A stretch of 64,000 bases of DNA from Galliscardovia ingluviei (GTDB lineage Bacteria > Actinomycetota > Actinomycetes > Actinomycetales > Bifidobacteriaceae): assembly GCF_014635685.1 (NCBI RefSeq), contig NZ_BMDH01000001.1, positions 124,001 through 188,000 on the forward strand, read 5' to 3'. Positions 1 through 64,000 of this stretch are shown here, in pieces. The position numbers and the translations under genes are program-made. Position 1 is the first letter of the stretch. Each line of letters begins with the position of its first letter. Below the pieces are notes generated by a model. It ran no database searches, was not told the origin of the DNA, and saw only the letters and a list, made by a program, of their open reading frames with translations.

Positions 1-81
1 TGCCTGTGCGACAGCTGGTGAGCTGGTCTGAGACAGAGTGTACAAAGTTGCGCTGCGAATGAATGCTTGCTTGAGATTCAT
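1..81 (-). CDS. N-terminal fragment of an unidentified protein, cut by window edge
   Basis: An ATG at 81-79 on the minus strand opens a reading frame that stays open to the window edge (27 codons, beginning MNLKQAFIRS). A ribosome binding site of the AAGGAA type lies just upstream (AGAAAGGAACAACA before the ATG). The fragment is too short to name. The two LacI-type operators in the leader region suggest a sugar-regulated gene such as a transporter or glycosidase, but that is inference from the operators alone. Confidence 0.5.
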   Translation of the reverse strand, partial: MNLKQAFIRSATLYTLSQTSSPAVAQA

Positions 82-141
82 TGTTGTTCCTTTCTTGTGT
101 ATTTCTTCCTGACGATTATTACTATAGCGCAACCACAAGAT

Positions 142-161
142 TTGCGCAAGCGTTTGTGCAA
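142..161. promoter_or_regulatory. LacI-family type operator, copy 1
   Basis: The 20-base site TTGCGCAAGCGTTTGTGCAA is an imperfect palindrome around a central CG, the usual geometry of LacI/GalR-family operators. It recurs almost unchanged at 345-364. It lies about 60 bases upstream of the minus-strand start at 81, a sensible position for repression of that gene. No lacI-type gene is visible in the window. Confidence 0.5.
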
Positions 162-344
162 AGTACTTACCGGTTGGTTGGTACTATTGATGTTTACGGC
201 GTGTCGTATATAGAATTGTTGAAATATATGGGTTCTATTTATGAATATAAGATGAACTACAATAAACATGGCAGTGAGATACTGGAGAAAATGAGCTGTT
301 AATTACTTCACAAATACTTCTATTTAATAGTGGGTTATCAGTAA

Positions 345-364
345 TTGCGCAATCGTTTGCGCAA
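345..364. promoter_or_regulatory. LacI-family type operator, copy 2
   Basis: TTGCGCAATCGTTTGCGCAA matches the site at 142-161 in 18 of 20 positions and is the more symmetrical copy (half-site GCGCAA on each side of a central CG). The two centres are about 203 bases apart, a distance compatible with looping by a tetrameric repressor. Target gene unproven. Confidence 0.5.
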
Positions 365-504
365 CATGAGTATGGAAACGAAATATTGAAGTACGAGTTT
401 GTGCAAGCTTCTGCAGTTCGATAATACAGTTCAACGGTCTTGTATCAAACTGATAAATGTTTATAATCTCAAGTAGTACAAGACGATTGATAAGGGTGAG
501 TGTA

Positions 505-939
505 GTGGCGGAACGTAAAGGGAATACAACATCTCCATCAAATACTAGCGTTGGATCATCGAGAACAACTGCTCAAAAAACAGCAATACATAATCAACTG
601 CGTCAAACACAAGACTTTATTTCGGCTCAAGAACTCCATAAACAATTGCAAGAACAAGGCATACGCATCGGCTTGGCGACGGTGTATCGTCAGCTCAATG
701 CGTTAGCTGCAAGTGGTCATGCGGATACTTTGCGCATGGGTGGAGAGCAGCTGTTTCGAGATTGCGCAGAGCGCTCTCCGGAACATCACCATCATTTAGT
801 GTGCGAACAATGTGGTAAAACGGTAGATATAGAGCCGCCTGAGGAGCAATGGTTTACTCAAGTGGCACAGCATCATGGGTTCAAAGTGCGTACGCATGTT
901 ATAGAAATATTTGGTATATGCCAAGAGTGCGCACAATAG
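505..939 (+). CDS. Fur-family metalloregulator, probably Zur (FurB)-type
   Basis: A 144-residue DNA-binding repressor of the Fur family. The N-terminal half carries the winged helix (ISAQELHKQL, then GLATVYRQLNAL). The C-terminal half has the histidine cluster EHHHHLVC, a first CxxC (CEQC) and a second CxxC near the end (CQEC), which hold the structural zinc. I chose GTG 505 because AAGG lies 9 bases upstream; an earlier in-frame ATG at 457 has no good ribosome binding site. The compact length and the two CxxC pairs favour a zinc-sensing Zur, but Fur or PerR cannot be excluded from sequence reading. It stands alone, with no obvious metal transporter beside it in this window. Confidence 0.8.
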   Translation: MAERKGNTTSPSNTSVGSSRTTAQKTAIHNQLRQTQDFISAQELHKQLQEQGIRIGLATVYRQLNALAASGHADTLRMGGEQLFRDCAERSPEHHHHLVCEQCGKTVDIEPPEEQWFTQVAQHHGFKVRTHVIEIFGICQECAQ

Positions 940-1047
940 TGTATTTGCGTATGGTAGAAATACGGTAGAAGTAGTGCTTAGTGTTCTTTGGTGATAGTGT
1001 TAAGGCGCTAGGAAGAGTGTATTTATAACATAAGCAATTGAGGCAAT

Positions 1048-2160
1048 ATGGCACTGACGCAACGCGAAGAAGAAATATTGGCATGCATTGAGCAAAATCC
1101 AATGATTTCGCAACAGGAGCTTGCATCCATGCTTGGTATTACTCGTTCTGGTACTGCAGCACATATTTTTAATCTGATGCGCAAAGGATATATTCAAGGT
1201 AAGGGGTATATCGTCTCTCCAGCGCAGTATGTTGCCGTTGTTGGTGGTGTAAATATTGATATTCATGGTATGGCCAGTGAACACGTAGTGGGCTTAAGTT
1301 CAAATGTCGGGCATTTGGTTACTTCTGTTGGTGGTATTGCACGCAATGTTGCCTACAATTTAACAAGTTTTGGGATTAAGAATTATCTTGTGGCACTGTA
1401 CGGCGATGATGCCAATGGTAAATTATTTAAGGAAGATGCGCGGCATCACAATATTGATATTACTCGATCGTTGCAGGTGCATGATAAAGCCAGTCAGTAT
1501 CTATCGGTGGTTTCCGCTAGTGGAGAGCAGATTGTAGCGCTTGATGATATGGGGATTAGTTCGGGGATTACTCCTCAGTTTCTTCAGCAACGGTTAGGGT
1601 TGTTTACCCAAGCTGCGATCACTGTACTTGATACCAGTCTTTCGCAGGAAGCCATTGCATGGTTGTGTGAGCATGTGCATAAGCCAATATATGCGCGTGT
1701 AGTTTCTGTTAATAAGGCACAGCGATTAGTTTCGGTGCTTGACCGTATTGATACGTTAGTGTTAGCAGCTACAGAAGCGCAGCTTGTTTCTGGTATTGAT
1801 GTGCGCAGTGTAGATGATGCTGTGCAGTGTGTACGCGTGCTGTGTGAAGCTGGTGTACGCACAGTAGCGCTATTGCTTAATGCAAGCACTGCTGTTTTTG
1901 CTCAAGAACATGAAGTATGGTTGGCTCGTATTCCTGAGGAATTGCTCGGAAAGCATTTAAGTAATGGTGCGCCGACTGCAATATTGAGTACATTAGCATG
2001 GCAGTATATAGAACAAGAGCATACTTTTCAAGAGATTATTGGTATGGCAATGGCGAGTGCTTCTTTGGTGCTAGATAGTGTTGAAGCAACTTGTACTGAT
2101 ATGACTGCCGAACAAGTAGAGCGTCGGGCTTTGTCAATTGAAGTGCAGCGGGTGCAATAG
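1048..2160 (+). CDS. HTH-PfkB fusion: pseudokinase-type transcriptional regulator
   Basis: A 370-residue protein with an N-terminal winged helix (about residues 1-52; ISQQELASMLGITRSG is the recognition part), followed by a PfkB/ribokinase-fold domain starting at VAVVGGVNIDIHG. This is the architecture of E. coli YeiI-like and PsuK-like proteins. Here the GAGD anion-hole/catalytic-base motif is replaced by NGAPT near residue 306, and the KPN motif of helix entry is LAAT, so phosphotransfer is unlikely. Its closest visible relative is the next gene, with which it shares YGDDANGK, ITPQFLQ and the VS.xKAxR segment. I infer a tandem duplicate converted into a ligand-sensing regulator of the downstream operon. 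Confidence 0.75.
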   Translation: MALTQREEEILACIEQNPMISQQELASMLGITRSGTAAHIFNLMRKGYIQGKGYIVSPAQYVAVVGGVNIDIHGMASEHVVGLSSNVGHLVTSVGGIARNVAYNLTSFGIKNYLVALYGDDANGKLFKEDARHHNIDITRSLQVHDKASQYLSVVSASGEQIVALDDMGISSGITPQFLQQRLGLFTQAAITVLDTSLSQEAIAWLCEHVHKPIYARVVSVNKAQRLVSVLDRIDTLVLAATEAQLVSGIDVRSVDDAVQCVRVLCEAGVRTVALLLNASTAVFAQEHEVWLARIPEELLGKHLSNGAPTAILSTLAWQYIEQEHTFQEIIGMAMASASLVLDSVEATCTDMTAEQVERRALSIEVQRVQ

Positions 2161-2263
2161 TGTAGTTTGCATGTACAAAGTGGTGCATAACAGTACATTG
2201 TATTGAGCAACACGCAATAAACAAAAGTTGTGCTTAATAAACACATGTTGTATATTGGGTGTT

Positions 2264-2279
2264 GGTTAAACGCTTGACC
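2264..2279. promoter_or_regulatory. LacI-like palindrome overlapping the -35 of the catabolic operon
   Basis: GGTTAAACGCTTGACC is a near-palindrome with a central CG. Its last six bases, TTGACC (2274-2279), form a good -35 box, followed 17 bases later by GATACG. A repressor bound here would block the promoter of the kinase-to-permease operon. The half-site differs from that of the operators at 142 and 345, so a different regulator is implied. Confidence 0.4.
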
Positions 2280-2320
2280 TATGTGTAATCAGTGTGGATA
2301 CGATAGGAAGAGGAGGAAAT

Positions 2321-3289
2321 ATGGAAGCAATGAAGCCCCAAAAACCATACGCTATAGTTATCGGCGGCATGAATATGGATATTTGTGGTCGCCCTCATAC
2401 AACCGTAATTGATCGAGACTCAAACCCTGGTGTAGTAAGTTTATCTGCAGGTGGAGTAGGACAAAATATTGCACAAAATATGGCACATCTTGGCATACCA
2501 ACATATTTAATAACTGTCTATGGTGATGATGCCAATGGAAAATCATTAGCAGATGCATGCGCAGCAAATAATATTCATTTAGACTATGCTGCACAATTGC
2601 CTGGAAGACGTTCGTCTACCTATATGTTTATTACTGATGAAACAGGCGATATGTTAGTTGCGGTTAATGATATGGATATTTGTAAAGAAATAACACCGCA
2701 ATTTTTGCAAGAACGCCTTGAAGTGATCAATCATGCAGCCATCTGTGTACTTGATGCTAATTTAGAGCCTGAAACCCTTACATGGATTGGCGAACATGTT
2801 ACAGCGCCGCTTTTTGGAGATACTGTATCAACTATTAAAGCCCATCGTTTTGAGCCAATTCTAGATAAAATGACGATGCTCAAGCCAAATGATTTGGAAG
2901 CATCAGTACTTACCGGCATTAGTATCACTAATCAATACACTGCGGGTGCTGCGGCAAAGACCTTACTTGATCGAGGCGTTGCTCATGTATTTATATCGCT
3001 CGGGGCGCACGGCATGCTTTGTGCAAAACATAGCGAACAAGGATATGACTTTATCCATGTGCCTCCATACAAAACCAATATTGCTACAGCTAATGGTGCT
3101 GGCGACTCTGGTATGGCAGCAATAGTGTGGAGTTTCTTTGACAATCCAGATCGTGAATTGCAAGAAGTTGGGCGTATCGCACAAGCTGCATCAAGTATTG
3201 CTCTGGAATGCACTAAAGCAGTTCCAGATATCACTGTTGAGCGTATGTATAAGAAAATGCAAACTGATGTAGAAATCAACGCACAATAA
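2321..3289 (+). CDS. PfkB-family carbohydrate or nucleoside kinase
   Basis: A 322-residue sugar/nucleoside kinase of the ribokinase family, related to pseudouridine kinase PsuK. Visible motifs in order: GGMNMDICG at the N terminus, the substrate/PfkB signature AGGVGQNIAQNMAHLG, YGDDANGK, MLKPNDLEA, and the intact catalytic motif NGAGDSG near the C terminus, whose Asp is the base. ATG 2321 is chosen because AGGAGG ends 4 bases before it; an upstream ATG at 2294 has no such signal. It is the first gene of a tight run with the TrpF-like gene, alcohol dehydrogenase, nucleoside hydrolase and permease. The substrate is probably ribose, a nucleoside or a related pentose, inferred from this context. 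No PsuG partner is present. Confidence 0.8.
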   Translation: MEAMKPQKPYAIVIGGMNMDICGRPHTTVIDRDSNPGVVSLSAGGVGQNIAQNMAHLGIPTYLITVYGDDANGKSLADACAANNIHLDYAAQLPGRRSSTYMFITDETGDMLVAVNDMDICKEITPQFLQERLEVINHAAICVLDANLEPETLTWIGEHVTAPLFGDTVSTIKAHRFEPILDKMTMLKPNDLEASVLTGISITNQYTAGAAAKTLLDRGVAHVFISLGAHGMLCAKHSEQGYDFIHVPPYKTNIATANGAGDSGMAAIVWSFFDNPDRELQEVGRIAQAASSIALECTKAVPDITVERMYKKMQTDVEINAQ

Positions 3290-3376
3290 AGAGTACGCAA
3301 GAAAATCAGTGTGCGGCAAGGTTTTGCCAATACATTTCATTGAAAAATTATCAATATACCAATACAGGGGGAGACT

Positions 3377-4069
3377 ATGGTAGTTAAACAAATCTATTCC
3401 ATTATTGAATACGAAGAAGCATTGCAAACTATTGCAGCAGGCGCTGACCATCTAGGGCTTGTACCGATGCAACATGGAGGTGTACCAGCACATCGTGTGC
3501 CACTTGAGCGCGTCGATAAGATTTTTGCAGCATGCCGCGAACATGGTGTAGTAGCAGTGGCTATTATGCTCACCAATGATCCTGATGAGATGATCGAACT
3601 AGCCCAGCGCGTTAAGCCAGATATTTTGCATATTGCTGGAGATGGGTATGCAGCAGACGAGGCGTTTGCCCAGCGTCTGAAAGAAGCAGTGCCAGGGATT
3701 AAGCTGATGCAAGCGGTGCTTGTAGATAATGCTACCGCCATAGATCGTGCAAAACAATACGCGCAGTATTGTGATTTTATTCTCACCGACTCCGGACTCG
3801 CGCCTGATACCGGAATCGGAGCAAGTGGCCTTACTCACGATTGGAGCATTGATGCTGCAATCGTACGCGAATGTGGCAAGCCAGTTATTATGGCAGGTGG
3901 GCTTGGTCCAGATAATGTTGCAGATGCTATTAAACAGTGCCACCCATATGGCGTAGATTCACTAACAAAGACCAGTATTAAATACGAAGGTGGATTTATG
4001 CAAAAAGATATTGCACTGGTCAAGAAATTCTGCGAAGAAGCAGATAGAGCTGCATCCCAGCTTGCATAA
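3377..4069 (+). CDS. TrpF-like (phosphoribosylanthranilate isomerase-fold) protein lacking catalytic Cys
   Basis: A 230-residue TIM-barrel protein recognisable as TrpF family from its overall pattern: AGADHLGLV early, HDWS, and the phosphate-binding GGLGPDNV. Established TrpF enzymes use a Cys in a KICGIT strand and a later Asp. Here the first strand reads VKQIYSI with no Cys, while an Asp remains in ILTDSG (about residue 136). The usual VSSGVE phosphate loop is replaced by LTKTSIKYEGG. It sits between a sugar kinase and an iron alcohol dehydrogenase (17-base gap to the latter), not among trp genes. I infer an isomerase or epimerase acting on a sugar phosphate rather than tryptophan synthesis. 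Ribosome binding site GGGGGAG precedes ATG 3377. Confidence 0.7.
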   Translation: MVVKQIYSIIEYEEALQTIAAGADHLGLVPMQHGGVPAHRVPLERVDKIFAACREHGVVAVAIMLTNDPDEMIELAQRVKPDILHIAGDGYAADEAFAQRLKEAVPGIKLMQAVLVDNATAIDRAKQYAQYCDFILTDSGLAPDTGIGASGLTHDWSIDAAIVRECGKPVIMAGGLGPDNVADAIKQCHPYGVDSLTKTSIKYEGGFMQKDIALVKKFCEEADRAASQLA

Positions 4070-4086
4070 GCACAGTAGGAGTTGAA

Positions 4087-5277
4087 ATGGATTCATTATC
4101 AATATCCATGGTACAACCAGTGCAAGTAGTATACAGTGAGCATCTCGCGCAAAGCCTTGTCAGCATTTGCGATAGAGAAGGCTACTCCCGCGTGCTGGTG
4201 GTAACAGATAGTGTTATACATTCGTTAGCACCAGTGCAAGAGGCGATTGCTGCACTTGAACAAACTGGCAGGCAGATTGCAGTATTCGATAGCATACATG
4301 CAGATCCTCATATAGCAACGGTTGATGATGGAGCAGCACGCTATCGTGAACATCAAGCCGATTGTATTCTTGCCATTGGCGGTGGCAGTGTGCTCGATGT
4401 TGCACGAGGAATTGCCATTGTGGCGACGCATGGCGGCAGCATTGCCGACTATGTAGAACTCTCTGGTAGCAATGGTCAGCCAAAACGTCGCGCTACTCAA
4501 CGATGCCAGGGTCTTATCAGTGTGCCAACAACATCAGGTACAGGTAGCGAACTATCTAATGCGCTCATTGTAACTGATGAACATGGTAATAAACTTGCTG
4601 TGCTGGCAGATAATGCAACCAGCACATATGCGGTGCTCGACCCTACATTAACGCTTAATTTGCCGCAACGCATGACTATTGCTACTGGTCTTGATGCTTT
4701 TTGCCATGCTGCAGAAGGCTACCTATCGGCTTTAGCTAATCCGATAACGGATGCAATAGATGAAAAAGTTATGTTCTTACTCTATAACTATCTGCCTCGC
4801 GCAGTAGCTGATGGCAACGATCTTGAAGCTCGCCGTAGAGTAATGATTGCAGCAAGTCTGGCAGGTTGGAGTCTCAACCAAGCAGGTACTATTGTCGGTC
4901 ATTCAATAGCACATGTGCTGGGAGCTCAACATCACATCGTGCATGGAGAGGCAGTGGGCTATGCGCTACCAGCAGTTGTGGAATTTGTTGCTGACGTGCG
5001 TGAACACAAAGTACGGGAGATTGGCAAAATTTTGGGTGCGCAAATTCCAGACCATGCTCCCCTCGATCAGGTACGAGCTATTGTCGTTCGTGCCATTTTG
5101 GAATTTAGAGATTCTATGCTTGGACTACACCCATTTGAAGATTATGGCATTAGCCATGAAACATTAGTATCCTACGCGCCTGCAGTTGTTAATGAACGAT
5201 TTGCTGGTAACACGCCAAAACCAATAGATACTGCGGATGCCGCATGGTTACTAGAACGTTTTGGCAGTCGAAAATAG
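4087..5277 (+). CDS. Iron-containing (group III) alcohol dehydrogenase
   Basis: A 396-residue NAD(P)-dependent dehydrogenase of the Fe-ADH/glycerol dehydrogenase superfamily. The N-terminal nucleotide-binding domain shows AIGGGSVLDVARG, then VPTTSGTGSE. The C-terminal metal domain has the ligands in GLDAFCHAAEGY and in GHSIAHVLGAQHHIVHG. All features of an active enzyme are present. The family reduces aldehydes or ketones or oxidises polyols; the substrate cannot be read from sequence. It is preceded by AGGAG and lies 17 bases after the TrpF-like gene and 44 bases before the nucleoside hydrolase, so it belongs to the same transcript and probably acts on a carbon intermediate from the nucleoside sugar. 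Confidence 0.85.
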   Translation: MDSLSISMVQPVQVVYSEHLAQSLVSICDREGYSRVLVVTDSVIHSLAPVQEAIAALEQTGRQIAVFDSIHADPHIATVDDGAARYREHQADCILAIGGGSVLDVARGIAIVATHGGSIADYVELSGSNGQPKRRATQRCQGLISVPTTSGTGSELSNALIVTDEHGNKLAVLADNATSTYAVLDPTLTLNLPQRMTIATGLDAFCHAAEGYLSALANPITDAIDEKVMFLLYNYLPRAVADGNDLEARRRVMIAASLAGWSLNQAGTIVGHSIAHVLGAQHHIVHGEAVGYALPAVVEFVADVREHKVREIGKILGAQIPDHAPLDQVRAIVVRAILEFRDSMLGLHPFEDYGISHETLVSYAPAVVNERFAGNTPKPIDTADAAWLLERFGSRK

Positions 5278-5321
5278 ATTTCAAATACTGTGTACAGCAG
5301 GTATTTGCAGAAAGGAACACA

Positions 5322-6263
5322 ATGACAACACCGATTATTTTGGATTGCGATCCAGGACATGATGACGCAGTTGCTATTTTATTGGCAGTTGGTAATCCTG
5401 AAATCGAGCTACTAGGAGTGACCACTGTTGGCGGCAATCAAAGCCTTGAAAAGGTGACTTATAATGCTCGAGCTGTTTTAGAAAAAGCTCATGCAACTGA
5501 TATCCCAGTTTATGCTGGCTGCGATAGACCTATTGTGCGTACTCAAGAAGTTGCAGCATCCATTCATGGTGAAACGGGTCTTGACGGTGTTGAGCTTCCT
5601 GTGCCAAGCCGTCCACTTGAATCCACGCATGCTGTTAACTACATTATTGACACTATTATGAGCCACGAGCCGGGTACCATTACCTTAGTGCCGACCGGCC
5701 CTCTCACCAATATTGCTATGGCAGCACGCTTAGAACCAAGAATTGTTGAGCGTGTGAAAGAAATTGTATTGATGGGCGGTGGCGTTCATGAAGGCAATTG
5801 GAGTGCGGTAGCAGAATTTAATATTAAAGTTGATCCAGAAGCGGCACATATTGTGTTCAATGAGCCATGGAAACTTACTATGGTTGGTCTTGATGTAACG
5901 CATAAGGCTCTGTGCACTCCTCAAGTACAACAGCGTATTGAAAGTCTTGACACTGATTTGGCTCACTTTGTTTCTGGACTTATGGATTTCTTCCGTAAAA
6001 CATATCAGGACAATCAGGACTTCATTGATCCTCCAGTGCATGATCCTTGCACAGTAGCATACCTGATTGATCGTTCAGTAATTGAGACCCGCCGTTGCCC
6101 ACTCGATGTTGAAATTCATGGTGAAACCACGTTGGGTATGACTGTTGCCGATTTGCGAGGGCCAGAACCAAGTGAAGAAGAGTGCCATACACAAGTTGGT
6201 CTGGGTCTGCATGTTGAACGCTTCTGGGATTTGGTAACTGACGCTATCAAGCGTATCGGCTAA
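5322..6263 (+). CDS. Inosine-uridine preferring type nucleoside hydrolase
   Basis: A 313-residue ribonucleoside hydrolase that cleaves the N-glycosidic bond to give free base and ribose. The calcium-binding signature DCDPGHDDA lies at the N terminus, GVHEGNW and AEFNIKVDPEAA occupy the middle, and the conserved HDPCTVAYL is near the end; these are the standard active-site elements. Start ATG 5322 follows AAAGGAAC; longer in-frame starts overlap the previous gene without a ribosome binding site. The protein has no signal peptide and is cytoplasmic, so nucleosides must be imported, consistent with the permease gene 35 bases downstream. Base preference cannot be deduced with certainty. Confidence 0.9.
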   Translation: MTTPIILDCDPGHDDAVAILLAVGNPEIELLGVTTVGGNQSLEKVTYNARAVLEKAHATDIPVYAGCDRPIVRTQEVAASIHGETGLDGVELPVPSRPLESTHAVNYIIDTIMSHEPGTITLVPTGPLTNIAMAARLEPRIVERVKEIVLMGGGVHEGNWSAVAEFNIKVDPEAAHIVFNEPWKLTMVGLDVTHKALCTPQVQQRIESLDTDLAHFVSGLMDFFRKTYQDNQDFIDPPVHDPCTVAYLIDRSVIETRRCPLDVEIHGETTLGMTVADLRGPEPSEEECHTQVGLGLHVERFWDLVTDAIKRIG

Positions 6264-6298
6264 CACAAACTTCATATAGGAACCAAGTAAAAGGACAT

Positions 6299-7717
6299 AT
6301 GATGACTACTACAAAGTCAGAACCAATGTTAGATCAAGGTGGAAAATCTATTGTTGCCTTGATGACTGCTCTTATGGCTGCAATTTTCGCATTCCAGCTC
6401 AACGCTTCTATGCTTTCTCCAGCACTTACTACAATGCGTATCGAGTTGAATACCACCGATGCACAAATTGGTTTAACACAGACGGTGTTCTTCACATCAT
6501 GCGCAGTGTTTTCTCTATTCCTGCCGCGTTTAGGTGATTTAATTGGTCGCCGCAAAGTACTGCTGGGAATTTTGACACTTACCGCTGTGGGTTGCGCTAT
6601 TTCAGCACTATCTGTGAACGTAACCATGTTGATGATTGGACGTGTAGTTCAAGGTGTTGCTGGTCCTATTGTGCCAATGACACTGATTATGCTGCATCAT
6701 AAGGTTACTGAAGATGCACGGTATGCACGACTGATGGCAATCCTTACCTCGGTAAACGGTGGTATTGGCGGCGTAGATGCTATCTTGGGAGGCTGGCTTG
6801 CTGGCACATTCGGTTTCCGTTCAGTATTCTGGGTGATGGTTGGTGTAGCAGTGCTCGCCATTATCATGGTATTTGCATGGAGCGAGGAAAGCACCGCAAG
6901 TGAAACGCCAAAGATGGATTGGGCAGGTGTTATTTTCCTTGCCGCAGCATTCTTGGCAGCATATTTGGCCATCAATGAAATTCAGAAACTCGCTGACGCA
7001 AATTGGGTGCTGGTTATTGTAGAAATTGTTATCGCAGCAGTACTATTCGTGGTGTTCTGGAATGTGGAAAATCGTCAGCAGCACCCAATGGTTACTACTC
7101 ACTATTTGAAGCAGCGCCGTACTTGGGGTCTGTTACTGACCACACTGCTGACTATGACTGGTGTATTTGCCATTATGAACGGTATCGTTCCAGCACTTGC
7201 ACAAGATAGCGAATTTGGCACTGGTATGAGTGCTAGCGTAGTGTCCTTTGCTACACTGACACCATATGCTCTTGTTGGTTTAGCTTTTGGACCTGTTGCT
7301 GGTATTTTGGCTTCACGATTCGGCTATCGTATGGTGCTGCGTGGTGGTCTGATCGCCAGCGTAGTATTTGTGCTCTTCGGTATCTATTTATGCAAGGTTC
7401 CTAGCATTTGGGCTCTCGTTGTGTTGTCAGTTGCGCTAGGTATTTCTTATGCAGGCACTGCCAATATTATGCTTAACGGTTTGGGTATTGTGCTTTCCCC
7501 AGAGGATAATCCTGGATATCTGCCAGGTTTGAATTCTGGCGCATTCAATTTGGGTGCAGGTTTAAGCTATGCAGTACTGTATGCTGCTCAAAAGGCACTG
7601 ACTGCTTCTAGTGGCGCAACTGCAGGATATATTGCTGCGATGGTTGCTGGATTGATTCTATTAGCTCTGGCATTCTGCTCGTCATTGCTTATTCCTAAGC
7701 CAGCACAACACCAGTAA
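6299..7717 (+). CDS. MFS transporter, multidrug/sugar-type (DHA2-like)
   Basis: A 472-residue polytopic membrane protein of the major facilitator superfamily. Hydrophobic segments run through the whole length, starting at about residue 18. The loop between helices 2 and 3 carries GDLIGRRKVL, the MFS signature, and the RVVQGVAGP pattern follows in helix 4; the length and number of hydrophobic stretches suggest 12 to 14 helices. A GGACAT sequence precedes ATG 6299. As the last gene of the operon it is the likely importer of the nucleoside or sugar handled by the upstream enzymes, although DHA2 proteins are often exporters. It is followed by a strong bidirectional hairpin at 7801-7838. Confidence 0.85.
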   Translation: MMTTTKSEPMLDQGGKSIVALMTALMAAIFAFQLNASMLSPALTTMRIELNTTDAQIGLTQTVFFTSCAVFSLFLPRLGDLIGRRKVLLGILTLTAVGCAISALSVNVTMLMIGRVVQGVAGPIVPMTLIMLHHKVTEDARYARLMAILTSVNGGIGGVDAILGGWLAGTFGFRSVFWVMVGVAVLAIIMVFAWSEESTASETPKMDWAGVIFLAAAFLAAYLAINEIQKLADANWVLVIVEIVIAAVLFVVFWNVENRQQHPMVTTHYLKQRRTWGLLLTTLLTMTGVFAIMNGIVPALAQDSEFGTGMSASVVSFATLTPYALVGLAFGPVAGILASRFGYRMVLRGGLIASVVFVLFGIYLCKVPSIWALVVLSVALGISYAGTANIMLNGLGIVLSPEDNPGYLPGLNSGAFNLGAGLSYAVLYAAQKALTASSGATAGYIAAMVAGLILLALAFCSSLLIPKPAQHQ

Positions 7718-7800
7718 TACATATTGCGCGAAGCGGTTGTATGAGAGTGAAATACCCGCATACATAAATCAATAGTGTGCGTGAGCTTTGCGGACATATA

Positions 7801-7838
7801 ATAATCGGGGTTTTCCCATTGTGGAAGACCCCGATTAT
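7801..7838. terminator. Bidirectional terminator between MFS gene and purD
   Basis: Perfect 11-base arms ATAATCGGGGT (7801-7811) and ACCCCGATTAT (7828-7838), with further pairing in the loop (TTCC/GGAA). It lies between the convergent MFS and purD genes. Confidence 0.8.
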
Positions 7839-7929
7839 GTATAGCAAATGCAGTAGTTACGACTATGCATAGACGCGTAGTTGTACGTACAGATATGCAG
7901 GTACTGCAATCTTGCACATAGTGCCTTAC

Positions 7930-9207
7930 TTAAGCAGCGTGCAATGCTTTAGCGCCAATGTCATGACGATAGAACATTCCTGGAAGCTCTAAAGCATCAA
8001 GAATTTCATACACGCGATCTTGAGCCTGCTGCAATGTTGGTTGTGAAGTTTCGATTAAGAATACACGCCCAGAGTTTGCTACGATATGCTCAGCATCCTC
8101 GCCCTCAACACCAGCATAATACACATGAGTATGATCATCGAATTGAGGAAGCTGAGGAACCTGCGCTCCTTTAATAACAGCCGTAGGATAGCCCTCGGAT
8201 GCCACAACCACGCCAAGAGTAGCGCACTGCGTATCCCAAACAAATTCTGGAGTCTGACCTTTCAGCAGATTGCTAATAGCTAGCCCCAAATCGCTAGTAA
8301 GCTGTGGCAATACCACTTCAGTTTCTGGGTCTCCAAAGCGAGCATTAAACTCAATCACTTTAGGGCCATCAGCAGTAGCAATAAGACCGGCATATAAAAT
8401 ACCAGTAAATGGAGTGCCTTCATCCACCATAGCTTGAGTGACAGGGCGAATAATCGTATCGATTGCCGTAGTCACCATATCCTGGCTAATTTGAGGCACA
8501 GGGCTGTATGCACCCATACCTCCAGTATTTGGACCTAAATCATGATCAAATGCGCGCTTATGGTCCTGTGAAATTGGCATAGGCCAGAACTCATTGCCAC
8601 GCACAAAGCACATCAGTGAAAATTCTTGACCTTCAAGGAATTCTTCAATCACCACACTAGCTCCAGCTGAGCCAAATCGATGATCAAGGAAAATCTCTTC
8701 AAGAGCATGCAAAGCGCTATCCATATCCATAGCAACAGTAACGCCTTTGCCGGCAGCTAGACCATCAGCTTTAACCACAATTGGTGCACCAACGTGCTCA
8801 ACATAAGCTTTTGCTTGTTCATATGATGAAAAACTTGCATATGCTGCAGTTGGTACGCTGTGGCGCTCCATCAATTCTTTAGCAAATGTCTTAGAACCCT
8901 CAATTTGCGCTGCTGCACGATGAGGGCCGAAAGCAGGGATTCTAGCTGCTTCAAAATCGTCAACGATTCCCTCAATCAAAGGCACTTCGGGTCCGACAAA
9001 CACCCAGTCAACATTATTTTGGCGAGCAAAATCAATAAGTGCTGCATGATTAGACTCACTTAATTGCACAACATGAATACCGTCACGTTGCATACCGATA
9101 TTACCAGGCGCACAATATACAGTTTCCACACTTGCTCCACGCAAAAGTGTATGTGCGATAGTATGTTCGCGTGCTCCCGAACCAATAACTAGAATACGCT
9201 GTCCCAT
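7930..9207 (-). CDS. purD: Phosphoribosylamine-glycine ligase (GAR synthetase)
   Basis: A 425-residue ATP-grasp enzyme that ligates glycine to phosphoribosylamine, step 2 of de novo purine synthesis. It opens with MGQRILVIGSGAREH, the standard PurD start. ATP-grasp signatures are visible as IVVKADGLAAGKGV, EEFLEGQEFS, GPNTGGMGAYSP and IEFNARFGDPE. The start at 9207 is supported by AAGGAGC 3 bases upstream; the longer frame to 9285 has no such signal. It is downstream of purM and purF on the same strand, with 80 bases between purM and this start, so the three probably form one transcript ending at the hairpin at 7801-7838. Confidence 0.97.
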   Translation of the reverse strand: MGQRILVIGSGAREHTIAHTLLRGASVETVYCAPGNIGMQRDGIHVVQLSESNHAALIDFARQNNVDWVFVGPEVPLIEGIVDDFEAARIPAFGPHRAAAQIEGSKTFAKELMERHSVPTAAYASFSSYEQAKAYVEHVGAPIVVKADGLAAGKGVTVAMDMDSALHALEEIFLDHRFGSAGASVVIEEFLEGQEFSLMCFVRGNEFWPMPISQDHKRAFDHDLGPNTGGMGAYSPVPQISQDMVTTAIDTIIRPVTQAMVDEGTPFTGILYAGLIATADGPKVIEFNARFGDPETEVVLPQLTSDLGLAISNLLKGQTPEFVWDTQCATLGVVVASEGYPTAVIKGAQVPQLPQFDDHTHVYYAGVEGEDAEHIVANSGRVFLIETSQPTLQQAQDRVYEILDALELPGMFYRHDIGAKALHAA

Positions 9208-9287
9208 AATGCTCCTTAGCTCCTGCGCTTGTACAAGGATGTGATAGAAGTGGGTTTTGGTAGAGAAAGGTTTGTAGTACTGCAATA

Positions 9288-10325
9288 CTATGCGAATACT
9301 ACGCGGTCTTCGCCTGACTGCTCAACAATACTGCCAATAATATGATATGGCTCATTAGCATCGTTAAGCAACGCAGTGGCAGTATCTAATTGTTCTGGCT
9401 TAATAGCAAGTACCATGCCAATGCCCATATTGAAAATATTGAACATTTCCACATGATCAACCTGACCTGCACGTTCAATAACATCAAAAATAGGTAGTAC
9501 TGGAACATCATTAAGCGAAATCTGCGCAGCAAGCCCCTGAGGAATCATACGCGGAATATTCTCAATAAAACCACCACCGGTAATATGTGCTACACCACGC
9601 ACTACACCAGCTTTGAACAGTGGCAGCAACGTTTTCACATAAATACGAGTTGGTGTCAGCAGCACTTCTCCAAGTGTTTTGCCACCGAACTCGTCAAGCA
9701 CAGTATCGACACTGTAACCAGCCTGTTCAAATAATGCCTTGCGTACTAAAGAAAAGCCGTTAGAATGTACTCCGCTTGAAGGAAGCCCTACAAGCACATC
9801 GCCTTCGCAAATGGTAGAACCATCAACAATGGCGGATTTTTCAGCAACACCAACAGCAAAGCCTGCTAAGTCGTATTCGGTAGGGTCATACATGCCAGGC
9901 ATTTCTGCAGTTTCTCCGCCAATTAAAGCGCACCCAGCCTGCACACAACCATCAGCAACGCCAGCAACAACCTGCTCAAGCAGTGCTGGATCATTAGCGC
10001 CGCATGCGATGTAGTCAAGGAAAAACAGTGGTTCTGCGCCTTGTGCCGCAATGTCATTAACGCACATTGCCACGCAGTCAATGCCTATGGTGTTGTGCTG
10101 GTGTGCCATATTAGCCACCATCAACTTAGTACCTACGCCGTCAGTACCAGAAATCAGTACAGGTTCTTGGTATCCAAGAGAGGCGAGGTCAAATAGACCG
10201 CCAAAACCGCCAAGTCCTCCTAAAACCCCTGGCCGTTCAGTACGTTTGACATGTGCTCCAATACGGCGCACAACCTCATATCCCGCTTCTACGCTAACTC
10301 CCGCATTTTCGTAGGCTGATGGCAT
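9288..10325 (-). CDS. purM: Phosphoribosylformylglycinamidine cyclo-ligase (AIR synthetase)
   Basis: A 345-residue enzyme that closes the imidazole ring of AIR from FGAM with ATP, step 5 of purine synthesis. Diagnostic segments are [13 protein letters not shown], the [18 protein letters not shown] stretch, [11 protein letters not shown] and [13 protein letters not shown]. Length is normal for the family. The ATG at 10325 follows GAAAGGAATATC. It lies 62 bases downstream of purF; that gap contains the hairpin 10344-10367 without a T-run. Confidence 0.97.
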
Positions 10326-10343
10326 GATATTCCTTTCGGTGTG

Positions 10344-10367
10344 TGCCGCACGGCCGTACCTGCGGCA
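10344..10367 (-). other. Hairpin between purF and purM
   Basis: Perfect 7-base arms TGCCGCA and TGCGGCA around a 10-base loop in the purF-purM gap. No T-run follows on either strand, so it is better read as a processing or stabilising element than as a terminator. Confidence 0.35.
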
Positions 10368-10387
10368 GATTTAGTTGCAGGTTTTGG

Positions 10388-11926
10388 CTAGTTTTGGCTC
10401 TTTACTTCGTGTTGCTCGGTATGCACTACGGTATTAGTGGTGAATTCGTTACCAATATACGTACTTGCATCATGAGCGAAACGAGGAATACGTTCGCGAT
10501 CTTCTTGGGTAAGGGATGCAAGGAACTCTTCCTCATAATCACCCAGTGCAGTTGGATAATCCCCGTTAAAGTACGCTACACATAAGCCTCCATATGGAGC
10601 ATCGGCATGAAGTCCAATGGAGTCCACTAGTCCTTCAAGGCTTAAGAATTCCAAGGAATCTGCGCCAATATAATCACGAATTTCTTCTACAGACTTTTTC
10701 GCAGCAATTAACTCTTTGGTAGTGGAAATATCAATACCGTAGAAGCATGGGTATTTCAATGGCGGTGAGGAGATGCGCATATGAACTTCACTCGCTCCCG
10801 CTTCGCGCAAAAGCTGCACAATACGGCGTGATGTTGTACCGCGCACAATAGAATCGTCGATTACCACTACACGTTTGCCTTGTACCACGCCGCGCACTGC
10901 AGCCAGTTTCATACGCACGCCTTGTTCGCGCAATTCTTGTGTAGGCTGAATAAAAGTTCGTGCTACATACTGGTTTTTAATTAAGCCCATTTCATTAGGC
11001 AAGTGAGCAGTTTCTGAATAGCCGCTTGCTGCTGAAAGCGAGGAATTTGGTACGGCAATAACCATATCCGCATCTACTGGAGCCTCTTGAGCAAGGCGAG
11101 CGCCCATACGTTTGCGAGCAGAATGGACATTGACACCATAAATATTGGAATCAGGACGTGCGAAATAGATAAACTCCATCGAGCAGATAGCAAGCTGCGT
11201 CTGATCGGTGTATGTGGTGATGTGGTATCCGCTATCGTCGATAACGATGATTTCACCCGGGCGAATATCGCGAATAAGCTCAGCGCCCACAATATCCAAA
11301 GCGCAAGTCTCTGAAGCTAATACGTAAGCGCCGTTACGCATTTGCCCGAGCGACAGCGGTCTAAAGCCGTTAGGGTCGAGTGCGCCAATCATAGCGTCTT
11401 CAGTAAGCAGTAAGTAAGCAAATCCGCCGTGTACTTGGCGCAGGGATTCCTTAAGCTTATCCATAAATGTTGGCTGCTGTGAGCGGCGCAGCAAATGCAT
11501 AAGCACTTCTGTATCAGAATTAGAGTGGAAAATAGCACCCTGATCTTCAAGCTCTTTGCGCAATGACTGGCTATTGGTGAGATTGCCGTTATGTGCTAAT
11601 GCCATATCGCCATCATTAAAGCGGAATAAGAATGGCTGAATATTGTCAACTGATCCGGATCCTGCTGTGGCATAGCGCACGTGACCGATAGCACGACTAC
11701 CTTGTAGTCGAGTAATCTCACGTTCGTCGCTAAATACTTGTGTCAGTAGTCCTAGGTCGCGGTGACCAATTAAATGACCTTGATTATTGGAAACAATGCC
11801 TGCACCCTCTTGTCCGCGGTGTTGCAAAGCATGGAGACCAAAGTATGTAAGACGAGATGCGTCGGGGTGTCCCCAGACGCCGAAAATACCACATTCTTCG
11901 TGAATGTCTTCGAGTTCGACGGACAT
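10388..11926 (-). CDS. purF: Amidophosphoribosyltransferase
   Basis: A 512-residue glutamine PRPP amidotransferase, the first committed step of purine synthesis. The N-terminal nucleophile glutaminase begins at Cys12 in [10 protein letters not shown], so an 11-residue propeptide must be removed. The PRPP loop [16 protein letters not shown] and the C-terminal phosphoribosyltransferase fold follow. Cysteines at [15 protein letters not shown] and GGLCVAYF sit where Bacillus-type enzymes bind a 4Fe-4S cluster, so this is probably the iron-sulfur form. The ATG at 11926 is preceded by GGAAGCC. It leads the purF-purM-purD block and is divergent from the SOS polymerase gene. Confidence 0.97.
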
Positions 11927-12066
11927 GCCTAATGGCTTCCTTCCTCAAGTAGGGAAATAGAAGTATTGCCAATCGTTACGCGACTACTCTAGCAATCAGT
12001 GTTGATATTAGGCAACATTATTTCTGAATGTGGATACCGATGAAGAGACACCAACATCTTTGATTC

Positions 12067-12078
12067 GAACATTTGTTC
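12067..12078. promoter_or_regulatory. LexA (SOS) box
   Basis: GAACATTTGTTC, within TTCGAACATTTGTTCTAA, matches the Gram-positive/actinobacterial LexA consensus CGAAC-N4-GTTCG. It lies just upstream of a -10 box TATAGT (12088-12093) and about 40 bases before the polymerase start, so LexA would occlude the promoter. Confidence 0.8.
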
Positions 12079-12114
12079 TAATTTTGGTATAGTGTAATCA
12101 AAGAAAGGAGCATA

Positions 12115-13725
12115 ATGCATACTTCAACACAGAGCAGTACCCAGCAGCACACCTATATTGCCATTGATTTGAAGTCTTTTTATGCTTCTGTAGAATGCGT
12201 GGCGCGAGGGCTTGACCCATTAACTACGCATCTGGTAGTAGCTGATGCCAGTCGCACAGACAAAACCATTTGTTTAGCAGTTTCGCCGTCATTGAAGGCT
12301 TATGGTATTGGAGGACGTGCGCGTCTCTTTGAAGCTAAACAAGTACTCCAGCAGGTCAATGCTCATCGCATCATGCAGGCTCCACACCATAGATTTACTG
12401 GTAGTGCTACTCAAGTATATGATCTTGAAACCCATAGCGAATACGCGGCTGACATGATTATTGCCAAGCCACGCATGGCACAGTATTTGCAAGTAAGTGC
12501 CCAAGTATATCGCGTGTATTTGCAATATGTTGCTCCAGAAGATATCCATGTGTATTCCGTCGATGAAGTATTTATGGACGTCACCCGATATTTACGAACT
12601 TACCAATGTAATGCGCATGAGCTGGCTACTCGTGTTATTCGCGATATTATGCGTTCCACTGGTATTACAGCAACTGCTGGAATTGGCAGTAATTTATATT
12701 TATGCAAAGTCGCTATGGATATTGTGGCTAAACATATGCCTGCTAATAGTGATGGCGTGCGTGTAGCAGAACTGGATGAATACCGCTATCGCAAACTGCT
12801 GTGGGCGCATACGCCTATTACTGATTTTTGGAGAGTAGGGCGTGGACTTGCCAAGCGATTAGCATCGTTAGGGTTGATGACTATGGGTGACATCGCGCGT
12901 TGTTCATTAGGCAAGGCTTCTGATTATTACAATGCTCAGCTGCTATATAGCACTTTTGGTATCAATGCGCAGCTTCTTATTGACCACGCATGGGGTTATG
13001 AATCATGCACGATTGCTGATATTAAAGCATATAAACCAGCGCATACCTCGTTAAGCTCTGGTCAAGTGCTACAAGAACCATATGATTATGCTCACGCATT
13101 ATTAGTGACTAAAGAAATGACGGATGCACTTGTTCTTGATGTTGTTGAACAGCATTACCAAGTGAGCAATATAGCGCTCGCTATTGGGTATGAACGTGTG
13201 TCTGCACAAGAAGTTGCTTATGTGCCAGAGCGTGCAGCAGCGCAGTATGCGCATTATCGCCAGCAGCATGCTTTGGCGCATGATCATTATGGCAGGGTAG
13301 TTCCTAAACCAGCTCATGGGTCGGTAACGCTGCCAGTGCCTACAGCTTCTGGAACGCGATTGCGGGAGGAAATTGTGAAGCTGTATCGCGCTATTGTAGA
13401 TCCGACTTATATGATTCGGCGTATCACCTTATCGTTTAATGACTTAGTGCCATCATATGCGCCTCATCTTCACTATGAGCAGCCTGATCTCTTTGCACAA
13501 CTTGCGGCACACGCACAGGCTGATAAGGATATGCGTACTCAACAGGATACTCGTATACAACAGTCTACGAGCACAACTACAGAAGAGCGTGAGCTACAAG
13601 TTAGTCATACATTGCGGGATATTCAGCAAAAATTTGGACGCAGTGCCGTAATGAAGGCGATGAATCTCGAACAAGGTGCTACAGGGTTGCAGCGCAATCG
13701 GCAGATAGGAGGTCATGCCGCATGA
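12115..13725 (+). CDS. Y-family DNA polymerase (UmuC/UvrX-like), SOS-controlled
   Basis: A 536-residue translesion polymerase. The catalytic palm motifs are AIDLKSFYASVE (residues 16-27) and YSVDEVFMDVT (about 146-156), giving the metal-binding Asp and Asp-Glu. The GIGSNLYLCKVAMD segment and helix-hairpin-helix region (GRGLAKRLASLG) follow, then a little-finger domain. The C terminus has a Gln-rich, low-complexity stretch. ATG 12115 follows GAAAGGAG. A LexA box sits in the promoter and a YolD-like gene overlaps the 3' end by four bases, a pairing also seen with Bacillus UvrX/YqjW-type polymerases. It is therefore a DNA-damage-induced error-prone polymerase; similar cassettes are often on mobile DNA. 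Confidence 0.88.
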   Translation: MHTSTQSSTQQHTYIAIDLKSFYASVECVARGLDPLTTHLVVADASRTDKTICLAVSPSLKAYGIGGRARLFEAKQVLQQVNAHRIMQAPHHRFTGSATQVYDLETHSEYAADMIIAKPRMAQYLQVSAQVYRVYLQYVAPEDIHVYSVDEVFMDVTRYLRTYQCNAHELATRVIRDIMRSTGITATAGIGSNLYLCKVAMDIVAKHMPANSDGVRVAELDEYRYRKLLWAHTPITDFWRVGRGLAKRLASLGLMTMGDIARCSLGKASDYYNAQLLYSTFGINAQLLIDHAWGYESCTIADIKAYKPAHTSLSSGQVLQEPYDYAHALLVTKEMTDALVLDVVEQHYQVSNIALAIGYERVSAQEVAYVPERAAAQYAHYRQQHALAHDHYGRVVPKPAHGSVTLPVPTASGTRLREEIVKLYRAIVDPTYMIRRITLSFNDLVPSYAPHLHYEQPDLFAQLAAHAQADKDMRTQQDTRIQQSTSTTTEERELQVSHTLRDIQQKFGRSAVMKAMNLEQGATGLQRNRQIGGHAA

Positions 13726-14021
13726 AAAAGTTATTGGCCGTCACATCGTCTATCGCAACAGACGCAGAGTGGCAGGAAATGGCTGCTACTTTACCGTTTG
13801 CTTCAACACAGCGGTATAACGATATTATGGATTGTCTCCATCCGCAGCCTCACGGACGTGCTCCATTGAGTGCAGCACAGCGAGCAGCACAATTTATGCC
13901 TTTTGCGGCATTAAGTGGATATGAAGCATTAGTACGGCGTACTGCACAAGAACAATTGGACGCAGTAACGCAAGCTGACACACCAGTAGATGGCATAGAG
14001 CAAGGTTGGGTTCCTGCATAG
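13722..14021 (+). CDS. YolD-like small protein, partner of the Y-family polymerase
   Basis: A 99-residue protein whose start overlaps the polymerase stop (ATGA at 13722-13725), implying translational coupling. The middle section RAAQFMPFAALSGYEAL matches the core pattern of YolD-like proteins (R-A-x-x-F-x-P-F-A-A-L-x-G-[FY]), which accompany UvrX-type polymerases in Firmicutes. Precise function is unknown; a regulatory or accessory role for the polymerase has been proposed from co-occurrence. Confidence 0.7.
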   Translation: MKKLLAVTSSIATDAEWQEMAATLPFASTQRYNDIMDCLHPQPHGRAPLSAAQRAAQFMPFAALSGYEALVRRTAQEQLDAVTQADTPVDGIEQGWVPA

Positions 14022-14071
14022 CTGAATTTTGATATCGATATCGTATTTCCACGAAGCTAACAAATACGAGA

Positions 14072-14117
14072 CTGCCTACTTGCATAACAGTCATACAGTA
14101 GCTATGTAAGTAGGCAG
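14072..14117. terminator. Bidirectional terminator between YolD-like gene and purL
   Basis: Arms CTGCCTACTTGCATA (14072-14086) and TATGTAAGTAGGCAG (14103-14117) pair in 14 of 15 positions. It lies between two convergent genes. Confidence 0.7.
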
Positions 14118-14168
14118 ATTCTCAAATGTAGTATCAGTACGTGCTTAAAACGGGGTAGATACTAAAAG

Positions 14169-17100
14169 TTAGGCAAAATAAGCAACACCCGCTTCAAACA
14201 GTGGTTGATCAACAACGTCAGGAATATTCATGTACAAATGCTGACCACTGCGCTCAGTGTGTCCCATCTTGCCAAACACGCGACCGTCTGGGCTAGTAAT
14301 ACCCTCGACTGCCAGCAACGAACCATTCGGGTTATATTGCAAATCCATCGAAGGTACGCCTTGGTCGTCAACATACTGCGTGGCAATTTGACCTTGAGCA
14401 AGCATACGCTGTAACACGTCATCAGTTGCCACAAATCGTCCCTCGCCATGGGAAATAGCAATAGTATGCGTATCGCCAACCTGAGTTTGTGCAAGCCAAG
14501 GAGAGAGCGTAGAAGCAATGCGCGTATGCACAATCTTGCTCTGGTGACGTCCAAGCGTATTAAAGGTCAGTGTAGGGCATGCCTCATCAATAGGCACAAT
14601 ATCGCCGAATGGCACCAATCCCAGCTTAATAAGTGCTTGGAAGCCGTTGCAAATGCCGAGCATCAATCCGTCGCGATTATTAAGTAAATCGCGCACTGCT
14701 TCAGTGACTTCTGGAGCGCGGAAGAATGCAGTAATGAACTTAGCAGATCCATCAGGCTCATCACCTCCAGAGAAGCCACCAGGTAGCATAACAATCTGGC
14801 TTTCTCGAATAGATTGAGCCAATGCATGTGTGGACTGAGCTACCGCACTAGGTGAGAGATTGTTGATAACCAAAGTCTGAGGGACAGCACCTGCTCGCTT
14901 AAACGCAGCTGCTACGTCATATTCGCAATTATTACCTGGAAATACTGGAATAATAACGCGAGGGCGTGCAAGTCGAGAGCCACTATACGTATGGCGTTCA
15001 GCAGTAGCAAAATCGGCTGTTGGCACGTGCTGGGATGCCTCTTGATCGTCAGATCGGTAAGGGAAAACATCTTCAAGACGAGATTCCCAAGCCTCCTGCA
15101 GCTCAGCAAGGGGTAGCTGTTCACCACCCAAATCTAGAACATACTCATTGCAAGTAGTACCCAGCTGTTCTACAGTAAATGCGCCAGTTGTTGCAATATC
15201 AGTAATATCAGCTGAATCAGCAAGCTCTAACACGAACGAGCCGTAAGCAGGGGCGAACAATGCCTCAATATCAGCAGCTGCATCACAGTGCAGACCAATA
15301 TGATTACCAAGCGCCATGGTAAACAATGAGCCGGCAGTACAACTGTAACCAGGAGTTGCAGCAGCACACACCACCCCTTGTCCAATAAGCTGCTCAACAG
15401 TATCAAATACAGCAAGTAGCGACTGAGCCTGAGGTGTAATGCCATCAGCTTTCATGCGTGGAACAAGGCGTACCACACGATGTCCGGCACGCTTAAACTC
15501 CGGAGAAGTAGTGCGTGCGACATCGCCAACAGAAACAGCAAAACTGATGAGGGTAGGAGGTACATCGAGATCCTCAAAGCTACCACTCATAGAATCTTTG
15601 CCACCAATAGCACCCACGCCTAAATCAACCTGAGCCATCAACGCACCAAGCACGCTAGCTACAGGCTTACCCCAGCGTTCAGGAGTATCACGTAGCTTCT
15701 CGAAATACTCTTGGAAACTTAAATAGGCATTGCGACGTGAATAACCGGTAGCAATCAATTTTGCCACTGATTCCACAACAGCCGCATACGCCCCAGTAAA
15801 CTGGTTGCGCTCACTTAAGAATGGGTTAAATCCCCAAGCCATAGCTGAAGCAGTGGAGGTTTCACCCTCAACAGGAAGCTTCGCCACCATAGCCATTGGC
15901 TCGGTGAGCTGATATTTACCGCCAAAAGGCATGAGCACAGTGCCAGCTCCAATAGTGGCATCAAAGCGCTCAACCAAGCCCTTGTTACCGGCATTATTCA
16001 AATCAGTAACTACAGCACGCATGCGTTCCGTAAGGTTTGTGTATTGTTGAGGGGCACTCCAAGGAGTATGCCAATCTTGTGGCTGCTCTACATGCACCTG
16101 CTGATGTTTAGCAGCGCCATTGGAAGACAAGAATTCACGACTCAAATCCACAATGGTATCGCCATCCCACTGCATCACCATGCGCGGATCTGCAGTGACT
16201 GTGGCAATTACTGTGGCTTCGAGATTCTCTTGTGCAGCATAACGCATAAATTCTTCAACATCATCTGCTGCCACATCAACAGCCATACGTTCCTGAGATT
16301 CAGAAATAGCAAGCTCAGTGCCATCCAAACCGTCATATTTCTTTGGAACAGCATTCAAATCTACCAGTAAACCATCGGCAATTTCACCAACGGCTACGCT
16401 TACGCCGCCTGCGCCAAAATCATTGCATCGCTTAATTAATCGAGTAGCTTCACCGCGCCTAAACAAGCGCTGTAACTTGCGCTCTACTGGCGCATTACCT
16501 TTTTGGACTTCGGCACCATCAAGTTCTAGTGATTCTACATTATGTGCTTTAGAAGATCCTGTGGCGCCACCAATACCATCTCGACCTGTGCGACCACCGA
16601 GCAGAATAATCTTGTCGCCAGGAGCTGGAGTTTCACGGCGAACATGATCAGCAGGAGTGGCGGCGACTACGGCGCCAACCTCCATGCGCTTAGCTACATA
16701 GCCAGGGTGATAAATTTCATGAACCTGACCTGTTGCTAAGCCAATCTGGTTGCCATATGAAGAATACCCTGCAGCAGCTCCAGTAACAAGCTTGCGCTGT
16801 GGGAGCTTTCCTTCAAGTGTGTCAGCTACGGGAACCGTTGGATCTGCGGCTCCAGTGACGCGCATAGCCTGATATACGTAGGCACGTCCAGATAGTGGAT
16901 CACGAATGCATCCGCCAATACAGGTAGCTGCGCCACCAAATGGCTCAATCTCTGTAGGATGATTATGCGTTTCGTTCTTAAAGAGGAACAGCCAATCCTC
17001 ATCGTTGCCGTTGACATCAACAGTAACTTTTACTGTACATGCGTTAATTTCTTCTGACTCATCAAGCCCAGTGAGTACCCCTTGAGCTTTCAACCATTTT

Positions 17101-17927
17101 GCGCCCAAAGTTCCCATATCCATTAACGATACGGGCTTAGCATCACGCCCTAATTCATGACGCATGCGCAAATACTGTTCAAAAGCTTCGCGCACTACAT
17201 CGTCATCAATAGCAACATGGTCTAACTCAGTGCCAAATGTAGTATGTCGGCAATGGTCTGACCAGTATGTGTCAATAACACGCAGTTCGGTAATAGTTGG
17301 GTCACGTTGCTCAGACAAGAAATACTGGCGTGTAAATTGCAAATCAGCCACATCCATAGCCAGCCCATACTCTTCAATAAGCTGCGCTAACTGGTCGTCG
17401 CTATATTCTCTAAAGCCGGTCAATCGTGCAACTTTGGCAGGATGGGTAACTGGTGTATGTAGTGTAGTACGCTCTTCAAGGCTGGCAAGACGGGCTTCAA
17501 CAGGATTGATTACATACTGCTCAATACGCTGCACGTCATCAGCGCTGAGAGTTCCATCGAGAATATACAGGATGGCGGTGCGCACTGTAGGGCGTTCACC
17601 TTGGCTAATAAGCTGAATGCATTCGCTTGCAGAGTCTGCACGTTGATCGAATTGCCCCGGTAAATATTCGGTAGCAAATACCTGCTGATCAGGCTGAATG
17701 CCAATCTCATCAAAAGTACGATATACCACATCTACTGGTGGCTCACTAAATACTGTTGGAATACAAGATTCAAACAGTTGCTCATCGATGCCTTCAACAT
17801 CGTAGCGGTTGAGCATCTGCACGCGAGTTAGTGTAGTAATCCCTACAATATCGCGTAGCTCTGTAAAAAGTTGCCTTGCTTGGACATCAAAACCGGCGCG
17901 CTTGCCAACATAAACGCGGTATACCAC
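14169..17927 (-). CDS. purL: Phosphoribosylformylglycinamidine synthase, single-chain form
   Basis: A 1252-residue FGAM synthase, step 4 of purine synthesis, with synthetase and glutaminase fused in one chain. The N-terminal linker and PurS-like part are followed by FKNETHNHPTEIEPFGGA and the GGRTGRDGIGGATGSSKAHN nucleotide site. A second PurM-like half contains GGKDSMSGSFEDL. The C-terminal class I glutaminase has VFPGNNCEYD, nucleophile Cys in LGICNGFQ, and SHGEGRF. The start is GTG 17927, with AAGGAG 7 bases upstream. This one-chain type matches what is known for bifidobacteria, as opposed to separate PurS/PurQ/PurL. It is 150 bases downstream of purC on the same strand, separated by a terminator. 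Confidence 0.97.
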   Translation of the reverse strand: MVYRVYVGKRAGFDVQARQLFTELRDIVGITTLTRVQMLNRYDVEGIDEQLFESCIPTVFSEPPVDVVYRTFDEIGIQPDQQVFATEYLPGQFDQRADSASECIQLISQGERPTVRTAILYILDGTLSADDVQRIEQYVINPVEARLASLEERTTLHTPVTHPAKVARLTGFREYSDDQLAQLIEEYGLAMDVADLQFTRQYFLSEQRDPTITELRVIDTYWSDHCRHTTFGTELDHVAIDDDVVREAFEQYLRMRHELGRDAKPVSLMDMGTLGAKWLKAQGVLTGLDESEEINACTVKVTVDVNGNDEDWLFLFKNETHNHPTEIEPFGGAATCIGGCIRDPLSGRAYVYQAMRVTGAADPTVPVADTLEGKLPQRKLVTGAAAGYSSYGNQIGLATGQVHEIYHPGYVAKRMEVGAVVAATPADHVRRETPAPGDKIILLGGRTGRDGIGGATGSSKAHNVESLELDGAEVQKGNAPVERKLQRLFRRGEATRLIKRCNDFGAGGVSVAVGEIADGLLVDLNAVPKKYDGLDGTELAISESQERMAVDVAADDVEEFMRYAAQENLEATVIATVTADPRMVMQWDGDTIVDLSREFLSSNGAAKHQQVHVEQPQDWHTPWSAPQQYTNLTERMRAVVTDLNNAGNKGLVERFDATIGAGTVLMPFGGKYQLTEPMAMVAKLPVEGETSTASAMAWGFNPFLSERNQFTGAYAAVVESVAKLIATGYSRRNAYLSFQEYFEKLRDTPERWGKPVASVLGALMAQVDLGVGAIGGKDSMSGSFEDLDVPPTLISFAVSVGDVARTTSPEFKRAGHRVVRLVPRMKADGITPQAQSLLAVFDTVEQLIGQGVVCAAATPGYSCTAGSLFTMALGNHIGLHCDAAADIEALFAPAYGSFVLELADSADITDIATTGAFTVEQLGTTCNEYVLDLGGEQLPLAELQEAWESRLEDVFPYRSDDQEASQHVPTADFATAERHTYSGSRLARPRVIIPVFPGNNCEYDVAAAFKRAGAVPQTLVINNLSPSAVAQSTHALAQSIRESQIVMLPGGFSGGDEPDGSAKFITAFFRAPEVTEAVRDLLNNRDGLMLGICNGFQALIKLGLVPFGDIVPIDEACPTLTFNTLGRHQSKIVHTRIASTLSPWLAQTQVGDTHTIAISHGEGRFVATDDVLQRMLAQGQIATQYVDDQGVPSMDLQYNPNGSLLAVEGITSPDGRVFGKMGHTERSGQHLYMNIPDVVDQPLFEAGVAYFA

Positions 17928-18038
17928 GTGGTTCTCCTTATTGAACTGCTTCGTACTGCATTACTACAGTGCTATTGGTATTTAGTACTCAAGGTATTAA
18001 GTAGGTATTTGAGTAGTGAAGAGTAAATAATGAAGAGT

Positions 18039-18068
18039 AAAGCCGAGCAGCATACACTACTCGGCTTT
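18039..18068 (-). terminator. Terminator downstream of purC
   Basis: Perfect 9-base arms AAAGCCGAG (18039-18047) and CTCGGCTTT (18060-18068), 9 bases beyond the purC stop. It could end or attenuate purC transcription before purL. Confidence 0.7.
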
Positions 18069-18076
18069 GCCATACG

Positions 18077-18823
18077 TTAGATAGTTACTGACTCACGCTG
18101 AGCTAAGGCTTCTAAGCGTGCAGCAATCTCTTCGTACGCTGGAATAATGGATCCAAGATCACGTCTAAACAAATCTTTATCGAGATGTTCAATCTGACCT
18201 TGTGCAGCATCATGGCCCCACAGACGGCATGTGTCTGGAGTAATTTCATCAGCCAACAAAATCTGACCGTCACTGGTCTCGCCAATTTCAATCTTAAAAT
18301 CAACGAGTGTGACATCAATAGCTTGGAAAATTTCGGTTAACTTTTCATTGATTAAACGAGCTTGACGGGAAATTTCAGCAAGCTGCTCTGCTGTAGCAAG
18401 ACGCAAAGCCACAATAGCATCGTCATTGATGAATGGATCGCCCAAATCATCAGACTTGTAGCAGAACTCTAAAATTGGTTGAGCAAGCTCGGTACCTTCT
18501 GCAACACCGTAGCGCTTCGCGAATGAGCCGGCAGCAACATTGCGCATGATAATTTCCAGAGGGAACATAGTCATGCGACGTACCAGCTGGTCGGTTTCAT
18601 TGATTTGACGAACAAAATGGCTTTGCACGCCGCGTGCTTTGAGCAGTGCAAAAATAAGGGAAGTAATGCGATTATTCAGCTTGCCCTTGCCTTCAATTTG
18701 TTCTTTTTTCGCGCCATTACCTGCAGTGGCTTGATTGGAATACTCTACCCAGAGAACATCTGGATCGTCCGTTGCGTATAGTTTCTTTGCTTTGCCCTCG
18801 TAGAGCTTTTGCTGCTTTTCCAT
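18077..18823 (-). CDS. purC: Phosphoribosylaminoimidazole-succinocarboxamide synthase (SAICAR synthetase)
   Basis: A 248-residue enzyme that joins aspartate to CAIR with ATP, step 8 of purine synthesis. It opens with the typical [16 protein letters not shown], then shows LPLEI-type [24 protein letters not shown] and [13 protein letters not shown], the conserved substrate-binding segments. The ATG at 18823 is preceded by AAAGGCAATT; an upstream frame to 18889 has no signal. Length fits the bacterial short form. No fusion is present. Confidence 0.97.
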
Positions 18824-18984
18824 AATTGCCTTTCTTGGCTGCAAATGCAATGCACAAATGCAGGTGAACCAAGGGATTTGGACACTCAAACACTACCAAT
18901 AACAACATACATCGTGTGAAGTTTACAGGCTATGTTTAGCGCCATATTGTGGCCACGCTGTTGTATATCAGCGTGTACCGCTTG

Positions 18985-20388
18985 CTATTGCTGGTTTTGA
19001 GATACTGTAATTTCAAGCGTCTCGGCTACTGCTGTAGCCTTAGCGCGCGCTTGCTCGACAGTGGTACCTGCCGCAAGTGCTACTGCCATACGGCGTTCGC
19101 CATGGACTACAGGCTTGCCAAAAAGACGCACATCAGTATACGGTTCGCTTAATGCTTGTGGAAGGTTGCTAAAAGTGACTTCACCTTCGCCTTCAACAAC
19201 AATAGCATGGCTGGCGCTGACTAATGCAGGGTTGCGCAGTTGCACAGTATCTTCAGTTACTGGAATACCAAGTACTGCACGCGCATGGAGCGCAAATTCG
19301 CTAAAATGCTGAGAAAGCATCGTAACCATACCGGTGTCATGTGGGCGAGGAGAAACCTCATTAAACAGCACGGACCCATCTTCAAGGACGAAAAGCTCCA
19401 CGCCATAAACGCCCCAACCGCGTTCACCTTGAGCGCGCGCTGCATCAGTAAGACCCTGCACAAGAGTGGTTGCATAGGCAGCAGCTTGTTCACGTACCGA
19501 CTGGCTGATATTGGCTGGCTGCCATGATTCACGATAATCGCCATGATCTTGACGCTGGCCAATAGGGGAGCATGTGACTACTCCTGCACTTGAGCTTACG
19601 GTTAGTATAGTGAGTTCTTCAACGATATTGACAAAGCCTTCAACAACTACGCGGCTTATTTGTCCAGCAACGGCTACGCGACCGCCAGTTTGTGCTGTAT
19701 TCCACGCCTGCTCGATGTCTTCTTCGCTGTGCATTACTGCTTGTCCATGTCCAGAAGAACTCATTACTGGCTTGACTACGCATGGGAAGCCCACGGCTTG
19801 TACACCGGCTTTGAATTCTTCAAAAGAACCTGCAAAGCGGTATGGAGAAGTAGGAAGTCCTAGATCTTCGGCTGCAAGACGACGCAAGGCTTCTCGATCC
19901 ATGCAAATGCGGGCAGTTTGGCAGCTTGGTACAACTTGAATACCGTCAAGGGCTGCAAAACGAAGCTGATCGGTAGCAATAGCTTCTACTTCCGGGATAA
20001 TGATAGTTGGTTGGATTTCAGCAATGAGGGCGTTTAGCTGGTCTGGGTCTGCCATATTCAGTACGCGGGCCTCATGAGCTACATGATGTGCTGGTGCGTG
20101 CTCATAGGAGTCTGCGGCACATACCCAAGCTCCTAAGCGCATGAGCTCGATAGTGATTTCTTTACCTAACTCACCGGAACCAAGCAATAATACCCGCACT
20201 GGATGTTCACTATATGGAGCACCAAGATGATGCTGCACATGGAGTTGATCGGTATCAGTAGGTATTGCATTGGTTGCAGTGGTAGACACTTGCCCTGCTT
20301 GCGCTACAGCATCAGTGCGCGCTGCGGCATTAGCAGGTAAGTTAATGGCACAAGGACTGTCATGAAGTTGAGCATGATGGTTAGCCAT
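18985..20388 (-). CDS. purT: Formate-dependent GAR transformylase (PurT)
   Basis: A 467-residue ATP-grasp enzyme that formylates GAR using formate and ATP, the folate-independent alternative to PurN. The conserved body starts at about residue 63 with VRVLLLGSGELGKEI and continues with PSCQTARICMDREALR, FPCVVKPVMSSSGHGQ and VLFNEVSPRPHDTGMVTM. An N-terminal extension of about 60 residues, low in complexity and rich in Ala, His, Thr and Gln, precedes the usual start. The assigned ATG has only a weak ribosome binding site, so the true start could be internal. It is transcribed away from the glycosyltransferase gene. Confidence 0.92.
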   Translation of the reverse strand: MANHHAQLHDSPCAINLPANAAARTDAVAQAGQVSTTATNAIPTDTDQLHVQHHLGAPYSEHPVRVLLLGSGELGKEITIELMRLGAWVCAADSYEHAPAHHVAHEARVLNMADPDQLNALIAEIQPTIIIPEVEAIATDQLRFAALDGIQVVPSCQTARICMDREALRRLAAEDLGLPTSPYRFAGSFEEFKAGVQAVGFPCVVKPVMSSSGHGQAVMHSEEDIEQAWNTAQTGGRVAVAGQISRVVVEGFVNIVEELTILTVSSSAGVVTCSPIGQRQDHGDYRESWQPANISQSVREQAAAYATTLVQGLTDAARAQGERGWGVYGVELFVLEDGSVLFNEVSPRPHDTGMVTMLSQHFSEFALHARAVLGIPVTEDTVQLRNPALVSASHAIVVEGEGEVTFSNLPQALSEPYTDVRLFGKPVVHGERRMAVALAAGTTVEQARAKATAVAETLEITVSQNQQ

Positions 20389-20451
20389 AGTTCATATTGT
20401 GTCATGGTGACTACCCCAAAGTGCGAGGCTGGTGGCGTATACAGGTATTGC

Positions 20452-20485
20452 GTCCAACATGTGGACGAATAAAATTCGGTATACT
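20452..20485 (+). promoter_or_regulatory. Promoter region of the glycosyltransferase gene with small palindrome
   Basis: A -10 box TATACT (20480-20485) lies 29 bases before ATG 20515. Just upstream is the palindrome GTCCAACATGTGGAC (20452-20466), positioned over the -35 region; it may be an operator. Confidence 0.35.
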
Positions 20486-20514
20486 AAAGGTAGACAGGCA
20501 ATGTAGGGGGAGTT

Positions 20515-21795
20515 ATGCAAGAAAGCATTATTCAAGAAACCGAGATGAAGGCGTCATCTAAACCGCTTACTATTGCGCTGGTACTTGATAGTTTTGGTAA
20601 TCGCGGCAATGGTACTTCAAATTCGGCACTGCAATATGCTGCAGAATTAGAAAAATTAGGCGCACGTGTGCGTCTTGTTGGCATTGGCGCAGGTACATAC
20701 GCAGTACCTGAGCGCCATATTCCTATGATTTCCCGTATTGCAGCAAAACAACAAATGCATTTTGCGCAAGTAGATGAGCGTGTGCTACGGGCATGTTTTG
20801 CCGGAGTGGATGTTGTTCATATTTATATGCCGTTTACTTTTGGCAGGGCGGCACTTCGAGTAGCACGTAGTATGGGAATACCAGTTACTGCTGGTTTTCA
20901 TATTCAACCAGAAAATATTTTGTATTCTGCGGGTCCTCTACGATATATTCCCGGTGCAGTGAGTATTATCTATCGACTGTTTCGGCATTGGCTCTATGAT
21001 CATGTACAGCATATTCATGTGCCAACTACTATGGGTGCGAAGTTGCTACATGCGCACGGGTATCGCGCTAATATTCATGTTATTTCTAACGGATATGAGC
21101 CTGTATATACGCCAAAAGCAGAGTCTGGTACGTCGGAGAATGCTGCAGATGCTGCTGATGTTGCAGATGTTATAGATGCTACTGATGTTACAGATGTAAA
21201 GCAGTTTCATATTGTTGCCAGCGGTAGATTAACTCGGGAAAAACACCACATTACTCTGCTGCGCGCGGTGGCAAGATGCAAGCATCGAAATAGTATTCGA
21301 GTCAGTATTGCAGGCACTGGTCCACTGCTTCGTCCATTACAATTAGCTGCACGTGTGCTGTTGCGTGCTCAACATGGGTATAAGCGTGTACGCTGTGACA
21401 TTGGTTTTCATGAGCATAATACGATGCCTGACTTCTTGCGTAGTGCTGATTTGCTTGTTCATCCGTCTCTTGTTGATTTGGAATCAATTAGTGTGTTAGA
21501 GGCTACTGCTTGTGGGGTAGTACCGGTTATTGCGCAAAGTCCATTAAGTGCAGCTAGTCAATTTGCACTTACCGAGCATTCGCTGTTTCCTGTGCGCGAC
21601 GTGCAGGCATTAGCGGACGCTATTGATTGGTGGATTGAGCACCCACACGAACGTCAGATATGGAGTGGTGTGTATGCAGAGCGTGCAGTAGAGCAGTATT
21701 CACTTGTTTCTTGTGCGCAACAATTTATGGATATGGAACAGCAGGCGCTGGCGGACGCTGCAATATATCATCGCGACACGCTGAAACGGCACTAA
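20515..21795 (+). CDS. Family 4-type glycosyltransferase (GT-B fold)
   Basis: A 426-residue retaining glycosyltransferase. The N-terminal domain has the glycine loop NRGNGTSNSALQYA and DVVHIYMPF; the C-terminal donor domain has the signature SGRLTREKHHITLLRAV, then HPSLVDLESISVLEATACG, where the Glu of the E-x7-E motif contacts the nucleotide sugar. Between the domains (about residues 204-229) lies a repetitive linker of the type A-D-A/V-x-D encoded by 9-base DNA repeats. GGGGGAG precedes ATG 20515. Likely role: a lipid-linked or cell-envelope glycan, such as a mannosyl- or glucosyltransferase acting on phosphatidylinositol or diacylglycerol; the acceptor cannot be read from sequence. Confidence 0.8.
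   Translation: MQESIIQETEMKASSKPLTIALVLDSFGNRGNGTSNSALQYAAELEKLGARVRLVGIGAGTYAVPERHIPMISRIAAKQQMHFAQVDERVLRACFAGVDVVHIYMPFTFGRAALRVARSMGIPVTAGFHIQPENILYSAGPLRYIPGAVSIIYRLFRHWLYDHVQHIHVPTTMGAKLLHAHGYRANIHVISNGYEPVYTPKAESGTSENAADAADVADVIDATDVTDVKQFHIVASGRLTREKHHITLLRAVARCKHRNSIRVSIAGTGPLLRPLQLAARVLLRAQHGYKRVRCDIGFHEHNTMPDFLRSADLLVHPSLVDLESISVLEATACGVVPVIAQSPLSAASQFALTEHSLFPVRDVQALADAIDWWIEHPHERQIWSGVYAERAVEQYSLVSCAQQFMDMEQQALADAAIYHRDTLKRH
21142..21195 (+). repeat. Six 9-base tandem repeats inside the glycosyltransferase gene
   Basis: Six degenerate copies of G-[CT]-T-N-N-N-G-A-T, encoding Ala/Val-x-Asp triplets in the interdomain linker. Copy number change would keep the reading frame. Confidence 0.7.
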
Positions 21796-21869
21796 AGATG
21801 CAAAGATTGCTCGCATAGTGTATAGTACCAATTCGTTGTGCTGGTCACATGTGATCAGATGCAACAATG

Positions 21870-21942
21870 GTGGCTATAGCTCAGTTGGTAGAGCATCTGA
21901 TTGTGGTTCAGAAGGTCGCGTGTTCGAGCCACGTTAGCCACC
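21870..21942 (+). tRNA. tRNA-His (anticodon GTG)
   Basis: A complete cloverleaf: acceptor GTGGCTA pairs with TAGCCAC, the D arm is GCTCAGTTGGTAGAGC, the anticodon arm CTGATTGTGGTTCAG exposes GTG, and the T arm holds TTCGAGC. A G at 21869 can serve as G-1 opposite the discriminator C at 21942, the hallmark of tRNA-His. CCA is not encoded. A terminator follows. Confidence 0.95.
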
Positions 21943-21950
21943 CTCGTTAA

Positions 21951-21979
21951 GGGCTTTGTCTTAAGGCAAAGCCCTTTCT
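21951..21979 (+). terminator. Rho-independent terminator of tRNA-His
   Basis: Arms GGGCTTTG (21951-21958) and CAAAGCCC (21967-21974), followed by TTTCT. Confidence 0.9.
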
Positions 21980-22269
21980 CGTTCTACGTGGTTTCAGTAC
22001 GTGACCTAGGTAAAATCAGAGTTAAATGGTTTTGGGATTTGTGGCTTATATGCCAACACTCTAGTACCTTATATGTCCACTTTTCTGCCATGTGCCAAAA
22101 GCGGCTACTTTGGAATATCTGATGTTTCAAACCGTACGGAAGAACAAGGTAAACAGGCTGCCAAAATCTGCTAGTACCCAATAGTAACCGGTAGCAAGCA
22201 ATACAAGCCCCTCCAAATACAAAGAGTCTGTAATATGGGGCTTATAGTAGCTACATAGTGCAATAAAAA
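21980..22269. other. Non-coding stretch, no gene seen
   Basis: About 290 bases between the tRNA terminator and the terminator of the MetE-like gene. Small open frames lack ribosome binding sites and motifs. No known RNA family was recognised. Confidence 0.4.
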
Positions 22270-22337
22270 ACTCAGTTACTACTGGCTGATATGGTACTGA
22301 AATACGCGATAACAATACCAATGCAGAGTAACTGAGT
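22270..22337 (-). terminator. Long-loop terminator of the MetE-like gene
   Basis: Perfect 11-base arms ACTCAGTTACT (22270-22280) and AGTAACTGAGT (22327-22337). Read on the minus strand the hairpin is followed directly by TTTTTTATTG. The 46-base loop contains a second small stem (TGGTA/TACCA). Confidence 0.75.
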
Positions 22338-22388
22338 GTAAAACCGTAGTTGCGCTTTTGAACTACATCAAGTTTCAGTTATTTAGAT

Positions 22389-23528
22389 CTAGTCTTCGCC
22401 CCAAACTTCAGCAGCTACCTGACGTACTAAAGCAATTTTAGCCCACTGCTCCTCTTCGGTTAATTCATTGCCTTCTTCGGTAGAAGCAAAGCCACACTGT
22501 GTGGATAGGCACAAGCGATCCAGGGGTACATACTGTGCAGCTTCTTGAATGCGAGCTTTAACTACTTCTGGATCTTCAAGTACTGGGGACTTGGAAGTAA
22601 TAAGACCAAGCACCACAGTAGCGTTTGGATGAATTTTGGCTAATGGAGCAAAATCGCCGGAGCGGTCATCGTCAAATTCCAAGTAGAACGCGCTTACGTT
22701 TTCACGAGCAAACAGAATATCAGCTACTGGCTCATAGCCACCTTGAGAAGCCCAAGTTGAGTGATAATTACCACGGCAATCGTGTGTGGTAATGACCAAA
22801 TCTTCTGGCTGATCGGCAATAACGGCATTATTGATTGCTAAGAAACGTTCTTTTGGATCTGCATACTCTCCTGGAGCGATCAGCTTTGCTTTACCGTAAT
22901 CTGGATCGCAAAGCATGCCCCATACACAGTCATCAAGCTGCACATTGCGACATCCTTCATCATAGAGTGCTGCGATCAGACCGCGGTATGCTGCTACTAA
23001 ATCAGCGTCAACTGCGGCATCAGCTTCAACGCCCTTGCCATATACGGCTTCCAAAGACTCAATATTTTCTGGACGGTAGAATTCAGCAACGGTTTGTGCA
23101 GGTGCTGGAATAGTTTGACGTGCTACTACGGTATCGTCTTCAAACTGCTTTAAGAAGCGGAAATGCTCAACAAATGGATGAGTGCCGTCAAAAGCGATTT
23201 TTCCCGTTACGCGCGCAGACTCTGCTCGGGTTTCTTCGCCGTGGAACTGATATCCATGGTCGAGTGCTACCTTGTCAACACCGGAGAATCCCCACATTGC
23301 GTCAAGATGCCACCAGCCGCGCCTAAATTCACCGTCGGTAATAACGTGCAAGCCAGCTTGCTTTTGTTGTTCGACAAGTTTGGTAATTGCGGCATCCTCT
23401 ACAGCTTTCAATCCTGCAGCATCGAGTGTGCCTGCTTCAAAAGCTTTGCGAGCGTCCTTTAGTTCCTGTGGGCGCAAATAGCTGCCAACGACATCGGCGC
23501 GAAATGGTGCATTCTTGGTATATGCCAT
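22389..23528 (-). CDS. MetE C-terminal-domain-like methyltransferase (YxjG/YxjH type)
   Basis: A 379-residue protein corresponding to the catalytic C-terminal half of cobalamin-independent methionine synthase. It contains FRADVVGSYLRP at the start, DGEFRRGWW, a NVQLDDCVWG segment, THDCRGN, AFYLEFDDDRSGDFAPL, VVLGLITSKSP and LSTQCGFAS, which include the zinc-binding His, Cys and Cys positions of the family. It lacks the N-terminal half of full MetE, as in Bacillus YxjG/YxjH, which are thought to make methionine from homocysteine with a small methyl donor. ATG 23528 follows AGGAGGATCC at good distance. It stands alone and no S-box or other riboswitch was recognised upstream. Confidence 0.85.
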   Translation of the reverse strand: MAYTKNAPFRADVVGSYLRPQELKDARKAFEAGTLDAAGLKAVEDAAITKLVEQQKQAGLHVITDGEFRRGWWHLDAMWGFSGVDKVALDHGYQFHGEETRAESARVTGKIAFDGTHPFVEHFRFLKQFEDDTVVARQTIPAPAQTVAEFYRPENIESLEAVYGKGVEADAAVDADLVAAYRGLIAALYDEGCRNVQLDDCVWGMLCDPDYGKAKLIAPGEYADPKERFLAINNAVIADQPEDLVITTHDCRGNYHSTWASQGGYEPVADILFARENVSAFYLEFDDDRSGDFAPLAKIHPNATVVLGLITSKSPVLEDPEVVKARIQEAAQYVPLDRLCLSTQCGFASTEEGNELTEEEQWAKIALVRQVAAEVWGED

Positions 23529-24024
23529 GGATCCTCCTATTGTTTGCTGACATACACAGCATAACGGCAAATGCAAGGGAACACTACGTAATCGTTATTA
23601 GAAAAACTGATAGCGAGTGATAAATGCTCAGTGTGCATGGTACTTTGCAAAGTAATAATGCGTGCTGTATGACGAGAGATGTGTGATCTACGATGCACTG
23701 ATGTGTGCGGTATGTATACAACTGGTAGCTTGTCGGGTCAGTAGTGTAGGCTTTAGCGAAGCAATCGGTATTAGTGTGTTTTGTCGCACGGTATGATATA
23801 CTGATTATTTGTGTGTGCCATTAATGGTGCCTATGTTATGGCGTCATTCGAGTGGGACATTCTGGAACACGGTGAAGCAACCTAGTAATAGCGCGCTGAG
23901 TGTGAAGGACCATCGGGCCGGTGGACTGTGGCTTTCTACTCTTTGCTCTTGAGCATGGATAGATGTGGGCTGCAGTGTGGCGGTTCCACAGAATAGAGAA
24001 CATCCATGTGAATCGGAGAGACAG
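23529..24024. other. Divergent promoter region and long rpsL leader
   Basis: About 500 bases between the MetE-like gene and rpsL. The only clear signal is the extended -10 at 23794-23802. The transcript from it would have a leader of more than 200 bases. No gene or named riboswitch was recognised. Confidence 0.5.
23794..23802 (+). promoter_or_regulatory. Extended -10 promoter of the str operon
   Basis: TGATATACT is an extended -10 element (TG-N-TATACT). No good -35 is seen at 17 bases, as expected for extended -10 promoters. Transcription would start near 23810, about 215 bases before the rpsL start. Confidence 0.5.
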
Positions 24025-24396
24025 TTGCCTACGATTGAACAGCTGGTCCGTAAGGGCCGCAAGCCAAAGCCAAAGAAGTCCAAGACTTTGGCACTGAAGG
24101 GTAGCCCACTGCGTCGCGGTGTGTGCACCCGTGTGTACACCACTACACCAAAGAAGCCAAACTCTGCACTTCGTAAGGTTGCACGTGTACGCCTGAGCTC
24201 AGGTATTGAAGTTACCGCCTACATTCCAGGCGAAGGTCACAACTTGCAGGAGCACTCCATTGTGCTCGTACGCGGTGGCCGTGTGAAGGATTTGCCAGGT
24301 GTACGTTACCACATCGTCCGTGGTGCATTAGATACCCAGGGCGTTAAGGACCGCAAGCAGGGTCGTTCCCTGTACGGAGCAAAGAAGGCGAAGTAA
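24025..24396 (+). CDS. rpsL: 30S ribosomal protein S12
   Basis: A 123-residue protein of the decoding centre. The start is TTG 24025 ([20 protein letters not shown] follows), supported by GGAGAG 4 bases upstream; the frame remains open upstream but the extra residues do not belong to S12. Lys43 (TTPKKPNSA) and Lys88 ([10 protein letters not shown]), the positions changed in streptomycin-resistant mutants, are both wild type. First gene of the rpsL-rpsG-fusA-tuf operon. Confidence 0.97.
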
Positions 24397-24401
24397 GAGA
24401 T

Positions 24402-24872
24402 ATGTCACGTAAAGGACCTGCCAAGAAGCATCAGCTCCTGCCCGATCCAATCTACGGTTCGACGGTAGTGGCACAGCTCATCAATAAGATTCTGCTTGAC
24501 GGTAAGAAGTCAATTGCTGAAAACATTGTGTATTCTGCACTTGATATCGTCAAGGAAAAGACCGAACAGGAGCCAGTCTCCGTTCTTAAGCGCGCTTTGG
24601 ACAATATCCGTCCAAGCCTTGAGGTTCGTTCCCGCCGCGTTGGTGGTGCAACCTACCAGGTACCAGTTGAAGTAAAGCCAGCTCGTGCAAACACTTTGTC
24701 TTTGCGCTGGTTGACTGACTTCTCCCGTGCTCGCCGCGAAAAGACCATGGCTGAGCGTCTGGCAAACGAGATTCTTGACGCATCCAACGGCTTGGGTGCT
24801 TCCGTAAAGCGCCGCGAGGATACCCACAAGATGGCAGAGGCTAACAAGGCCTTCGCTCACTATCGTTGGTAA
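24402..24872 (+). CDS. rpsG: 30S ribosomal protein S7
   Basis: A 156-residue primary rRNA-binding protein of the small-subunit head. It begins [10 protein letters not shown] and contains the conserved [11 protein letters not shown] and [15 protein letters not shown] segments; it ends with the usual [15 protein letters not shown]. It starts 6 bases after rpsL and is followed 36 bases later by fusA, so it is co-transcribed with both. Confidence 0.98.
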
Positions 24873-24908
24873 TCCCCAATATTCAAGTTCGAGAGCTAAG
24901 GAACATCC

Positions 24909-27038
24909 ATGGCACAAGATGTGCTTAACGACCTCAATCAGGTTCGTAATATCGGCATTATGGCTCACATTGATGCCGGTAAGACTACAACAACAGAACG
25001 TATTTTGTTCTACACGGGCAAGAACTACAAGATCGGCGAAACCCATGATGGTGCGTCGACTATGGACTTCATGGCCCAAGAGCAGGAACGCGGTATTACT
25101 ATTCAGTCTGCTGCTACCACCTGCTTCTGGAATCGTCAGACCCACGACACTGACAAGCAGTTCCAGATCAACATCATCGATACCCCAGGTCACGTGGACT
25201 TCACTGCTGAGGTAGAGCGTTCTTTGCGCGTACTCGATGGTGCTGTTGCAGTATTCGATGGTAAGGAAGGCGTAGAGCCACAGTCTGAAACCGTATGGCG
25301 TCAGGCTGATAAGTATGGCGTTCCACGTATCTGCTTCATCAACAAGATGGATAAGCTGGGTGCAAACTTCTACTACTCAGTAGACACCATCAAGGAAAAG
25401 CTCGGTGCAACCCCACTCGTAGTTCAGCTGCCAATTGGTGCAGAGAACGACTTCGCTGGTGTGGTTGACCTTATCCGCATGAAGGCTTATATCTGGAACG
25501 ATGTCTCCAGCGATCAGGGTGCCCACTATGACACCGTTGATATTCCAGCTGATTTGCAGGAAAAGGCTGAGCAGTATCGTGCAGAACTTCTTGATCAGGT
25601 TGCAGAATCTGATGAAGAGTTGCTCGAGAAGTACCTTGAATCTGGTGAATTGAGCGAAGAAGAGATCCGCGCTGGTATTCGCAAGCTCACTGTAGCTCGT
25701 GAAGCCTACCCAGTATTGTGCGGTTCTGCATTCAAGGACAAGGGCGTACAGCCAATGCTTGACGCTGTTGTCGATTACTTGCCAAGCCCAGAAGACGTTC
25801 CAGCAATCAAGGGCTTCGATCCAGCCGATGAATCCATCGAAATTGATCGTAAGCCATTGACTAGCGAACCATTCTCCGCTTTGGTATTTAAGATTTCCAC
25901 TCACCAGTTCTACGGCAAGCTCGTCTTTGTGCGTGTATACTCCGGTGAAGTCAAGCCAGGCGATACCGTTCTTGATTCTACCAAGGGCAAGAAGGAACGC
26001 GTCGGTAAGATCTTCCAGATGCACGCTGACAAGGAGAACCCAGTAGATAACGCTTCTGCAGGTAACATCTACACCTTCGTAGGTCTGAAGAACGTTTCTA
26101 CCGGTGACACATTGTGCGACGAGAAGGCTCCTATTTCTCTGGAATCCATGACCTTCCCAGATCCTGTTATCGAAGTGGCTGTAGAGCCAAAGACCAAGCA
26201 GGATCAGGAAAAGATGGCAAATGCTTTGGCAAAGCTGTCTGACGAAGATCCAACCTTCCAGGTGAAGACCGATGAAGAGTCTGGTCAGACCTTGATTTCT
26301 GGTATGGGCGAGCTTCAGCTTGATATTATCGTCGACCGTATGCGTCGCGAATTCAAGGTGGAATGCAATGTAGGTAAGCCACAGGTAGCATACCGCGAGA
26401 CCATCCGCAAGGCTGTAATGAACCAAGAGTACACCCACAAGAAGCAGACCGGTGGTTCTGGTCAGTTCGCAAAGGTACTCATGAACTTCGAGCCTTTGGA
26501 TACCGAAGCTGGCGAAAACTACGAGTTCGTCAACGAGGTTACTGGTGGACACATCACCAAGGAATTCATTCCTTCCATCGACGCTGGTGTGCAGGAAGCA
26601 ATGGAATCCGGTGTACTCGCAGGCTTCCCAGTGGTGGGCGTCAAGGCAACCGTCACCGACGGTCAGACCCACGATGTCGACTCCTCAGAACTTGCCTTCA
26701 AGATCGCAGGTTCTATGTGCTTCAAGGAAGCAGCTCCTAAGGCTCACCCAGTAATCCTCGAACCAATTATGGCTGTTGAGGTGCGTACTCCAGAAGAGTA
26801 CATGGGTGACGTTATGGGTGATATTAACTCCCGTCGAGGCACCATCCAGTCTATGACTGATTCCACTGGTGTTAAGGTTATTGACGCAAAGGTACCACTG
26901 AGCGAAATGTTTGGCTACATTGGTGATTTGCGTTCTAAGACCCAGGGCCGTGCAATGTTCACCATGCAGATGGACTCTTATGCAGAGGTGCCAAAGGCAG
27001 TATCTGACGAGATCATCAAGGCCCAGCGCGGCGAGTAA
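24909..27038 (+). CDS. fusA: Elongation factor G
   Basis: A 709-residue translocation GTPase. G motifs are [15 protein letters not shown] (P-loop), the switch [16 protein letters not shown] and NKMDKLGAN. Domains II to V follow, with the domain IV tip region in GGSGQFAKV. Length and order are normal for bacterial EF-G. Start ATG 24909 follows CTAAGGAAC. There is a 189-base gap before tuf that carries an inverted repeat and a likely separate tuf promoter. Confidence 0.98.
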
Positions 27039-27077
27039 TTCACTTACAGAGTTATCACCGCAATCGGGGTTTTGCAG

Positions 27078-27124
27078 TTGTTTAACCTCCGAGTCAGCGT
27101 TACAATTTATAGGCTGACTCGGAG
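27078..27124 (+). promoter_or_regulatory. Putative tuf promoter inside a 12-base inverted repeat
   Basis: A -35-like TTGTTT (27078-27083) and a -10-like TACAAT (27101-27106) are 17 bases apart. The -10 lies in the loop of a perfect inverted repeat, CTCCGAGTCAGC (27087-27098) and GCTGACTCGGAG (27113-27124). As RNA from fusA read-through it forms a strong hairpin without a T-run; as DNA it may be an operator. Confidence 0.5.
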
Positions 27125-27227
27125 CGTTGAGCTCATAGCAAAGTCCCAACAATCTAGTAATATGTAGCGAGTGTCTTGTGCATGGTTTGCACAAGCAAAC
27201 TACGAATCGTCCAGGAGGACATAACAC

Positions 27228-28427
<1,200 letters not shown>

Positions 28428-28448
28428 TTCTAGTTAAATAGCCGTATA

Positions 28449-28476
28449 AGCCTCGGGAGTAATTCCGAGGCTTTTT
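28449..28476 (+). terminator. Rho-independent terminator of tuf
   Basis: Arms AGCCTCGG (28449-28456) and CCGAGGCT (28465-28472) followed by TTTT. Confidence 0.95.
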
Positions 28477-28486
28477 CATAATCAGA

Positions 28487-28504
28487 TGTAATTACGTAAT
28501 TACA
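28487..28504. promoter_or_regulatory. Perfect 18-base palindrome upstream of efp
   Basis: TGTAATTACGTAATTACA is an exact palindrome, made of two GTAATTAC half units. It lies 15 bases past the tuf terminator and about 240 bases before efp. Looks like a binding site for a dimeric regulator; the protein is unknown. Confidence 0.4.
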
Positions 28505-28746
28505 AGACGGTGCTCACACTGTAGTTACAGAATGCTCAATATGCATAGAGATGATTCTATCCTATAAGCCATATTGTTTACGTGCAACAAGCTCACGTAG
28601 AAAATACGCTATAACACATGCAACTTAGCATCAATAAGTGATAATGAGTAATAGTGAACGGCAAAGAGACAACAACCAATAAATGTATACGGATAGTGGC
28701 ATAATATTGACGGCTTATTGTGAATACGAATGAATAGGTGAATCAA

Positions 28747-29310
28747 TTGGCACAAACAACCAACGATATTAAGAACGGATCAGTATTAAATCTTGATGGT
28801 CAACTCTGGACAGTAACTAAGTTCCAGCACGTTAAGCCAGGTAAAGGTCCAGCTTTCGTACGTACCACTATTAAGAACGTACTTTCTGGCAAGATTGTTG
28901 ATAAAACATTCAATGCTGGCATGAAAATTGATTTTGAAACCGTAGACAACCGTACTTTGCAATACTCCTATGAAGACGGCGATAACTACGTATTCATGGA
29001 CATGACCACCTACGATCAGATTTATATTCCAAAGGCTCTTGTAGGCGATCAGAGCAAGTTCTTGCTTGAAGGCACTGACTGCATCGTCAGCTTCCATGAT
29101 GGCACCCCATTGAATGTGGAACTTCCTGCTTCTGTAATACTCACTATTACCCATACTGAGCCAGGTTTGCAGGGCAACCGCTCTAACGCAGGTACCAAGC
29201 CAGCAACTGTGGAGACCGGAGCTGAAATTCAGGTTCCACTCTTTATCGGTGAAGGTGAAAAGGTTAAGGTTGATACCCGCGACGGCTCCTACTTGGGTCG
29301 TGAAAACTAA
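28747..29310 (+). CDS. efp: Elongation factor P
   Basis: A 187-residue factor that rescues ribosomes stalled at polyproline. Three barrel domains are evident from [26 protein letters not shown], and the C-terminal [14 protein letters not shown]. The tip loop PGKGP is the actinobacterial type, in which lysine is known to act without the beta-lysyl or rhamnosyl modification. I start at TTG 28747 (MAQTTND), with AGGTG 6 bases before; GTG 28738 overlaps that signal. It is 19 bases ahead of nusB, so the two are co-transcribed. Confidence 0.95.
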
Positions 29311-29328
29311 GAGACTTGAGGGAGCTTC

Positions 29329-29853
29329 ATGGCACGTTCCACCGCTCGTAAACGAGCTCTAAACACGTTATACGAAGCAGATGAAAAAGGGCAGAAGATT
29401 CTGTCTCTGCTTGAAGAGCGTATTGAGCATCCAGGTGCGCAAACACCTCTACCAGAATATGCTATTGAAATAGTTCGAGGTGTAGCTGAACACAAACGAG
29501 TAATCGATACGTTACTTGGTGAGTGTTCTGAAAAATGGACAGTACGCCGTATGCCTGTAGTCGATCGCAATATTATGCGTATCGCAGTCTGGGAAATTGC
29601 GTTTAATGACGAAGTTCCTGACGGCGTAGCTATTGATGAGGCTATTGCACAGGCCAAAACATTAAGCGATTCGGACTCACCGTCGTTTATGCATGCTGTA
29701 TTGTCTGCTGTTTCAGATCGTGTACGCGCTATGAGCGAAGAAGATTTGGCTGCACTTGATGCGCCACATCGCACAAAACAAACTCAGTCTTTTGCGCATG
29801 AGGGAGCACCGGCAGTTGATGCTGGTAATCCTGATATTCCATCTGAAGATTGA
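29329..29853 (+). CDS. nusB: Transcription antitermination factor NusB
   Basis: A 174-residue RNA-binding protein of the rRNA antitermination complex. It begins MARSTARKRALNTLYEADEKG, and the helices carry PEYAIEIVRGVAEH, RMPVVDRNIMRIAVWEI and the conserved PDGVAIDEAIAQAK. About 30 residues after the fold are extra and low in complexity. It follows efp by 18 bases and ends at a terminator. Confidence 0.95.
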   Translation: MARSTARKRALNTLYEADEKGQKILSLLEERIEHPGAQTPLPEYAIEIVRGVAEHKRVIDTLLGECSEKWTVRRMPVVDRNIMRIAVWEIAFNDEVPDGVAIDEAIAQAKTLSDSDSPSFMHAVLSAVSDRVRAMSEEDLAALDAPHRTKQTQSFAHEGAPAVDAGNPDIPSED

Positions 29854-29859
29854 TATTTG

Positions 29860-29886
29860 AGCCGTCACTTATGTGGCGGCTTTTTT
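29860..29886 (+). terminator. Rho-independent terminator of efp-nusB
   Basis: AGCCGTCAC-TTAT-GTGGCGGCT hairpin followed by TTTTTT. Confidence 0.92.
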
Positions 29887-30033
29887 GTAAGCACAAATTA
29901 CCAATGAACTTGTGGTGTAGCACTGCGTATCAGAGTGCAAGCATACTTATGAGCAACAGTGTGTACAGCATGAGAGAATCACGTATGATAAATAGAAGAG
30001 CAAAAAACCAGACCATCTGCTTAAGGGGGATTT

Positions 30034-31260
30034 GTGAGCCTCAATGATTCTGTTACTCTCACTGAACAATACTACAGTGCAGAGGATGCCGTACTTGTAC
30101 TCGAAGATGGACAAATCTATGTTGGTCGCCCATATGGAGCCCATGGAGAGACCTTTGGCGAAATTGTTTTTGCAACTGCAATGACCGGTTATCAGGAAAC
30201 ATTAACTGATCCGAGTTACGATCGACAGATTGTCGTGCAAACATTCCCACATATTGGCGATACTGGTGTGAATACTGAAGATCCAGAATCATCAAAAATT
30301 TGGGTCTCTGGCTATGTGGTGCGTGAGCCAAGTCCAGTAGTGAGTAATTGGCGAGCACAAGGCAGTCTTGACGAAGAGCTAGTGCGTCAGGGGATTGTGG
30401 GTATTAGCGATATTGATACACGAAAGCTGGTACGTCATTTACGTTCGGCAGGCGTGATGCGTGCTGGTATTTTTTCTGGAAAAGCACTACTGAGCGAAGC
30501 CGGTACATTAGTTCCTCCAGCAGCTTTGCTCGCACGAGTAGGTGAACAACCTCCTATGGCAGGTGCCAATCTAAGCGCGGAAGTCAGTACACAAGAGCAC
30601 TATGTTATTGAGCCAACGGGTGATTTTGCAGGTAAAGAGCCAGTTGCTACCGTTGCGGCGCTTGATCTTGGTATTAAGTCTATGACCCCACACCGTTTGG
30701 CAGAACGCGGATGCAGGGTAGTAGTGATGCCAATGCAGTCCACATTTGCAGATATTGAAGCTGTTGGTGCAACTGGGGTATTCTTCTCGAATGGTCCTGG
30801 AGACCCTGCTGCGGCAGACGACACCGTAGCCTTGTTGCGTCAGGTCTTAGATGCACGTATTCCATTCTTTGGCATTTGCTTTGGTAATCAGATTCTTGGT
30901 CGCGCACTAGGTTTTGGCACGTATAAACTTAAGTTTGGTCACCGTGGTGTTAATCAGCCGGTAAAAGACTTAACAACTGGAAAAGTTGAAGTGACTGCAC
31001 ATAATCACGGATTTGCTGTAGATGCGCCAATTGGTGAGCCAGTGCTCGCACCATATCAAGATGGAAAGTATGGCCGAGTGCGCGTCAGCCATATTGATTT
31101 GAATGACAATGTGGTAGAAGGTCTCGAATGCCTTGATATTCCAGCATTTTCAGTGCAATATCATCCAGAAGCTGCAGCTGGACCACATGATGCTTCGTAT
31201 TTATTCGATCGATTTGTAGACCGTATGCGTCAAACGGCAACTACACAAGCACAGGCTTAG
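30034..31260 (+). CDS. carA: Carbamoyl-phosphate synthase small (glutaminase) chain
   Basis: A 408-residue subunit that supplies ammonia for carbamoyl phosphate, used for pyrimidines and arginine. The N-terminal domain holds [15 protein letters not shown] and [17 protein letters not shown]; the C-terminal class I amidotransferase has FSNGPGDP, nucleophile Cys in [10 protein letters not shown], and the His-Glu in [12 protein letters not shown]. Start GTG 30034 follows AAGGGGGA. Twelve bases separate it from carB. Confidence 0.97.
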
Positions 31261-31272
31261 GAGGACACACAC

Positions 31273-34200
31273 ATGCCTAAACGCACAGATATTCACTCCG
31301 TGATGGTTATTGGCTCCGGTCCTATTGTTATTGGTCAGGCTGCAGAATTTGATTATTCGGGAACTCAGGCATGTCGAGTGCTACGAGAAGAAGGGATTCG
31401 CGTTATTCTGGTGAATTCCAACCCTGCAACCATTATGACCGATCCTCAAATGGCAGATGCTACCTATATTGAGCCAATTACTGTGCCTATTTTGGAACGC
31501 ATTATTGCTAAAGAACGCCCTGACGCTTTACTGCCAACACTCGGCGGACAGACTGCGCTTAATGCAGCAATGGCATTAGGCGAGGCAGGTGTGCTGAAAA
31601 AGTATAATGTTGAACTTATTGGCGCATCCCTTGAAGCCATTGACCGCGGTGAAGATCGCGAACTCTTTAAGCAAGTAGTAGAACAAGCTGGTGCCGAATC
31701 TGCTCGTTCAAGTATCGCGCATTCTATGCAAGAAGTAGATCAGATTGTTGCTGAACTTGGCTACCCGCTTGTGGTACGCCCAAGCTTTACTATGGGCGGT
31801 TTGGGTTCTGGTATTGCGCATGATGAGGAAGAACTGCATCGTATTGCCGGAGCTGGTCTGCACTATTCTCCAACCAACGAGGTACTGCTAGAAGAGGGCA
31901 TTGAAGGTTGGAAAGAGTATGAGCTTGAGTTAATGCGCGACCGCAATGATAATGTGGTAGTGGTGTGCCCGATTGAAAATGTTGATCCTGTTGGCGTACA
32001 CACTGGTGACTCAATTACCGTAGCTCCATGCTTTACCTTGACTGATCGCGAATACCAGAATCTACGCAATATTGGTATTGCTATTATTCGCGGCGTTGGT
32101 GTGGATACAGGCGGCTGCAATATTCAGTTTGCTGTACACCCTGAAACTGGTCGCGTTATCGTGATTGAGATGAACCCTCGTGTGTCAAGGTCTTCTGCAT
32201 TGGCTTCTAAAGCCACAGGCTTCCCAATTGCAAAAATTGCAACGAAGCTTGCACTAGGCTACACCTTGGATGAAATTCAAAACGATATTACTCGTTCTAC
32301 TCCTGCAAGTTTTGAGCCAACTATTGATTATGTGGTTACTAAGGTTCCGCGATTTGCATTTGAAAAATTCCCCGGAGCAGAAGAGCGCTTAACAACATCC
32401 ATGAAGTCCGTTGGCGAAGCTATGGCATTAGCTGGTAACTTCCAAGAGTCACTCGGTAAGGCTATGCGCTCTATTGATAAACGTCATATGGGCTTTAGCT
32501 GGGATGGTCCAGTGCCTGATGAGGAAGAAGTTGCAGGATTGCTCGAGGCAATGCACGTGCCTACTGAGCATCGCTATCTGCAAATTCAGCGCGCTATTTG
32601 GGGCGGAGCTAGTGCTGAGCAGATTTTTGCAGCAACAAAAATTGATCCGTGGTTTATTGCCCAGTTTATGCTGATTAATGAAACTGCTATGGCAGTGCGT
32701 AAAGCAAAAACACTGACCTATGCGCTCTTAAAGCGTGCGAAGAAAGCTGGACTTTCAGATGTGCAGATTGCACATTTGCGCGGACTCGGTGACGAAGGTG
32801 AGAACACCATTCGTGAGCTTCGCTGGACTTACGATTTGCACCCAGTGTTTAAGACAGTGGATACTTGTGCAGCAGAATTTGATGCCGTAACACCGTATTA
32901 TTACAGCTGCTATGCTGATGAAACTGAGTTGCGCACTCGTGAGCGTGAAGCAGTAATTATCCTCGGTTCTGGTCCAAACCGCATTGGTCAGGGTATCGAA
33001 TTTGATTACACTTGCGTGCATGCAGTGCAAGAGCTTGGTCAAGATTATGACACCATTATGGTGAACTGTAATCCAGAAACTGTGTCTACTGATTACGATA
33101 TGTCTGACCGCTTGTATTTCGAACCATTGACCTTTGAAGATGTGCTGGAAATTTATGAGGCAGAGTTGCAGATGGGTCCGGTTAAGGGCGTTATTGTGCA
33201 ACTTGGTGGACAGACACCGTTATCTTTGGCTGCGCGTTTGAAGGCTGCTGGTGTTCCAATTTTGGGTACAACTCCAGAATCAATTGATTTGGCAGAAAAT
33301 CGTGAGCTGTTTGGCGACGTACTACGCCGTGAAGGCTTAAATGCTCCACGCTACGGCACTGCCTTGAGCCTTGAAGAAGCACAACAGGCTGCTAATGCCA
33401 TTGGTTACCCTGTTTTGGTGCGTCCTTCTTACGTACTCGGCGGTCGTGGTATGGAAATTGTGTATGATGATGCGCAATTGCGTACCTATGTGGCACGTGC
33501 TCTTGAGGAAGCGCAAGCAGATATGGTGGTTTCTGGTCGTTTGCCATCGCCATTGCTGATTGATAAATTCCTCTCTGACGCTATCGAAATTGACGTTGAT
33601 GCGCTCTTTGATGGCGAGGAACTGTATATTGGCGGCATTATGGAACACGTCGAAGAAGCAGGTGTACACTCAGGTGATGCTGCTTGTACGCTGCCTCCAA
33701 GCACGCTTTCTGACGATCAGATTCGTCGCCTGCGCGAAGCAACGCTAGCTATTGCAAAAGGCTGCAATGTACAGGGTTTGATCAATGTGCAGTATGCGTT
33801 TATGAGCAATACGCTGTATGTGATTGAAGCGAATCCTCGTGCAAGCCGCACTGTGCCATTTGCTTCTAAAGCTACAGGTACTCCTTTGGCTAAGGCAGCG
33901 GCGCGCATTATGGTTGGTGAAACTATCGCTCAGCAGCGTGAGCGTGGGTTACTGCTTCCTCATGGCGATGGCGGCGAAGTGCGCAATGGTCAGCCAGTTG
34001 CTGTGAAAGAGTCTGTATTGCCATTTAAGCGTTTCCGCACCCCAATTGGTCGCACTGTTGATGTGTTGCTTGGTCCTGAAATGCGCTCCACTGGCGAAGT
34101 GATGGGCTTTGACCGTGACTTCCCACATGCTTTTGCAAAGAGCCAGCTTGCAGCATATGACGGTGGTTTGCCGACCAACGGTAATGTGTTTATTTCAGTA

Positions 34201-34641
34201 AATGATGCCGATAAGCGCCAATTGCCGATGCTTGCAGTGCGATTAGTGGAGCTTGGTTTTACTATCTGGGCTACTGCGGGTACTGCTTCAGTGCTACGAC
34301 GCTATGGTATTGAATCCAAGATTGTGGATAAAATTACCAGCCGTATTGATTCTGCAGAAGCGAAAGTGCAGCATGTTTCTGGTAGCGTGGGCAAGAATGT
34401 GGTGCAGCTGATTGAGGATAATCAGATTGATATGGTGTTAAATACGCCAAATTCTCGCGGTTCTCGCTCAGATGGTTATGCTATTCGTGCAGCTGCAATT
34501 ACTGCTGACTTGCCGCAGTTTACCACTATTACTGAATTCCAGGCAGTGCTGTTGGCTATTGAAGCAGTGAAGAAGAATGATTATCAGATTATGAGTATTC
34601 AAGAGCATGCGCGTGAGCTCTTTGCTCTAGAATCAGAGTAA
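31273..34641 (+). CDS. carB: Carbamoyl-phosphate synthase large chain
   Basis: A 1122-residue subunit with two ATP-grasp halves that make carbamoyl phosphate from bicarbonate, ammonia and two ATP. Each half starts with an SGP motif ([18 protein letters not shown] and [17 protein letters not shown]). Metal and nucleotide motifs [13 protein letters not shown] and [15 protein letters not shown] are intact. A C-terminal MGS-like allosteric domain follows ([14 protein letters not shown]). GGAGGA precedes the ATG. A terminator follows at 34669. Confidence 0.98.
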
Positions 34642-34668
34642 TCGGCACTTCGACTTACCGTTCGGTGT

Positions 34669-34713
34669 AAAGTAGTGTGTGGTACTGTAATCGGTGCCAT
34701 GCACTACTTTTTT
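34669..34713 (+). terminator. Terminator after carB
   Basis: AAAGTAGTG (34669-34677) pairs with CACTACTTT (34702-34710), followed by further T residues; the loop adds a GGTAC/GTGCC stem. It separates carAB from the PyrF-like gene. Confidence 0.85.
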
Positions 34714-34778
34714 GTGTTGTGCGACTTTGGCTGCAACAGGTTGGGCTTATTGGATGGGTGTATTAGTAAGGACTACTC

Positions 34779-35786
34779 ATGAGTGCGATAGGGGTTCCAG
34801 TAGGGAATATTGAGCGTTCTGAATTTGGCGCGCGCTTACAATCCGCTATGGATCAGTATGGGCCGCTATGTATAGGCATTGATCCACACCGCCAGCTTTT
34901 GCGTGATTGGGGTTATGATGTTTGCGCTGAGGGTGCTGAGCTTTTCTCTATGCGCATGTTGCAGGCAGCCCAAGGAAGAGCTGCTGCTGTAAAGTTTCAA
35001 ATGCCGATGTTTGAACGCTATGGTTCACGCGGTCTTGCAGCACTCGAACGTGCATTGTATGCTGCGCGCCAGATGGGCATTATTACCATTGTTGACTGTT
35101 TGCGCGGAGGCTTGCCTACTACGGTTTCAGCATTATCAGATGCGTATTTGAAGCCGGGAGCTCCTATGCTTGCTGATGCTATTACACTGCTGCCGTATTA
35201 CGGTTTTAGATCATTAGTAACTCTTGTTGGTGAGGCGTTGGGAAATGGTAGAGGTGTTTTTATTGCATCGGTAACTTCCAATACTGAGGGCATCTCATTA
35301 CAATCGGCAATCCGCCAGCGAGGTGATTTCCCAGGTCAGACCGTGGCTTATGGTGTGGCTCATGCGGCGCAGAATTTTAATGAGGGTGTCCATGGCATGG
35401 GATCGGTTGGGCTTATTATTGGTGCCACTATCGGTCAGTGGATGAAAATGAGTGGCGTAGATCCTTCGGTATTTACTGGTCCGATTCTCTCTCCAGGCTA
35501 TGGTTGGCAGGGTGCAGAGGCTAAAGATTTGAAAACGGTATTCCACGGAACTCGCGGTAATGTTTTGGTGACGGTTTCACGCTCTATTTCTACGCATGGC
35601 CCTGATATTGCAGCTTTGAGTGCGGCAACTGATCAGATTGCTGATGATGTGCGTGCGGCATTGCAAGAGGCGGTAGATGCTGGCACAGCACAGGAGTTTT
35701 CTGTAAGACCTGAGCCTGAGGATAGTGAAAGTGCAGCTGTATCAGCTTCACATTATATTACTTCGGCTTTGTCTTCGAAAGTATAG
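34779..35786 (+). CDS. PyrF-like protein (long-form OMP decarboxylase family) lacking catalytic residues
   Basis: A 335-residue member of the long OMP decarboxylase family. The match is clear from GPLCIGIDPH, AVKFQMPMFERYG, the SVTSNTEG segment and PGYGWQGAE. In working enzymes the catalytic stretch reads D-x-K-R-G-D-I; here it is VDCLRGGLP, so Asp106 remains but Lys is Leu108 and the second Asp is Gly111. Decarboxylation by the standard mechanism is therefore unlikely. The position between carB and gmk is where actinobacteria usually carry pyrF, so either this organism has a second, active pyrF elsewhere or this family branch works differently. About 45 extra residues at the C terminus are unlike the family. 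Confidence 0.75.
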   Translation: MSAIGVPVGNIERSEFGARLQSAMDQYGPLCIGIDPHRQLLRDWGYDVCAEGAELFSMRMLQAAQGRAAAVKFQMPMFERYGSRGLAALERALYAARQMGIITIVDCLRGGLPTTVSALSDAYLKPGAPMLADAITLLPYYGFRSLVTLVGEALGNGRGVFIASVTSNTEGISLQSAIRQRGDFPGQTVAYGVAHAAQNFNEGVHGMGSVGLIIGATIGQWMKMSGVDPSVFTGPILSPGYGWQGAEAKDLKTVFHGTRGNVLVTVSRSISTHGPDIAALSAATDQIADDVRAALQEAVDAGTAQEFSVRPEPEDSESAAVSASHYITSALSSKV

Positions 35787-35903
35787 GGAACCGCATATTA
35801 GGTGCGCATTGAGCCGGTTGGAATATCAATAGAAGTATGCATACTCTAACTTTTGCTTTCTTAATGTATGTATTTGTATTGATTTTTTCATGCAAATGAT
35901 ATA

Positions 35904-35918
35904 TTTTGTAATACAAAA
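35904..35918 (+). promoter_or_regulatory. Palindromic operator of the DinJ/YafQ pair
   Basis: TTTTGTAATACAAAA is a perfect palindrome around a central A. It directly abuts the AGGAGG ribosome binding site (35918-35923) of the antitoxin gene and is the natural site for autorepression by the antitoxin. Confidence 0.55.
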
Positions 35919-35930
35919 GGAGGTATGTGG

Positions 35931-36206
35931 ATGAGCACAACAACTGTGAGTATTCGTATGGATACGCAAATAAAGCAGGAAGCAGATCGGCTGTTTAACG
36001 AGATGGGTATGAGTCTTACTACAGCATTTAATATTTTTGTACGCCAAGCACTGCGCGACCAAGCTATGCCGTTTTCTATCCAATTGAAGCAACCTAATCG
36101 CGAAACTATAGCTGCAATGCTTGAGGCAGAGCGTATAGCTCGGGATGAAAAAGTTCTAGGGTATGAAACCGCACACGATGCAATCGCTGCAGCGCTAAAC
36201 GAATAG
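35931..36206 (+). CDS. DinJ/RelB-family antitoxin
   Basis: A 91-residue antitoxin with an N-terminal ribbon-helix-helix (TTVSIRMDTQIKQEADRLF, then MGMSLTTAFNIFVRQAL), typical of RelB/DinJ. The C-terminal part would wrap and block the toxin. ATG 35931 is chosen because AGGAGG ends 7 bases earlier; ATG 35925 lies too close to it. The toxin gene starts 8 bases after the stop. The pair is predicted to repress its own promoter through the palindrome at 35904. Confidence 0.88.
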   Translation: MSTTTVSIRMDTQIKQEADRLFNEMGMSLTTAFNIFVRQALRDQAMPFSIQLKQPNRETIAAMLEAERIARDEKVLGYETAHDAIAAALNE

Positions 36207-36214
36207 TAACTGTT

Positions 36215-36493
36215 ATGGCACGCTATACCATTAAGTACACTTCGCAGTTTCGTAAACAGCTGAAAACTGTCAAAAAGCGCGGCAAACGGTTTGATAAGCT
36301 CGAAATGGTCATTGACTTGCTTGCCAATGATTCATTATTACCAGAAGAATATCGTGATCATGCGCTTACTGGTAACTGGGTGAATCATAAGGAATGTCAT
36401 ATTGAGCCAGATTGGCTTCTGATTTATTATAAGCAGGATGATGTCCTAGTTTTAACATTGGTAGCAACAGGGACTCACTCCGATTTATTTTAG
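36215..36493 (+). CDS. YafQ-family mRNA interferase toxin
   Basis: A 92-residue RelE-fold ribonuclease toxin of the YafQ type. It starts YTIKYTSQFRKQLK, has LPEEYRDHALTGNW, then the family-typical ECHIEPDWLLIYY and the end TGTHSDLF, which contain the conserved His and Asp residues of the active site. It cleaves mRNA on the ribosome when free of its antitoxin. It follows the antitoxin by 8 bases and appears intact. Confidence 0.9.
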   Translation: MARYTIKYTSQFRKQLKTVKKRGKRFDKLEMVIDLLANDSLLPEEYRDHALTGNWVNHKECHIEPDWLLIYYKQDDVLVLTLVATGTHSDLF

Positions 36494-36589
36494 CGTTCAA
36501 TGGTAAGCAGTGCATTCGTGGGGAGTGTAGTGCATAATACATATAGGTCTTATCCCTTGTAAAAAACTAATCATAAGTAAGTGAGTGCT

Positions 36590-37207
36590 ATGAATACTGC
36601 AACACCATCCACAACTGCCGACGCGCCAACACAACGCCGTTTAGTAATTATTTCCGGACCTGCGGGTGTGGGTAAAGGCACTGTTGAAGCACGTATGTTG
36701 CAAGATCACCCTGAGGTGTGGGTATCAGTTTCTGCAACAACTCGTGCTCCTCGCCCCGGTGAAGTTGATGGTGTAAATTACCACTTTATGACCGATAGTG
36801 ATTTTGTAGCCATGCAAGAGCGAGGTGGCTTTTTAGAGACGGCAGTAGTTCACGGTATGGCGCGCTATGGCACACCACTGCAGCCTGTGCTCGATCACTT
36901 AGCACAAGGGGTGCCAACACTGCTTGAAATAGACATTCAGGGAGTACGCCGTGTGCGCGAGCGAGCCAGTGAGTTGGGATTAGAGATTCTTACCGTATTT
37001 ATAGCGCCGCCAAGTTTTGATGAGCTTGTACGCCGTCTTGCTGGACGTGGTACAGAAACTGCGCAGCAGCAGGAGCGTCGTCTGCAAACTGCTCGTGTTG
37101 AGCTTGCCGCAGAGGATGAGTTTGACGTGGTGATTGTTAACGATGAAGTTGACCGCGCCGCTGAGCAGCTTTGGCAACTTATGGCGCAGGAATACGATAT
37201 TAAGTAA
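36590..37207 (+). CDS. gmk: Guanylate kinase
   Basis: A 205-residue enzyme that phosphorylates GMP to GDP. The P-loop is SGPAGVGKGT, followed by SVSATTRAPRPGEVDGVNYHFM, the GMP-binding core, and DIQGVRRVRE. ATG 36590 is used; GTG 36581 is an in-frame alternative three codons earlier and neither has a strong ribosome binding site. In actinobacteria gmk normally follows pyrF; here the toxin-antitoxin pair has been inserted between them. Confidence 0.95.
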   Translation: MNTATPSTTADAPTQRRLVIISGPAGVGKGTVEARMLQDHPEVWVSVSATTRAPRPGEVDGVNYHFMTDSDFVAMQERGGFLETAVVHGMARYGTPLQPVLDHLAQGVPTLLEIDIQGVRRVRERASELGLEILTVFIAPPSFDELVRRLAGRGTETAQQQERRLQTARVELAAEDEFDVVIVNDEVDRAAEQLWQLMAQEYDIK

Positions 37208-37273
37208 CGTGTTTTTGCGTTTTTCACATGTTGAAGCATTGTGAAGCACTTGGCAAAGCGTTGTGGGGCATAT

Positions 37274-37918
37274 ATGAGACACGTATTGTGTTTTGGAGAT
37301 TCAAATACTTTTGGCACTGATCCACTAGTTGCTGGAGGTCGCCACCCTGATGATATGCGATGGACTGGCATTCTGCAGCAGCAATTGGGTGCCGACTGGC
37401 GCGTGATTGAAGAAGGTTTAGGCGGGCGTACTGCAGTCTATGATGATCCAATAGAGCCTGTTCCTACGAAGAATGGCGCTACTGCGCTGCCGATTGCATT
37501 ACATTCACACCGCCCACTAGATGTAGTAATTATTGCGCTGGGTACCAATGATTTGAAATCCATGTTTCACGCTACACCTCGCGTTATCGCAGCTGGTATC
37601 GGCTTGCTGGCGCATATGGTGCAAACTTACGAGTACGGTCCACAATGTGCAGTGCCTCAGGTGATACTAGTTTCGCCGATTCATGTGAAGCCGGGTATTG
37701 CTGCTAGCGTGTTTGCTGGCTTTGAAGAGGATGCGGTAGAGCGCTCGCAGCAGCTTGCTTACTGGATCAGGCAAGAAGCACAGGCACGGGGCTGTGGGTT
37801 TGTTGATGCTTCGCGGGTCGCTGAGGCAAGTGATGCTGATAAATTACATATGGAATTGCCGTCGCACCGCGCACTTGGTACGGTTCTTGCCGAATATATT
37901 ACGCAGCATTATGCGTAG
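37274..37918 (+). CDS. SGNH/GDSL-family hydrolase
   Basis: A 214-residue esterase or lipase of the SGNH fold. Block I is CFGDSNTFG with the catalytic Ser, block II Gly occurs in EEGLGGRTAV, block III is GTND, and block V appears as DKLHMELPSH, which keeps the His though the preceding Asp is displaced compared with the usual DxxH. There is no signal peptide, so it is likely intracellular; similar proteins are arylesterases or acyl hydrolases. ATG 37274 follows GTGGGG. It is 66 bases after gmk and ends before the AT-rich island. Confidence 0.8.
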   Translation: MRHVLCFGDSNTFGTDPLVAGGRHPDDMRWTGILQQQLGADWRVIEEGLGGRTAVYDDPIEPVPTKNGATALPIALHSHRPLDVVIIALGTNDLKSMFHATPRVIAAGIGLLAHMVQTYEYGPQCAVPQVILVSPIHVKPGIAASVFAGFEEDAVERSQQLAYWIRQEAQARGCGFVDASRVAEASDADKLHMELPSHRALGTVLAEYITQHYA

Positions 37919-38037
37919 ATTTGAAAAAAGACTTGCATCAAGTTCGTTATTGGTATTTTCTGCAGGCGTCAAAACTATAAAAGAGCCTTCGGGTTTGAGC
38001 ATTGTAAAGAGGCTTGGAGGCTACTGTCACTACATAC

Positions 38038-38080
38038 GATATTCCCTCAGGTGTTTGAATGCAAATCCTGAGGTAATATC
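38038..38080 (+). terminator. Terminator hairpin at the island edge
   Basis: GATATT-C-CCTCAGG pairs with CCTGAGG-T-AATATC around a 15-base loop, and ATCATTTTTG follows. A likely terminator for gmk/SGNH transcription. Confidence 0.65.
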
Positions 38081-38170
38081 ATCATTTTTGAGTTTGTCTT
38101 TACAGTGGTTACTCTTCAAAACTGGAATTATTAAATTTTAATGATTGTGCATTTCCTTCGATAAGTTGGA

Positions 38171-38202
38171 TTGACTGTATGGAGGCCTGTCTTCCATATA
38201 AT
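38171..38202 (+). promoter_or_regulatory. Promoter-like region with inverted repeat before the nuclease gene
   Basis: TTGACT (38171-38176) and a perfect TATAAT (38197-38202) are 20 bases apart, longer than ideal. The spacer holds TATGGAGG-CCTGT-CTTCCATA (38179-38199), whose outer TATGGA/TCCATA pair perfectly, a possible operator. Confidence 0.45.
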
Positions 38203-38263
38203 GATGCAGGCAATGTGATATTAGACTAATCAAAGTAGAGTTTTACAAGAACTTGAGGAGAAT

Positions 38264-40009
38264 ATGTTCATGCCCGGTAGAATTCCTTGGGAAAGAATCT
38301 CAGGTGATGATGTAGAAACTATCATTGCAGTATTCATTTGTAGAGAAAATCCAGAAGCGATGAGAATCCGACCATCACGAGGAGATGGTGGTATTGATTT
38401 GCTATGCAAGAGAGATGATGGTTCGTATGACGTATATCAGGTAAAGAAATTTGCAACAAATCTTTCGAATAGTCACAAATCCCAGATTGTTAATTCTTGG
38501 CGCAGAGTACAAGAATACTGTAGAGAAAATCAAATGACTATTTGTAATTGGTATTTGGTTCTTCCCCTAGATCCAACGCTTGAGAACCGTACGTGGTTTA
38601 AGACTACAATAGAGGATTGCTCTTCTTTTAAATGTCATTGGTATGGGCTTACCAATATAGAGGCCTGGGCATCTGCTATGCCAGAAGTATATGACTACTA
38701 TATGGCTGATGGCAAAGAGGAAATTAATCGTCAAATCAAAATGATATTGGAAGCTGCACAGGAGTCTGATTTAAGGGATCAAAATGAACTAACAAAGAAA
38801 TTATTTACTTATGCAGAACTACTTAGCAGTACTGATCCGAATTATGCATATACTATTCGAGCTATAAGCAAATATGATAAGAATAATCCGTTATTTATTA
38901 CTCGGCCAGGTCTTGTATATTCCAGCAGTATAACTAATAGTGAGGGTTACTCTGTAGTCATAGATGTAATTGCAAAATATACAGCGGCAACTGAATTTGC
39001 TCCTCTTAAGGAATCGTTCACTCTGTATGCGGACACATCGGAGAAGAAGCAGGAATTACTTGATTTTATTCAATACGGCACACCTTTTACAGAGTTGTCG
39101 ATACAAAATATAAAAGGTACATTATTTAAGTCCTTGATTGAAGAAGCTGAAGATGTGATTTCTTCGTCTATTCGATTATTGAAGAAAACTGATCCACATC
39201 CAACTTCTTTTATATTAGTTTCAGATGATACACATGTTGTTTTGAAACAGGTGAGTCGCACATCAGGTCAAACTGGAATTGAATGGGTCGGGAAAGATGA
39301 ATCGCAATTAATACACGTGAGGTTGAGAACGGAGAAAGATACACTTCACACGACATTAGAATTATCAGTGGATTTTGACTCTCTATCTGGGAGCGATGTA
39401 TCAGCTGCTTTTTGTGCTGTGCGATTTCTTTATGCTGTTTCGCGGTCTCAAGAAATAGAACTGGATACAATTGATGGCGATACCATCTATGCTAATCAAG
39501 GCGTACGTTTATTCGATGAAGAAGTGATTAACGAATGGTACAGTATTATTTCTTCGCTGAAGACAATTTATGATTCTGCATTTGGTGATTTTCGATGCCC
39601 AGATTTTAAAGTTGTAAAAATGACTGATGTGAAGAGGTGGAAGGAAATCGAGTATTTGCTAAGTGACGAATTAGTAATTCGTCACTGGGATACTATGACG
39701 TTTGTTCAAGACTCTGATACTTGTGTTAATTTTCCAGCTGGTGTATGTATTTTTTCTAAACTAAAAGCAATCATAGGTACGGATGAAATATTTTTGGGTT
39801 ATTCTCAGCAATGGCTGAACGCAACTTCTATAACCTATCCAACTACTTCAAAAGAAGAATGTGTTCTTCACTCATCGCCAGAGATAGGAGATTTACTCGT
39901 TGAACGTAGAATTACTTTGAAAAATGAAGATAAAAAGAAAGCGTCTCGTGTCTTCATCGGTCCGCTATTGGATATGTCTGCATATGCGCAATATATAACC
40001 TCAGACTAA
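38264..40009 (+). CDS. Mrr-like PD-(D/E)XK nuclease with long unknown C-terminal region
   Basis: A 581-residue protein. The first 65 residues form an Mrr/restriction-endonuclease-like core: WERISGDDVE with Glu18, RGDGGIDLL with Asp45, and YQVKKF giving Q59-x-K61, the D-(Q/E)-x-K active site. The remaining 500 residues match nothing I can name; they are mostly soluble and could be a sensor domain. Strong AGGAG precedes ATG 38264. Arginine is often coded by AGA and the gene is AT-rich compared with gmk, suggesting transfer. With the membrane protein gene downstream and the restriction-modification genes after that, a defence role is inferred. Confidence 0.65.
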   Translation: MFMPGRIPWERISGDDVETIIAVFICRENPEAMRIRPSRGDGGIDLLCKRDDGSYDVYQVKKFATNLSNSHKSQIVNSWRRVQEYCRENQMTICNWYLVLPLDPTLENRTWFKTTIEDCSSFKCHWYGLTNIEAWASAMPEVYDYYMADGKEEINRQIKMILEAAQESDLRDQNELTKKLFTYAELLSSTDPNYAYTIRAISKYDKNNPLFITRPGLVYSSSITNSEGYSVVIDVIAKYTAATEFAPLKESFTLYADTSEKKQELLDFIQYGTPFTELSIQNIKGTLFKSLIEEAEDVISSSIRLLKKTDPHPTSFILVSDDTHVVLKQVSRTSGQTGIEWVGKDESQLIHVRLRTEKDTLHTTLELSVDFDSLSGSDVSAAFCAVRFLYAVSRSQEIELDTIDGDTIYANQGVRLFDEEVINEWYSIISSLKTIYDSAFGDFRCPDFKVVKMTDVKRWKEIEYLLSDELVIRHWDTMTFVQDSDTCVNFPAGVCIFSKLKAIIGTDEIFLGYSQQWLNATSITYPTTSKEECVLHSSPEIGDLLVERRITLKNEDKKKASRVFIGPLLDMSAYAQYITSD

Positions 40010-40360
40010 TAACAATTATTCGTTTTAGACGTTTTCATTGCCATCATTTATGGTGTGCTTATCTAAAGAATTATCTATTGCTGCAGATAAAGATCGAATT
40101 TTGCTGTTTTATAAGTGATACAATATATTGATCATAGAGTTACACTGATAAAAGTGAAAATAGGTATTGAAAAATAATCGAAAATAATGGAATGAAAATG
40201 TTTTTCGATGAGATTTAAGAAAAACATGTGGTTTGAATGATTACATATTATTGCTATTCGCATAGTTGTGTTCGTATGGGCAGACAAACAAAGGATAAGT
40301 ACTAAGACTATCTTAGCTAATTGGAACTTATATATGAAATACTCAGTGAAAGGATAAGAT
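40010..40360. other. AT-rich intergenic stretch in the island
   Basis: About 350 bases without a convincing gene. It holds the hairpin ATGTTTTTC (40198-40206) with GAAAAACAT (40219-40227) and several GAAAAT-type runs. Transcription of the next gene pair probably starts in its last 100 bases. Confidence 0.45.
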
Positions 40361-40483
40361 GTGCCAGAGCAGTTACAAGATCAGTCGTGGAAACCTGTGT
40401 TACCTGCTAGCCAAGCTGATCCGGAGAATCAGATTCATATTGTGCAGCACTCTTTGGATCTGGCTCATTTTCATACTTGCTGA
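40361..40483 (+). CDS. Possible 40-residue small ORF upstream of the membrane protein
   Basis: GTG 40361 follows AAAGGATAAGAT at a workable distance and opens a 40-codon frame (beginning MPEQLQDQSWKPVLPASQAD). It stops at TGA 40481 in the same frame as the membrane protein that starts at 40493, with only three codons between. It could be a small protein coupled to the next gene, a remnant, or the first part of one protein interrupted by a nonsense codon. No family recognised. Confidence 0.4.
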   Translation: MPEQLQDQSWKPVLPASQADPENQIHIVQHSLDLAHFHTC

Positions 40484-40492
40484 GGCAAGAAT

Positions 40493-41038
40493 ATGTCAAG
40501 AGATTTGAAGTCTTCCGAAGCGAAGCATGGGCAATTCAATGAAATTAATCAGGCGAGTAGCGAATTAGAAGTTATTGAGTCACTCACATATGTGTTAGAT
40601 GAAGCAAATCGTCAACAGGAGTATCGACGGCATCAAGTTGATACATCAATACAACTTAGTTTACAGTTGATAGGGTTTGCATCTCTTACCTCTCCGCTCA
40701 CAGCTATATCAAATGTTCAAGTGCAATGGCTAAAGTATGTTGCTCTATTGTGCATATTCTTCGCTGTCATAATTGGGTTATTTGATATTTTTAATCCAAG
40801 ACGGATAGATTATGAGCTTCCATTGCAAATATTGCGCGATGACGCATGCATAAAGAGTAAGAAGTCTGTAATCCTATATCAAATTGACAATAAAATTGAG
40901 AATGAGAAGAAAGCACGCGAGGATGAGAATAGGCGTATCCGTTTGATTAAATGGGGCTACCTGTGTCTAGGAATGGCAGTGTTCTGCACTTTGTTTTCTA
41001 TTATCGACTATTGTGCAATTTTTAGCTGGTTTCACTAA
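40493..41038 (+). CDS. Small membrane protein, three predicted helices
   Basis: A 181-residue protein of unknown family. The N-terminal 50 residues are soluble and polar. Hydrophobic helices lie at about residues 53-72, 79-100 (VALLCIFFAVIIGLFDIF) and 154-175 (GYLCLGMAVFCTLFSIIDYC), with a charged helical stretch (NKIENEKKAREDENRRIR) between the second and third. The TGAGG sequence of the preceding stop codon serves as its ribosome binding site. The layout resembles SLATT-like or other small membrane effectors found with defence nucleases, but that is inference from topology and neighbours, not from sequence similarity. Confidence 0.6.
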   Translation: MSRDLKSSEAKHGQFNEINQASSELEVIESLTYVLDEANRQQEYRRHQVDTSIQLSLQLIGFASLTSPLTAISNVQVQWLKYVALLCIFFAVIIGLFDIFNPRRIDYELPLQILRDDACIKSKKSVILYQIDNKIENEKKAREDENRRIRLIKWGYLCLGMAVFCTLFSIIDYCAIFSWFH

Positions 41039-41204
41039 ACACAAAGTGACAAGGATTGTTCATTTGTAGAAAAGCTAAGATATAGCTAATGGTATGGAGC
41101 ACGGACTTGGCAACGCACCAGATGAGCTTATATCCACGTTTAGAAACGATACAAGGGCTATGCTTGTATAAGCGTACTGTGTCAATGATGTAAGCGAGGT
41201 TTTT

Positions 41205-42401
41205 ATGCTTAGTATGTCTGACACGCCAGTTGAAAATTTTGCTACAATTTTTGCTAAGTTGAATACACCTGTGGCATTTTTAGTTCCAACTCCAACTGGC
41301 TACAAAAAGTCCATTATGGATGCTGTTGCTCCAGTGAGAGATTTGCTATCGGAATCAAAGGTTCACGATTTCCAGACTCAATCGCAAGGACCAGAAAATA
41401 AGCATGTTGTTCCTGCTTTTTTCGTTCACTCAGATAGGGTGGTTGAGACACAAGCATCGCTTTATCGTCCAATCACAAAGTCCGGTGATCCTAGAATTTG
41501 GTTTTACGATCTGAAAAAGTACTGTCAGCCGTGTAATCTACTAGCGCTCACAGTAATAGATGGCGCAATATATGTCTTTAATCTCTCTGATACCTTTGTT
41601 GCTGATTCTCTTGTAAAGCATGATTATGCATATAACATCCTTAGTTCTGGTGACAATAGCAGTCTAATAGAGCAGCAGTTGCTTGAGCTTATTCGTCAGA
41701 TTAATGCTGCTGGACCACAGCGTTCTATTACTCCTGGTGATCCGGGAGTGGGAGATACTCTTGAACATGCCCTCGGTATTCAGCGAAACAATTCCAAGAA
41801 TCCTGATTATATGGGTATTGAACTCAAAACAACTAGACTTACACGTAATGGGAAATTGCGTACACCGACACGTTCGACGTTATTTTCTCAAGTACCTGAT
41901 GCTGGCATGCCATATAGAGAAATCGTTGAGAAGTACGGTAAGATGCAGGTTCCACGTGGATCCTCCGATGCACGACTGCAGCTTTATGAAACTTTCCGTG
42001 TTTCTAGACCAAATGCGTATGGGTTAGTACTGGAAGTAAATGAGAATGATGATCGTCTTGATATGAAGTATCAGGATGGTGATAAACGAAGTTATGTCGC
42101 ATCGTGGACTATGAAACTGCTTAAAGAGCGACTACGTACTAAACATCCTGAAACATTTTGGGTTGGAGCGACTTCAGAAATGATTGATGGAGTCGAATAT
42201 TTTCGTTATGTTCGTGTAATGCATACAAAGAACCCGAACGCATCGCTGCTTGCCCCACTAATTGAAGCAGATAAAGTGACATTAGACCTCGCCGCTCACT
42301 TTAATGTAGACGGCAAGTGGCGAGATCACGGTGTCTTATTCAAGATGAACAAAAATGATTTCCCTCTTTTATTTTCTGAGCCTGAAGAGTTTATTTTTTA
42401 A
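41205..42401 (+). CDS. MvaI/BcnI-family restriction endonuclease
   Basis: A 398-residue type II restriction enzyme. The MvaI/BcnI core begins near residue 182 with GDPGVGDTLEHALGI and has the active-site strand NPDYMGIELKTTR at about 201-213, giving the D-x(n)-E-x-K catalytic residues. MvaI and BcnI are around 240 residues and act as monomers; this protein has an extra N-terminal domain of about 170 residues of unknown role. GAGG lies a few bases before ATG 41205; ATG 41214 is an alternative. It is convergent with the methyltransferase, the stop codons overlapping by 11 bases. Known family members cut CCNGG-type sites; the specificity here is not predictable. Confidence 0.8.
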   Translation: MLSMSDTPVENFATIFAKLNTPVAFLVPTPTGYKKSIMDAVAPVRDLLSESKVHDFQTQSQGPENKHVVPAFFVHSDRVVETQASLYRPITKSGDPRIWFYDLKKYCQPCNLLALTVIDGAIYVFNLSDTFVADSLVKHDYAYNILSSGDNSSLIEQQLLELIRQINAAGPQRSITPGDPGVGDTLEHALGIQRNNSKNPDYMGIELKTTRLTRNGKLRTPTRSTLFSQVPDAGMPYREIVEKYGKMQVPRGSSDARLQLYETFRVSRPNAYGLVLEVNENDDRLDMKYQDGDKRSYVASWTMKLLKERLRTKHPETFWVGATSEMIDGVEYFRYVRVMHTKNPNASLLAPLIEADKVTLDLAAHFNVDGKWRDHGVLFKMNKNDFPLLFSEPEEFIF

Positions 42402-43947
42402 GCTCTAATAATATTGATTTCACGACTTTCCCCAATGCGCGTCCAAGAAGTGGGGGCACTGCATTTCCAATTTGCGTGTATTGGGGAACTTGATAGCGTC
42501 TACGTTCACCACCCGTAGTTGCAATACCTCGGAATTCGAAAGTATCAGGGAAAGATTGAATGCGAGCCATTTCTCGAACTGACAGAGTGCGAGGTTCACA
42601 ATAATGTGCAACATCATCTGGAATAGACAGAGCTGCTGGAGCTGGAAGGTTACTAATTAAAGCTCTTTGTGAGAATTTACGAGTAGCTAAACCTTGCAAA
42701 TATCCAACCATCTGCTCAGGAGTTTTAGGAAGTTTATCTTCATAGTAAAGCAAGTCTGCTTTTGCTAACACTTGATATGTCAGCTCTGAGATAGTGGATT
42801 GTTGTTTACGCATAATTTTTTTGATCTCATCGCCTATGGATTTAGATGAGTTTGCAATAATCTGGTATAAGCGGAATCGTGCTTTAACTTTAGGTGTGCT
42901 ATTAGGATGGCGCAGATTCTTCATTTCTTTACTGCCGCCCTCGAGATAATCACTAAACGTAGAATTGATATTGTGTACGTATTCACTGAGAGGGGCAGGG
43001 TTTTCGTCTTGAAGGTCGCAAATTGCGTCGAATACGCTATGTTGGCGTTCTGTATCGCGGAAAGCGACTAGTGGTTCAAAGAGAGAGTTTTGTGCTTTAT
43101 TAGAATCGGTGTTAGTAAGATCCCAATAAGCCCATAGTGCCTTATCGAAGGCAGGATTATTATTTTTAACTTCTTTAATAAGCCTGCGACCTTGTTCGAA
43201 CCAAATTAAAGTATTGTCGTCAAGATTATTAATCAAATCTTCGCGTATAGCCAGCATGATAAAACGAGGCCTATTCTGTGCTACACCAGCAAAACGAGCA
43301 TTCACCAGCATCGGGCATGTAACATAACCTATATTGGCAAAGGCCTTACATACCTCAAACCACGCATAGTAGGTAACATCTCCTTCTTTAAAAGGACGGA
43401 GAATGCCTTCTACATTCTCTAGTAAGACCATACGTGGGCGTTGAGAGTTAACGAATTTAGCAAACTCCCATGGTAACTGATTTCGTTGATTTCCTAACTC
43501 GCGGCGTCCAGCTAAAGAGAAACTCTGGCAAGGAGGGCCGCCAGAAACTAAATCGACTTCTCCGTGGATTAGCGGTTCACCACGATTCTCAATAAACTTA
43601 TTTAGTCGGCGAATATCTCCGACGATAAGCTTGCCGTCAAAATCATCTGTACTTGATAATTCCGATATATTCGTTTCTGGTCGTTCAAATGGATTATCAA
43701 CAAGACGCTCGAGTACATCATCGGAAGAGGGGTTAATCCAAAGAACCTTACGCTCTTTTATCTCCGTTTGTTGGAATGTTGTCGAACGCATATCAATATT
43801 CATCAAATTAAGAGCAAAAGTCTCTGCAGGCATAGAAGACAACTCATTCGCCATGGATTCATGAAATCCTACAGAGCGAAGTCCGAGACTAAGACCTCCA
43901 CAACCTGCAAACAGTTCGATAAAATTAGGAGTATTGGACTGTACCAC
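42391..43947 (-). CDS. DNA (cytosine-5) methyltransferase
   Basis: A 518-residue C5 methyltransferase that protects host DNA from the neighbouring restriction enzyme. Motif I is FIELFAGCGGLSLGL, motif IV GGPPCQSFSLAGRR with the catalytic Cys, motif VI LLENVEGIL, motif VIII QNRPRFIML, and motifs IX-X are REMARIQSFPDTF and QIGNAVPPLL. The insert between motifs I and IV and the target recognition region are long. The start at 43947 is preceded by AAGGAGAAG. The 3' end overlaps that of the endonuclease gene by 11 bases. A ribbon-helix-helix gene 42 bases upstream probably shares its transcript. Confidence 0.93.
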   Translation of the reverse strand: MVQSNTPNFIELFAGCGGLSLGLRSVGFHESMANELSSMPAETFALNLMNIDMRSTTFQQTEIKERKVLWINPSSDDVLERLVDNPFERPETNISELSSTDDFDGKLIVGDIRRLNKFIENRGEPLIHGEVDLVSGGPPCQSFSLAGRRELGNQRNQLPWEFAKFVNSQRPRMVLLENVEGILRPFKEGDVTYYAWFEVCKAFANIGYVTCPMLVNARFAGVAQNRPRFIMLAIREDLINNLDDNTLIWFEQGRRLIKEVKNNNPAFDKALWAYWDLTNTDSNKAQNSLFEPLVAFRDTERQHSVFDAICDLQDENPAPLSEYVHNINSTFSDYLEGGSKEMKNLRHPNSTPKVKARFRLYQIIANSSKSIGDEIKKIMRKQQSTISELTYQVLAKADLLYYEDKLPKTPEQMVGYLQGLATRKFSQRALISNLPAPAALSIPDDVAHYCEPRTLSVREMARIQSFPDTFEFRGIATTGGERRRYQVPQYTQIGNAVPPLLGRALGKVVKSILLELKK

Positions 43948-43989
43948 TGTCTTCTCCTTTATTTAAGTATGTACGATGCGCCATCTTAC

Positions 43990-44187
43990 TTACTCTTGCA
44001 TGTATTTTCTATTTTTCTCAGTAAGCAGATTTGTTAGAGCCTGCTCAAGAATGTTTTGCATAGTTTCATCATGTTCTGCTGCATAAACTTTTATGGCGCG
44101 CTTTGTGCTACGTCGCATTTTCAATGATGTGACTTCCCAGGGGTCGTCCTGCTTACTTTCTGGTGAATTTTCGTCTGTGTTGAGCAT
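43990..44187 (-). CDS. Ribbon-helix-helix protein, candidate regulator of the methyltransferase operon
   Basis: A 65-residue protein whose central WEVTSLKMRRSTKRAIKVYA followed by AAEHDETMQNILEQALTNLL has the pattern of an Arc/CopG/ParG-type ribbon-helix-helix. The N terminus is acidic and disordered. It is the first gene upstream of the methyltransferase, in the place usually held by a C (controller) protein in restriction systems, and direct repeats lie in its promoter. An antitoxin or partition role is the alternative, but no toxin or ParA-type partner adjoins it. Confidence 0.6.
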   Translation of the reverse strand: MLNTDENSPESKQDDPWEVTSLKMRRSTKRAIKVYAAEHDETMQNILEQALTNLLTEKNRKYMQE

Positions 44188-44205
44188 CTGGTTTCACTTT
44201 CTGAT

Positions 44206-44231
44206 TACTACATTAATACTATACTACAATA
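44206..44231 (-). promoter_or_regulatory. Direct repeats in the promoter of the RHH-methyltransferase operon
   Basis: TACTACATTA (44206-44215) and TACTACAATA (44222-44231) are direct repeats 16 bases apart, next to a minus-strand -10-like TATAAT in the ATATTATAATAT stretch. The arrangement suits cooperative binding of a ribbon-helix-helix dimer pair. Confidence 0.4.
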
Positions 44232-44480
44232 TTATAATATCAAGAAAGCTAATCAGGTGTTAATCAATTTTTAAAGTGTTAAAGAGAGAGATAGCTGAAT
44301 AGTTTAAATTTGAAAACAAAAGAATACTAAATAACTCTAATTTTGTAAATAGGGGGAGCAAGTGCTTACATTTGCTTGTAAGCGAACGAAAAGTAACATA
44401 GACGAATTATTGAGATATGTTTCCACTACTAATGTTTAAGTAGCAAAGCTCATGTCAGAATGAAGTATGGACATATTACA
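44232..44480. other. Right junction of the AT-rich island
   Basis: About 250 AT-rich bases between the RHH promoter and the ilvD terminator. A small inverted repeat GCTTACA/TGTAAGC (44364-44383) is present; no gene, transposase or tRNA scar was recognised. Confidence 0.4.
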
Positions 44481-44509
44481 AAAGGGCATAGCTTGTGACT
44501 ATGCCCTTT
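44481..44509 (-). terminator. Terminator of ilvD
   Basis: Perfect 11-base arms AAAGGGCATAG (44481-44491) and CTATGCCCTTT (44499-44509); on the minus strand T residues follow the second arm. Confidence 0.88.
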
Positions 44510-44538
44510 CATACAAATACGATGTAGCAATGCTGCGC

Positions 44539-46401
44539 TTAGGCGAGTCCGCTCATCTTGTCGATAAGTTCTGGGTCGCGAGTTGCGCCTTTATCAGCTG
44601 AGCGGGCAAATGCTGCATAAGCCTTCAGAGCTTGTGAAACGTGACGATTGCGATGAGCAACATAACCGTCGCCTGCTTCAAGTGCTGCACGGCGCTGAGC
44701 AAGCTCTTCATCGCTTAATTCCACGTTGATGGAACGGTTTGGAATATCAATAGTGATAATATCGCCATTTTCAACCAATGCAATTGGACCCTTATTTGCA
44801 GCTTCCGGAGCCACATGTCCGATAGACAGACCAGAGGAACCGCCTGAGTAGCGACCATCAGTAATCAGCGCGACATCCTTGCCAATGCCCTTGCCTTTAA
44901 CAAATGAAGTAGGGTAGAGCATTTCTTGCATGCCAGGACCGCCCTTTGGGCCCTCATAGCGAATAATCAGCGCCTGACCAGGCTTGAGGGTGTCATTCAA
45001 AATTACTTCAATAGCCTGCTCTTGAGATTCCACAACCAAGGCAGGACCGCGGAACTTCCAAATCTCTTCTGGCACGCCGGCAGTTTTCACCACGCAACCA
45101 TCAGGAGCTAAATTACCGCGCAATACAGCCAAACCACCCTCTTTGATAGCAGGATGATCGATATCACGAATAGCGCCATGCTCGCGGTCAGTGTCCAAAG
45201 AATCAAAAGTAGTAGCGTGTGTCCACGGTTCTGGTGACTTAATATGACCTGGAGCCGCTAAATACAGCTGCTTGGCTTCTTCAGTGCAAGACTCACGCAT
45301 AATATCCCAGTCGTTGAGCTTAGCCTCTAACGATGGATAATCAACGCTGTGAGTATTGTGATGTAGTTTGCCTGCACGATCAAGCTCGCCGAGAATACCG
45401 TTAATACCACCTGCGCGGTGTACGTCAGAGATCTCCCAAGGACCCGATGGGCTTGCCTGACAGATACATGGCACATCGTGGCTAATGCGTTCAATATCAT
45501 CAAGAGTGAAGTCCACGTCAGCGCTTTGTGCTGCTGCCAAAATATGCAACACAGTATTGGTAGAGCCGCCCATAGCCACATCCATAGTCATGGCGTTTTC
45601 AAAGGCTTCCTTGGTGGCGATAGAACGTGGCAATACCGAAGTATCATCGTCATCATAATAGCGATGTGCCAACTTGACGATTTCGTGCCCGGCTTTCACG
45701 AACAAATCCTTACGATACTGGTGTGAAGCCAGCACAGTGCCATTCCCAGACAGAGCCAAACCAATAGCCTCGTTCAGGCAGTTCATGGAATTTGCTGTGA
45801 ACATACCGGCGCATGATCCACAAGTCGGGCAAACAGACTGCTCGTATGCCAGCAAATCTTCATCAGAAACGTTATTATCTGCCGTGGCATACATAACGTC
45901 AATCAAATCAGTATTTTCTTTGACTGTACCATCAGTAAGCACAGTAGTGCCGGCTTCCATTGGACCGCCGGAAACAAAAATGGTTGGAATGTTAAGGCGC
46001 AATGCCGCCATCAACATGCCCGGGGTGATTTTATCGCAGTTAGAAATACAAATCAGAGCATCCGCACAATGCGCATTGACTGAATACTCTACAGCATCAG
46101 CAATTAAATCACGGCTTGGCAGTGAGTAGAGCATACCCGTATGACCCATTGCAATACCATCGTCGACGGCAATAGTATTGAACTCACGTGGAATGCCACC
46201 TGCTTCTTTGACGGCCTGAGAAACCAAGCGTCCTACTTTTGACAAGAACACGTGACCAGGTACAAACTCGGAGAAAGAGTTTGCAATTGCAATAATTGGC
46301 TTGCCAAAATCGTTAGCGTCTACGCCCGCGGCGCGATAGAGTGCACGAGCCCCCGCGAATACGCGGTTATTCATGAGTTTAGCTGATCGCATTTCTACCA
46401 T
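44539..46401 (-). CDS. ilvD: Dihydroxy-acid dehydratase
   Basis: A 620-residue iron-sulfur dehydratase, third step of isoleucine and valine synthesis. Diagnostic parts are [43 protein letters not shown] and [19 protein letters not shown] (cluster cysteines), with a C-terminal [21 protein letters not shown] start at ATG 46401 (MVEMRS); a TTG 30 bases earlier lengthens the frame without a ribosome binding site. It stands alone and is divergent from rpoZ. Confidence 0.97.
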
Positions 46402-46561
46402 GGTGACATTCAACCACTTATAGTACTTCAACGCGTAGGAAGGTCATATTGTGGACAATAAGGGTGGTGACTTAAGAGTGGATTATGCTGCATCATTGTA
46501 TACGTGGCTCATGTCAATGATTGGCGCTAGACTTGTGAAGTTCAAAGTTAAGAGTATGTCG

Positions 46562-46579
46562 GTATCGGTATACCAATAC
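46562..46579. promoter_or_regulatory. Palindrome upstream of rpoZ
   Basis: GTATCGGTATACCAATAC is an inverted repeat with one mismatched pair, centred about 50 bases before the rpoZ start, in the ilvD-rpoZ divergent region. It could be an operator for either gene. Confidence 0.35.
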
Positions 46580-46619
46580 GAATAGAGATATACGTACAGA
46601 CGTAAAGTTGGGAGTAGCC

Positions 46620-46904
46620 ATGGCACTCGGCACAAGCCCAGAACCACAGGGTCTTGCAAATCCACCACTTGATGATTTGATGAATCATGCCGATTCGAAG
46701 TATGCATTGGCAATTTTTGCTGCCAAGCGTGCGCGTCAAATTAATTCGTACTTTACTCAGCTCAATGAAGGTCTGTTGCAGAATGTAGGACCTCTTGTTG
46801 AGTATCAGAATCAAGAAAAGCCATTGTCTATCGCATTCCGTGAAATTGATGAGGGACTGCTTGAAGAGACGCTTGGTGAAGATGACGTTAATGAGGGTAA
46901 TTAA
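46620..46904 (+). CDS. rpoZ: RNA polymerase omega subunit
   Basis: A 94-residue subunit that assists assembly of beta-prime. The core pattern [19 protein letters not shown] followed by AAKRARQIN, and [14 protein letters not shown] near the end, fit actinobacterial omega. ATG 46620 is supported by GGGAG 7 bases upstream. A terminator lies between it and metK, so it may be transcribed alone. Confidence 0.93.
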
Positions 46905-46927
46905 TAAATAACCATTAAGCGTAGTTC

Positions 46928-46970
46928 AGGCTCTGTTTAGCAGTACTTCTGTGCTATGCAGAGCCTTTTT
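46928..46970 (+). terminator. Terminator of rpoZ
   Basis: AGGCTCTG pairs with CAGAGCCT, with an inner TAGCA/TGCTA stem, followed by TTTTT. Confidence 0.9.
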
Positions 46971-47046
46971 TATAACAGTAGTATTACAAAAAGTATTGCA
47001 GGAGCGTGTAACCACAGCACGTGTTGCGTAAGTACATGGAGATGGA

Positions 47047-48264
47047 ATGGATATACGACTAATTAGTGCTGAATCGGTGACTGAAGGGCATCCTGATAAG
47101 GTGTGCGATCAAATTTCTGACGCAATTTTAGATGATATGCTGCGTCAAGACCCGCACTCTCATGTTGCTGTAGAAACGTGTGCTACCACTGGGCAGTTCT
47201 TTGTATTTGGTGAGGTTAATAGCGAAGGCTATAGCGATATTCAGTCTATTGTGCGTGATGTAGTTGCTCGTATCGGCTATACCAGCTCAGACATTGGCTT
47301 GGATGCTGCTTCTTGTGGCGTGGTGGTTTCGCTTACTGGGCAGAGTGCTGAAATCAATCAAGGTGTCTCTCGTTTGGATGCAAGCCAGGAATCTGTTGCG
47401 TCTCAAGAAGAGCGTTATGAGGCGCAGGGTGCTGGCGATCAGGGCGTTATTTTTGGCTATGCCAGTGATGAGACGCAAACTTTGATGCCATTGCCGATTT
47501 ATCTTGCGCATCGTTTGTCAATGAGACTAGCCGAGGTGCGTAAAGAGGGGATTGTCCCACATTTGCGCCCGGATGGTAAAACTCAGGTGACCATTGCATA
47601 TGAAGGCAATACGCCGCAGTATGTGGAAACAGTACTTATTTCTACGCAACATGATCCTGAGGTTGATAGTGCTTGGTTGCAAGAGCAGCTTACCAAGCAT
47701 GTGATTACCCCGATTTTGGATGAAGTGTGTGCTGACCGTATTGCTCATGACCAGTATCGTGTGCTGGTGAATCCTACTGGTTCTTTTGTGCTTGGTGGTC
47801 CGGCTGCTGATGCTGGGCTTACAGGGCGCAAAATTATTGTCGATACGTATGGTGGTGCGGCGCATCATGGTGGTGGCGCGTTCAGTGGTAAAGATCCAAG
47901 TAAAGTTGATCGTTCTGCAGCATATGCTGCGCGTTGGGTAGCTAAGAATATTGTTGCCGCTGGTCTTGCGCATCGTGTAGAAGTGCAGATTGCTTATGCG
48001 ATTGGTGTAGCTGATCCTGTTTCTATTGATGTGGAAACATACGGCACTGAGGCACAAGGTATCAGCCGCGAAATGATTCAGCATGCAGTGCATGAGGTGT
48101 TTGATTTGCGTCCTGCAGCTATTGTTGACCAGCTTGATTTGCTTCGTCCGATTTATAGTAAGACTGCGGCTTATGGTCATTTTGGACGCGAGTTACCAGA
48201 ATTTACATGGGAACACACTAATAAAGTCCAGCAGCTACAACAGGTTATTGCTGCAATGAAGTAA
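47047..48264 (+). CDS. metK: S-adenosylmethionine synthetase
   Basis: A 405-residue enzyme that forms SAM from methionine and ATP. The N-terminal ATP motif is [29 protein letters not shown] and the P-loop-like [20 protein letters not shown] are intact. Start ATG 47047 follows GGAGATGGA. It precedes priA by 30 bases, so the two may be one transcript (methionine/SAM and replication restart genes are often adjacent in actinobacteria). Confidence 0.98.
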
Positions 48265-48294
48265 ATGTAATACACATAGTGCTGGTGATTGGAC

Positions 48295-50562
48295 ATGTCG
48301 AGTTCGCCAAAGAGCAATGAAGAGCATAATGATATTGCTGCACGCCAGCAAATTGCTCAACAGGCGCAGCAGCTGGCATTAGATGGATTGGCTCCACGTA
48401 AGCGCAAACGCGCCAACCATAAAATCCATGTGCCGGCTGATCATAAGCCTATTGCTTCGGTAATGCTTGATGTGCAAGCCACACATTTAGGGCGAACGTT
48501 TGACTATCTTGTAGACCAGTCGCAAGATAGTCAAGCATTACCAGGTGTGCGTGTGCGTGTGCGATTTGGTCACCAGTTGCTTGACGGTATTATCTGGAAA
48601 CGTCAGGAGCATAGCGATACTCCTACTGCATCATTGCGGTTTCTAGAGCGCGTTATTTCACCGGTAATTGTTGCAGATGAGGCAATGCGCGGCGATATTG
48701 AAGCAATTGCAGATGCATACGGTGGTACTCCCGCTAATATTATTCGGCTTGCCATTCCTCCCCGAGTTGCTCGGGTTGATACTTGGCTTACAGAACGCGC
48801 CGAGCGCACGCAGCGGCATAATACACAATTACCGTTTGGTACTCGTACCGAGCATATTCAACAATCGTCAGAACAAGCATGGAAAAGAATACAATCCCAG
48901 TATTCTGGTAGTGACCAGCTGCGTAATGCGCTACAAGCTCATGCCACACAAACAGTGGTATATCAAACTCTGCCCGGGCCTCGTCTGTGGGCTAAGGATC
49001 TCGCTTGGGTAGTAGTACAGGGCTTACTTGAGGGCAGAAGCATAGCTGTTGTATTACCTGATGTGCGCCGCCTTACTGATATGGCTAGTGCTTTAGCGGC
49101 CTACGGACTGACTCCATTTACTTGCCAAGATGAAGCATCAGGAATATACAGCGGAGATGTGGTGACGCTATATTCCACAATGACTCCAGAAGAACGCTAT
49201 CGCGGATACATGGCACTAGCGAGTGGGCAAGTGTCCTGCGTGATTGGACTGCGAGCCACCATGTATGCGCCTCTAACCAAGCGACCGGTATATATTGTCG
49301 TCGATGATGATGTGTATCAGTATGCCGATGGGTTTATGCCTTATCCGCAAGTGCGCCACGTGCTCGCATTGCGCGCTCGCCGCCATGATGGTACTTTGAT
49401 TGTGGCTTCCCATGCTCGTTCTGCTATGAGCCAGTGGCAGATAGAGCAACGTCAAGCCAGTGAAGTTATCCCATATCGTGCCACGTTGAAAACACATATG
49501 CCGTGGGTACGTTGGCTTAATCCGGAAGATGCTACACAGCAAGGCGACCCAACAGCGCATACACGTTTGCCACACCGTGCGGTAGAAGCAGTGTATCAAG
49601 CATTGAAAAAAGGTCCAGTACTTGTTGCTATGCCGCATGCGAGTACAAGTTCTGTTTTTGCTTGCGGCACTTGTCATACACTTGCAAGATGCCATATTTG
49701 CCAAGGGCCGCTACAATCTGCACAAGCGTACGCACCACAATGTGCATGGTGTGGTACTCCGGCAGTGCATTTTTCGTGCCCGAAATGTGGCGGCACGCAA
49801 CTGCAAACAGTGCGTGTAGGATCGCTCGATACAGTACAAGAATTACGCGATGTACTGCGTAATGTGCCTATTGTGGTATCTAATCCAGACCAGCCTCGCG
49901 GTATTGTGGAACAAATTGATTACAGTAGCGTAGTAGTGTTGGCAAGTTATGGCGCTATTCCGAGGGTTACTACACCTCATGGGTATGGCACCTATCGGGC
50001 AGTGCTGTTGATTGATGCTTGGGTAAGTTTGTATGCTCAAGGTATTGATGCGCGTATTGATATGCTTCAGCAGTGGATGCAGGCAGCTTCTATGGCAGCA
50101 AGCAGGGCGAATGAAGGGCAAGTGCTCTTGATTGGGCAAGCAGATGAAGCTATGGCAAACTCACTGATGCAGTGGGATTCGAGTATCTTGGCACAAGAAG
50201 AGCTTCAAGAGCGTGCTGCCGCGGTGTTTCCTCCGGTTATAAGTGCCGCTACTGTTTGGGGAGAGCGTGATGCAGTGACCCAAACGCTTCATGATATTGG
50301 AGTATTGGATGGGCCTTGGGCAACTGTACATTGTGGTGATATGGATTGGCCTAGTGTATTAGGGCCGCGTCCGATTGCGCCTGAACCTAACGAGCGTGGG
50401 CAGCTTGATATTGCTCAAGACCGTGTGCGTGCCATTATTCGTGTATCTCATGATCAGCGTGATGAACTTGCGCTGCGACTGCGTGCTAGTATTGCCAAAC
50501 ATGCTGCAGGACGGGCTCGTACGGAATTGCGTTTTGCTATGGATCCTAAAGATGTGCTCTAG
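48295..50562 (+). CDS. priA: PriA-like primosomal protein N', helicase motifs degenerate
   Basis: A 755-residue replication restart protein. The N-terminal DNA-binding domain (LGRTFDYLVDQS) and the central zinc-binding block are clear: pairs CGTC, CHIC, CAWC and CPKC. The Walker A GxxGxGKT expected before the IAVVLPDV segment is absent, and DEAH is replaced by VDDDVYQY, as known for actinobacterial PriA, so it is probably not an ATP-driven helicase. ATG 48295 is preferred over TTG 48289. It sits between metK and a HAD gene, upstream of fmt, a common actinobacterial neighbourhood. Confidence 0.9.
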   Translation: MSSSPKSNEEHNDIAARQQIAQQAQQLALDGLAPRKRKRANHKIHVPADHKPIASVMLDVQATHLGRTFDYLVDQSQDSQALPGVRVRVRFGHQLLDGIIWKRQEHSDTPTASLRFLERVISPVIVADEAMRGDIEAIADAYGGTPANIIRLAIPPRVARVDTWLTERAERTQRHNTQLPFGTRTEHIQQSSEQAWKRIQSQYSGSDQLRNALQAHATQTVVYQTLPGPRLWAKDLAWVVVQGLLEGRSIAVVLPDVRRLTDMASALAAYGLTPFTCQDEASGIYSGDVVTLYSTMTPEERYRGYMALASGQVSCVIGLRATMYAPLTKRPVYIVVDDDVYQYADGFMPYPQVRHVLALRARRHDGTLIVASHARSAMSQWQIEQRQASEVIPYRATLKTHMPWVRWLNPEDATQQGDPTAHTRLPHRAVEAVYQALKKGPVLVAMPHASTSSVFACGTCHTLARCHICQGPLQSAQAYAPQCAWCGTPAVHFSCPKCGGTQLQTVRVGSLDTVQELRDVLRNVPIVVSNPDQPRGIVEQIDYSSVVVLASYGAIPRVTTPHGYGTYRAVLLIDAWVSLYAQGIDARIDMLQQWMQAASMAASRANEGQVLLIGQADEAMANSLMQWDSSILAQEELQERAAAVFPPVISAATVWGERDAVTQTLHDIGVLDGPWATVHCGDMDWPSVLGPRPIAPEPNERGQLDIAQDRVRAIIRVSHDQRDELALRLRASIAKHAAGRARTELRFAMDPKDVL

Positions 50563-50718
50563 ACTTGCCGAGCGCATATGTTGTGCAGATTCAACCTATT
50601 TAAGTAGCTCTAGTTTGCCTATAGGTAGCGTTTCATGTATAGGTAGTATGTAGGTGATACATCCAATAGTTCTTATGTAGTAGTTGCGTTACGTAGTTAC
50701 ACAATGCAAGGAGGCAGT

Positions 50719-51444
50719 ATGAAAGGTTGGCCAGGAGAGCCGCAAATGCAATATAACGTTATGGTGGCTGAACAACAGGCAGCTGCGCATTTGCATGAGC
50801 CAATTACTGATGTAGTCTTTGATTTTGGCAATGTGCTTATTACGTGGGATCCGCAATCTGTACTCAAACCACGGTATGCGCAGGATGTGATTGACGCATT
50901 TCTCGATAATGATATTTCAGGTTTTTATGATGTTAATGACCGCATGGATGCAGGGGTATCACAGGAGGAAGCAATAGCATGGATGCGTGAAACACACGGC
51001 GAGCCTTGGGCTTCAATTTTAGAATACTATATTGCTAATTTTGAAGATTCTTTAACTGGCGTGGTTCCAGGTGCACGTGTGCTGGTGCAAGAGTTGAAAT
51101 CTTTGGGGATTCGCGTATGGGGATTGTCAAACTGGGAGAAAGAGCTATTCCCAATTGCTTACCAGTATTGCCCAATTCTGCAGCAGTTGCAGGACTCAGT
51201 TGTTTCAGGCAATGTTGGATTGCGCAAACCACATGCTGATATTTACGAGTATGCGTTGCGCCAGTTTGGTATTAATGCGGCAACAAGTGTGTTTATTGAC
51301 GATAAAGCTATGAATATTGTTGGTGCTAATGCTGTGGGCATGCGCGGTATTCGTTTAAGTGATATGCAGGAAGTACGTGCAGAGCTTATACGCTACGGTG
51401 TGCCTTTAGCTCAGCCATTACATCTTAATGATCTGATGAGCTGA
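50719..51444 (+). CDS. HAD-superfamily phosphatase (YihX-like)
   Basis: A 241-residue HAD hydrolase. Motif I is VVFDFGNVLITWD with nucleophile Asp35; the second Asp of the classical DxD is Gly, as in YihX/dehalogenase-like members. Motif II is GLSNW, motif III has Lys in LRKPHADIYEYAL, and motif IV is FIDDKAMNI. YihX-type enzymes release phosphate from sugar phosphates such as glucose 1-phosphate; the actual substrate is unknown. AAGGAGG lies 4 bases before ATG 50719, which decides the start over ATG 50704. Confidence 0.85.
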   Translation: MKGWPGEPQMQYNVMVAEQQAAAHLHEPITDVVFDFGNVLITWDPQSVLKPRYAQDVIDAFLDNDISGFYDVNDRMDAGVSQEEAIAWMRETHGEPWASILEYYIANFEDSLTGVVPGARVLVQELKSLGIRVWGLSNWEKELFPIAYQYCPILQQLQDSVVSGNVGLRKPHADIYEYALRQFGINAATSVFIDDKAMNIVGANAVGMRGIRLSDMQEVRAELIRYGVPLAQPLHLNDLMS

Positions 51445-51568
51445 TGGATTGATGCATTGATAGTTTGATATATATTGATAGTTTGCTGTTGGTGCATATG
51501 CTAGTGCAATAGTGTAATCTAGACAATTGGGTACATAGTATTGTGCAATGCTAGGTCAAGGAGAAGGC

Positions 51569-52561
51569 GTGCGTATTATTTTTGCTGGAACACCTCAGGT
51601 GGCAGTTCCTTCACTAGAAGCATTAGTAGCGGCTGATGATATTGATGTTGTTGCCGTATTAACAAGACCTGATGCACCAAGTGGACGTGGGCGTAAGCTC
51701 AAACCAAGTCCAGTAAAGACGCGAGCACTTGAACTAGGATTGCCAGTATATGAGGATAATCCTAATAGTGAGCAATGGTTAGAGACCTTGCGCACGTTGC
51801 ATGTTGATGCAGCAGCAGTGGTTGCTTTTGGCAATATCTTAAAACGTCCAGTGCTTGAGGCGTTGCCGCAAGGTTGGTTTAATTTACATTTCTCTCTATT
51901 GCCAACATTGCGAGGGGCAGCACCTGCTCAACGTGCTATTTGGCAGGGTATGGAGAGTACGGGAGCTACCGTATTTCGTATTGACGTAGGCATGGATGAT
52001 GGCCCTATTGTGGCGCAAGAGCCTACAGCAATTGCTGATGAAGAGAATGCTGGTGAGCTGCTTGAACGAATGGCAGTAGAGCAGGCGCCACTTTTAGTGC
52101 ATGCTTTGCAACAGGTAGCGCACGGTACAGCTGTTTTGCATGCGCAAAGCGAAGAGGGCGTGAGCTATGCTGCAAAAATCACCCATGATGATGCTCATAT
52201 TGCAGTGAGCGCGCCGTGTGAACAGATAGTCAATCAGATTCGTGCATGCGCTCCGGCTCCCGGAGCTTGGGTGAGCTTAACCGATGCCACTCAGCCTGAT
52301 AATGGGATACTGTTACGAGTATTGCGTGCCCAGTGTGTGCCATCTGAAGATGCGCAAACTGTACTGGAACGTGGGTTTGCTGGTGTTAATCTTGAAGATG
52401 TTGCGCTTGGACGCATTGCTGCTGACAAACGTCACGTATGGCTGCGCTGCGGTCAAGGTTTGATAGAACTACTTGAAGTGCAGGCGCAAGGCAAAAAAGT
52501 TATGCGTGCTGCAGATTGGGCACGTGGAGCACACTTGAGTGATGCCGTGCTAGCCAAGTAG
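51569..52561 (+). CDS. fmt: Methionyl-tRNA formyltransferase
   Basis: A 330-residue enzyme that formylates the initiator tRNA using 10-formyl-THF. It begins MRIIFAGTPQVAVPSLEAL and contains the FNLHFSLLPTLRGAAPAQRA folate and tRNA region, with the catalytic Asn-His-Asp set (FNLHFS and GMDDGPI). The start is GTG 51569 after AAGGAGAAGGC. It is followed within 82 bases by rsmB, the usual fmt-rsmB pair. Confidence 0.96.
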   Translation: MRIIFAGTPQVAVPSLEALVAADDIDVVAVLTRPDAPSGRGRKLKPSPVKTRALELGLPVYEDNPNSEQWLETLRTLHVDAAAVVAFGNILKRPVLEALPQGWFNLHFSLLPTLRGAAPAQRAIWQGMESTGATVFRIDVGMDDGPIVAQEPTAIADEENAGELLERMAVEQAPLLVHALQQVAHGTAVLHAQSEEGVSYAAKITHDDAHIAVSAPCEQIVNQIRACAPAPGAWVSLTDATQPDNGILLRVLRAQCVPSEDAQTVLERGFAGVNLEDVALGRIAADKRHVWLRCGQGLIELLEVQAQGKKVMRAADWARGAHLSDAVLAK

Positions 52562-52642
52562 TGTGCTTATGGTGCAAATTGTATATAATAGTCTTATACG
52601 TACTATGTGACGAATAGCAATTGTGTATGAACATAGGTGAAT

Positions 52643-54238
52643 ATGAATGCTCAAGGTCTTGCTGGACAACGTCAACATCGTTCGGCAAAAACATTAAATC
52701 GACGTGCACAAGGTCAAGAACCACATCAGCAGGCGTCAGCTCGAGGCGCATCTCAAGCAAATCGCAAAATACCCCGTCATGCTGATGCAAGGCGCGTTGC
52801 CTACGAGGCGCTGCTGCGGATTGATGAGCAGCATAGTTTTAGTAATCTGTTAGTGCCAAAACTATGTGCGCATGCGCAATTAAGCACAGCGGATAGCGCA
52901 TTAGTAACCGATATTGTGTATGGAGTACTGCGCTGGCGAGGGCTGATTCGTCCAATTATTGCGGCTGCTGCGCACCGTGCTCTTGACGATATTGATGACA
53001 TGATAGTACCTATTCTTGAGCTTGGCACGTATCAGGCATTGTGGATGGAAATTGCGCCACACGCTGTTGGTGCCAGTACTGTAGTATTAGCGAAATCACT
53101 GTATGGCAAAGGAAGAGCTGGCTTTGTTAATGCAGTAATGCACCAAATTATTGCTAAGCCATTGCAGACGTGGCAGTCAATGATTGTTTCTCGTATTGAT
53201 AGCCATAACCAATTTGAACGTCTTGCTGTGCGGTATTCTCACCCGAAATGGATTGTTGAAGCATTGTATCAGGCGTGGAAGCATGCTGGGTATGATGAAG
53301 AAGGTGATGCTATGGCGGTAGTAAGTAGCATGCTAGAGGAGGATAACCAACCTGCTATGGTCACGCTGGCTCGCCATGGTCAAGCTATTTCGCAAGAGGA
53401 TTTGCAAGCACAATTGCCACGCCGAGCAGTAGTACAAGAGGGGCTGCTCAGCCCATACGCATTACGTGTTAGCGGTGTAAATCCAGCGCAGATTCCAGCC
53501 ATACAACATAAGCTGGTTGGCGTAGAGGATGAGGGAAGTCAATGTGCTGCTTTGGCTCTGGCACACGCTTCGGTTGAAGGTCAGGCGTCGGATTACGAGC
53601 AGCAGAGTTTAGCAAGTATGCCAATATCGGCACGCGCTCACTGGTTGGATATGTGTGCGGGTCCTGGTGGAAAAACAGCATTAATAGCGTCTCTAGCTGC
53701 TGAACGCAATATTGTGGTTAGTGCGAATGAGCCAAGTGCTCATCGTGCAAACTTGGTGCGTAGCAATATTGAAGGGCTACCGAGTGAAGCTGTGGATACC
53801 GTGTATGAGCATGATGGCAGGTATTTTGGCAAACATATGCGCGAACAGTTTACGCGCGTACTGGTTGATGCGCCTTGCTCCGGTTTAGGTGCATTGCGTC
53901 GCCGTCCCGAAGCAAGATGGCGTAAGCGACCAGAAGATATTGATGATCTTACGCAATTGCAAGCGCAATTATTGCGTTCCGGTATTGACGCCACAATGTC
54001 AGGTGGTGTTATCGCGTATGTCACATGCTCTCCGGTAGTAGAAGAAACTGTGCAAATTGTAGATGATGTGCTAGCAGACCCGCAGTATGCGCAGCGTGTG
54101 GAAAGGCTTGATACCACCGAGGTATTGCGTAGAGTATGCAAGCCGATGCCGTTGCCTAATCGACCAGGAGATGTGACGCTTTTTGAACATTTGCATCACA
54201 GCGACCAAATGTTTATCAGCCTATTGCGCAAGCGATAA
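52643..54238 (+). CDS. rsmB: 16S rRNA m5C967 methyltransferase (RsmB/Sun)
   Basis: A 531-residue protein with an N-terminal NusB-like RNA-binding domain (DARRVAYEALLRIDEQHSFS) and a C-terminal SAM-dependent domain: LDMCAGPGGKTALIASL, VDAPCSGLGALRRRPEARW and YVTCSPVVEET. The two Cys residues in PCS and TCS are the catalytic pair of RNA m5C methyltransferases. ATG 52643 is used, with AGGTGA just upstream. About 50 residues of basic, Gln-rich sequence precede the NusB fold. It is convergent with serB. Confidence 0.93.
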   Translation: MNAQGLAGQRQHRSAKTLNRRAQGQEPHQQASARGASQANRKIPRHADARRVAYEALLRIDEQHSFSNLLVPKLCAHAQLSTADSALVTDIVYGVLRWRGLIRPIIAAAAHRALDDIDDMIVPILELGTYQALWMEIAPHAVGASTVVLAKSLYGKGRAGFVNAVMHQIIAKPLQTWQSMIVSRIDSHNQFERLAVRYSHPKWIVEALYQAWKHAGYDEEGDAMAVVSSMLEEDNQPAMVTLARHGQAISQEDLQAQLPRRAVVQEGLLSPYALRVSGVNPAQIPAIQHKLVGVEDEGSQCAALALAHASVEGQASDYEQQSLASMPISARAHWLDMCAGPGGKTALIASLAAERNIVVSANEPSAHRANLVRSNIEGLPSEAVDTVYEHDGRYFGKHMREQFTRVLVDAPCSGLGALRRRPEARWRKRPEDIDDLTQLQAQLLRSGIDATMSGGVIAYVTCSPVVEETVQIVDDVLADPQYAQRVERLDTTEVLRRVCKPMPLPNRPGDVTLFEHLHHSDQMFISLLRKR

Positions 54239-54310
54239 CGAGTTCGCATTTGGCATGGCGTATACAAGGGTGATATACAGCGTCAGGTGATACCCATGCT
54301 GATTTGCGTA

Positions 54311-55090
54311 TTAGTTGGTAATATGCAGTTTCTGAGCAATAATCGGCCAAGCCAGCATCAGATCGCGGGTATCAATAGCAAAAGGCGCGCTGGCACGGGT
54401 TTTGGGTTTAGCGCAAAATGCGATACCCACACCTGCACTAAGAATCATAGGAATATCATTCGCACCATCGCCAATAGCTACTGTTCGATCCATGGAAAGA
54501 CCACACTCTTGTGCCCAAGTGCTCAGCATTTGCTGTTTGCGTGTTTTAGTGACAATATCACCTTCAACATTGCCTGTAAGTACACCATTGGCTATTTCAA
54601 GGCGATGCGCTAAACAGTAATCAATATGTAAATCACGCACTAACATATCTGCAACCTCGTGGAAACCACCAGAAACTACACCTACTTTGAACCCATGTTG
54701 ATGCGCAGTCTCAATAAGCTCACGCACGCCATGCGTAGGATGTAAGGTGCGATACACTTGCGCAAATACACTACTTGGCAAGCCTCTAAGTAGTGACACA
54801 CGATGTCGTAGCGCTTGCTCAAAATCCAGTTCGCCGCGCATTGCTTGTGCTGTAATAGGGGCAACTTGGTCTTCTACTCCTGCAACCATTGCCAGCTGGT
54901 CGATAACCTCTTCATCAATTACTGTGGCATCAATATCCATAACAATAAGTCCCCTAACCGCATTGTTCTGCAACTGGGCATTATTACGCGATACTGCATT
55001 ATTCTGCGATTCGCCTATGTCTGAGCCCTTGGTGTGCAATGAGGTACTGTGCTGATCTGGGTCGCTGTGTGCTGGAGTAGTTGAATTCAT
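54311..55090 (-). CDS. serB: Phosphoserine phosphatase
   Basis: A 259-residue HAD phosphatase, last step of serine synthesis. Motif I is VMDIDATVIDEEVID with the DxDxT core, motif II VVSGGFHEVA, motif III TKTRKQQML, motif IV GDGANDIPMI. The first 45 residues are an Asn/Ser/Gln-rich tail outside the fold; no ACT domain is present. It is convergent with rsmB and divergent from arc. Confidence 0.93.
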   Translation of the reverse strand: MNSTTPAHSDPDQHSTSLHTKGSDIGESQNNAVSRNNAQLQNNAVRGLIVMDIDATVIDEEVIDQLAMVAGVEDQVAPITAQAMRGELDFEQALRHRVSLLRGLPSSVFAQVYRTLHPTHGVRELIETAHQHGFKVGVVSGGFHEVADMLVRDLHIDYCLAHRLEIANGVLTGNVEGDIVTKTRKQQMLSTWAQECGLSMDRTVAIGDGANDIPMILSAGVGIAFCAKPKTRASAPFAIDTRDLMLAWPIIAQKLHITN

Positions 55091-55230
55091 AGCAACACTC
55101 TAACAAACATATTGCATGAAGTATGCACTGTTACGCAATGTGGGAAAGTAAGGAGTATGCTCTTGCCCTTGCTTATAAATATGGGCACAATAGATTGCAG
55201 AACTGGTATATCCCACTTAGGGAGGGTACG

Positions 55231-56889
55231 ATGAGCGATACTCACAATACGCAGGCAGCCACTGAAAGCGAGCGCAAACTCGCTGAGTTGGCTCGTCATG
55301 CTGATGTACTGATGCAGAAAAATCATGCGCTCGCAGCTGCATTAACTCGTGCTAGTCAAGAACTGAAAATTGCTAAGTCGCAGCTTGCAGGATTATCACA
55401 TCCGCCGCTTACCGTTGCTACATTTCGTAGTATTGACGGGTCGTATACGGATGATGATGGTGTGCGCCATACTACAGCATTAGTGACGCTCAGCGGGCGA
55501 CTGATGTCGGTAGGAGTAGCACCTACGGTGAATGTTCACCGTCTCAGTGCTGGACAAACGGTGCTGGTTAATGACAATTTGATTTTATGTGATACGAGGC
55601 AGCTACCGTCTACAGGTCCGGTGCGCATAGTGGATACTGTACTTGAGGATGGACGATTACAGGTTGCGGATCAGTCGGGTACGCTCAGCATAGTATTGCG
55701 TTCTGGAGAATTGGCTCACACATTAATCAAACCGGGCAGTATGGTGTGCTTAGATGTGCACGCTATGTTTGCGCTTGAAGTTATCGACCAGCGTGAAGAC
55801 AGTGATTTAGTGCTTGAAGAAGTGCCAAATACGACATTTGAAGATATTGGCGGGCTTGACGCACAAATATCGCAAATACGAGATGCAGTTGAATTGCCAT
55901 TTGCTTACAGCGATGCTTTTGCGCGTTATCATTTAGTGCCGCCTCGTGGAGTGTTGCTATATGGGCCTCCGGGTAATGGTAAAACGCTGATTGCTAAAGC
56001 ATTGGCTCATGCGTTAGCTGAGCGTCAGGGCGGTAAGGGCGTATTTCTTTCGGTGAAAGGTCCACAATTACTCAGTAAGTATGTCGGTGAATCTGAGCGG
56101 TTGCTGCGAGAAATGTTCGAACGTGCCAGATTGCGCGCTCGCGATGGACGACCGGTCGTAGTGTTTATCGATGAAATGGATTCGCTGCTACGTACTAGAG
56201 GAACAGGCATTTCTTCTGATGTAGAAACAACAATTGTGCCGCAGTTTCTTGCAGAGCTTGACGGTGTAGAAGCCTTACATAATGTGATTATTATTGGCGC
56301 TTCAAACAGAATTGACATGATCGATCCTGCAGTATTACGCCCAGGGCGATTGGATATTAAAGTACATATTGCTCGCCCAGATAGGGCACAGGCTGCTGCA
56401 ATTTTAAGTCACTATATTACTGACGACTTGCCTTTTGAATCTGGAGTGAATGCGCAAGATGTTATCAGCGCCATGATTGAGGATATTTTTACACGCGATA
56501 GCAGTCGATTAGTATGCCAGTTGCAAGAACAAAAAATGCAAGCGGGTAGTGCGCAAACAGTATTGCGACCGATTTATTTTGCTGATTTAATAAGCGGTGC
56601 AATGCTACGCAATATTGTAGATCGTGCAAAAACAGCTGCTATTAAAGCGACGATTAGTAAAGCACAATCAACACCAACTGATGTCACAGCTTACACGATG
56701 AAGAATGATGAAGCGGCTTTGCAATTTATGCCTATGAGTATGGCGCTGGTGCATCAAGCAGTAGAACGCGAATATGAAGAGCTTGCTGCACAATCTAGTG
56801 AAGCTAATCCGAGCCAGTGGGCGCGACTTAACGATATTGCGACTGAAGGTGATATTGTGGCATTGATTGCGGCATGTGTACGGCAATAA
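55231..56889 (+). CDS. arc: ARC/Mpa-family proteasome-type AAA ATPase
   Basis: A 552-residue AAA ATPase of the ARC/Mpa family that unfolds pupylated proteins. An N-terminal coiled coil (SERKLAELARHADVLMQ and on, residues 14-55) is followed by OB-fold domains and the AAA domain with Walker A GPPGNGKTLIAKAL, Walker B VVFIDEMDSLL and the arginine-rich sensor region PAVLRPGRLDIK. It ends ALIAACVRQ and lacks the C-terminal QYL-type motif with which Mpa docks on the 20S core. ATG 55231 follows GGGAGGG; the long frame upstream has no comparable signal. First gene of the pupylation cluster. Confidence 0.93.
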   Translation: MSDTHNTQAATESERKLAELARHADVLMQKNHALAAALTRASQELKIAKSQLAGLSHPPLTVATFRSIDGSYTDDDGVRHTTALVTLSGRLMSVGVAPTVNVHRLSAGQTVLVNDNLILCDTRQLPSTGPVRIVDTVLEDGRLQVADQSGTLSIVLRSGELAHTLIKPGSMVCLDVHAMFALEVIDQREDSDLVLEEVPNTTFEDIGGLDAQISQIRDAVELPFAYSDAFARYHLVPPRGVLLYGPPGNGKTLIAKALAHALAERQGGKGVFLSVKGPQLLSKYVGESERLLREMFERARLRARDGRPVVVFIDEMDSLLRTRGTGISSDVETTIVPQFLAELDGVEALHNVIIIGASNRIDMIDPAVLRPGRLDIKVHIARPDRAQAAAILSHYITDDLPFESGVNAQDVISAMIEDIFTRDSSRLVCQLQEQKMQAGSAQTVLRPIYFADLISGAMLRNIVDRAKTAAIKATISKAQSTPTDVTAYTMKNDEAALQFMPMSMALVHQAVEREYEELAAQSSEANPSQWARLNDIATEGDIVALIAACVRQ

Positions 56890-56913
56890 GACAGTAAACA
56901 TAAGGTGGTAAGC

Positions 56914-58545
56914 GTGAGTGTATTGCGTCCAATGGGTACTGAACTTGAATATGGCATTCTTGACAGAGATCATCCCAATGCTAATCCTGTTCAACTTTCC
57001 TTTGATGTAATTGATGCTGTAGCTACCTCAGCTCGGCGTCATATTCGATGGGATTATCGAGGAGAAGACCCTATCAATGATGCGCGTGGATACCATTTGC
57101 CGCGAGCCAGCGCTCGTGCTGATATGCTCACGGATGAGCCTCAGCGTTTTATTACCAACACGGTAAGTGATTTTGGCGCTCGCTGCTATGTAGACCATGC
57201 GCACCCTGAGTATTCGAGTGCGGAAGTTAATACTCCTCGCGCAGCAGTTGCTGCCACTATGCTGGGTGATACGCTCATGCTGTCTGCCGCGCAGATCTTA
57301 CAAACTCAAGGGCGTAATATTCACCTGTATCGCTCAACTACTGATGGCAAGGGAGCTAGTTGGGGAGCGCATGAGAGTTACCAAATATCACGAATAGTGC
57401 CGTTTGAGCAACTCGCTGATCTTATGCTTGCCCATTTCAGTTCGCGTATTGTACTGGTTGGCGCTGGCAGGGTAGGGATTGGTGAGCGAAGTGAGCGGGC
57501 GGGTTTTCAAATTTCCCAGCGTGCAGATTTTATGCATGCCAAACTTGGTCTGCAAACTACTTTTGAACGCCCTATAGTTAATACGCGCGATGAATCACAT
57601 AGCAGTAGTGCTATGCGCCGATTGCACGTAATTTCGGGGGATGCTAACTGTATGCCTATCCCAAATATGATAAAACTTGGAGCAACATCCATGTTGGCGT
57701 GGCTTGCTGAATGTGCCTATGACCCGGCATGTAAGGAATACACTCCTGCGGCATTTGCGGCGTTATTAGATGGTGTAGTACCAGAGGATCCAGTGCGTGC
57801 CATACATGAGTTTTCGCATGATCTTGCTTTGCAAGTAAAAGTTCCTGTGCGCAGCGGTCAGCAGCTTACAGCGCTTGAAATACAACATAGGCTGTTTGAT
57901 GAAGTACACAGTGTTGGTGCGGCGGTTTACGGAATTGCGGACGATGAAAGTGAAAATTCTGGTGACATAAATCGCGAGAAGCAGCTAGTATGCTGGCCGG
58001 ATCAGGATACAGCACTCGTTATGCAGTTATGGCAGCAAGTGCTTGATGACCTTGATACTCTTACAGGGATAAGCGATGAGGAACGGCTTTTTGCGCGCGA
58101 TGCAGCAAGTCGTATTGAGTGGTTGCTCAAATGGCAGATAATTGAGCGTATTCGCCGCAAGTTACACACTAATTGGGCAGCTGCACAGTGCGCGGCATGC
58201 GATATTGCATGGGGAGCGCTTGATCCAGAAGAATCACTTTATGCCAAAGTCTCGGGTAATGTACAGCCTCTGCCAAACCTTGATAACATTCCTAATAGCA
58301 AGGCAGAACAGTACCGTGCGTTGTACACACAAGGGCTCACCGACCGAGCGCGACTTCGTGTAGCTTTGTTGAATAAATGGCCTCAGTCTATTCGTGCGCT
58401 CTCATGGAGTTCTATAGTAGTGTGTGATACAGAGGGAAACATCCATGATATACGCATGCAGACTCCCGATGATGCTGCTACTCAGCGACGCTTACAAGTA
58501 ATAGCTAACAGTTCCAGTATTGAGGATGTATTGCGTCATTGGTAG
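56914..58545 (+). CDS. dop: Deamidase/depupylase Dop
   Basis: A 543-residue carboxylate-amine-ligase-like enzyme that removes Pup from proteins and, in species with Pup-Gln, deamidates it. Near the N terminus it has MGTELEYGILD, the Dop-type metal-binding strand, then HPEYSSAEVNTP and the GKGASWGAHESYQ segment typical of the family. Start GTG 56914 follows AAGGTGG. Since the Pup gene here already encodes a C-terminal Glu, depupylation is the likely role. It lies 24 bases after arc. Confidence 0.93.
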   Translation: MSVLRPMGTELEYGILDRDHPNANPVQLSFDVIDAVATSARRHIRWDYRGEDPINDARGYHLPRASARADMLTDEPQRFITNTVSDFGARCYVDHAHPEYSSAEVNTPRAAVAATMLGDTLMLSAAQILQTQGRNIHLYRSTTDGKGASWGAHESYQISRIVPFEQLADLMLAHFSSRIVLVGAGRVGIGERSERAGFQISQRADFMHAKLGLQTTFERPIVNTRDESHSSSAMRRLHVISGDANCMPIPNMIKLGATSMLAWLAECAYDPACKEYTPAAFAALLDGVVPEDPVRAIHEFSHDLALQVKVPVRSGQQLTALEIQHRLFDEVHSVGAAVYGIADDESENSGDINREKQLVCWPDQDTALVMQLWQQVLDDLDTLTGISDEERLFARDAASRIEWLLKWQIIERIRRKLHTNWAAAQCAACDIAWGALDPEESLYAKVSGNVQPLPNLDNIPNSKAEQYRALYTQGLTDRARLRVALLNKWPQSIRALSWSSIVVCDTEGNIHDIRMQTPDDAATQRRLQVIANSSSIEDVLRHW

Positions 58546-58750
58546 CGGTAAAGGAGTGCCGCTAGAATAGCTCATAGCAAACTAATCACATAGAAGTATA
58601 CATAAGTAGGAAATAGGCAGAAATAGAGAACGACAAAACCGTATTAGAGGGTAGTAGGTAAAACCGATACGTTTTTATATACGTGTTTATAGCTAGACGA
58701 GAGCCAATATGGCCATGCACACTATAAAAGAATGTAGAGAGTGAGTGCAA
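58546..58750. other. Gap between dop and the IMPase-like gene
   Basis: About 205 bases with a small hairpin AGCGG/CCGCT right at the dop end and AT-rich sequence after. It may hold a promoter for the downstream genes; nothing definite is seen. Confidence 0.35.
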
Positions 58751-59602
58751 ATGGATTTACGTGAACTTGCCTTACAAGTAGTTGCTGTAGTTACTGAAGC
58801 TGGACAGTATGCTTTAGGAGACCAGCTCAAGCCACATGATTTAGACCAGCAAACACAACAAGCGCAAGATCGCCGTATGCAAATTTCCTCAGAAATTGAC
58901 GAGCGCGTTATGCGCTTTTGCCACGAGCGCATACGGCAGATTGCGCCTTTTGAGGATTGGGAAGCTGTTGGATCTGCGCGCCAGCCCGGAGAATATTACT
59001 GGTGTATTGGTCATATTGACGGCTCAATTAACTATGCCCGTAATATGCCTGAGTGGACGATTACCGTATCGTTGCTGCACGTGAATAATGAAGGTGAAAT
59101 GTATCCAGCAATGGGTATTGTGCATGCTCCAGCATTACGCACCACCTATATTGCTGCTAAAGGCCAGGGTGCTATTCGTATTCGCGTGAATGCTGCAGGA
59201 GAAGAGAAACGCGAAAAAATCATGCCAACAACCACACCAACACTACAAGGCTCCGTATTGTGCTTCGGCATGTCATACTTCTCTGATGAATCGCACCGTG
59301 CGTTAGAAACCGTCTCCGATATTGCCGGTATGCCAGCCGATATTAAGCGCATTGGGCCTGCATCTATGGATTTGTGCCGTGTAGCGGATGGTAGTTATGA
59401 CGCATATTTTGAACCAACATTGCATTCATGGGATTTTCCTGCAGTCTCTGCAGCGGCAGTTGTGGTGTGGGAGGCACAAGGCAGGCTTTCACGCTGGGAT
59501 GGTAGTGAAATAGTATGGGGTGAAAATAACGATATTGTGGCTTCTAATGGTCCGATTACTGACGCATTAACCCCATATTTGCGTGCTCACATGGGAAACT
59601 AG
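58751..59602 (+). CDS. Inositol monophosphatase-like protein with altered metal site
   Basis: A 283-residue member of the IMPase/FIG superfamily. The fold is identifiable from WCIGHIDGSINYARNMPEW (family D-P-I-D-G-T region), GMSYFS, and the C-terminal SWDFPAVSAAAVV (family WDxAAG region). The first metal-binding Asp of DPIDGT is Gly87 and Pro is His88; Asp90 remains. The upstream GEE motif is also blurred. Catalysis by the standard two-metal path is doubtful. It stands between dop and pup, a position otherwise reserved for pupylation genes. ATG 58751 is used; GTG 58745 is an alternative. Confidence 0.7.
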   Translation: MDLRELALQVVAVVTEAGQYALGDQLKPHDLDQQTQQAQDRRMQISSEIDERVMRFCHERIRQIAPFEDWEAVGSARQPGEYYWCIGHIDGSINYARNMPEWTITVSLLHVNNEGEMYPAMGIVHAPALRTTYIAAKGQGAIRIRVNAAGEEKREKIMPTTTPTLQGSVLCFGMSYFSDESHRALETVSDIAGMPADIKRIGPASMDLCRVADGSYDAYFEPTLHSWDFPAVSAAAVVVWEAQGRLSRWDGSEIVWGENNDIVASNGPITDALTPYLRAHMGN

Positions 59603-59634
59603 GTATTGCACAAGCATCGCGAGCGCACTAGTCT

Positions 59635-59691
59635 GTAAGCATGAGCCGGTATGCATAAGTCGGTAAGTGTTACATGGTAAGCATGAGCCGG
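59635..59691 (+). repeat. Direct repeats upstream of pup
   Basis: GTAAGCATGAGCCGG occurs at 59635-59649 and 59677-59691, period 42 bases, with a degenerate copy between (CATAAGTCGGTAAG). Further short repeats (ACCATGCAA twice, CAATATG twice) follow up to 59780. Confidence 0.65.
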
Positions 59692-59793
59692 AAACGAAGT
59701 AATGCACACCGCGCAATGCGACTGCAACTTGTGCAATATGGCACCATGCAATATGAAGCTATGCAGTGTAACACCATGCAAAAGTGAGGAAGT

Positions 59794-59985
59794 ATGCCAC
59801 AAGAGCAACAACAACGATCGTCAGCGCAGCAAGACCAAGTGGTAGCGCAGCAAGAGGCGCAGCACAGCCAACAATTTCAGGCACAAACTCAGGACTTTGA
59901 TGCAGTACTCGACGATATTGCATCGGTACTTGCAACCAATGCCCAAGAGTATGTATCAAGTTTTGTGCAACAGGGCGGTGAGTAA
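59794..59985 (+). CDS. pup: Prokaryotic ubiquitin-like protein Pup
   Basis: A 63-residue, Gln-rich, intrinsically disordered protein tag. It has the Pup C-terminal helix region DFDAVLDDIASVLATNAQEY and the terminal GGE, so it is made with Glu ready for ligation and needs no deamidation. GAGGAAGT precedes ATG 59794. It lies 5 bases ahead of pafA. The N-terminal third is mainly Gln/Ala/Ser repeats. Confidence 0.95.
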   Translation: MPQEQQQRSSAQQDQVVAQQEAQHSQQFQAQTQDFDAVLDDIASVLATNAQEYVSSFVQQGGE

Positions 59986-59990
59986 AAACT

Positions 59991-61574
59991 ATGCCACAGC
60001 TACGCACCAGTAGCACCGATCCACATTCTGCTTCCCAACGCAGGCGCACACCACTTGCTGCGACTTCGCGCGTTACTCGCCATGCAGGGTGGTCGCAAAT
60101 ACCGCATTATTCTAGAATTTTTGGTATTGAAACAGAGTACGGTGTGGCAGTTACTGGTGCTAATCAGCCAATAGCTGCGACACAGGTTGCTATGGAAATG
60201 TTCAAACCCGTGGTTTCGCGCGACCGATCTACCAATACGTATATGGATAACGGTTCAAGGCTGTATTTAGATGTTGGTTCACACCCTGAGTATGCGACCG
60301 CAGAATCTAGAACAGTACTCGAAGCGGTAGCACAAGATGCTGCAGGCGAGCAGATTATGGCGCGGTTAGCGCAATCGTGCCAGCAGCGCCTAGCAACACA
60401 GTATGGTGAGCATACTCGTGTGCATGTGTTCAAAAATAATGTGGATTCACAAGGGCACTCGTTTGGATGCCATGAAAACTATTTACTGCGCAGACAAGTG
60501 CCATTACGCGCTATCGAGCATGAGCTGATTCCGTTTTTAGTAACGCGCTCGCTGTATACCGGCGCTGGACGAGTAAGCGGCAGTGGCAAAAATGCATACG
60601 GGTTTGAATTAACTCAGCGTGCTGATTTCCTTGATGATGCAATTTCAAGCGCCACTACGCGCGTGCGTCCTATGGTAAATACTCGCGATGAACCGCATGC
60701 CGATTCTGATTTGTTTAGACGATTACATGTGATTGTAGGGGATTCAAATCGTTCACAGGTTGCAACATGGATGAAGTTAGCAACCACGCATCTGGTGTTG
60801 TGTGTGATTGAGGCTGCGTGTAGGGCAAGAGCGCTTGGTGAGTCGAGTGAACAAGATGTATTGCGTACAGATATTGCCGGTGATGGTCCATTTGCCCACC
60901 TGCAATTAGCGAATCCAACTGAGGCGTTACGCCAAGTAAGTCAGGATATTACAGGAACAGCTCCTTTGGCATTAGCGCATGGTGGAAGTATGAGTGCTCT
61001 TGCTATACAGCGCGAGTACTTGCGCGTGGTACGTGATTTCGTGCGTGGGCATAGTGAAGACACCAATATTGCTTTCCCTCAGGTGCAGCGTGTGCTTGAG
61101 CATTGGCAGTTGGTGCTTGATGCACTGGCTAGTGGTCGGTGGCAATACTTAAGTTCTTGGGTGGATTGGGCATGCAAGTTACGCATTATTGAAGGCTTGC
61201 AGCACAGAGCTAAACAGCAAGGTCATACACTGAACGCTGATCAATTGCAGCAGCTTGATTTGGATTATCATGATGTTGCTAACGGTACAATATTTTCCAA
61301 GCTTGTATCGAGCGGACAGATGGAGGTATTGATGCAAGACGCTGATGTGCAGCAGGCTTTACATCATGCGCCGCGCGGTACCCGTGCACAATTGCGTGCG
61401 CAGTTTTTGCAAGCAGTGCGTCATACGGATATGCGCTACAGTGTGGATTGGACGCATGTGCAATTACAAGAGCCCTACTCGATGCAAGCACAGTTACTTG
61501 ACCCATTTAATGCACAGCCAACTGCGCAATTGAGTGCGATTATGGATGTACTGACAGGCAAACAGCATGGTTAG
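59991..61574 (+). CDS. pafA: Pup-protein ligase PafA
   Basis: A 527-residue carboxylate-amine ligase that joins the C-terminal Glu of Pup to target lysines. The body begins RIFGIETEYGVAVTG (about residue 43), then NGSRLYLDVGSHPEYATAE, HSFGCHENYLLRR and VNTRDEPHADSDLFRRLHVI, all typical of PafA. A basic, Ser/Thr-rich N-terminal extension of about 40 residues is unusual, though the start may be further in. No prcB or prcA lies between pup and pafA. Its stop overlaps the xerD start by 8 bases. Confidence 0.95.
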   Translation: MPQLRTSSTDPHSASQRRRTPLAATSRVTRHAGWSQIPHYSRIFGIETEYGVAVTGANQPIAATQVAMEMFKPVVSRDRSTNTYMDNGSRLYLDVGSHPEYATAESRTVLEAVAQDAAGEQIMARLAQSCQQRLATQYGEHTRVHVFKNNVDSQGHSFGCHENYLLRRQVPLRAIEHELIPFLVTRSLYTGAGRVSGSGKNAYGFELTQRADFLDDAISSATTRVRPMVNTRDEPHADSDLFRRLHVIVGDSNRSQVATWMKLATTHLVLCVIEAACRARALGESSEQDVLRTDIAGDGPFAHLQLANPTEALRQVSQDITGTAPLALAHGGSMSALAIQREYLRVVRDFVRGHSEDTNIAFPQVQRVLEHWQLVLDALASGRWQYLSSWVDWACKLRIIEGLQHRAKQQGHTLNADQLQQLDLDYHDVANGTIFSKLVSSGQMEVLMQDADVQQALHHAPRGTRAQLRAQFLQAVRHTDMRYSVDWTHVQLQEPYSMQAQLLDPFNAQPTAQLSAIMDVLTGKQHG

Positions 61575-62544
61575 CGCAGACCAGTCGCATCGTGGGAACG
61601 TGCTGAACACTTCATTTGAAGAGTTACTTGAACAGTTTCTTGCCTATATACGTATTGAACGCGGACTTTCTCCTGCAACACTTGCCGCATACCGTTCTGA
61701 TTGTTTGCGCTATATGCAATTTGTCCAAGATCAGGGCTGTGCTGACCTCGCACAAGTCAATACAACACTTGTAGAGCAGTTTATTACTTCACTTGCTCAA
61801 GAAAGTGCTAAAAGTCGGGCCAGACGATTAGCCAGTATCCATGAATTGCATCGTTTTGCACTACAAGAAGACTTTGTAGATAGCGATGTGTCTCATAGTG
61901 TGAAAGCTCCGCATATGGCGCAGCATTTGCCAGATGTATTAAGTATTGGGCAAGTGCAGCAATTATTAGAAGCTACAGGTGTGCCTGCTCAAGCTGATGC
62001 TACGAGTAGCGAGTATGAGCAGGCTCTTGCTTATCGAGATCGTGCGCTGTTGGAATTTATGTATGCTACCGGTTGCCGCGTTTCTGAGGCGGTGGCGCTC
62101 AATTTGCAGGATCTTGATTTGGAACGCGGTTTAGCTCGACTTACTGGTAAAGGCAATAAGCAGCGTCTCGTGCCAGTTGGTTCTTATGCTCGTGAGGCTT
62201 TGCAAGTGTACCTATCTTCTGGGCGTACAGTATTAATGCAACGTGCCAAAACTGAAGCTGAATTACAAGCAGTCTTTTTGAATACGCGTGGCAAGCGACT
62301 TTCTCGCCAACTCATGTGGAATGTGGTACAAGATGCCGGTAATCGTGCCGGTCTGCAAGTGCCGCTGCACCCGCACACCTTGCGCCATTCGTTTGCTACG
62401 CACCTTATTCAAGGTGGTGCTGATGTGCGTACTGTGCAAGAATTACTGGGTCATGCTTCGGTAACGACTACGCAGATTTATACTCATGTTTCTCCGCAAT
62501 TACTGATGGAATCGTATATGTTGGCACATCCTCGTGCTCGATAA
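61567..62544 (+). CDS. xerD: Tyrosine recombinase XerD
   Basis: A 325-residue site-specific recombinase for chromosome dimer resolution at dif. The N-terminal SAM-like domain starts LLEQFLAYIRIERGLSPATL. Catalytic residues are in ATGCRVSEAVAL (Arg), GKGNKQRLVP (Lys), HTLRHSFATHL (His and Arg), GHASVTTTQIYTHV (His and nucleophile Tyr). It overlaps the pafA end and is followed by parA and scpA, the usual segregation neighbourhood. Confidence 0.93.
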   Translation: MVSADQSHRGNVLNTSFEELLEQFLAYIRIERGLSPATLAAYRSDCLRYMQFVQDQGCADLAQVNTTLVEQFITSLAQESAKSRARRLASIHELHRFALQEDFVDSDVSHSVKAPHMAQHLPDVLSIGQVQQLLEATGVPAQADATSSEYEQALAYRDRALLEFMYATGCRVSEAVALNLQDLDLERGLARLTGKGNKQRLVPVGSYAREALQVYLSSGRTVLMQRAKTEAELQAVFLNTRGKRLSRQLMWNVVQDAGNRAGLQVPLHPHTLRHSFATHLIQGGADVRTVQELLGHASVTTTQIYTHVSPQLLMESYMLAHPRAR

Positions 62545-62602
62545 GTTATACAATGCAAAACACGATTTCACAAAGCGGAAGCCATGTTGGTACTCTGAGA
62601 GT

Positions 62603-63442
62603 ATGCCAACTGATCTTTTGGGACGTGAATACGAAACATTTGCTGCACCAGCAGCATTAGACCACCATGGTCCAGCAACTATTATTGCTATGTGCAATCA
62701 AAAAGGTGGTGTAGGAAAAACCACATCATCAATCAATATCGCTGGTGCTTTAAGCGGGTACGGTCGCAAAGTCTTGATTGTTGATTTAGATCCGCAGGGA
62801 GCTACATCGGTTGGATTAGGTATTAACGCCAATAGTATTGATACCACGATTTATACGGCAATGTTTGATACAACGCTTAATCCACATGAAGTAGTGCATC
62901 ATACGCGCTTCCCGGGGCTTGACGTTATTCCGGCGAATATTGATTTATCTGCCGCAGAAGTGCAGTTGGTAACTGAGGTAGGTAGAGAACGTGTACTAGC
63001 AAGCGTCCTCGAACCATTGCGCGACGAGTATGATGTTATTATTATTGACTGCCAGCCATCTCTTGGTTTGCTTACTGTTAATGCTCTCGCTGCTGCTGAT
63101 GGCGTAATTATTCCAGTGGCTGCTGAATTCTTTGCATTACGTGGTGTGGCATTGCTTATGCAGTCGATTGAAAAAGTGACATCACGTATCAATCCGCGAT
63201 TGAAAGTACAAGGTGTACTCGTCACCATGTATACGCGCACGCTACACTCTCAAGAAGTATTAGACCGTATTTATGAAGCATTCCAAGATAAGGTGTTCCA
63301 CACGGTAATTACGCGATCTATTAAGTTGCCTGATGCCACAATTGCAGCAGCACCAATTACCATGTATGCGCCTGAGCATAAAACGGCAAAAGAGTATCGT
63401 GAGGTTGCGCGTGAGCTCATTGCCAACCATGTCGTAAGGTAG
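62603..63442 (+). CDS. ParA/Soj-family ATPase next to scpA
   Basis: A 279-residue P-loop ATPase. The deviant Walker A is NQKGGVGKTTSSINIA, switch I DLDPQGATSVGLG, switch II DCQPSLGLLTVNAL. It is typical of the ParA copy found between xerD and scpA in actinobacteria, distinct from the oriC parAB pair; no parB is beside it. ATG 62603 (MPTDLLG) has GAGAG just upstream and fits the family; ATG 62534 would overlap xerD. Confidence 0.9.
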   Translation: MPTDLLGREYETFAAPAALDHHGPATIIAMCNQKGGVGKTTSSINIAGALSGYGRKVLIVDLDPQGATSVGLGINANSIDTTIYTAMFDTTLNPHEVVHHTRFPGLDVIPANIDLSAAEVQLVTEVGRERVLASVLEPLRDEYDVIIIDCQPSLGLLTVNALAAADGVIIPVAAEFFALRGVALLMQSIEKVTSRINPRLKVQGVLVTMYTRTLHSQEVLDRIYEAFQDKVFHTVITRSIKLPDATIAAAPITMYAPEHKTAKEYREVARELIANHVVR

Positions 63443-63449
63443 GGCAGTA

Positions 63450-64000
63450 GTGCCGGTTGGGCAGCAATCTCATGAGCAAAGCACTCGGCGTACTCAAGAC
63501 GATCGTGTTGAGCGTGAGTTTCTCGTAGCACTTGATGCGTATAGCGGTCCATTTGATGTACTACTTAATTTGCTGGCACAACATGAGCTTGATATTACTG
63601 AGCTTGCATTAGCGCAGATTACTACCGAATTTGTGCAGTATATTGCGCAGTTTGCCGGTGATGAGCTTACGCAAGAGGCTAGTGCTTTTATTGATGTGGC
63701 GTCAATTTTAGTAGAAGCGAAAAGTGCTGCAATTTTGCCAGATGCTAACGGACAAGAGCCGGTAATGCATGATATTGAAGCCTTGCGTGAACGTGATTTG
63801 CTTATTGCAAGACTGTTGCAATATAAGGCTTTTAAGAATGCTGGAGAAGATTTCCGTAGGCGTGTGCGAGAGCATTTAGGCAACCGCACGCATCCTGCAT
63901 CCCCGATAGTTACGAGTGCTCCCATTGTGTCCCAGCTGAAGTGGACGCTGAGCGCTGAAGATTTAGCGCGACTTGCTGCGAGGGCTCTTGCGTTAGCGCC
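63450..64000 (+). CDS. scpA: Segregation and condensation protein A, cut by window edge
   Basis: The first 183 codons of ScpA, the kleisin subunit of the SMC complex. The diagnostic part is FLVALDAYSGPFDVLLNLL followed by DITELALAQITTEFV and FIDVASILVEAKSAAILP. Start GTG 63450 (MPVGQQS) has AGGG 5 bases upstream and lies 7 bases after the parA stop. The frame is still open at the window end. Confidence 0.92.
   Translation, partial: MPVGQQSHEQSTRRTQDDRVEREFLVALDAYSGPFDVLLNLLAQHELDITELALAQITTEFVQYIAQFAGDELTQEASAFIDVASILVEAKSAAILPDANGQEPVMHDIEALRERDLLIARLLQYKAFKNAGEDFRRRVREHLGNRTHPASPIVTSAPIVSQLKWTLSAEDLARLAARALALA

Follow-up and report, generated by a model that had tools for sequence, protein, structure and literature searches.

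The locus that we describe lies in the window, that is, the whole stretch of 64,000 nucleotides of Galliscardovia ingluviei that was analysed, and, as judged from its genes, it is made up of two units, namely, a UriH-UriT pair and a rarer upstream cassette of a regulator, a PfkB-family kinase, a TrpF-like barrel and an iron-type alcohol dehydrogenase (Fe-ADH) (Table 1). Our preferred reading, to which we give about an even chance, is that the cassette would provide a route free of PsuG in which the kinase phosphorylates the RNA nucleoside pseudouridine, the TrpF-like barrel opens or cleaves the product and the ADH reduces the resulting carbonyl. This reading draws on the anatomy of the locus, the co-inheritance of its genes, the pocket residues of the kinase and the missing PsuG, all of them read from sequence, and the reactions of the barrel and the ADH, the ligand of the regulator and the import of pseudouridine are inferred.

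Table 1. Features of the locus, with positions in the window
Feature	Positions	Strand	Evidence
HTH-PfkB regulator, predicted	1048..2160	+	Pfam HTH_24/MarR + PfkB
Intergenic region 5' of kinase, possible operator/promoter	2161..2320	.	AT-rich inverted repeat AATAAACACATGTTGTATATT
PfkB-family kinase, predicted pseudouridine kinase	2321..3289	+	35% identity to E. coli PsuK; 16/16 site positions
PRAI/TrpF-like (beta/alpha)8 barrel	3377..4069	+	Pfam PRAI 50.1 bits; AF2; PDB matches; residues
Fe-ADH (iron-type alcohol dehydrogenase)	4087..5277	+	Pfam Fe-ADH + ADH_Fe_C; motifs
UriH, uridine-preferring nucleoside hydrolase	5322..6263	+	NCBIfam NF052221; PDB 6ba0
UriT, MFS uridine transporter	6299..7717	+	NCBIfam NF052222

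All five genes listed in a sequence-only reading of this DNA, from the kinase to the permease, were found on the + strand when the ORFs of the window were checked, and the Pfam scores of the products were above the curated cut-offs. That reading had also described a tight five-gene unit with one promoter. The gaps from kinase to barrel, ADH, hydrolase and MFS gene are 87, 17, about 44 and 35 bases, which is compatible with a single transcript. The sixth gene on the same strand, that of the regulator, had been missed. The single promoter found no support, since a sigma-70 scan of positions 1-12000 gave 21 sites compared to 24.5 expected from shuffling and none within 2161-2320. The kinase start was taken as the ATG at 2321, there being an in-frame GTG at 2294 from which the kinase queries started, and the hydrolase start as the ATG at 5322, the hydrolase queries (5319-6260) being one residue longer. 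No phosphatase or aldolase gene was found at the window locus from the ORF list and Pfam.

The import and cleavage of a nucleoside, as read earlier, is upheld because the hydrolase scored 531.7 bits against the cut-off of 450 bits for NCBIfam NF052221 (UriH) and the MFS permease scored 666.9 bits against 600 bits for NF052222 (UriT); the hydrolase also matched PDB 6ba0 with an E of 1.3e-170. In Corynebacterium glutamicum the uri operon is uriR-rbsK1-uriT-uriH. The bifidobacterial rihC/rihT and iunH/iunT regulons are also known relatives of the UriH-UriT unit, going by the available part of PMC4746261. The window has UriH and UriT in common with these systems, but its kinase is not RbsK, its TrpF-like and ADH genes are extra and an HTH-PfkB protein replaces the LacI-type regulator. 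UriH was found in 87 of the 189 Bifidobacteriaceae genomes, and the window UriH shares as much as 83% identity with UriH from cassette-free genomes. Since UriH and UriT are a known pair and the cassette genes are absent in 77 of these 87 genomes, the five genes are not one self-contained invention, as had been proposed. Part of the cluster does match a characterised system, and for the full set a literature search found no paper, which agrees with the earlier statement that no described pathway has exactly these genes.

That the window kinase would convert pseudouridine to pseudouridine 5'-phosphate is a well supported prediction. When aligned to E. coli PsuK (EcPsuK), it matched at every one of the substrate and catalytic site positions, and the same was true of 13 out of 13 cassette kinases, whereas in the controls four ribokinase domains kept 7-8 and three PfkB_II kept 6-7 of these positions. 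Seven PsuKs of PsuG-bearing genomes kept 12-16 of them and were 30-39% identical to EcPsuK, and the match of the window kinase to PDB 7vkp had an E of 4e-54. The PsuK equivalog model NF007355 of NCBIfam is the best-scoring model for the window kinase, which at 196.3 bits is under its cut-off of 540 bits; it is likewise under that of the ribokinase model TIGR02152 (96.5 compared to 299.65 bits). It is reported, in the available text of PMC9247573, that EcPsuK had no activity on uridine or other nucleosides tested and was weakly active on N1-methyl-pseudouridine. A plain ribokinase role, and with it the earlier suggestion of a PfkB kinase that phosphorylates ribose, is disfavoured by the site residues.

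The product of the gene at the start of the cassette is a winged HTH fused to a PsuK/YeiI-like PfkB domain, in which 11 of the 16 PsuK site positions are kept, position 256 is T and the catalytic Asp is lacking (SNGAPTA instead of NGAGD). This kinase relative is likely to be a nucleoside sensor and would control the operon. A gene of this kind adjoins UriH-UriT in two loci that have no cassette (L175 and L178) and therefore the regulator may sense uridine; its presence per locus was taken from top hits and tblastn only, as in a profile listing that gave it for L046 and L049 the kinase itself could match the HTH-PfkB profile. Inverted repeats lie 5' of all nine other cassette kinases, and an operator search upstream of the ten cassette kinases gave no motif common to all. 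A site in one cassette operon (L025) is identical at 15 of 16 positions to the core of the RbsR3 consensus, as published in the part of PMC4746261 available to us, and this points, against the pseudouridine reading, to a ribose or nucleoside regulon.

Close relatives of the kinase, the barrel and the ADH all occur in the same 10 of the 189 Bifidobacteriaceae genomes. B. catulorum and B. asteroides strains (L044 and L045) are among those with the cassette. Nine other Bifidobacteriaceae loci have a close TrpF-like gene, and 8 of them repeat the six-gene order, regulator included, so the arrangement is more than chance and the conservation of gene order raised by the sequence-only reading was indeed found. 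Firmicutes loci, too, have the cassette, but there the hydrolase is not nearby. In four loci (L046, L049, L050 and L052) the cassette has no hydrolase within the fetched stretch, pointing to a nucleoside and not free ribose as the first substrate; in the genome of L046 (G092), the one of the four that was searched for it, UriH is found elsewhere. PsuG (Indigoidine_A, PF04227), which usually acts after the kinase, was detected in none of the 14 cassette genomes, that is, in 0 of 10 Bifidobacteriaceae and in 0 of 4 Firmicutes, the completeness of the latter being unstated. Since PsuG is missing from 188 of the 189 Bifidobacteriaceae in any case, its absence from the cassette genomes there says little. 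One further Bifidobacteriaceae genome has an ADH remnant.

The barrel was modelled by AF2 with a pLDDT of 93.4, and the closest PDB structures to the model are TrpF (1dl3, TM 0.76 by query and 0.89 by target). Strand 1 of TrpF ends with a catalytic Cys, and Asp126 of the T. maritima enzyme is the general acid; with phosphoribosyl-anthranilate this Asp gives a proton to the ring oxygen and the furanose ring is opened. Residue 7 of the barrel is Tyr where TrpF has the Cys, and D138 is the equivalent of Asp126, both being conserved in 47 out of 47 aligned members. The barrel thus keeps the fold, the general-acid Asp and the AGGL..NV motif of TrpF but differs in Cys7 to Tyr, in a loop that reads HD and not FD and in its nucleoside operon context. 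Its PRAI match and fold would also be seen in an ordinary tryptophan-synthesis TrpF caught in a nucleoside operon, but this is scarcely credible as the barrel is under every NCBIfam TrpF cut-off matched (at best 86.5 compared to 215 bits), the Cys is lost and a well-supported branch (100/99) splits its group from a third group and from the TrpFs, only two close ones being in the tree. Moreover, PriA in the window's genome (391 bits, cut-off 306.45) supplies that activity, so the barrel needs no tryptophan role, and such a role was ruled out by PriA and the loss of the Cys. The window ADH aligned to solved methanol/propanediol dehydrogenases and carries GLDAFCH, GHSIAH and HGEAV, the motifs of the metal site. 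Neither an iron ADH nor a protein of the TrpF fold belongs in the standard ribose routes, as had been rightly pointed out.

In the pseudouridine route UriT would bring in uridine and may also carry in pseudouridine, and UriH would cut uridine into ribose and uracil. Owing to the C-C bond that joins its base to the sugar, pseudouridine is beyond the reach of a nucleoside hydrolase. The barrel, which is predicted to act on a 5'-phosphorylated nucleoside, would take the place of PsuG on the pseudouridine 5'-phosphate made by the kinase, with Asp138 protonating the ring oxygen so that the furanose opens. With Tyr for Cys it may then cleave C2'-C3' to give glyceraldehyde 3-phosphate and a uracil-5-acetaldehyde or, alternatively, isomerise to a 2'-ketose, and the Fe-ADH is predicted to reduce its carbonyl product with NAD(P)H. 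Were the barrel a simple hydrolase of the glycosidic bond, there would be nothing for the ADH to do, which counts against this route. Compared to PsuK-PsuG of E. coli, the predicted intermediate is the same and the kinase is PsuK-like with an identical aligned site, whereas the window has the barrel and the iron ADH instead of PsuG and adds the HTH regulator whose PfkB domain lacks the catalytic Asp.

The earlier suggestion that a pentose (phosphate) is isomerised and then reduced was kept as a rival, although the hydrolase-free cassette stretches favour a nucleoside as first substrate. In this rival the kinase phosphorylates ribose freed by UriH, the barrel works on the pentose phosphate as an isomerase or a lyase and the glycolaldehyde released is turned into ethylene glycol by the ADH. 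The model is the haloarchaeal non-carboxylating pentose bisphosphate pathway, whose enzymes, in the available text of PMC9700705, are a PfkB kinase, an isomerase, a HAD phosphatase, an aldolase and a reductase. The kinds of enzyme are similar, the type II operons of the wider TrpF-like family have an extra HAD phosphatase and mostly retain the hydrolase near the kinase, and the type I and type II Fe-ADHs are only 24-28% identical with different best NCBIfam models, which would fit two separate recruitments to deal with a small aldehyde. We nevertheless consider it unlikely for the window, where the kinase has the pseudouridine-site residues and not those of ribokinase, neither RuBP phosphatase (HAD) nor Ru1P aldolase was found beside the kinase and some related cassettes have no hydrolase in the fetched stretch; furthermore, the bifid shunt already handles ribose 5-phosphate in bifidobacteria, according to the available part of PMC13011590. 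For the type II operons it is a good candidate. Shared with the haloarchaeal pathway, as far as the text available describes it, are the PfkB kinase, an isomerase-type step, the HAD phosphatase (type II only) and a reductase annotated as glycerol-1-phosphate dehydrogenase; the differences are a nucleoside hydrolase here instead of a phosphorylase, the pseudouridine site of the type I kinase and that no R15P isomerase or FucA-type aldolase was recognised in the annotated operons here.

Two other routes start from a freed sugar. If a sugar-modified nucleoside such as 2'-O-methyluridine were salvaged, the hydrolase would free 2-O-methylribose, the kinase would phosphorylate it, the barrel as an aldolase would give glyceraldehyde 3-phosphate and methoxyacetaldehyde and the ADH would reduce the latter. 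The architecture has a parallel in the clusters of PMC6278475, in whose available text known 2'-O-methyluridine hydrolases cluster with a ribokinase and a DERA-like aldolase that does not replace DeoC, and the normal isomerase route would be closed to 2-O-methylated ribose. It is quite improbable given that the kinase pocket is of the nucleoside kinase type, some cassettes have no nearby hydrolase and the window UriH is so similar to UriH of cassette-free genomes. A 2-deoxyribose route, with the barrel in place of DeoC and the ADH reducing acetaldehyde to ethanol, would suit the kinase, the barrel and the ADH, and DeoC was not matched in the window's genome (95.6% complete). However, 4 of the 10 type I genomes (G006, G092, G103 and G197) have DeoC over its cut-off, so the barrel is not a DeoC replacement, and that role was rejected. 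Hydrolases of the UriH family are also poor on deoxynucleosides, and this route is very improbable.

TrpF-like/PfkB operons form a wider family present in several phyla, in which the TrpF-like genes are mostly paired with pocket-lacking PfkB kinases, often with a hydrolase; of 60 related TrpF-like genes, 26 have a HAD gene close by. PsuG is present in 8 of the 11 genomes with TrpF-like loci that lack the ADH, and two of these (L061 and L073) also have a PsuK with all 16 site positions, hence the use of pseudouridine is not a general trait of the family. That low-scoring TrpF-like loci are true TrpFs was ruled out, as they form the separate third group by motifs and tree. The neighbour clusters of 20 lower-scoring TrpF-like genes were small (3-4 loci each) and gave no operon family. 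Apart from these, only the family of the query genes and an antisense ORF lying within it came up. No barrel substitute was found beside PfkB_II in Clostridia, where PfkB_II (E <= 1e-65) was in 2 of 391 genomes, one of them the search centre, with at most five candidates scored per genome. A literature search found no paper on CD3073.

We tentatively propose, as a possibility with the odds against it, a second, PsuG-independent breakdown of pseudouridine in which a TrpF-fold enzyme with Tyr for Cys would open pseudouridine 5'-phosphate and cut the carbon chain of the sugar and not the base-sugar bond. The products would be glyceraldehyde 3-phosphate and a 5-substituted uracil, the latter to be reduced by the iron ADH, and the same barrel with other PfkB kinases would serve a whole family of routes for nucleosides or pentoses across Firmicutes, Actinomycetota and Chloroflexota. 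If true, this would explain the fate of pseudouridine in gut bifidobacteria and clostridia without PsuG, may be a source of novel derivatives of uracil and would assign a function for the first time to a broad family of TrpF-like genes that resemble tryptophan genes by family models.

When the five adjacent genes that the sequence-only reading had joined into one pathway were examined, their ORFs were borne out where it had placed them, with slightly amended starts, and each scored above the cut-off of its Pfam model (PfkB, PRAI (TrpF), Fe-ADH, IU_nuc_hydro, and MFS_1). The intergenic gaps, in gene order, are 87, 17, about 44, and 35 bases. A sixth gene of the set encodes a PfkB domain fused to a winged HTH (Pfam). 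Its signature motif reads SNGAPTA compared to NGAGD in the kinase and has lost the catalytic Asp, and because of this loss the protein is probably a sensor. The single promoter that had been claimed was not supported, as a scan gave 21 sites compared to 24.5 expected by chance and none in 2161-2320.

Locations of the genes and loci discussed (window coordinates unless a locus is named)
Feature	Location	Strand	Source
HTH-PfkB gene	1048-2160		Pfam
PfkB kinase	start ATG 2321 or GTG 2294	+	ORF check
Nucleoside hydrolase (UriH)	start amended to ATG 5322	+	ORF check
purD	7930-9285	-	window ORFs
abiF RNA, marginal match	37985-38020	-	Rfam, 37.9 bits (gathering 37)
Fe-ADH remnant	L163:8193-9032
Barrel-PfkB fusion	L057:8992-10581
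Two differing TrpF-like genes	L054: 4487-5179 and 8992-9657
Type II-style operons	L033-L039, L054, L066-L072, L078, L081, L082, L086
Third TrpF-like group	L097, L100, L102-L112, L114-L116, L118-L121

The best PDB match of the window kinase is the E. coli pseudouridine kinase, EcPsuK (E 4e-54), to which it is 35% identical. PMC9247573 identifies the pseudouridine-binding residues of EcPsuK as well as those close to the metal, and gives adenosine, uridine, thymidine, cytidine, guanosine, and inosine as inactive and N1-methyl-pseudouridine as about 7%. When 16 of these positions were compared in a MAFFT alignment, all 16 were kept in the window kinase and in each of the other 12 cassette kinases. 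The seven distinct PsuKs of genomes bearing PsuG, the usual next enzyme, kept 12, 12, 13, 13, 15, 16, and 16 of them (30-39% identity to EcPsuK), these controls being tblastn segments in which alignment effects may cause some of the differences. Three PfkB kinases of the related type II operons kept 6-7 positions, four ribokinase domains 7-8, and 11 HTH-PfkB regulators 11-13, with position 256 lost in all 11. With the NCBIfam PsuK model the window kinase scored 196.3 bits, under the cut-off of 540. It is strongly predicted to be a pseudouridine kinase.

PsuG (PF04227) was found in only one of the 189 Bifidobacteriaceae genomes, G015, which has no cassette (HTH-PfkB, kinase, TrpF-like barrel, and Fe-ADH), and in 0 of the 4 Firmicutes cassette genomes searched, whose completeness is not given. 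That last search covered 31 of the genomes behind the fetched loci; PsuG was present in 2 of 20 with an Fe-ADH at the TrpF-like locus (one a 42-position fragment) compared to 8 of 11 without (Fisher p 7e-4), a split that was chosen after the data were seen and among genomes that are not independent. The favoured explanation, of moderate confidence, is that the kinase makes pseudouridine 5'-phosphate, that the barrel would act in place of PsuG, and that the ADH would reduce the carbonyl product. The rarity of PsuG throughout the Bifidobacteriaceae counts against this.

The AlphaFold2 model of the barrel is confident (pLDDT 93.4) and its best ten Foldseek matches in the PDB are all TrpF (1dl3, with query TM 0.76 and target TM 0.89). 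The barrel alignment had 47 rows, namely the window protein and 46 members drawn from a set of 61, which is made up of L117 and the 60 matches over 150 bits; near copies were omitted. In all 47 rows Tyr replaces the residue that is the catalytic Cys7 in TrpF, and the Asp that serves TrpF as general acid (Asp126) is conserved. His85, Asn180, Asp194, Ser195, and Thr199 are likewise invariant; Arg40 and Lys198 are in 6/6 type I (cassette) rows, and Lys198 is in some other rows too. A role in tryptophan synthesis is not required of the barrel gene, since PriA scored over its cut-off in the same genome and that pathway can therefore do without it. The TrpF substrate has a carbon analogue in pseudouridine 5'-phosphate, where a 5-phosphoribosyl is likewise attached to an electron-rich ring, and for this reason ring opening by Asp138 of the barrel would be natural. 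Either cleavage or an altered isomerisation would follow, and these are favoured because the C2' base (Cys) is missing.

In the barrel-gene search (E <= 1e-12), 26 of the 189 genomes gave matches. The close type was in 10, including the window's genome, the other nine at 73-79% identity; a second type (32-40%) was in seven, G180 carrying both; and ten further genomes had weaker matches alone (32-37%), which are probably true TrpF. The check on gene order that had been proposed showed the full set and order, including HTH-PfkB, in 8 of the 9 other close loci, and the remaining one, L029, has kinase, barrel, and ADH alone. Among the 189 genomes the close kinase (at least 64%) is confined to the same 10. 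The cassette ADH is in 11 of the 189, these 10 and G022, where a remnant of about residues 105-395 with one stop adjoins UriH and the MFS transporter gene UriT; kinase and barrel matches were not found beside it at L163, which suggests that the cassette was lost. Beyond the Bifidobacteriaceae the cassette was found in Eubacteriaceae and a Bacillota MAG. At L050 and L052 an HTH-PfkB gene in divergent orientation precedes kinase, barrel, and ADH, with UriT and hydrolase absent from the fetched 18.7 kb; L049 has kinase and barrel with the ADH divergent, and L051 is truncated at a contig end. The 12 type I barrels included in the tree form a single group (100/100). Two further observations count against the pseudouridine reading. 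In the Bifidobacterium with a cassette lacking the hydrolase (L029/L046), UriH was found elsewhere in the genome (G092), and in the cassette operon L025, GATAAAACGTTTCATC, which precedes the start of the kinase by about 66 bases, is identical at 15/16 positions to the RbsR3 consensus core published in PMC4746261.

The window UriH and UriT passed the NCBI curated cut-offs (531.7 bits against 450 and 666.9 against 600). UriH is in 87 of the 189 genomes (E <= 1e-100), and the close barrel gene is in 10 of these and absent in 77. Among 15 cassette-free loci selected from the UriH genomes (L164-L178), nine (L164-L172) have hydrolase and transporter with no match to the kinase queries, two (L175, L178) have UriH-UriT plus an HTH-PfkB gene, one (L173) has a ribokinase-like gene and lacks UriT, and three (L174, L176, L177) have the hydrolase without UriT or kinase. 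As in the window, fur-like and purD genes flank three of the 15 (L165, L168, L172). Because UriH is common without the cassette and these flanks recur, the window seems to contain a usual UriH-UriT site that carries additional genes upstream. Thus, of the single self-contained unit that had been proposed, the adjacency of the five genes stands but not their unity, as UriH-UriT occurs without the cassette in other genomes. Since HTH-PfkB also adjoins cassette-free UriH-UriT, its ligand may be uridine. According to PMC13011590, the B. longum strains examined did not grow on cytidine, inosine, or uridine, and the cluster treated there differs from that of the window (rbsK, a DcuC-like transporter, and rihC).

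In a scan of genome contigs, 80 of 107 relatives were kept. A profile built from the operon barrels gave 60 matches above 150 bits in 59 loci. Within 7 kb of these, PfkB was found for 57, hydrolase for 43, Fe-ADH for 37, and HAD phosphatase for 26, compared to 0 of each for 21 lower-scoring matches; many of the loci are close kin, which makes the counts interdependent, and the lower-scoring matches come from different taxa. Three matches gave no PfkB: L051 and L064 are each situated at the end of a contig, and in L056 Pfam does identify a PfkB. In L057 barrel and PfkB kinase are fused in a single 529-residue ORF, a sign that they act in successive steps. Among the relatives type II is the commonest; its operons have an ECF transporter (S component CD3073-like, under its cut-off), a distinct PfkB, a hydrolase that sits at a different place in some operons, a HAD protein, and a YqhD-like Fe-ADH, and often add another ribokinase-like gene and a LacI-ribokinase fusion; such operons occur in Bifidobacteriaceae, Coriobacteria, Lachnospiraceae, and lactobacilli. 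L061 and L073 have the TrpF-like/PfkB pair without ADH or hydrolase, and both genomes also have PsuK and PsuG. Since these genomes own PsuK and PsuG and the type II kinase lacks the pseudouridine site in the 16-position alignment, the substrate of type II-like operons must be other than pseudouridine. By analogy, the best leads are a haloarchaeal-like ribose/pentose-phosphate route (PMC9700705) or a 2'-O-methylribose route (cf. PMC6278475). Most of the TrpF-like family is accompanied by kinases of another kind, and in many cases by a hydrolase, which counts against a pseudouridine route in the cassette.

Several other features of these loci were observed. The second TrpF-like gene of L054 lies between HAD and Fe-ADH. 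Among the TrpF-like/PfkB loci, nucleoside-type ABC transporter genes are found at L063, L084, and L095, GlmS-like SIS proteins at L063 and L084, UPF0047/YjbQ at L063, L084, and L091, and a BtpA/SgcQ protein at L063. In the third TrpF-like group, chiefly Ignavibacteria and Bacteroidota, strand 1 is mostly QIAGV/QVAGI (VKICANK in L107 and L115) and the loop is GATGKTHD-like; the operon families were not found nearby.

No description of the gene set or of a PsuG-free pseudouridine route was found in the open-access papers that the search covered. The gene set is real and conserved, and the locus is best filed as a variant of pseudouridine/uridine salvage in which the roles of the barrel and the ADH are putative.
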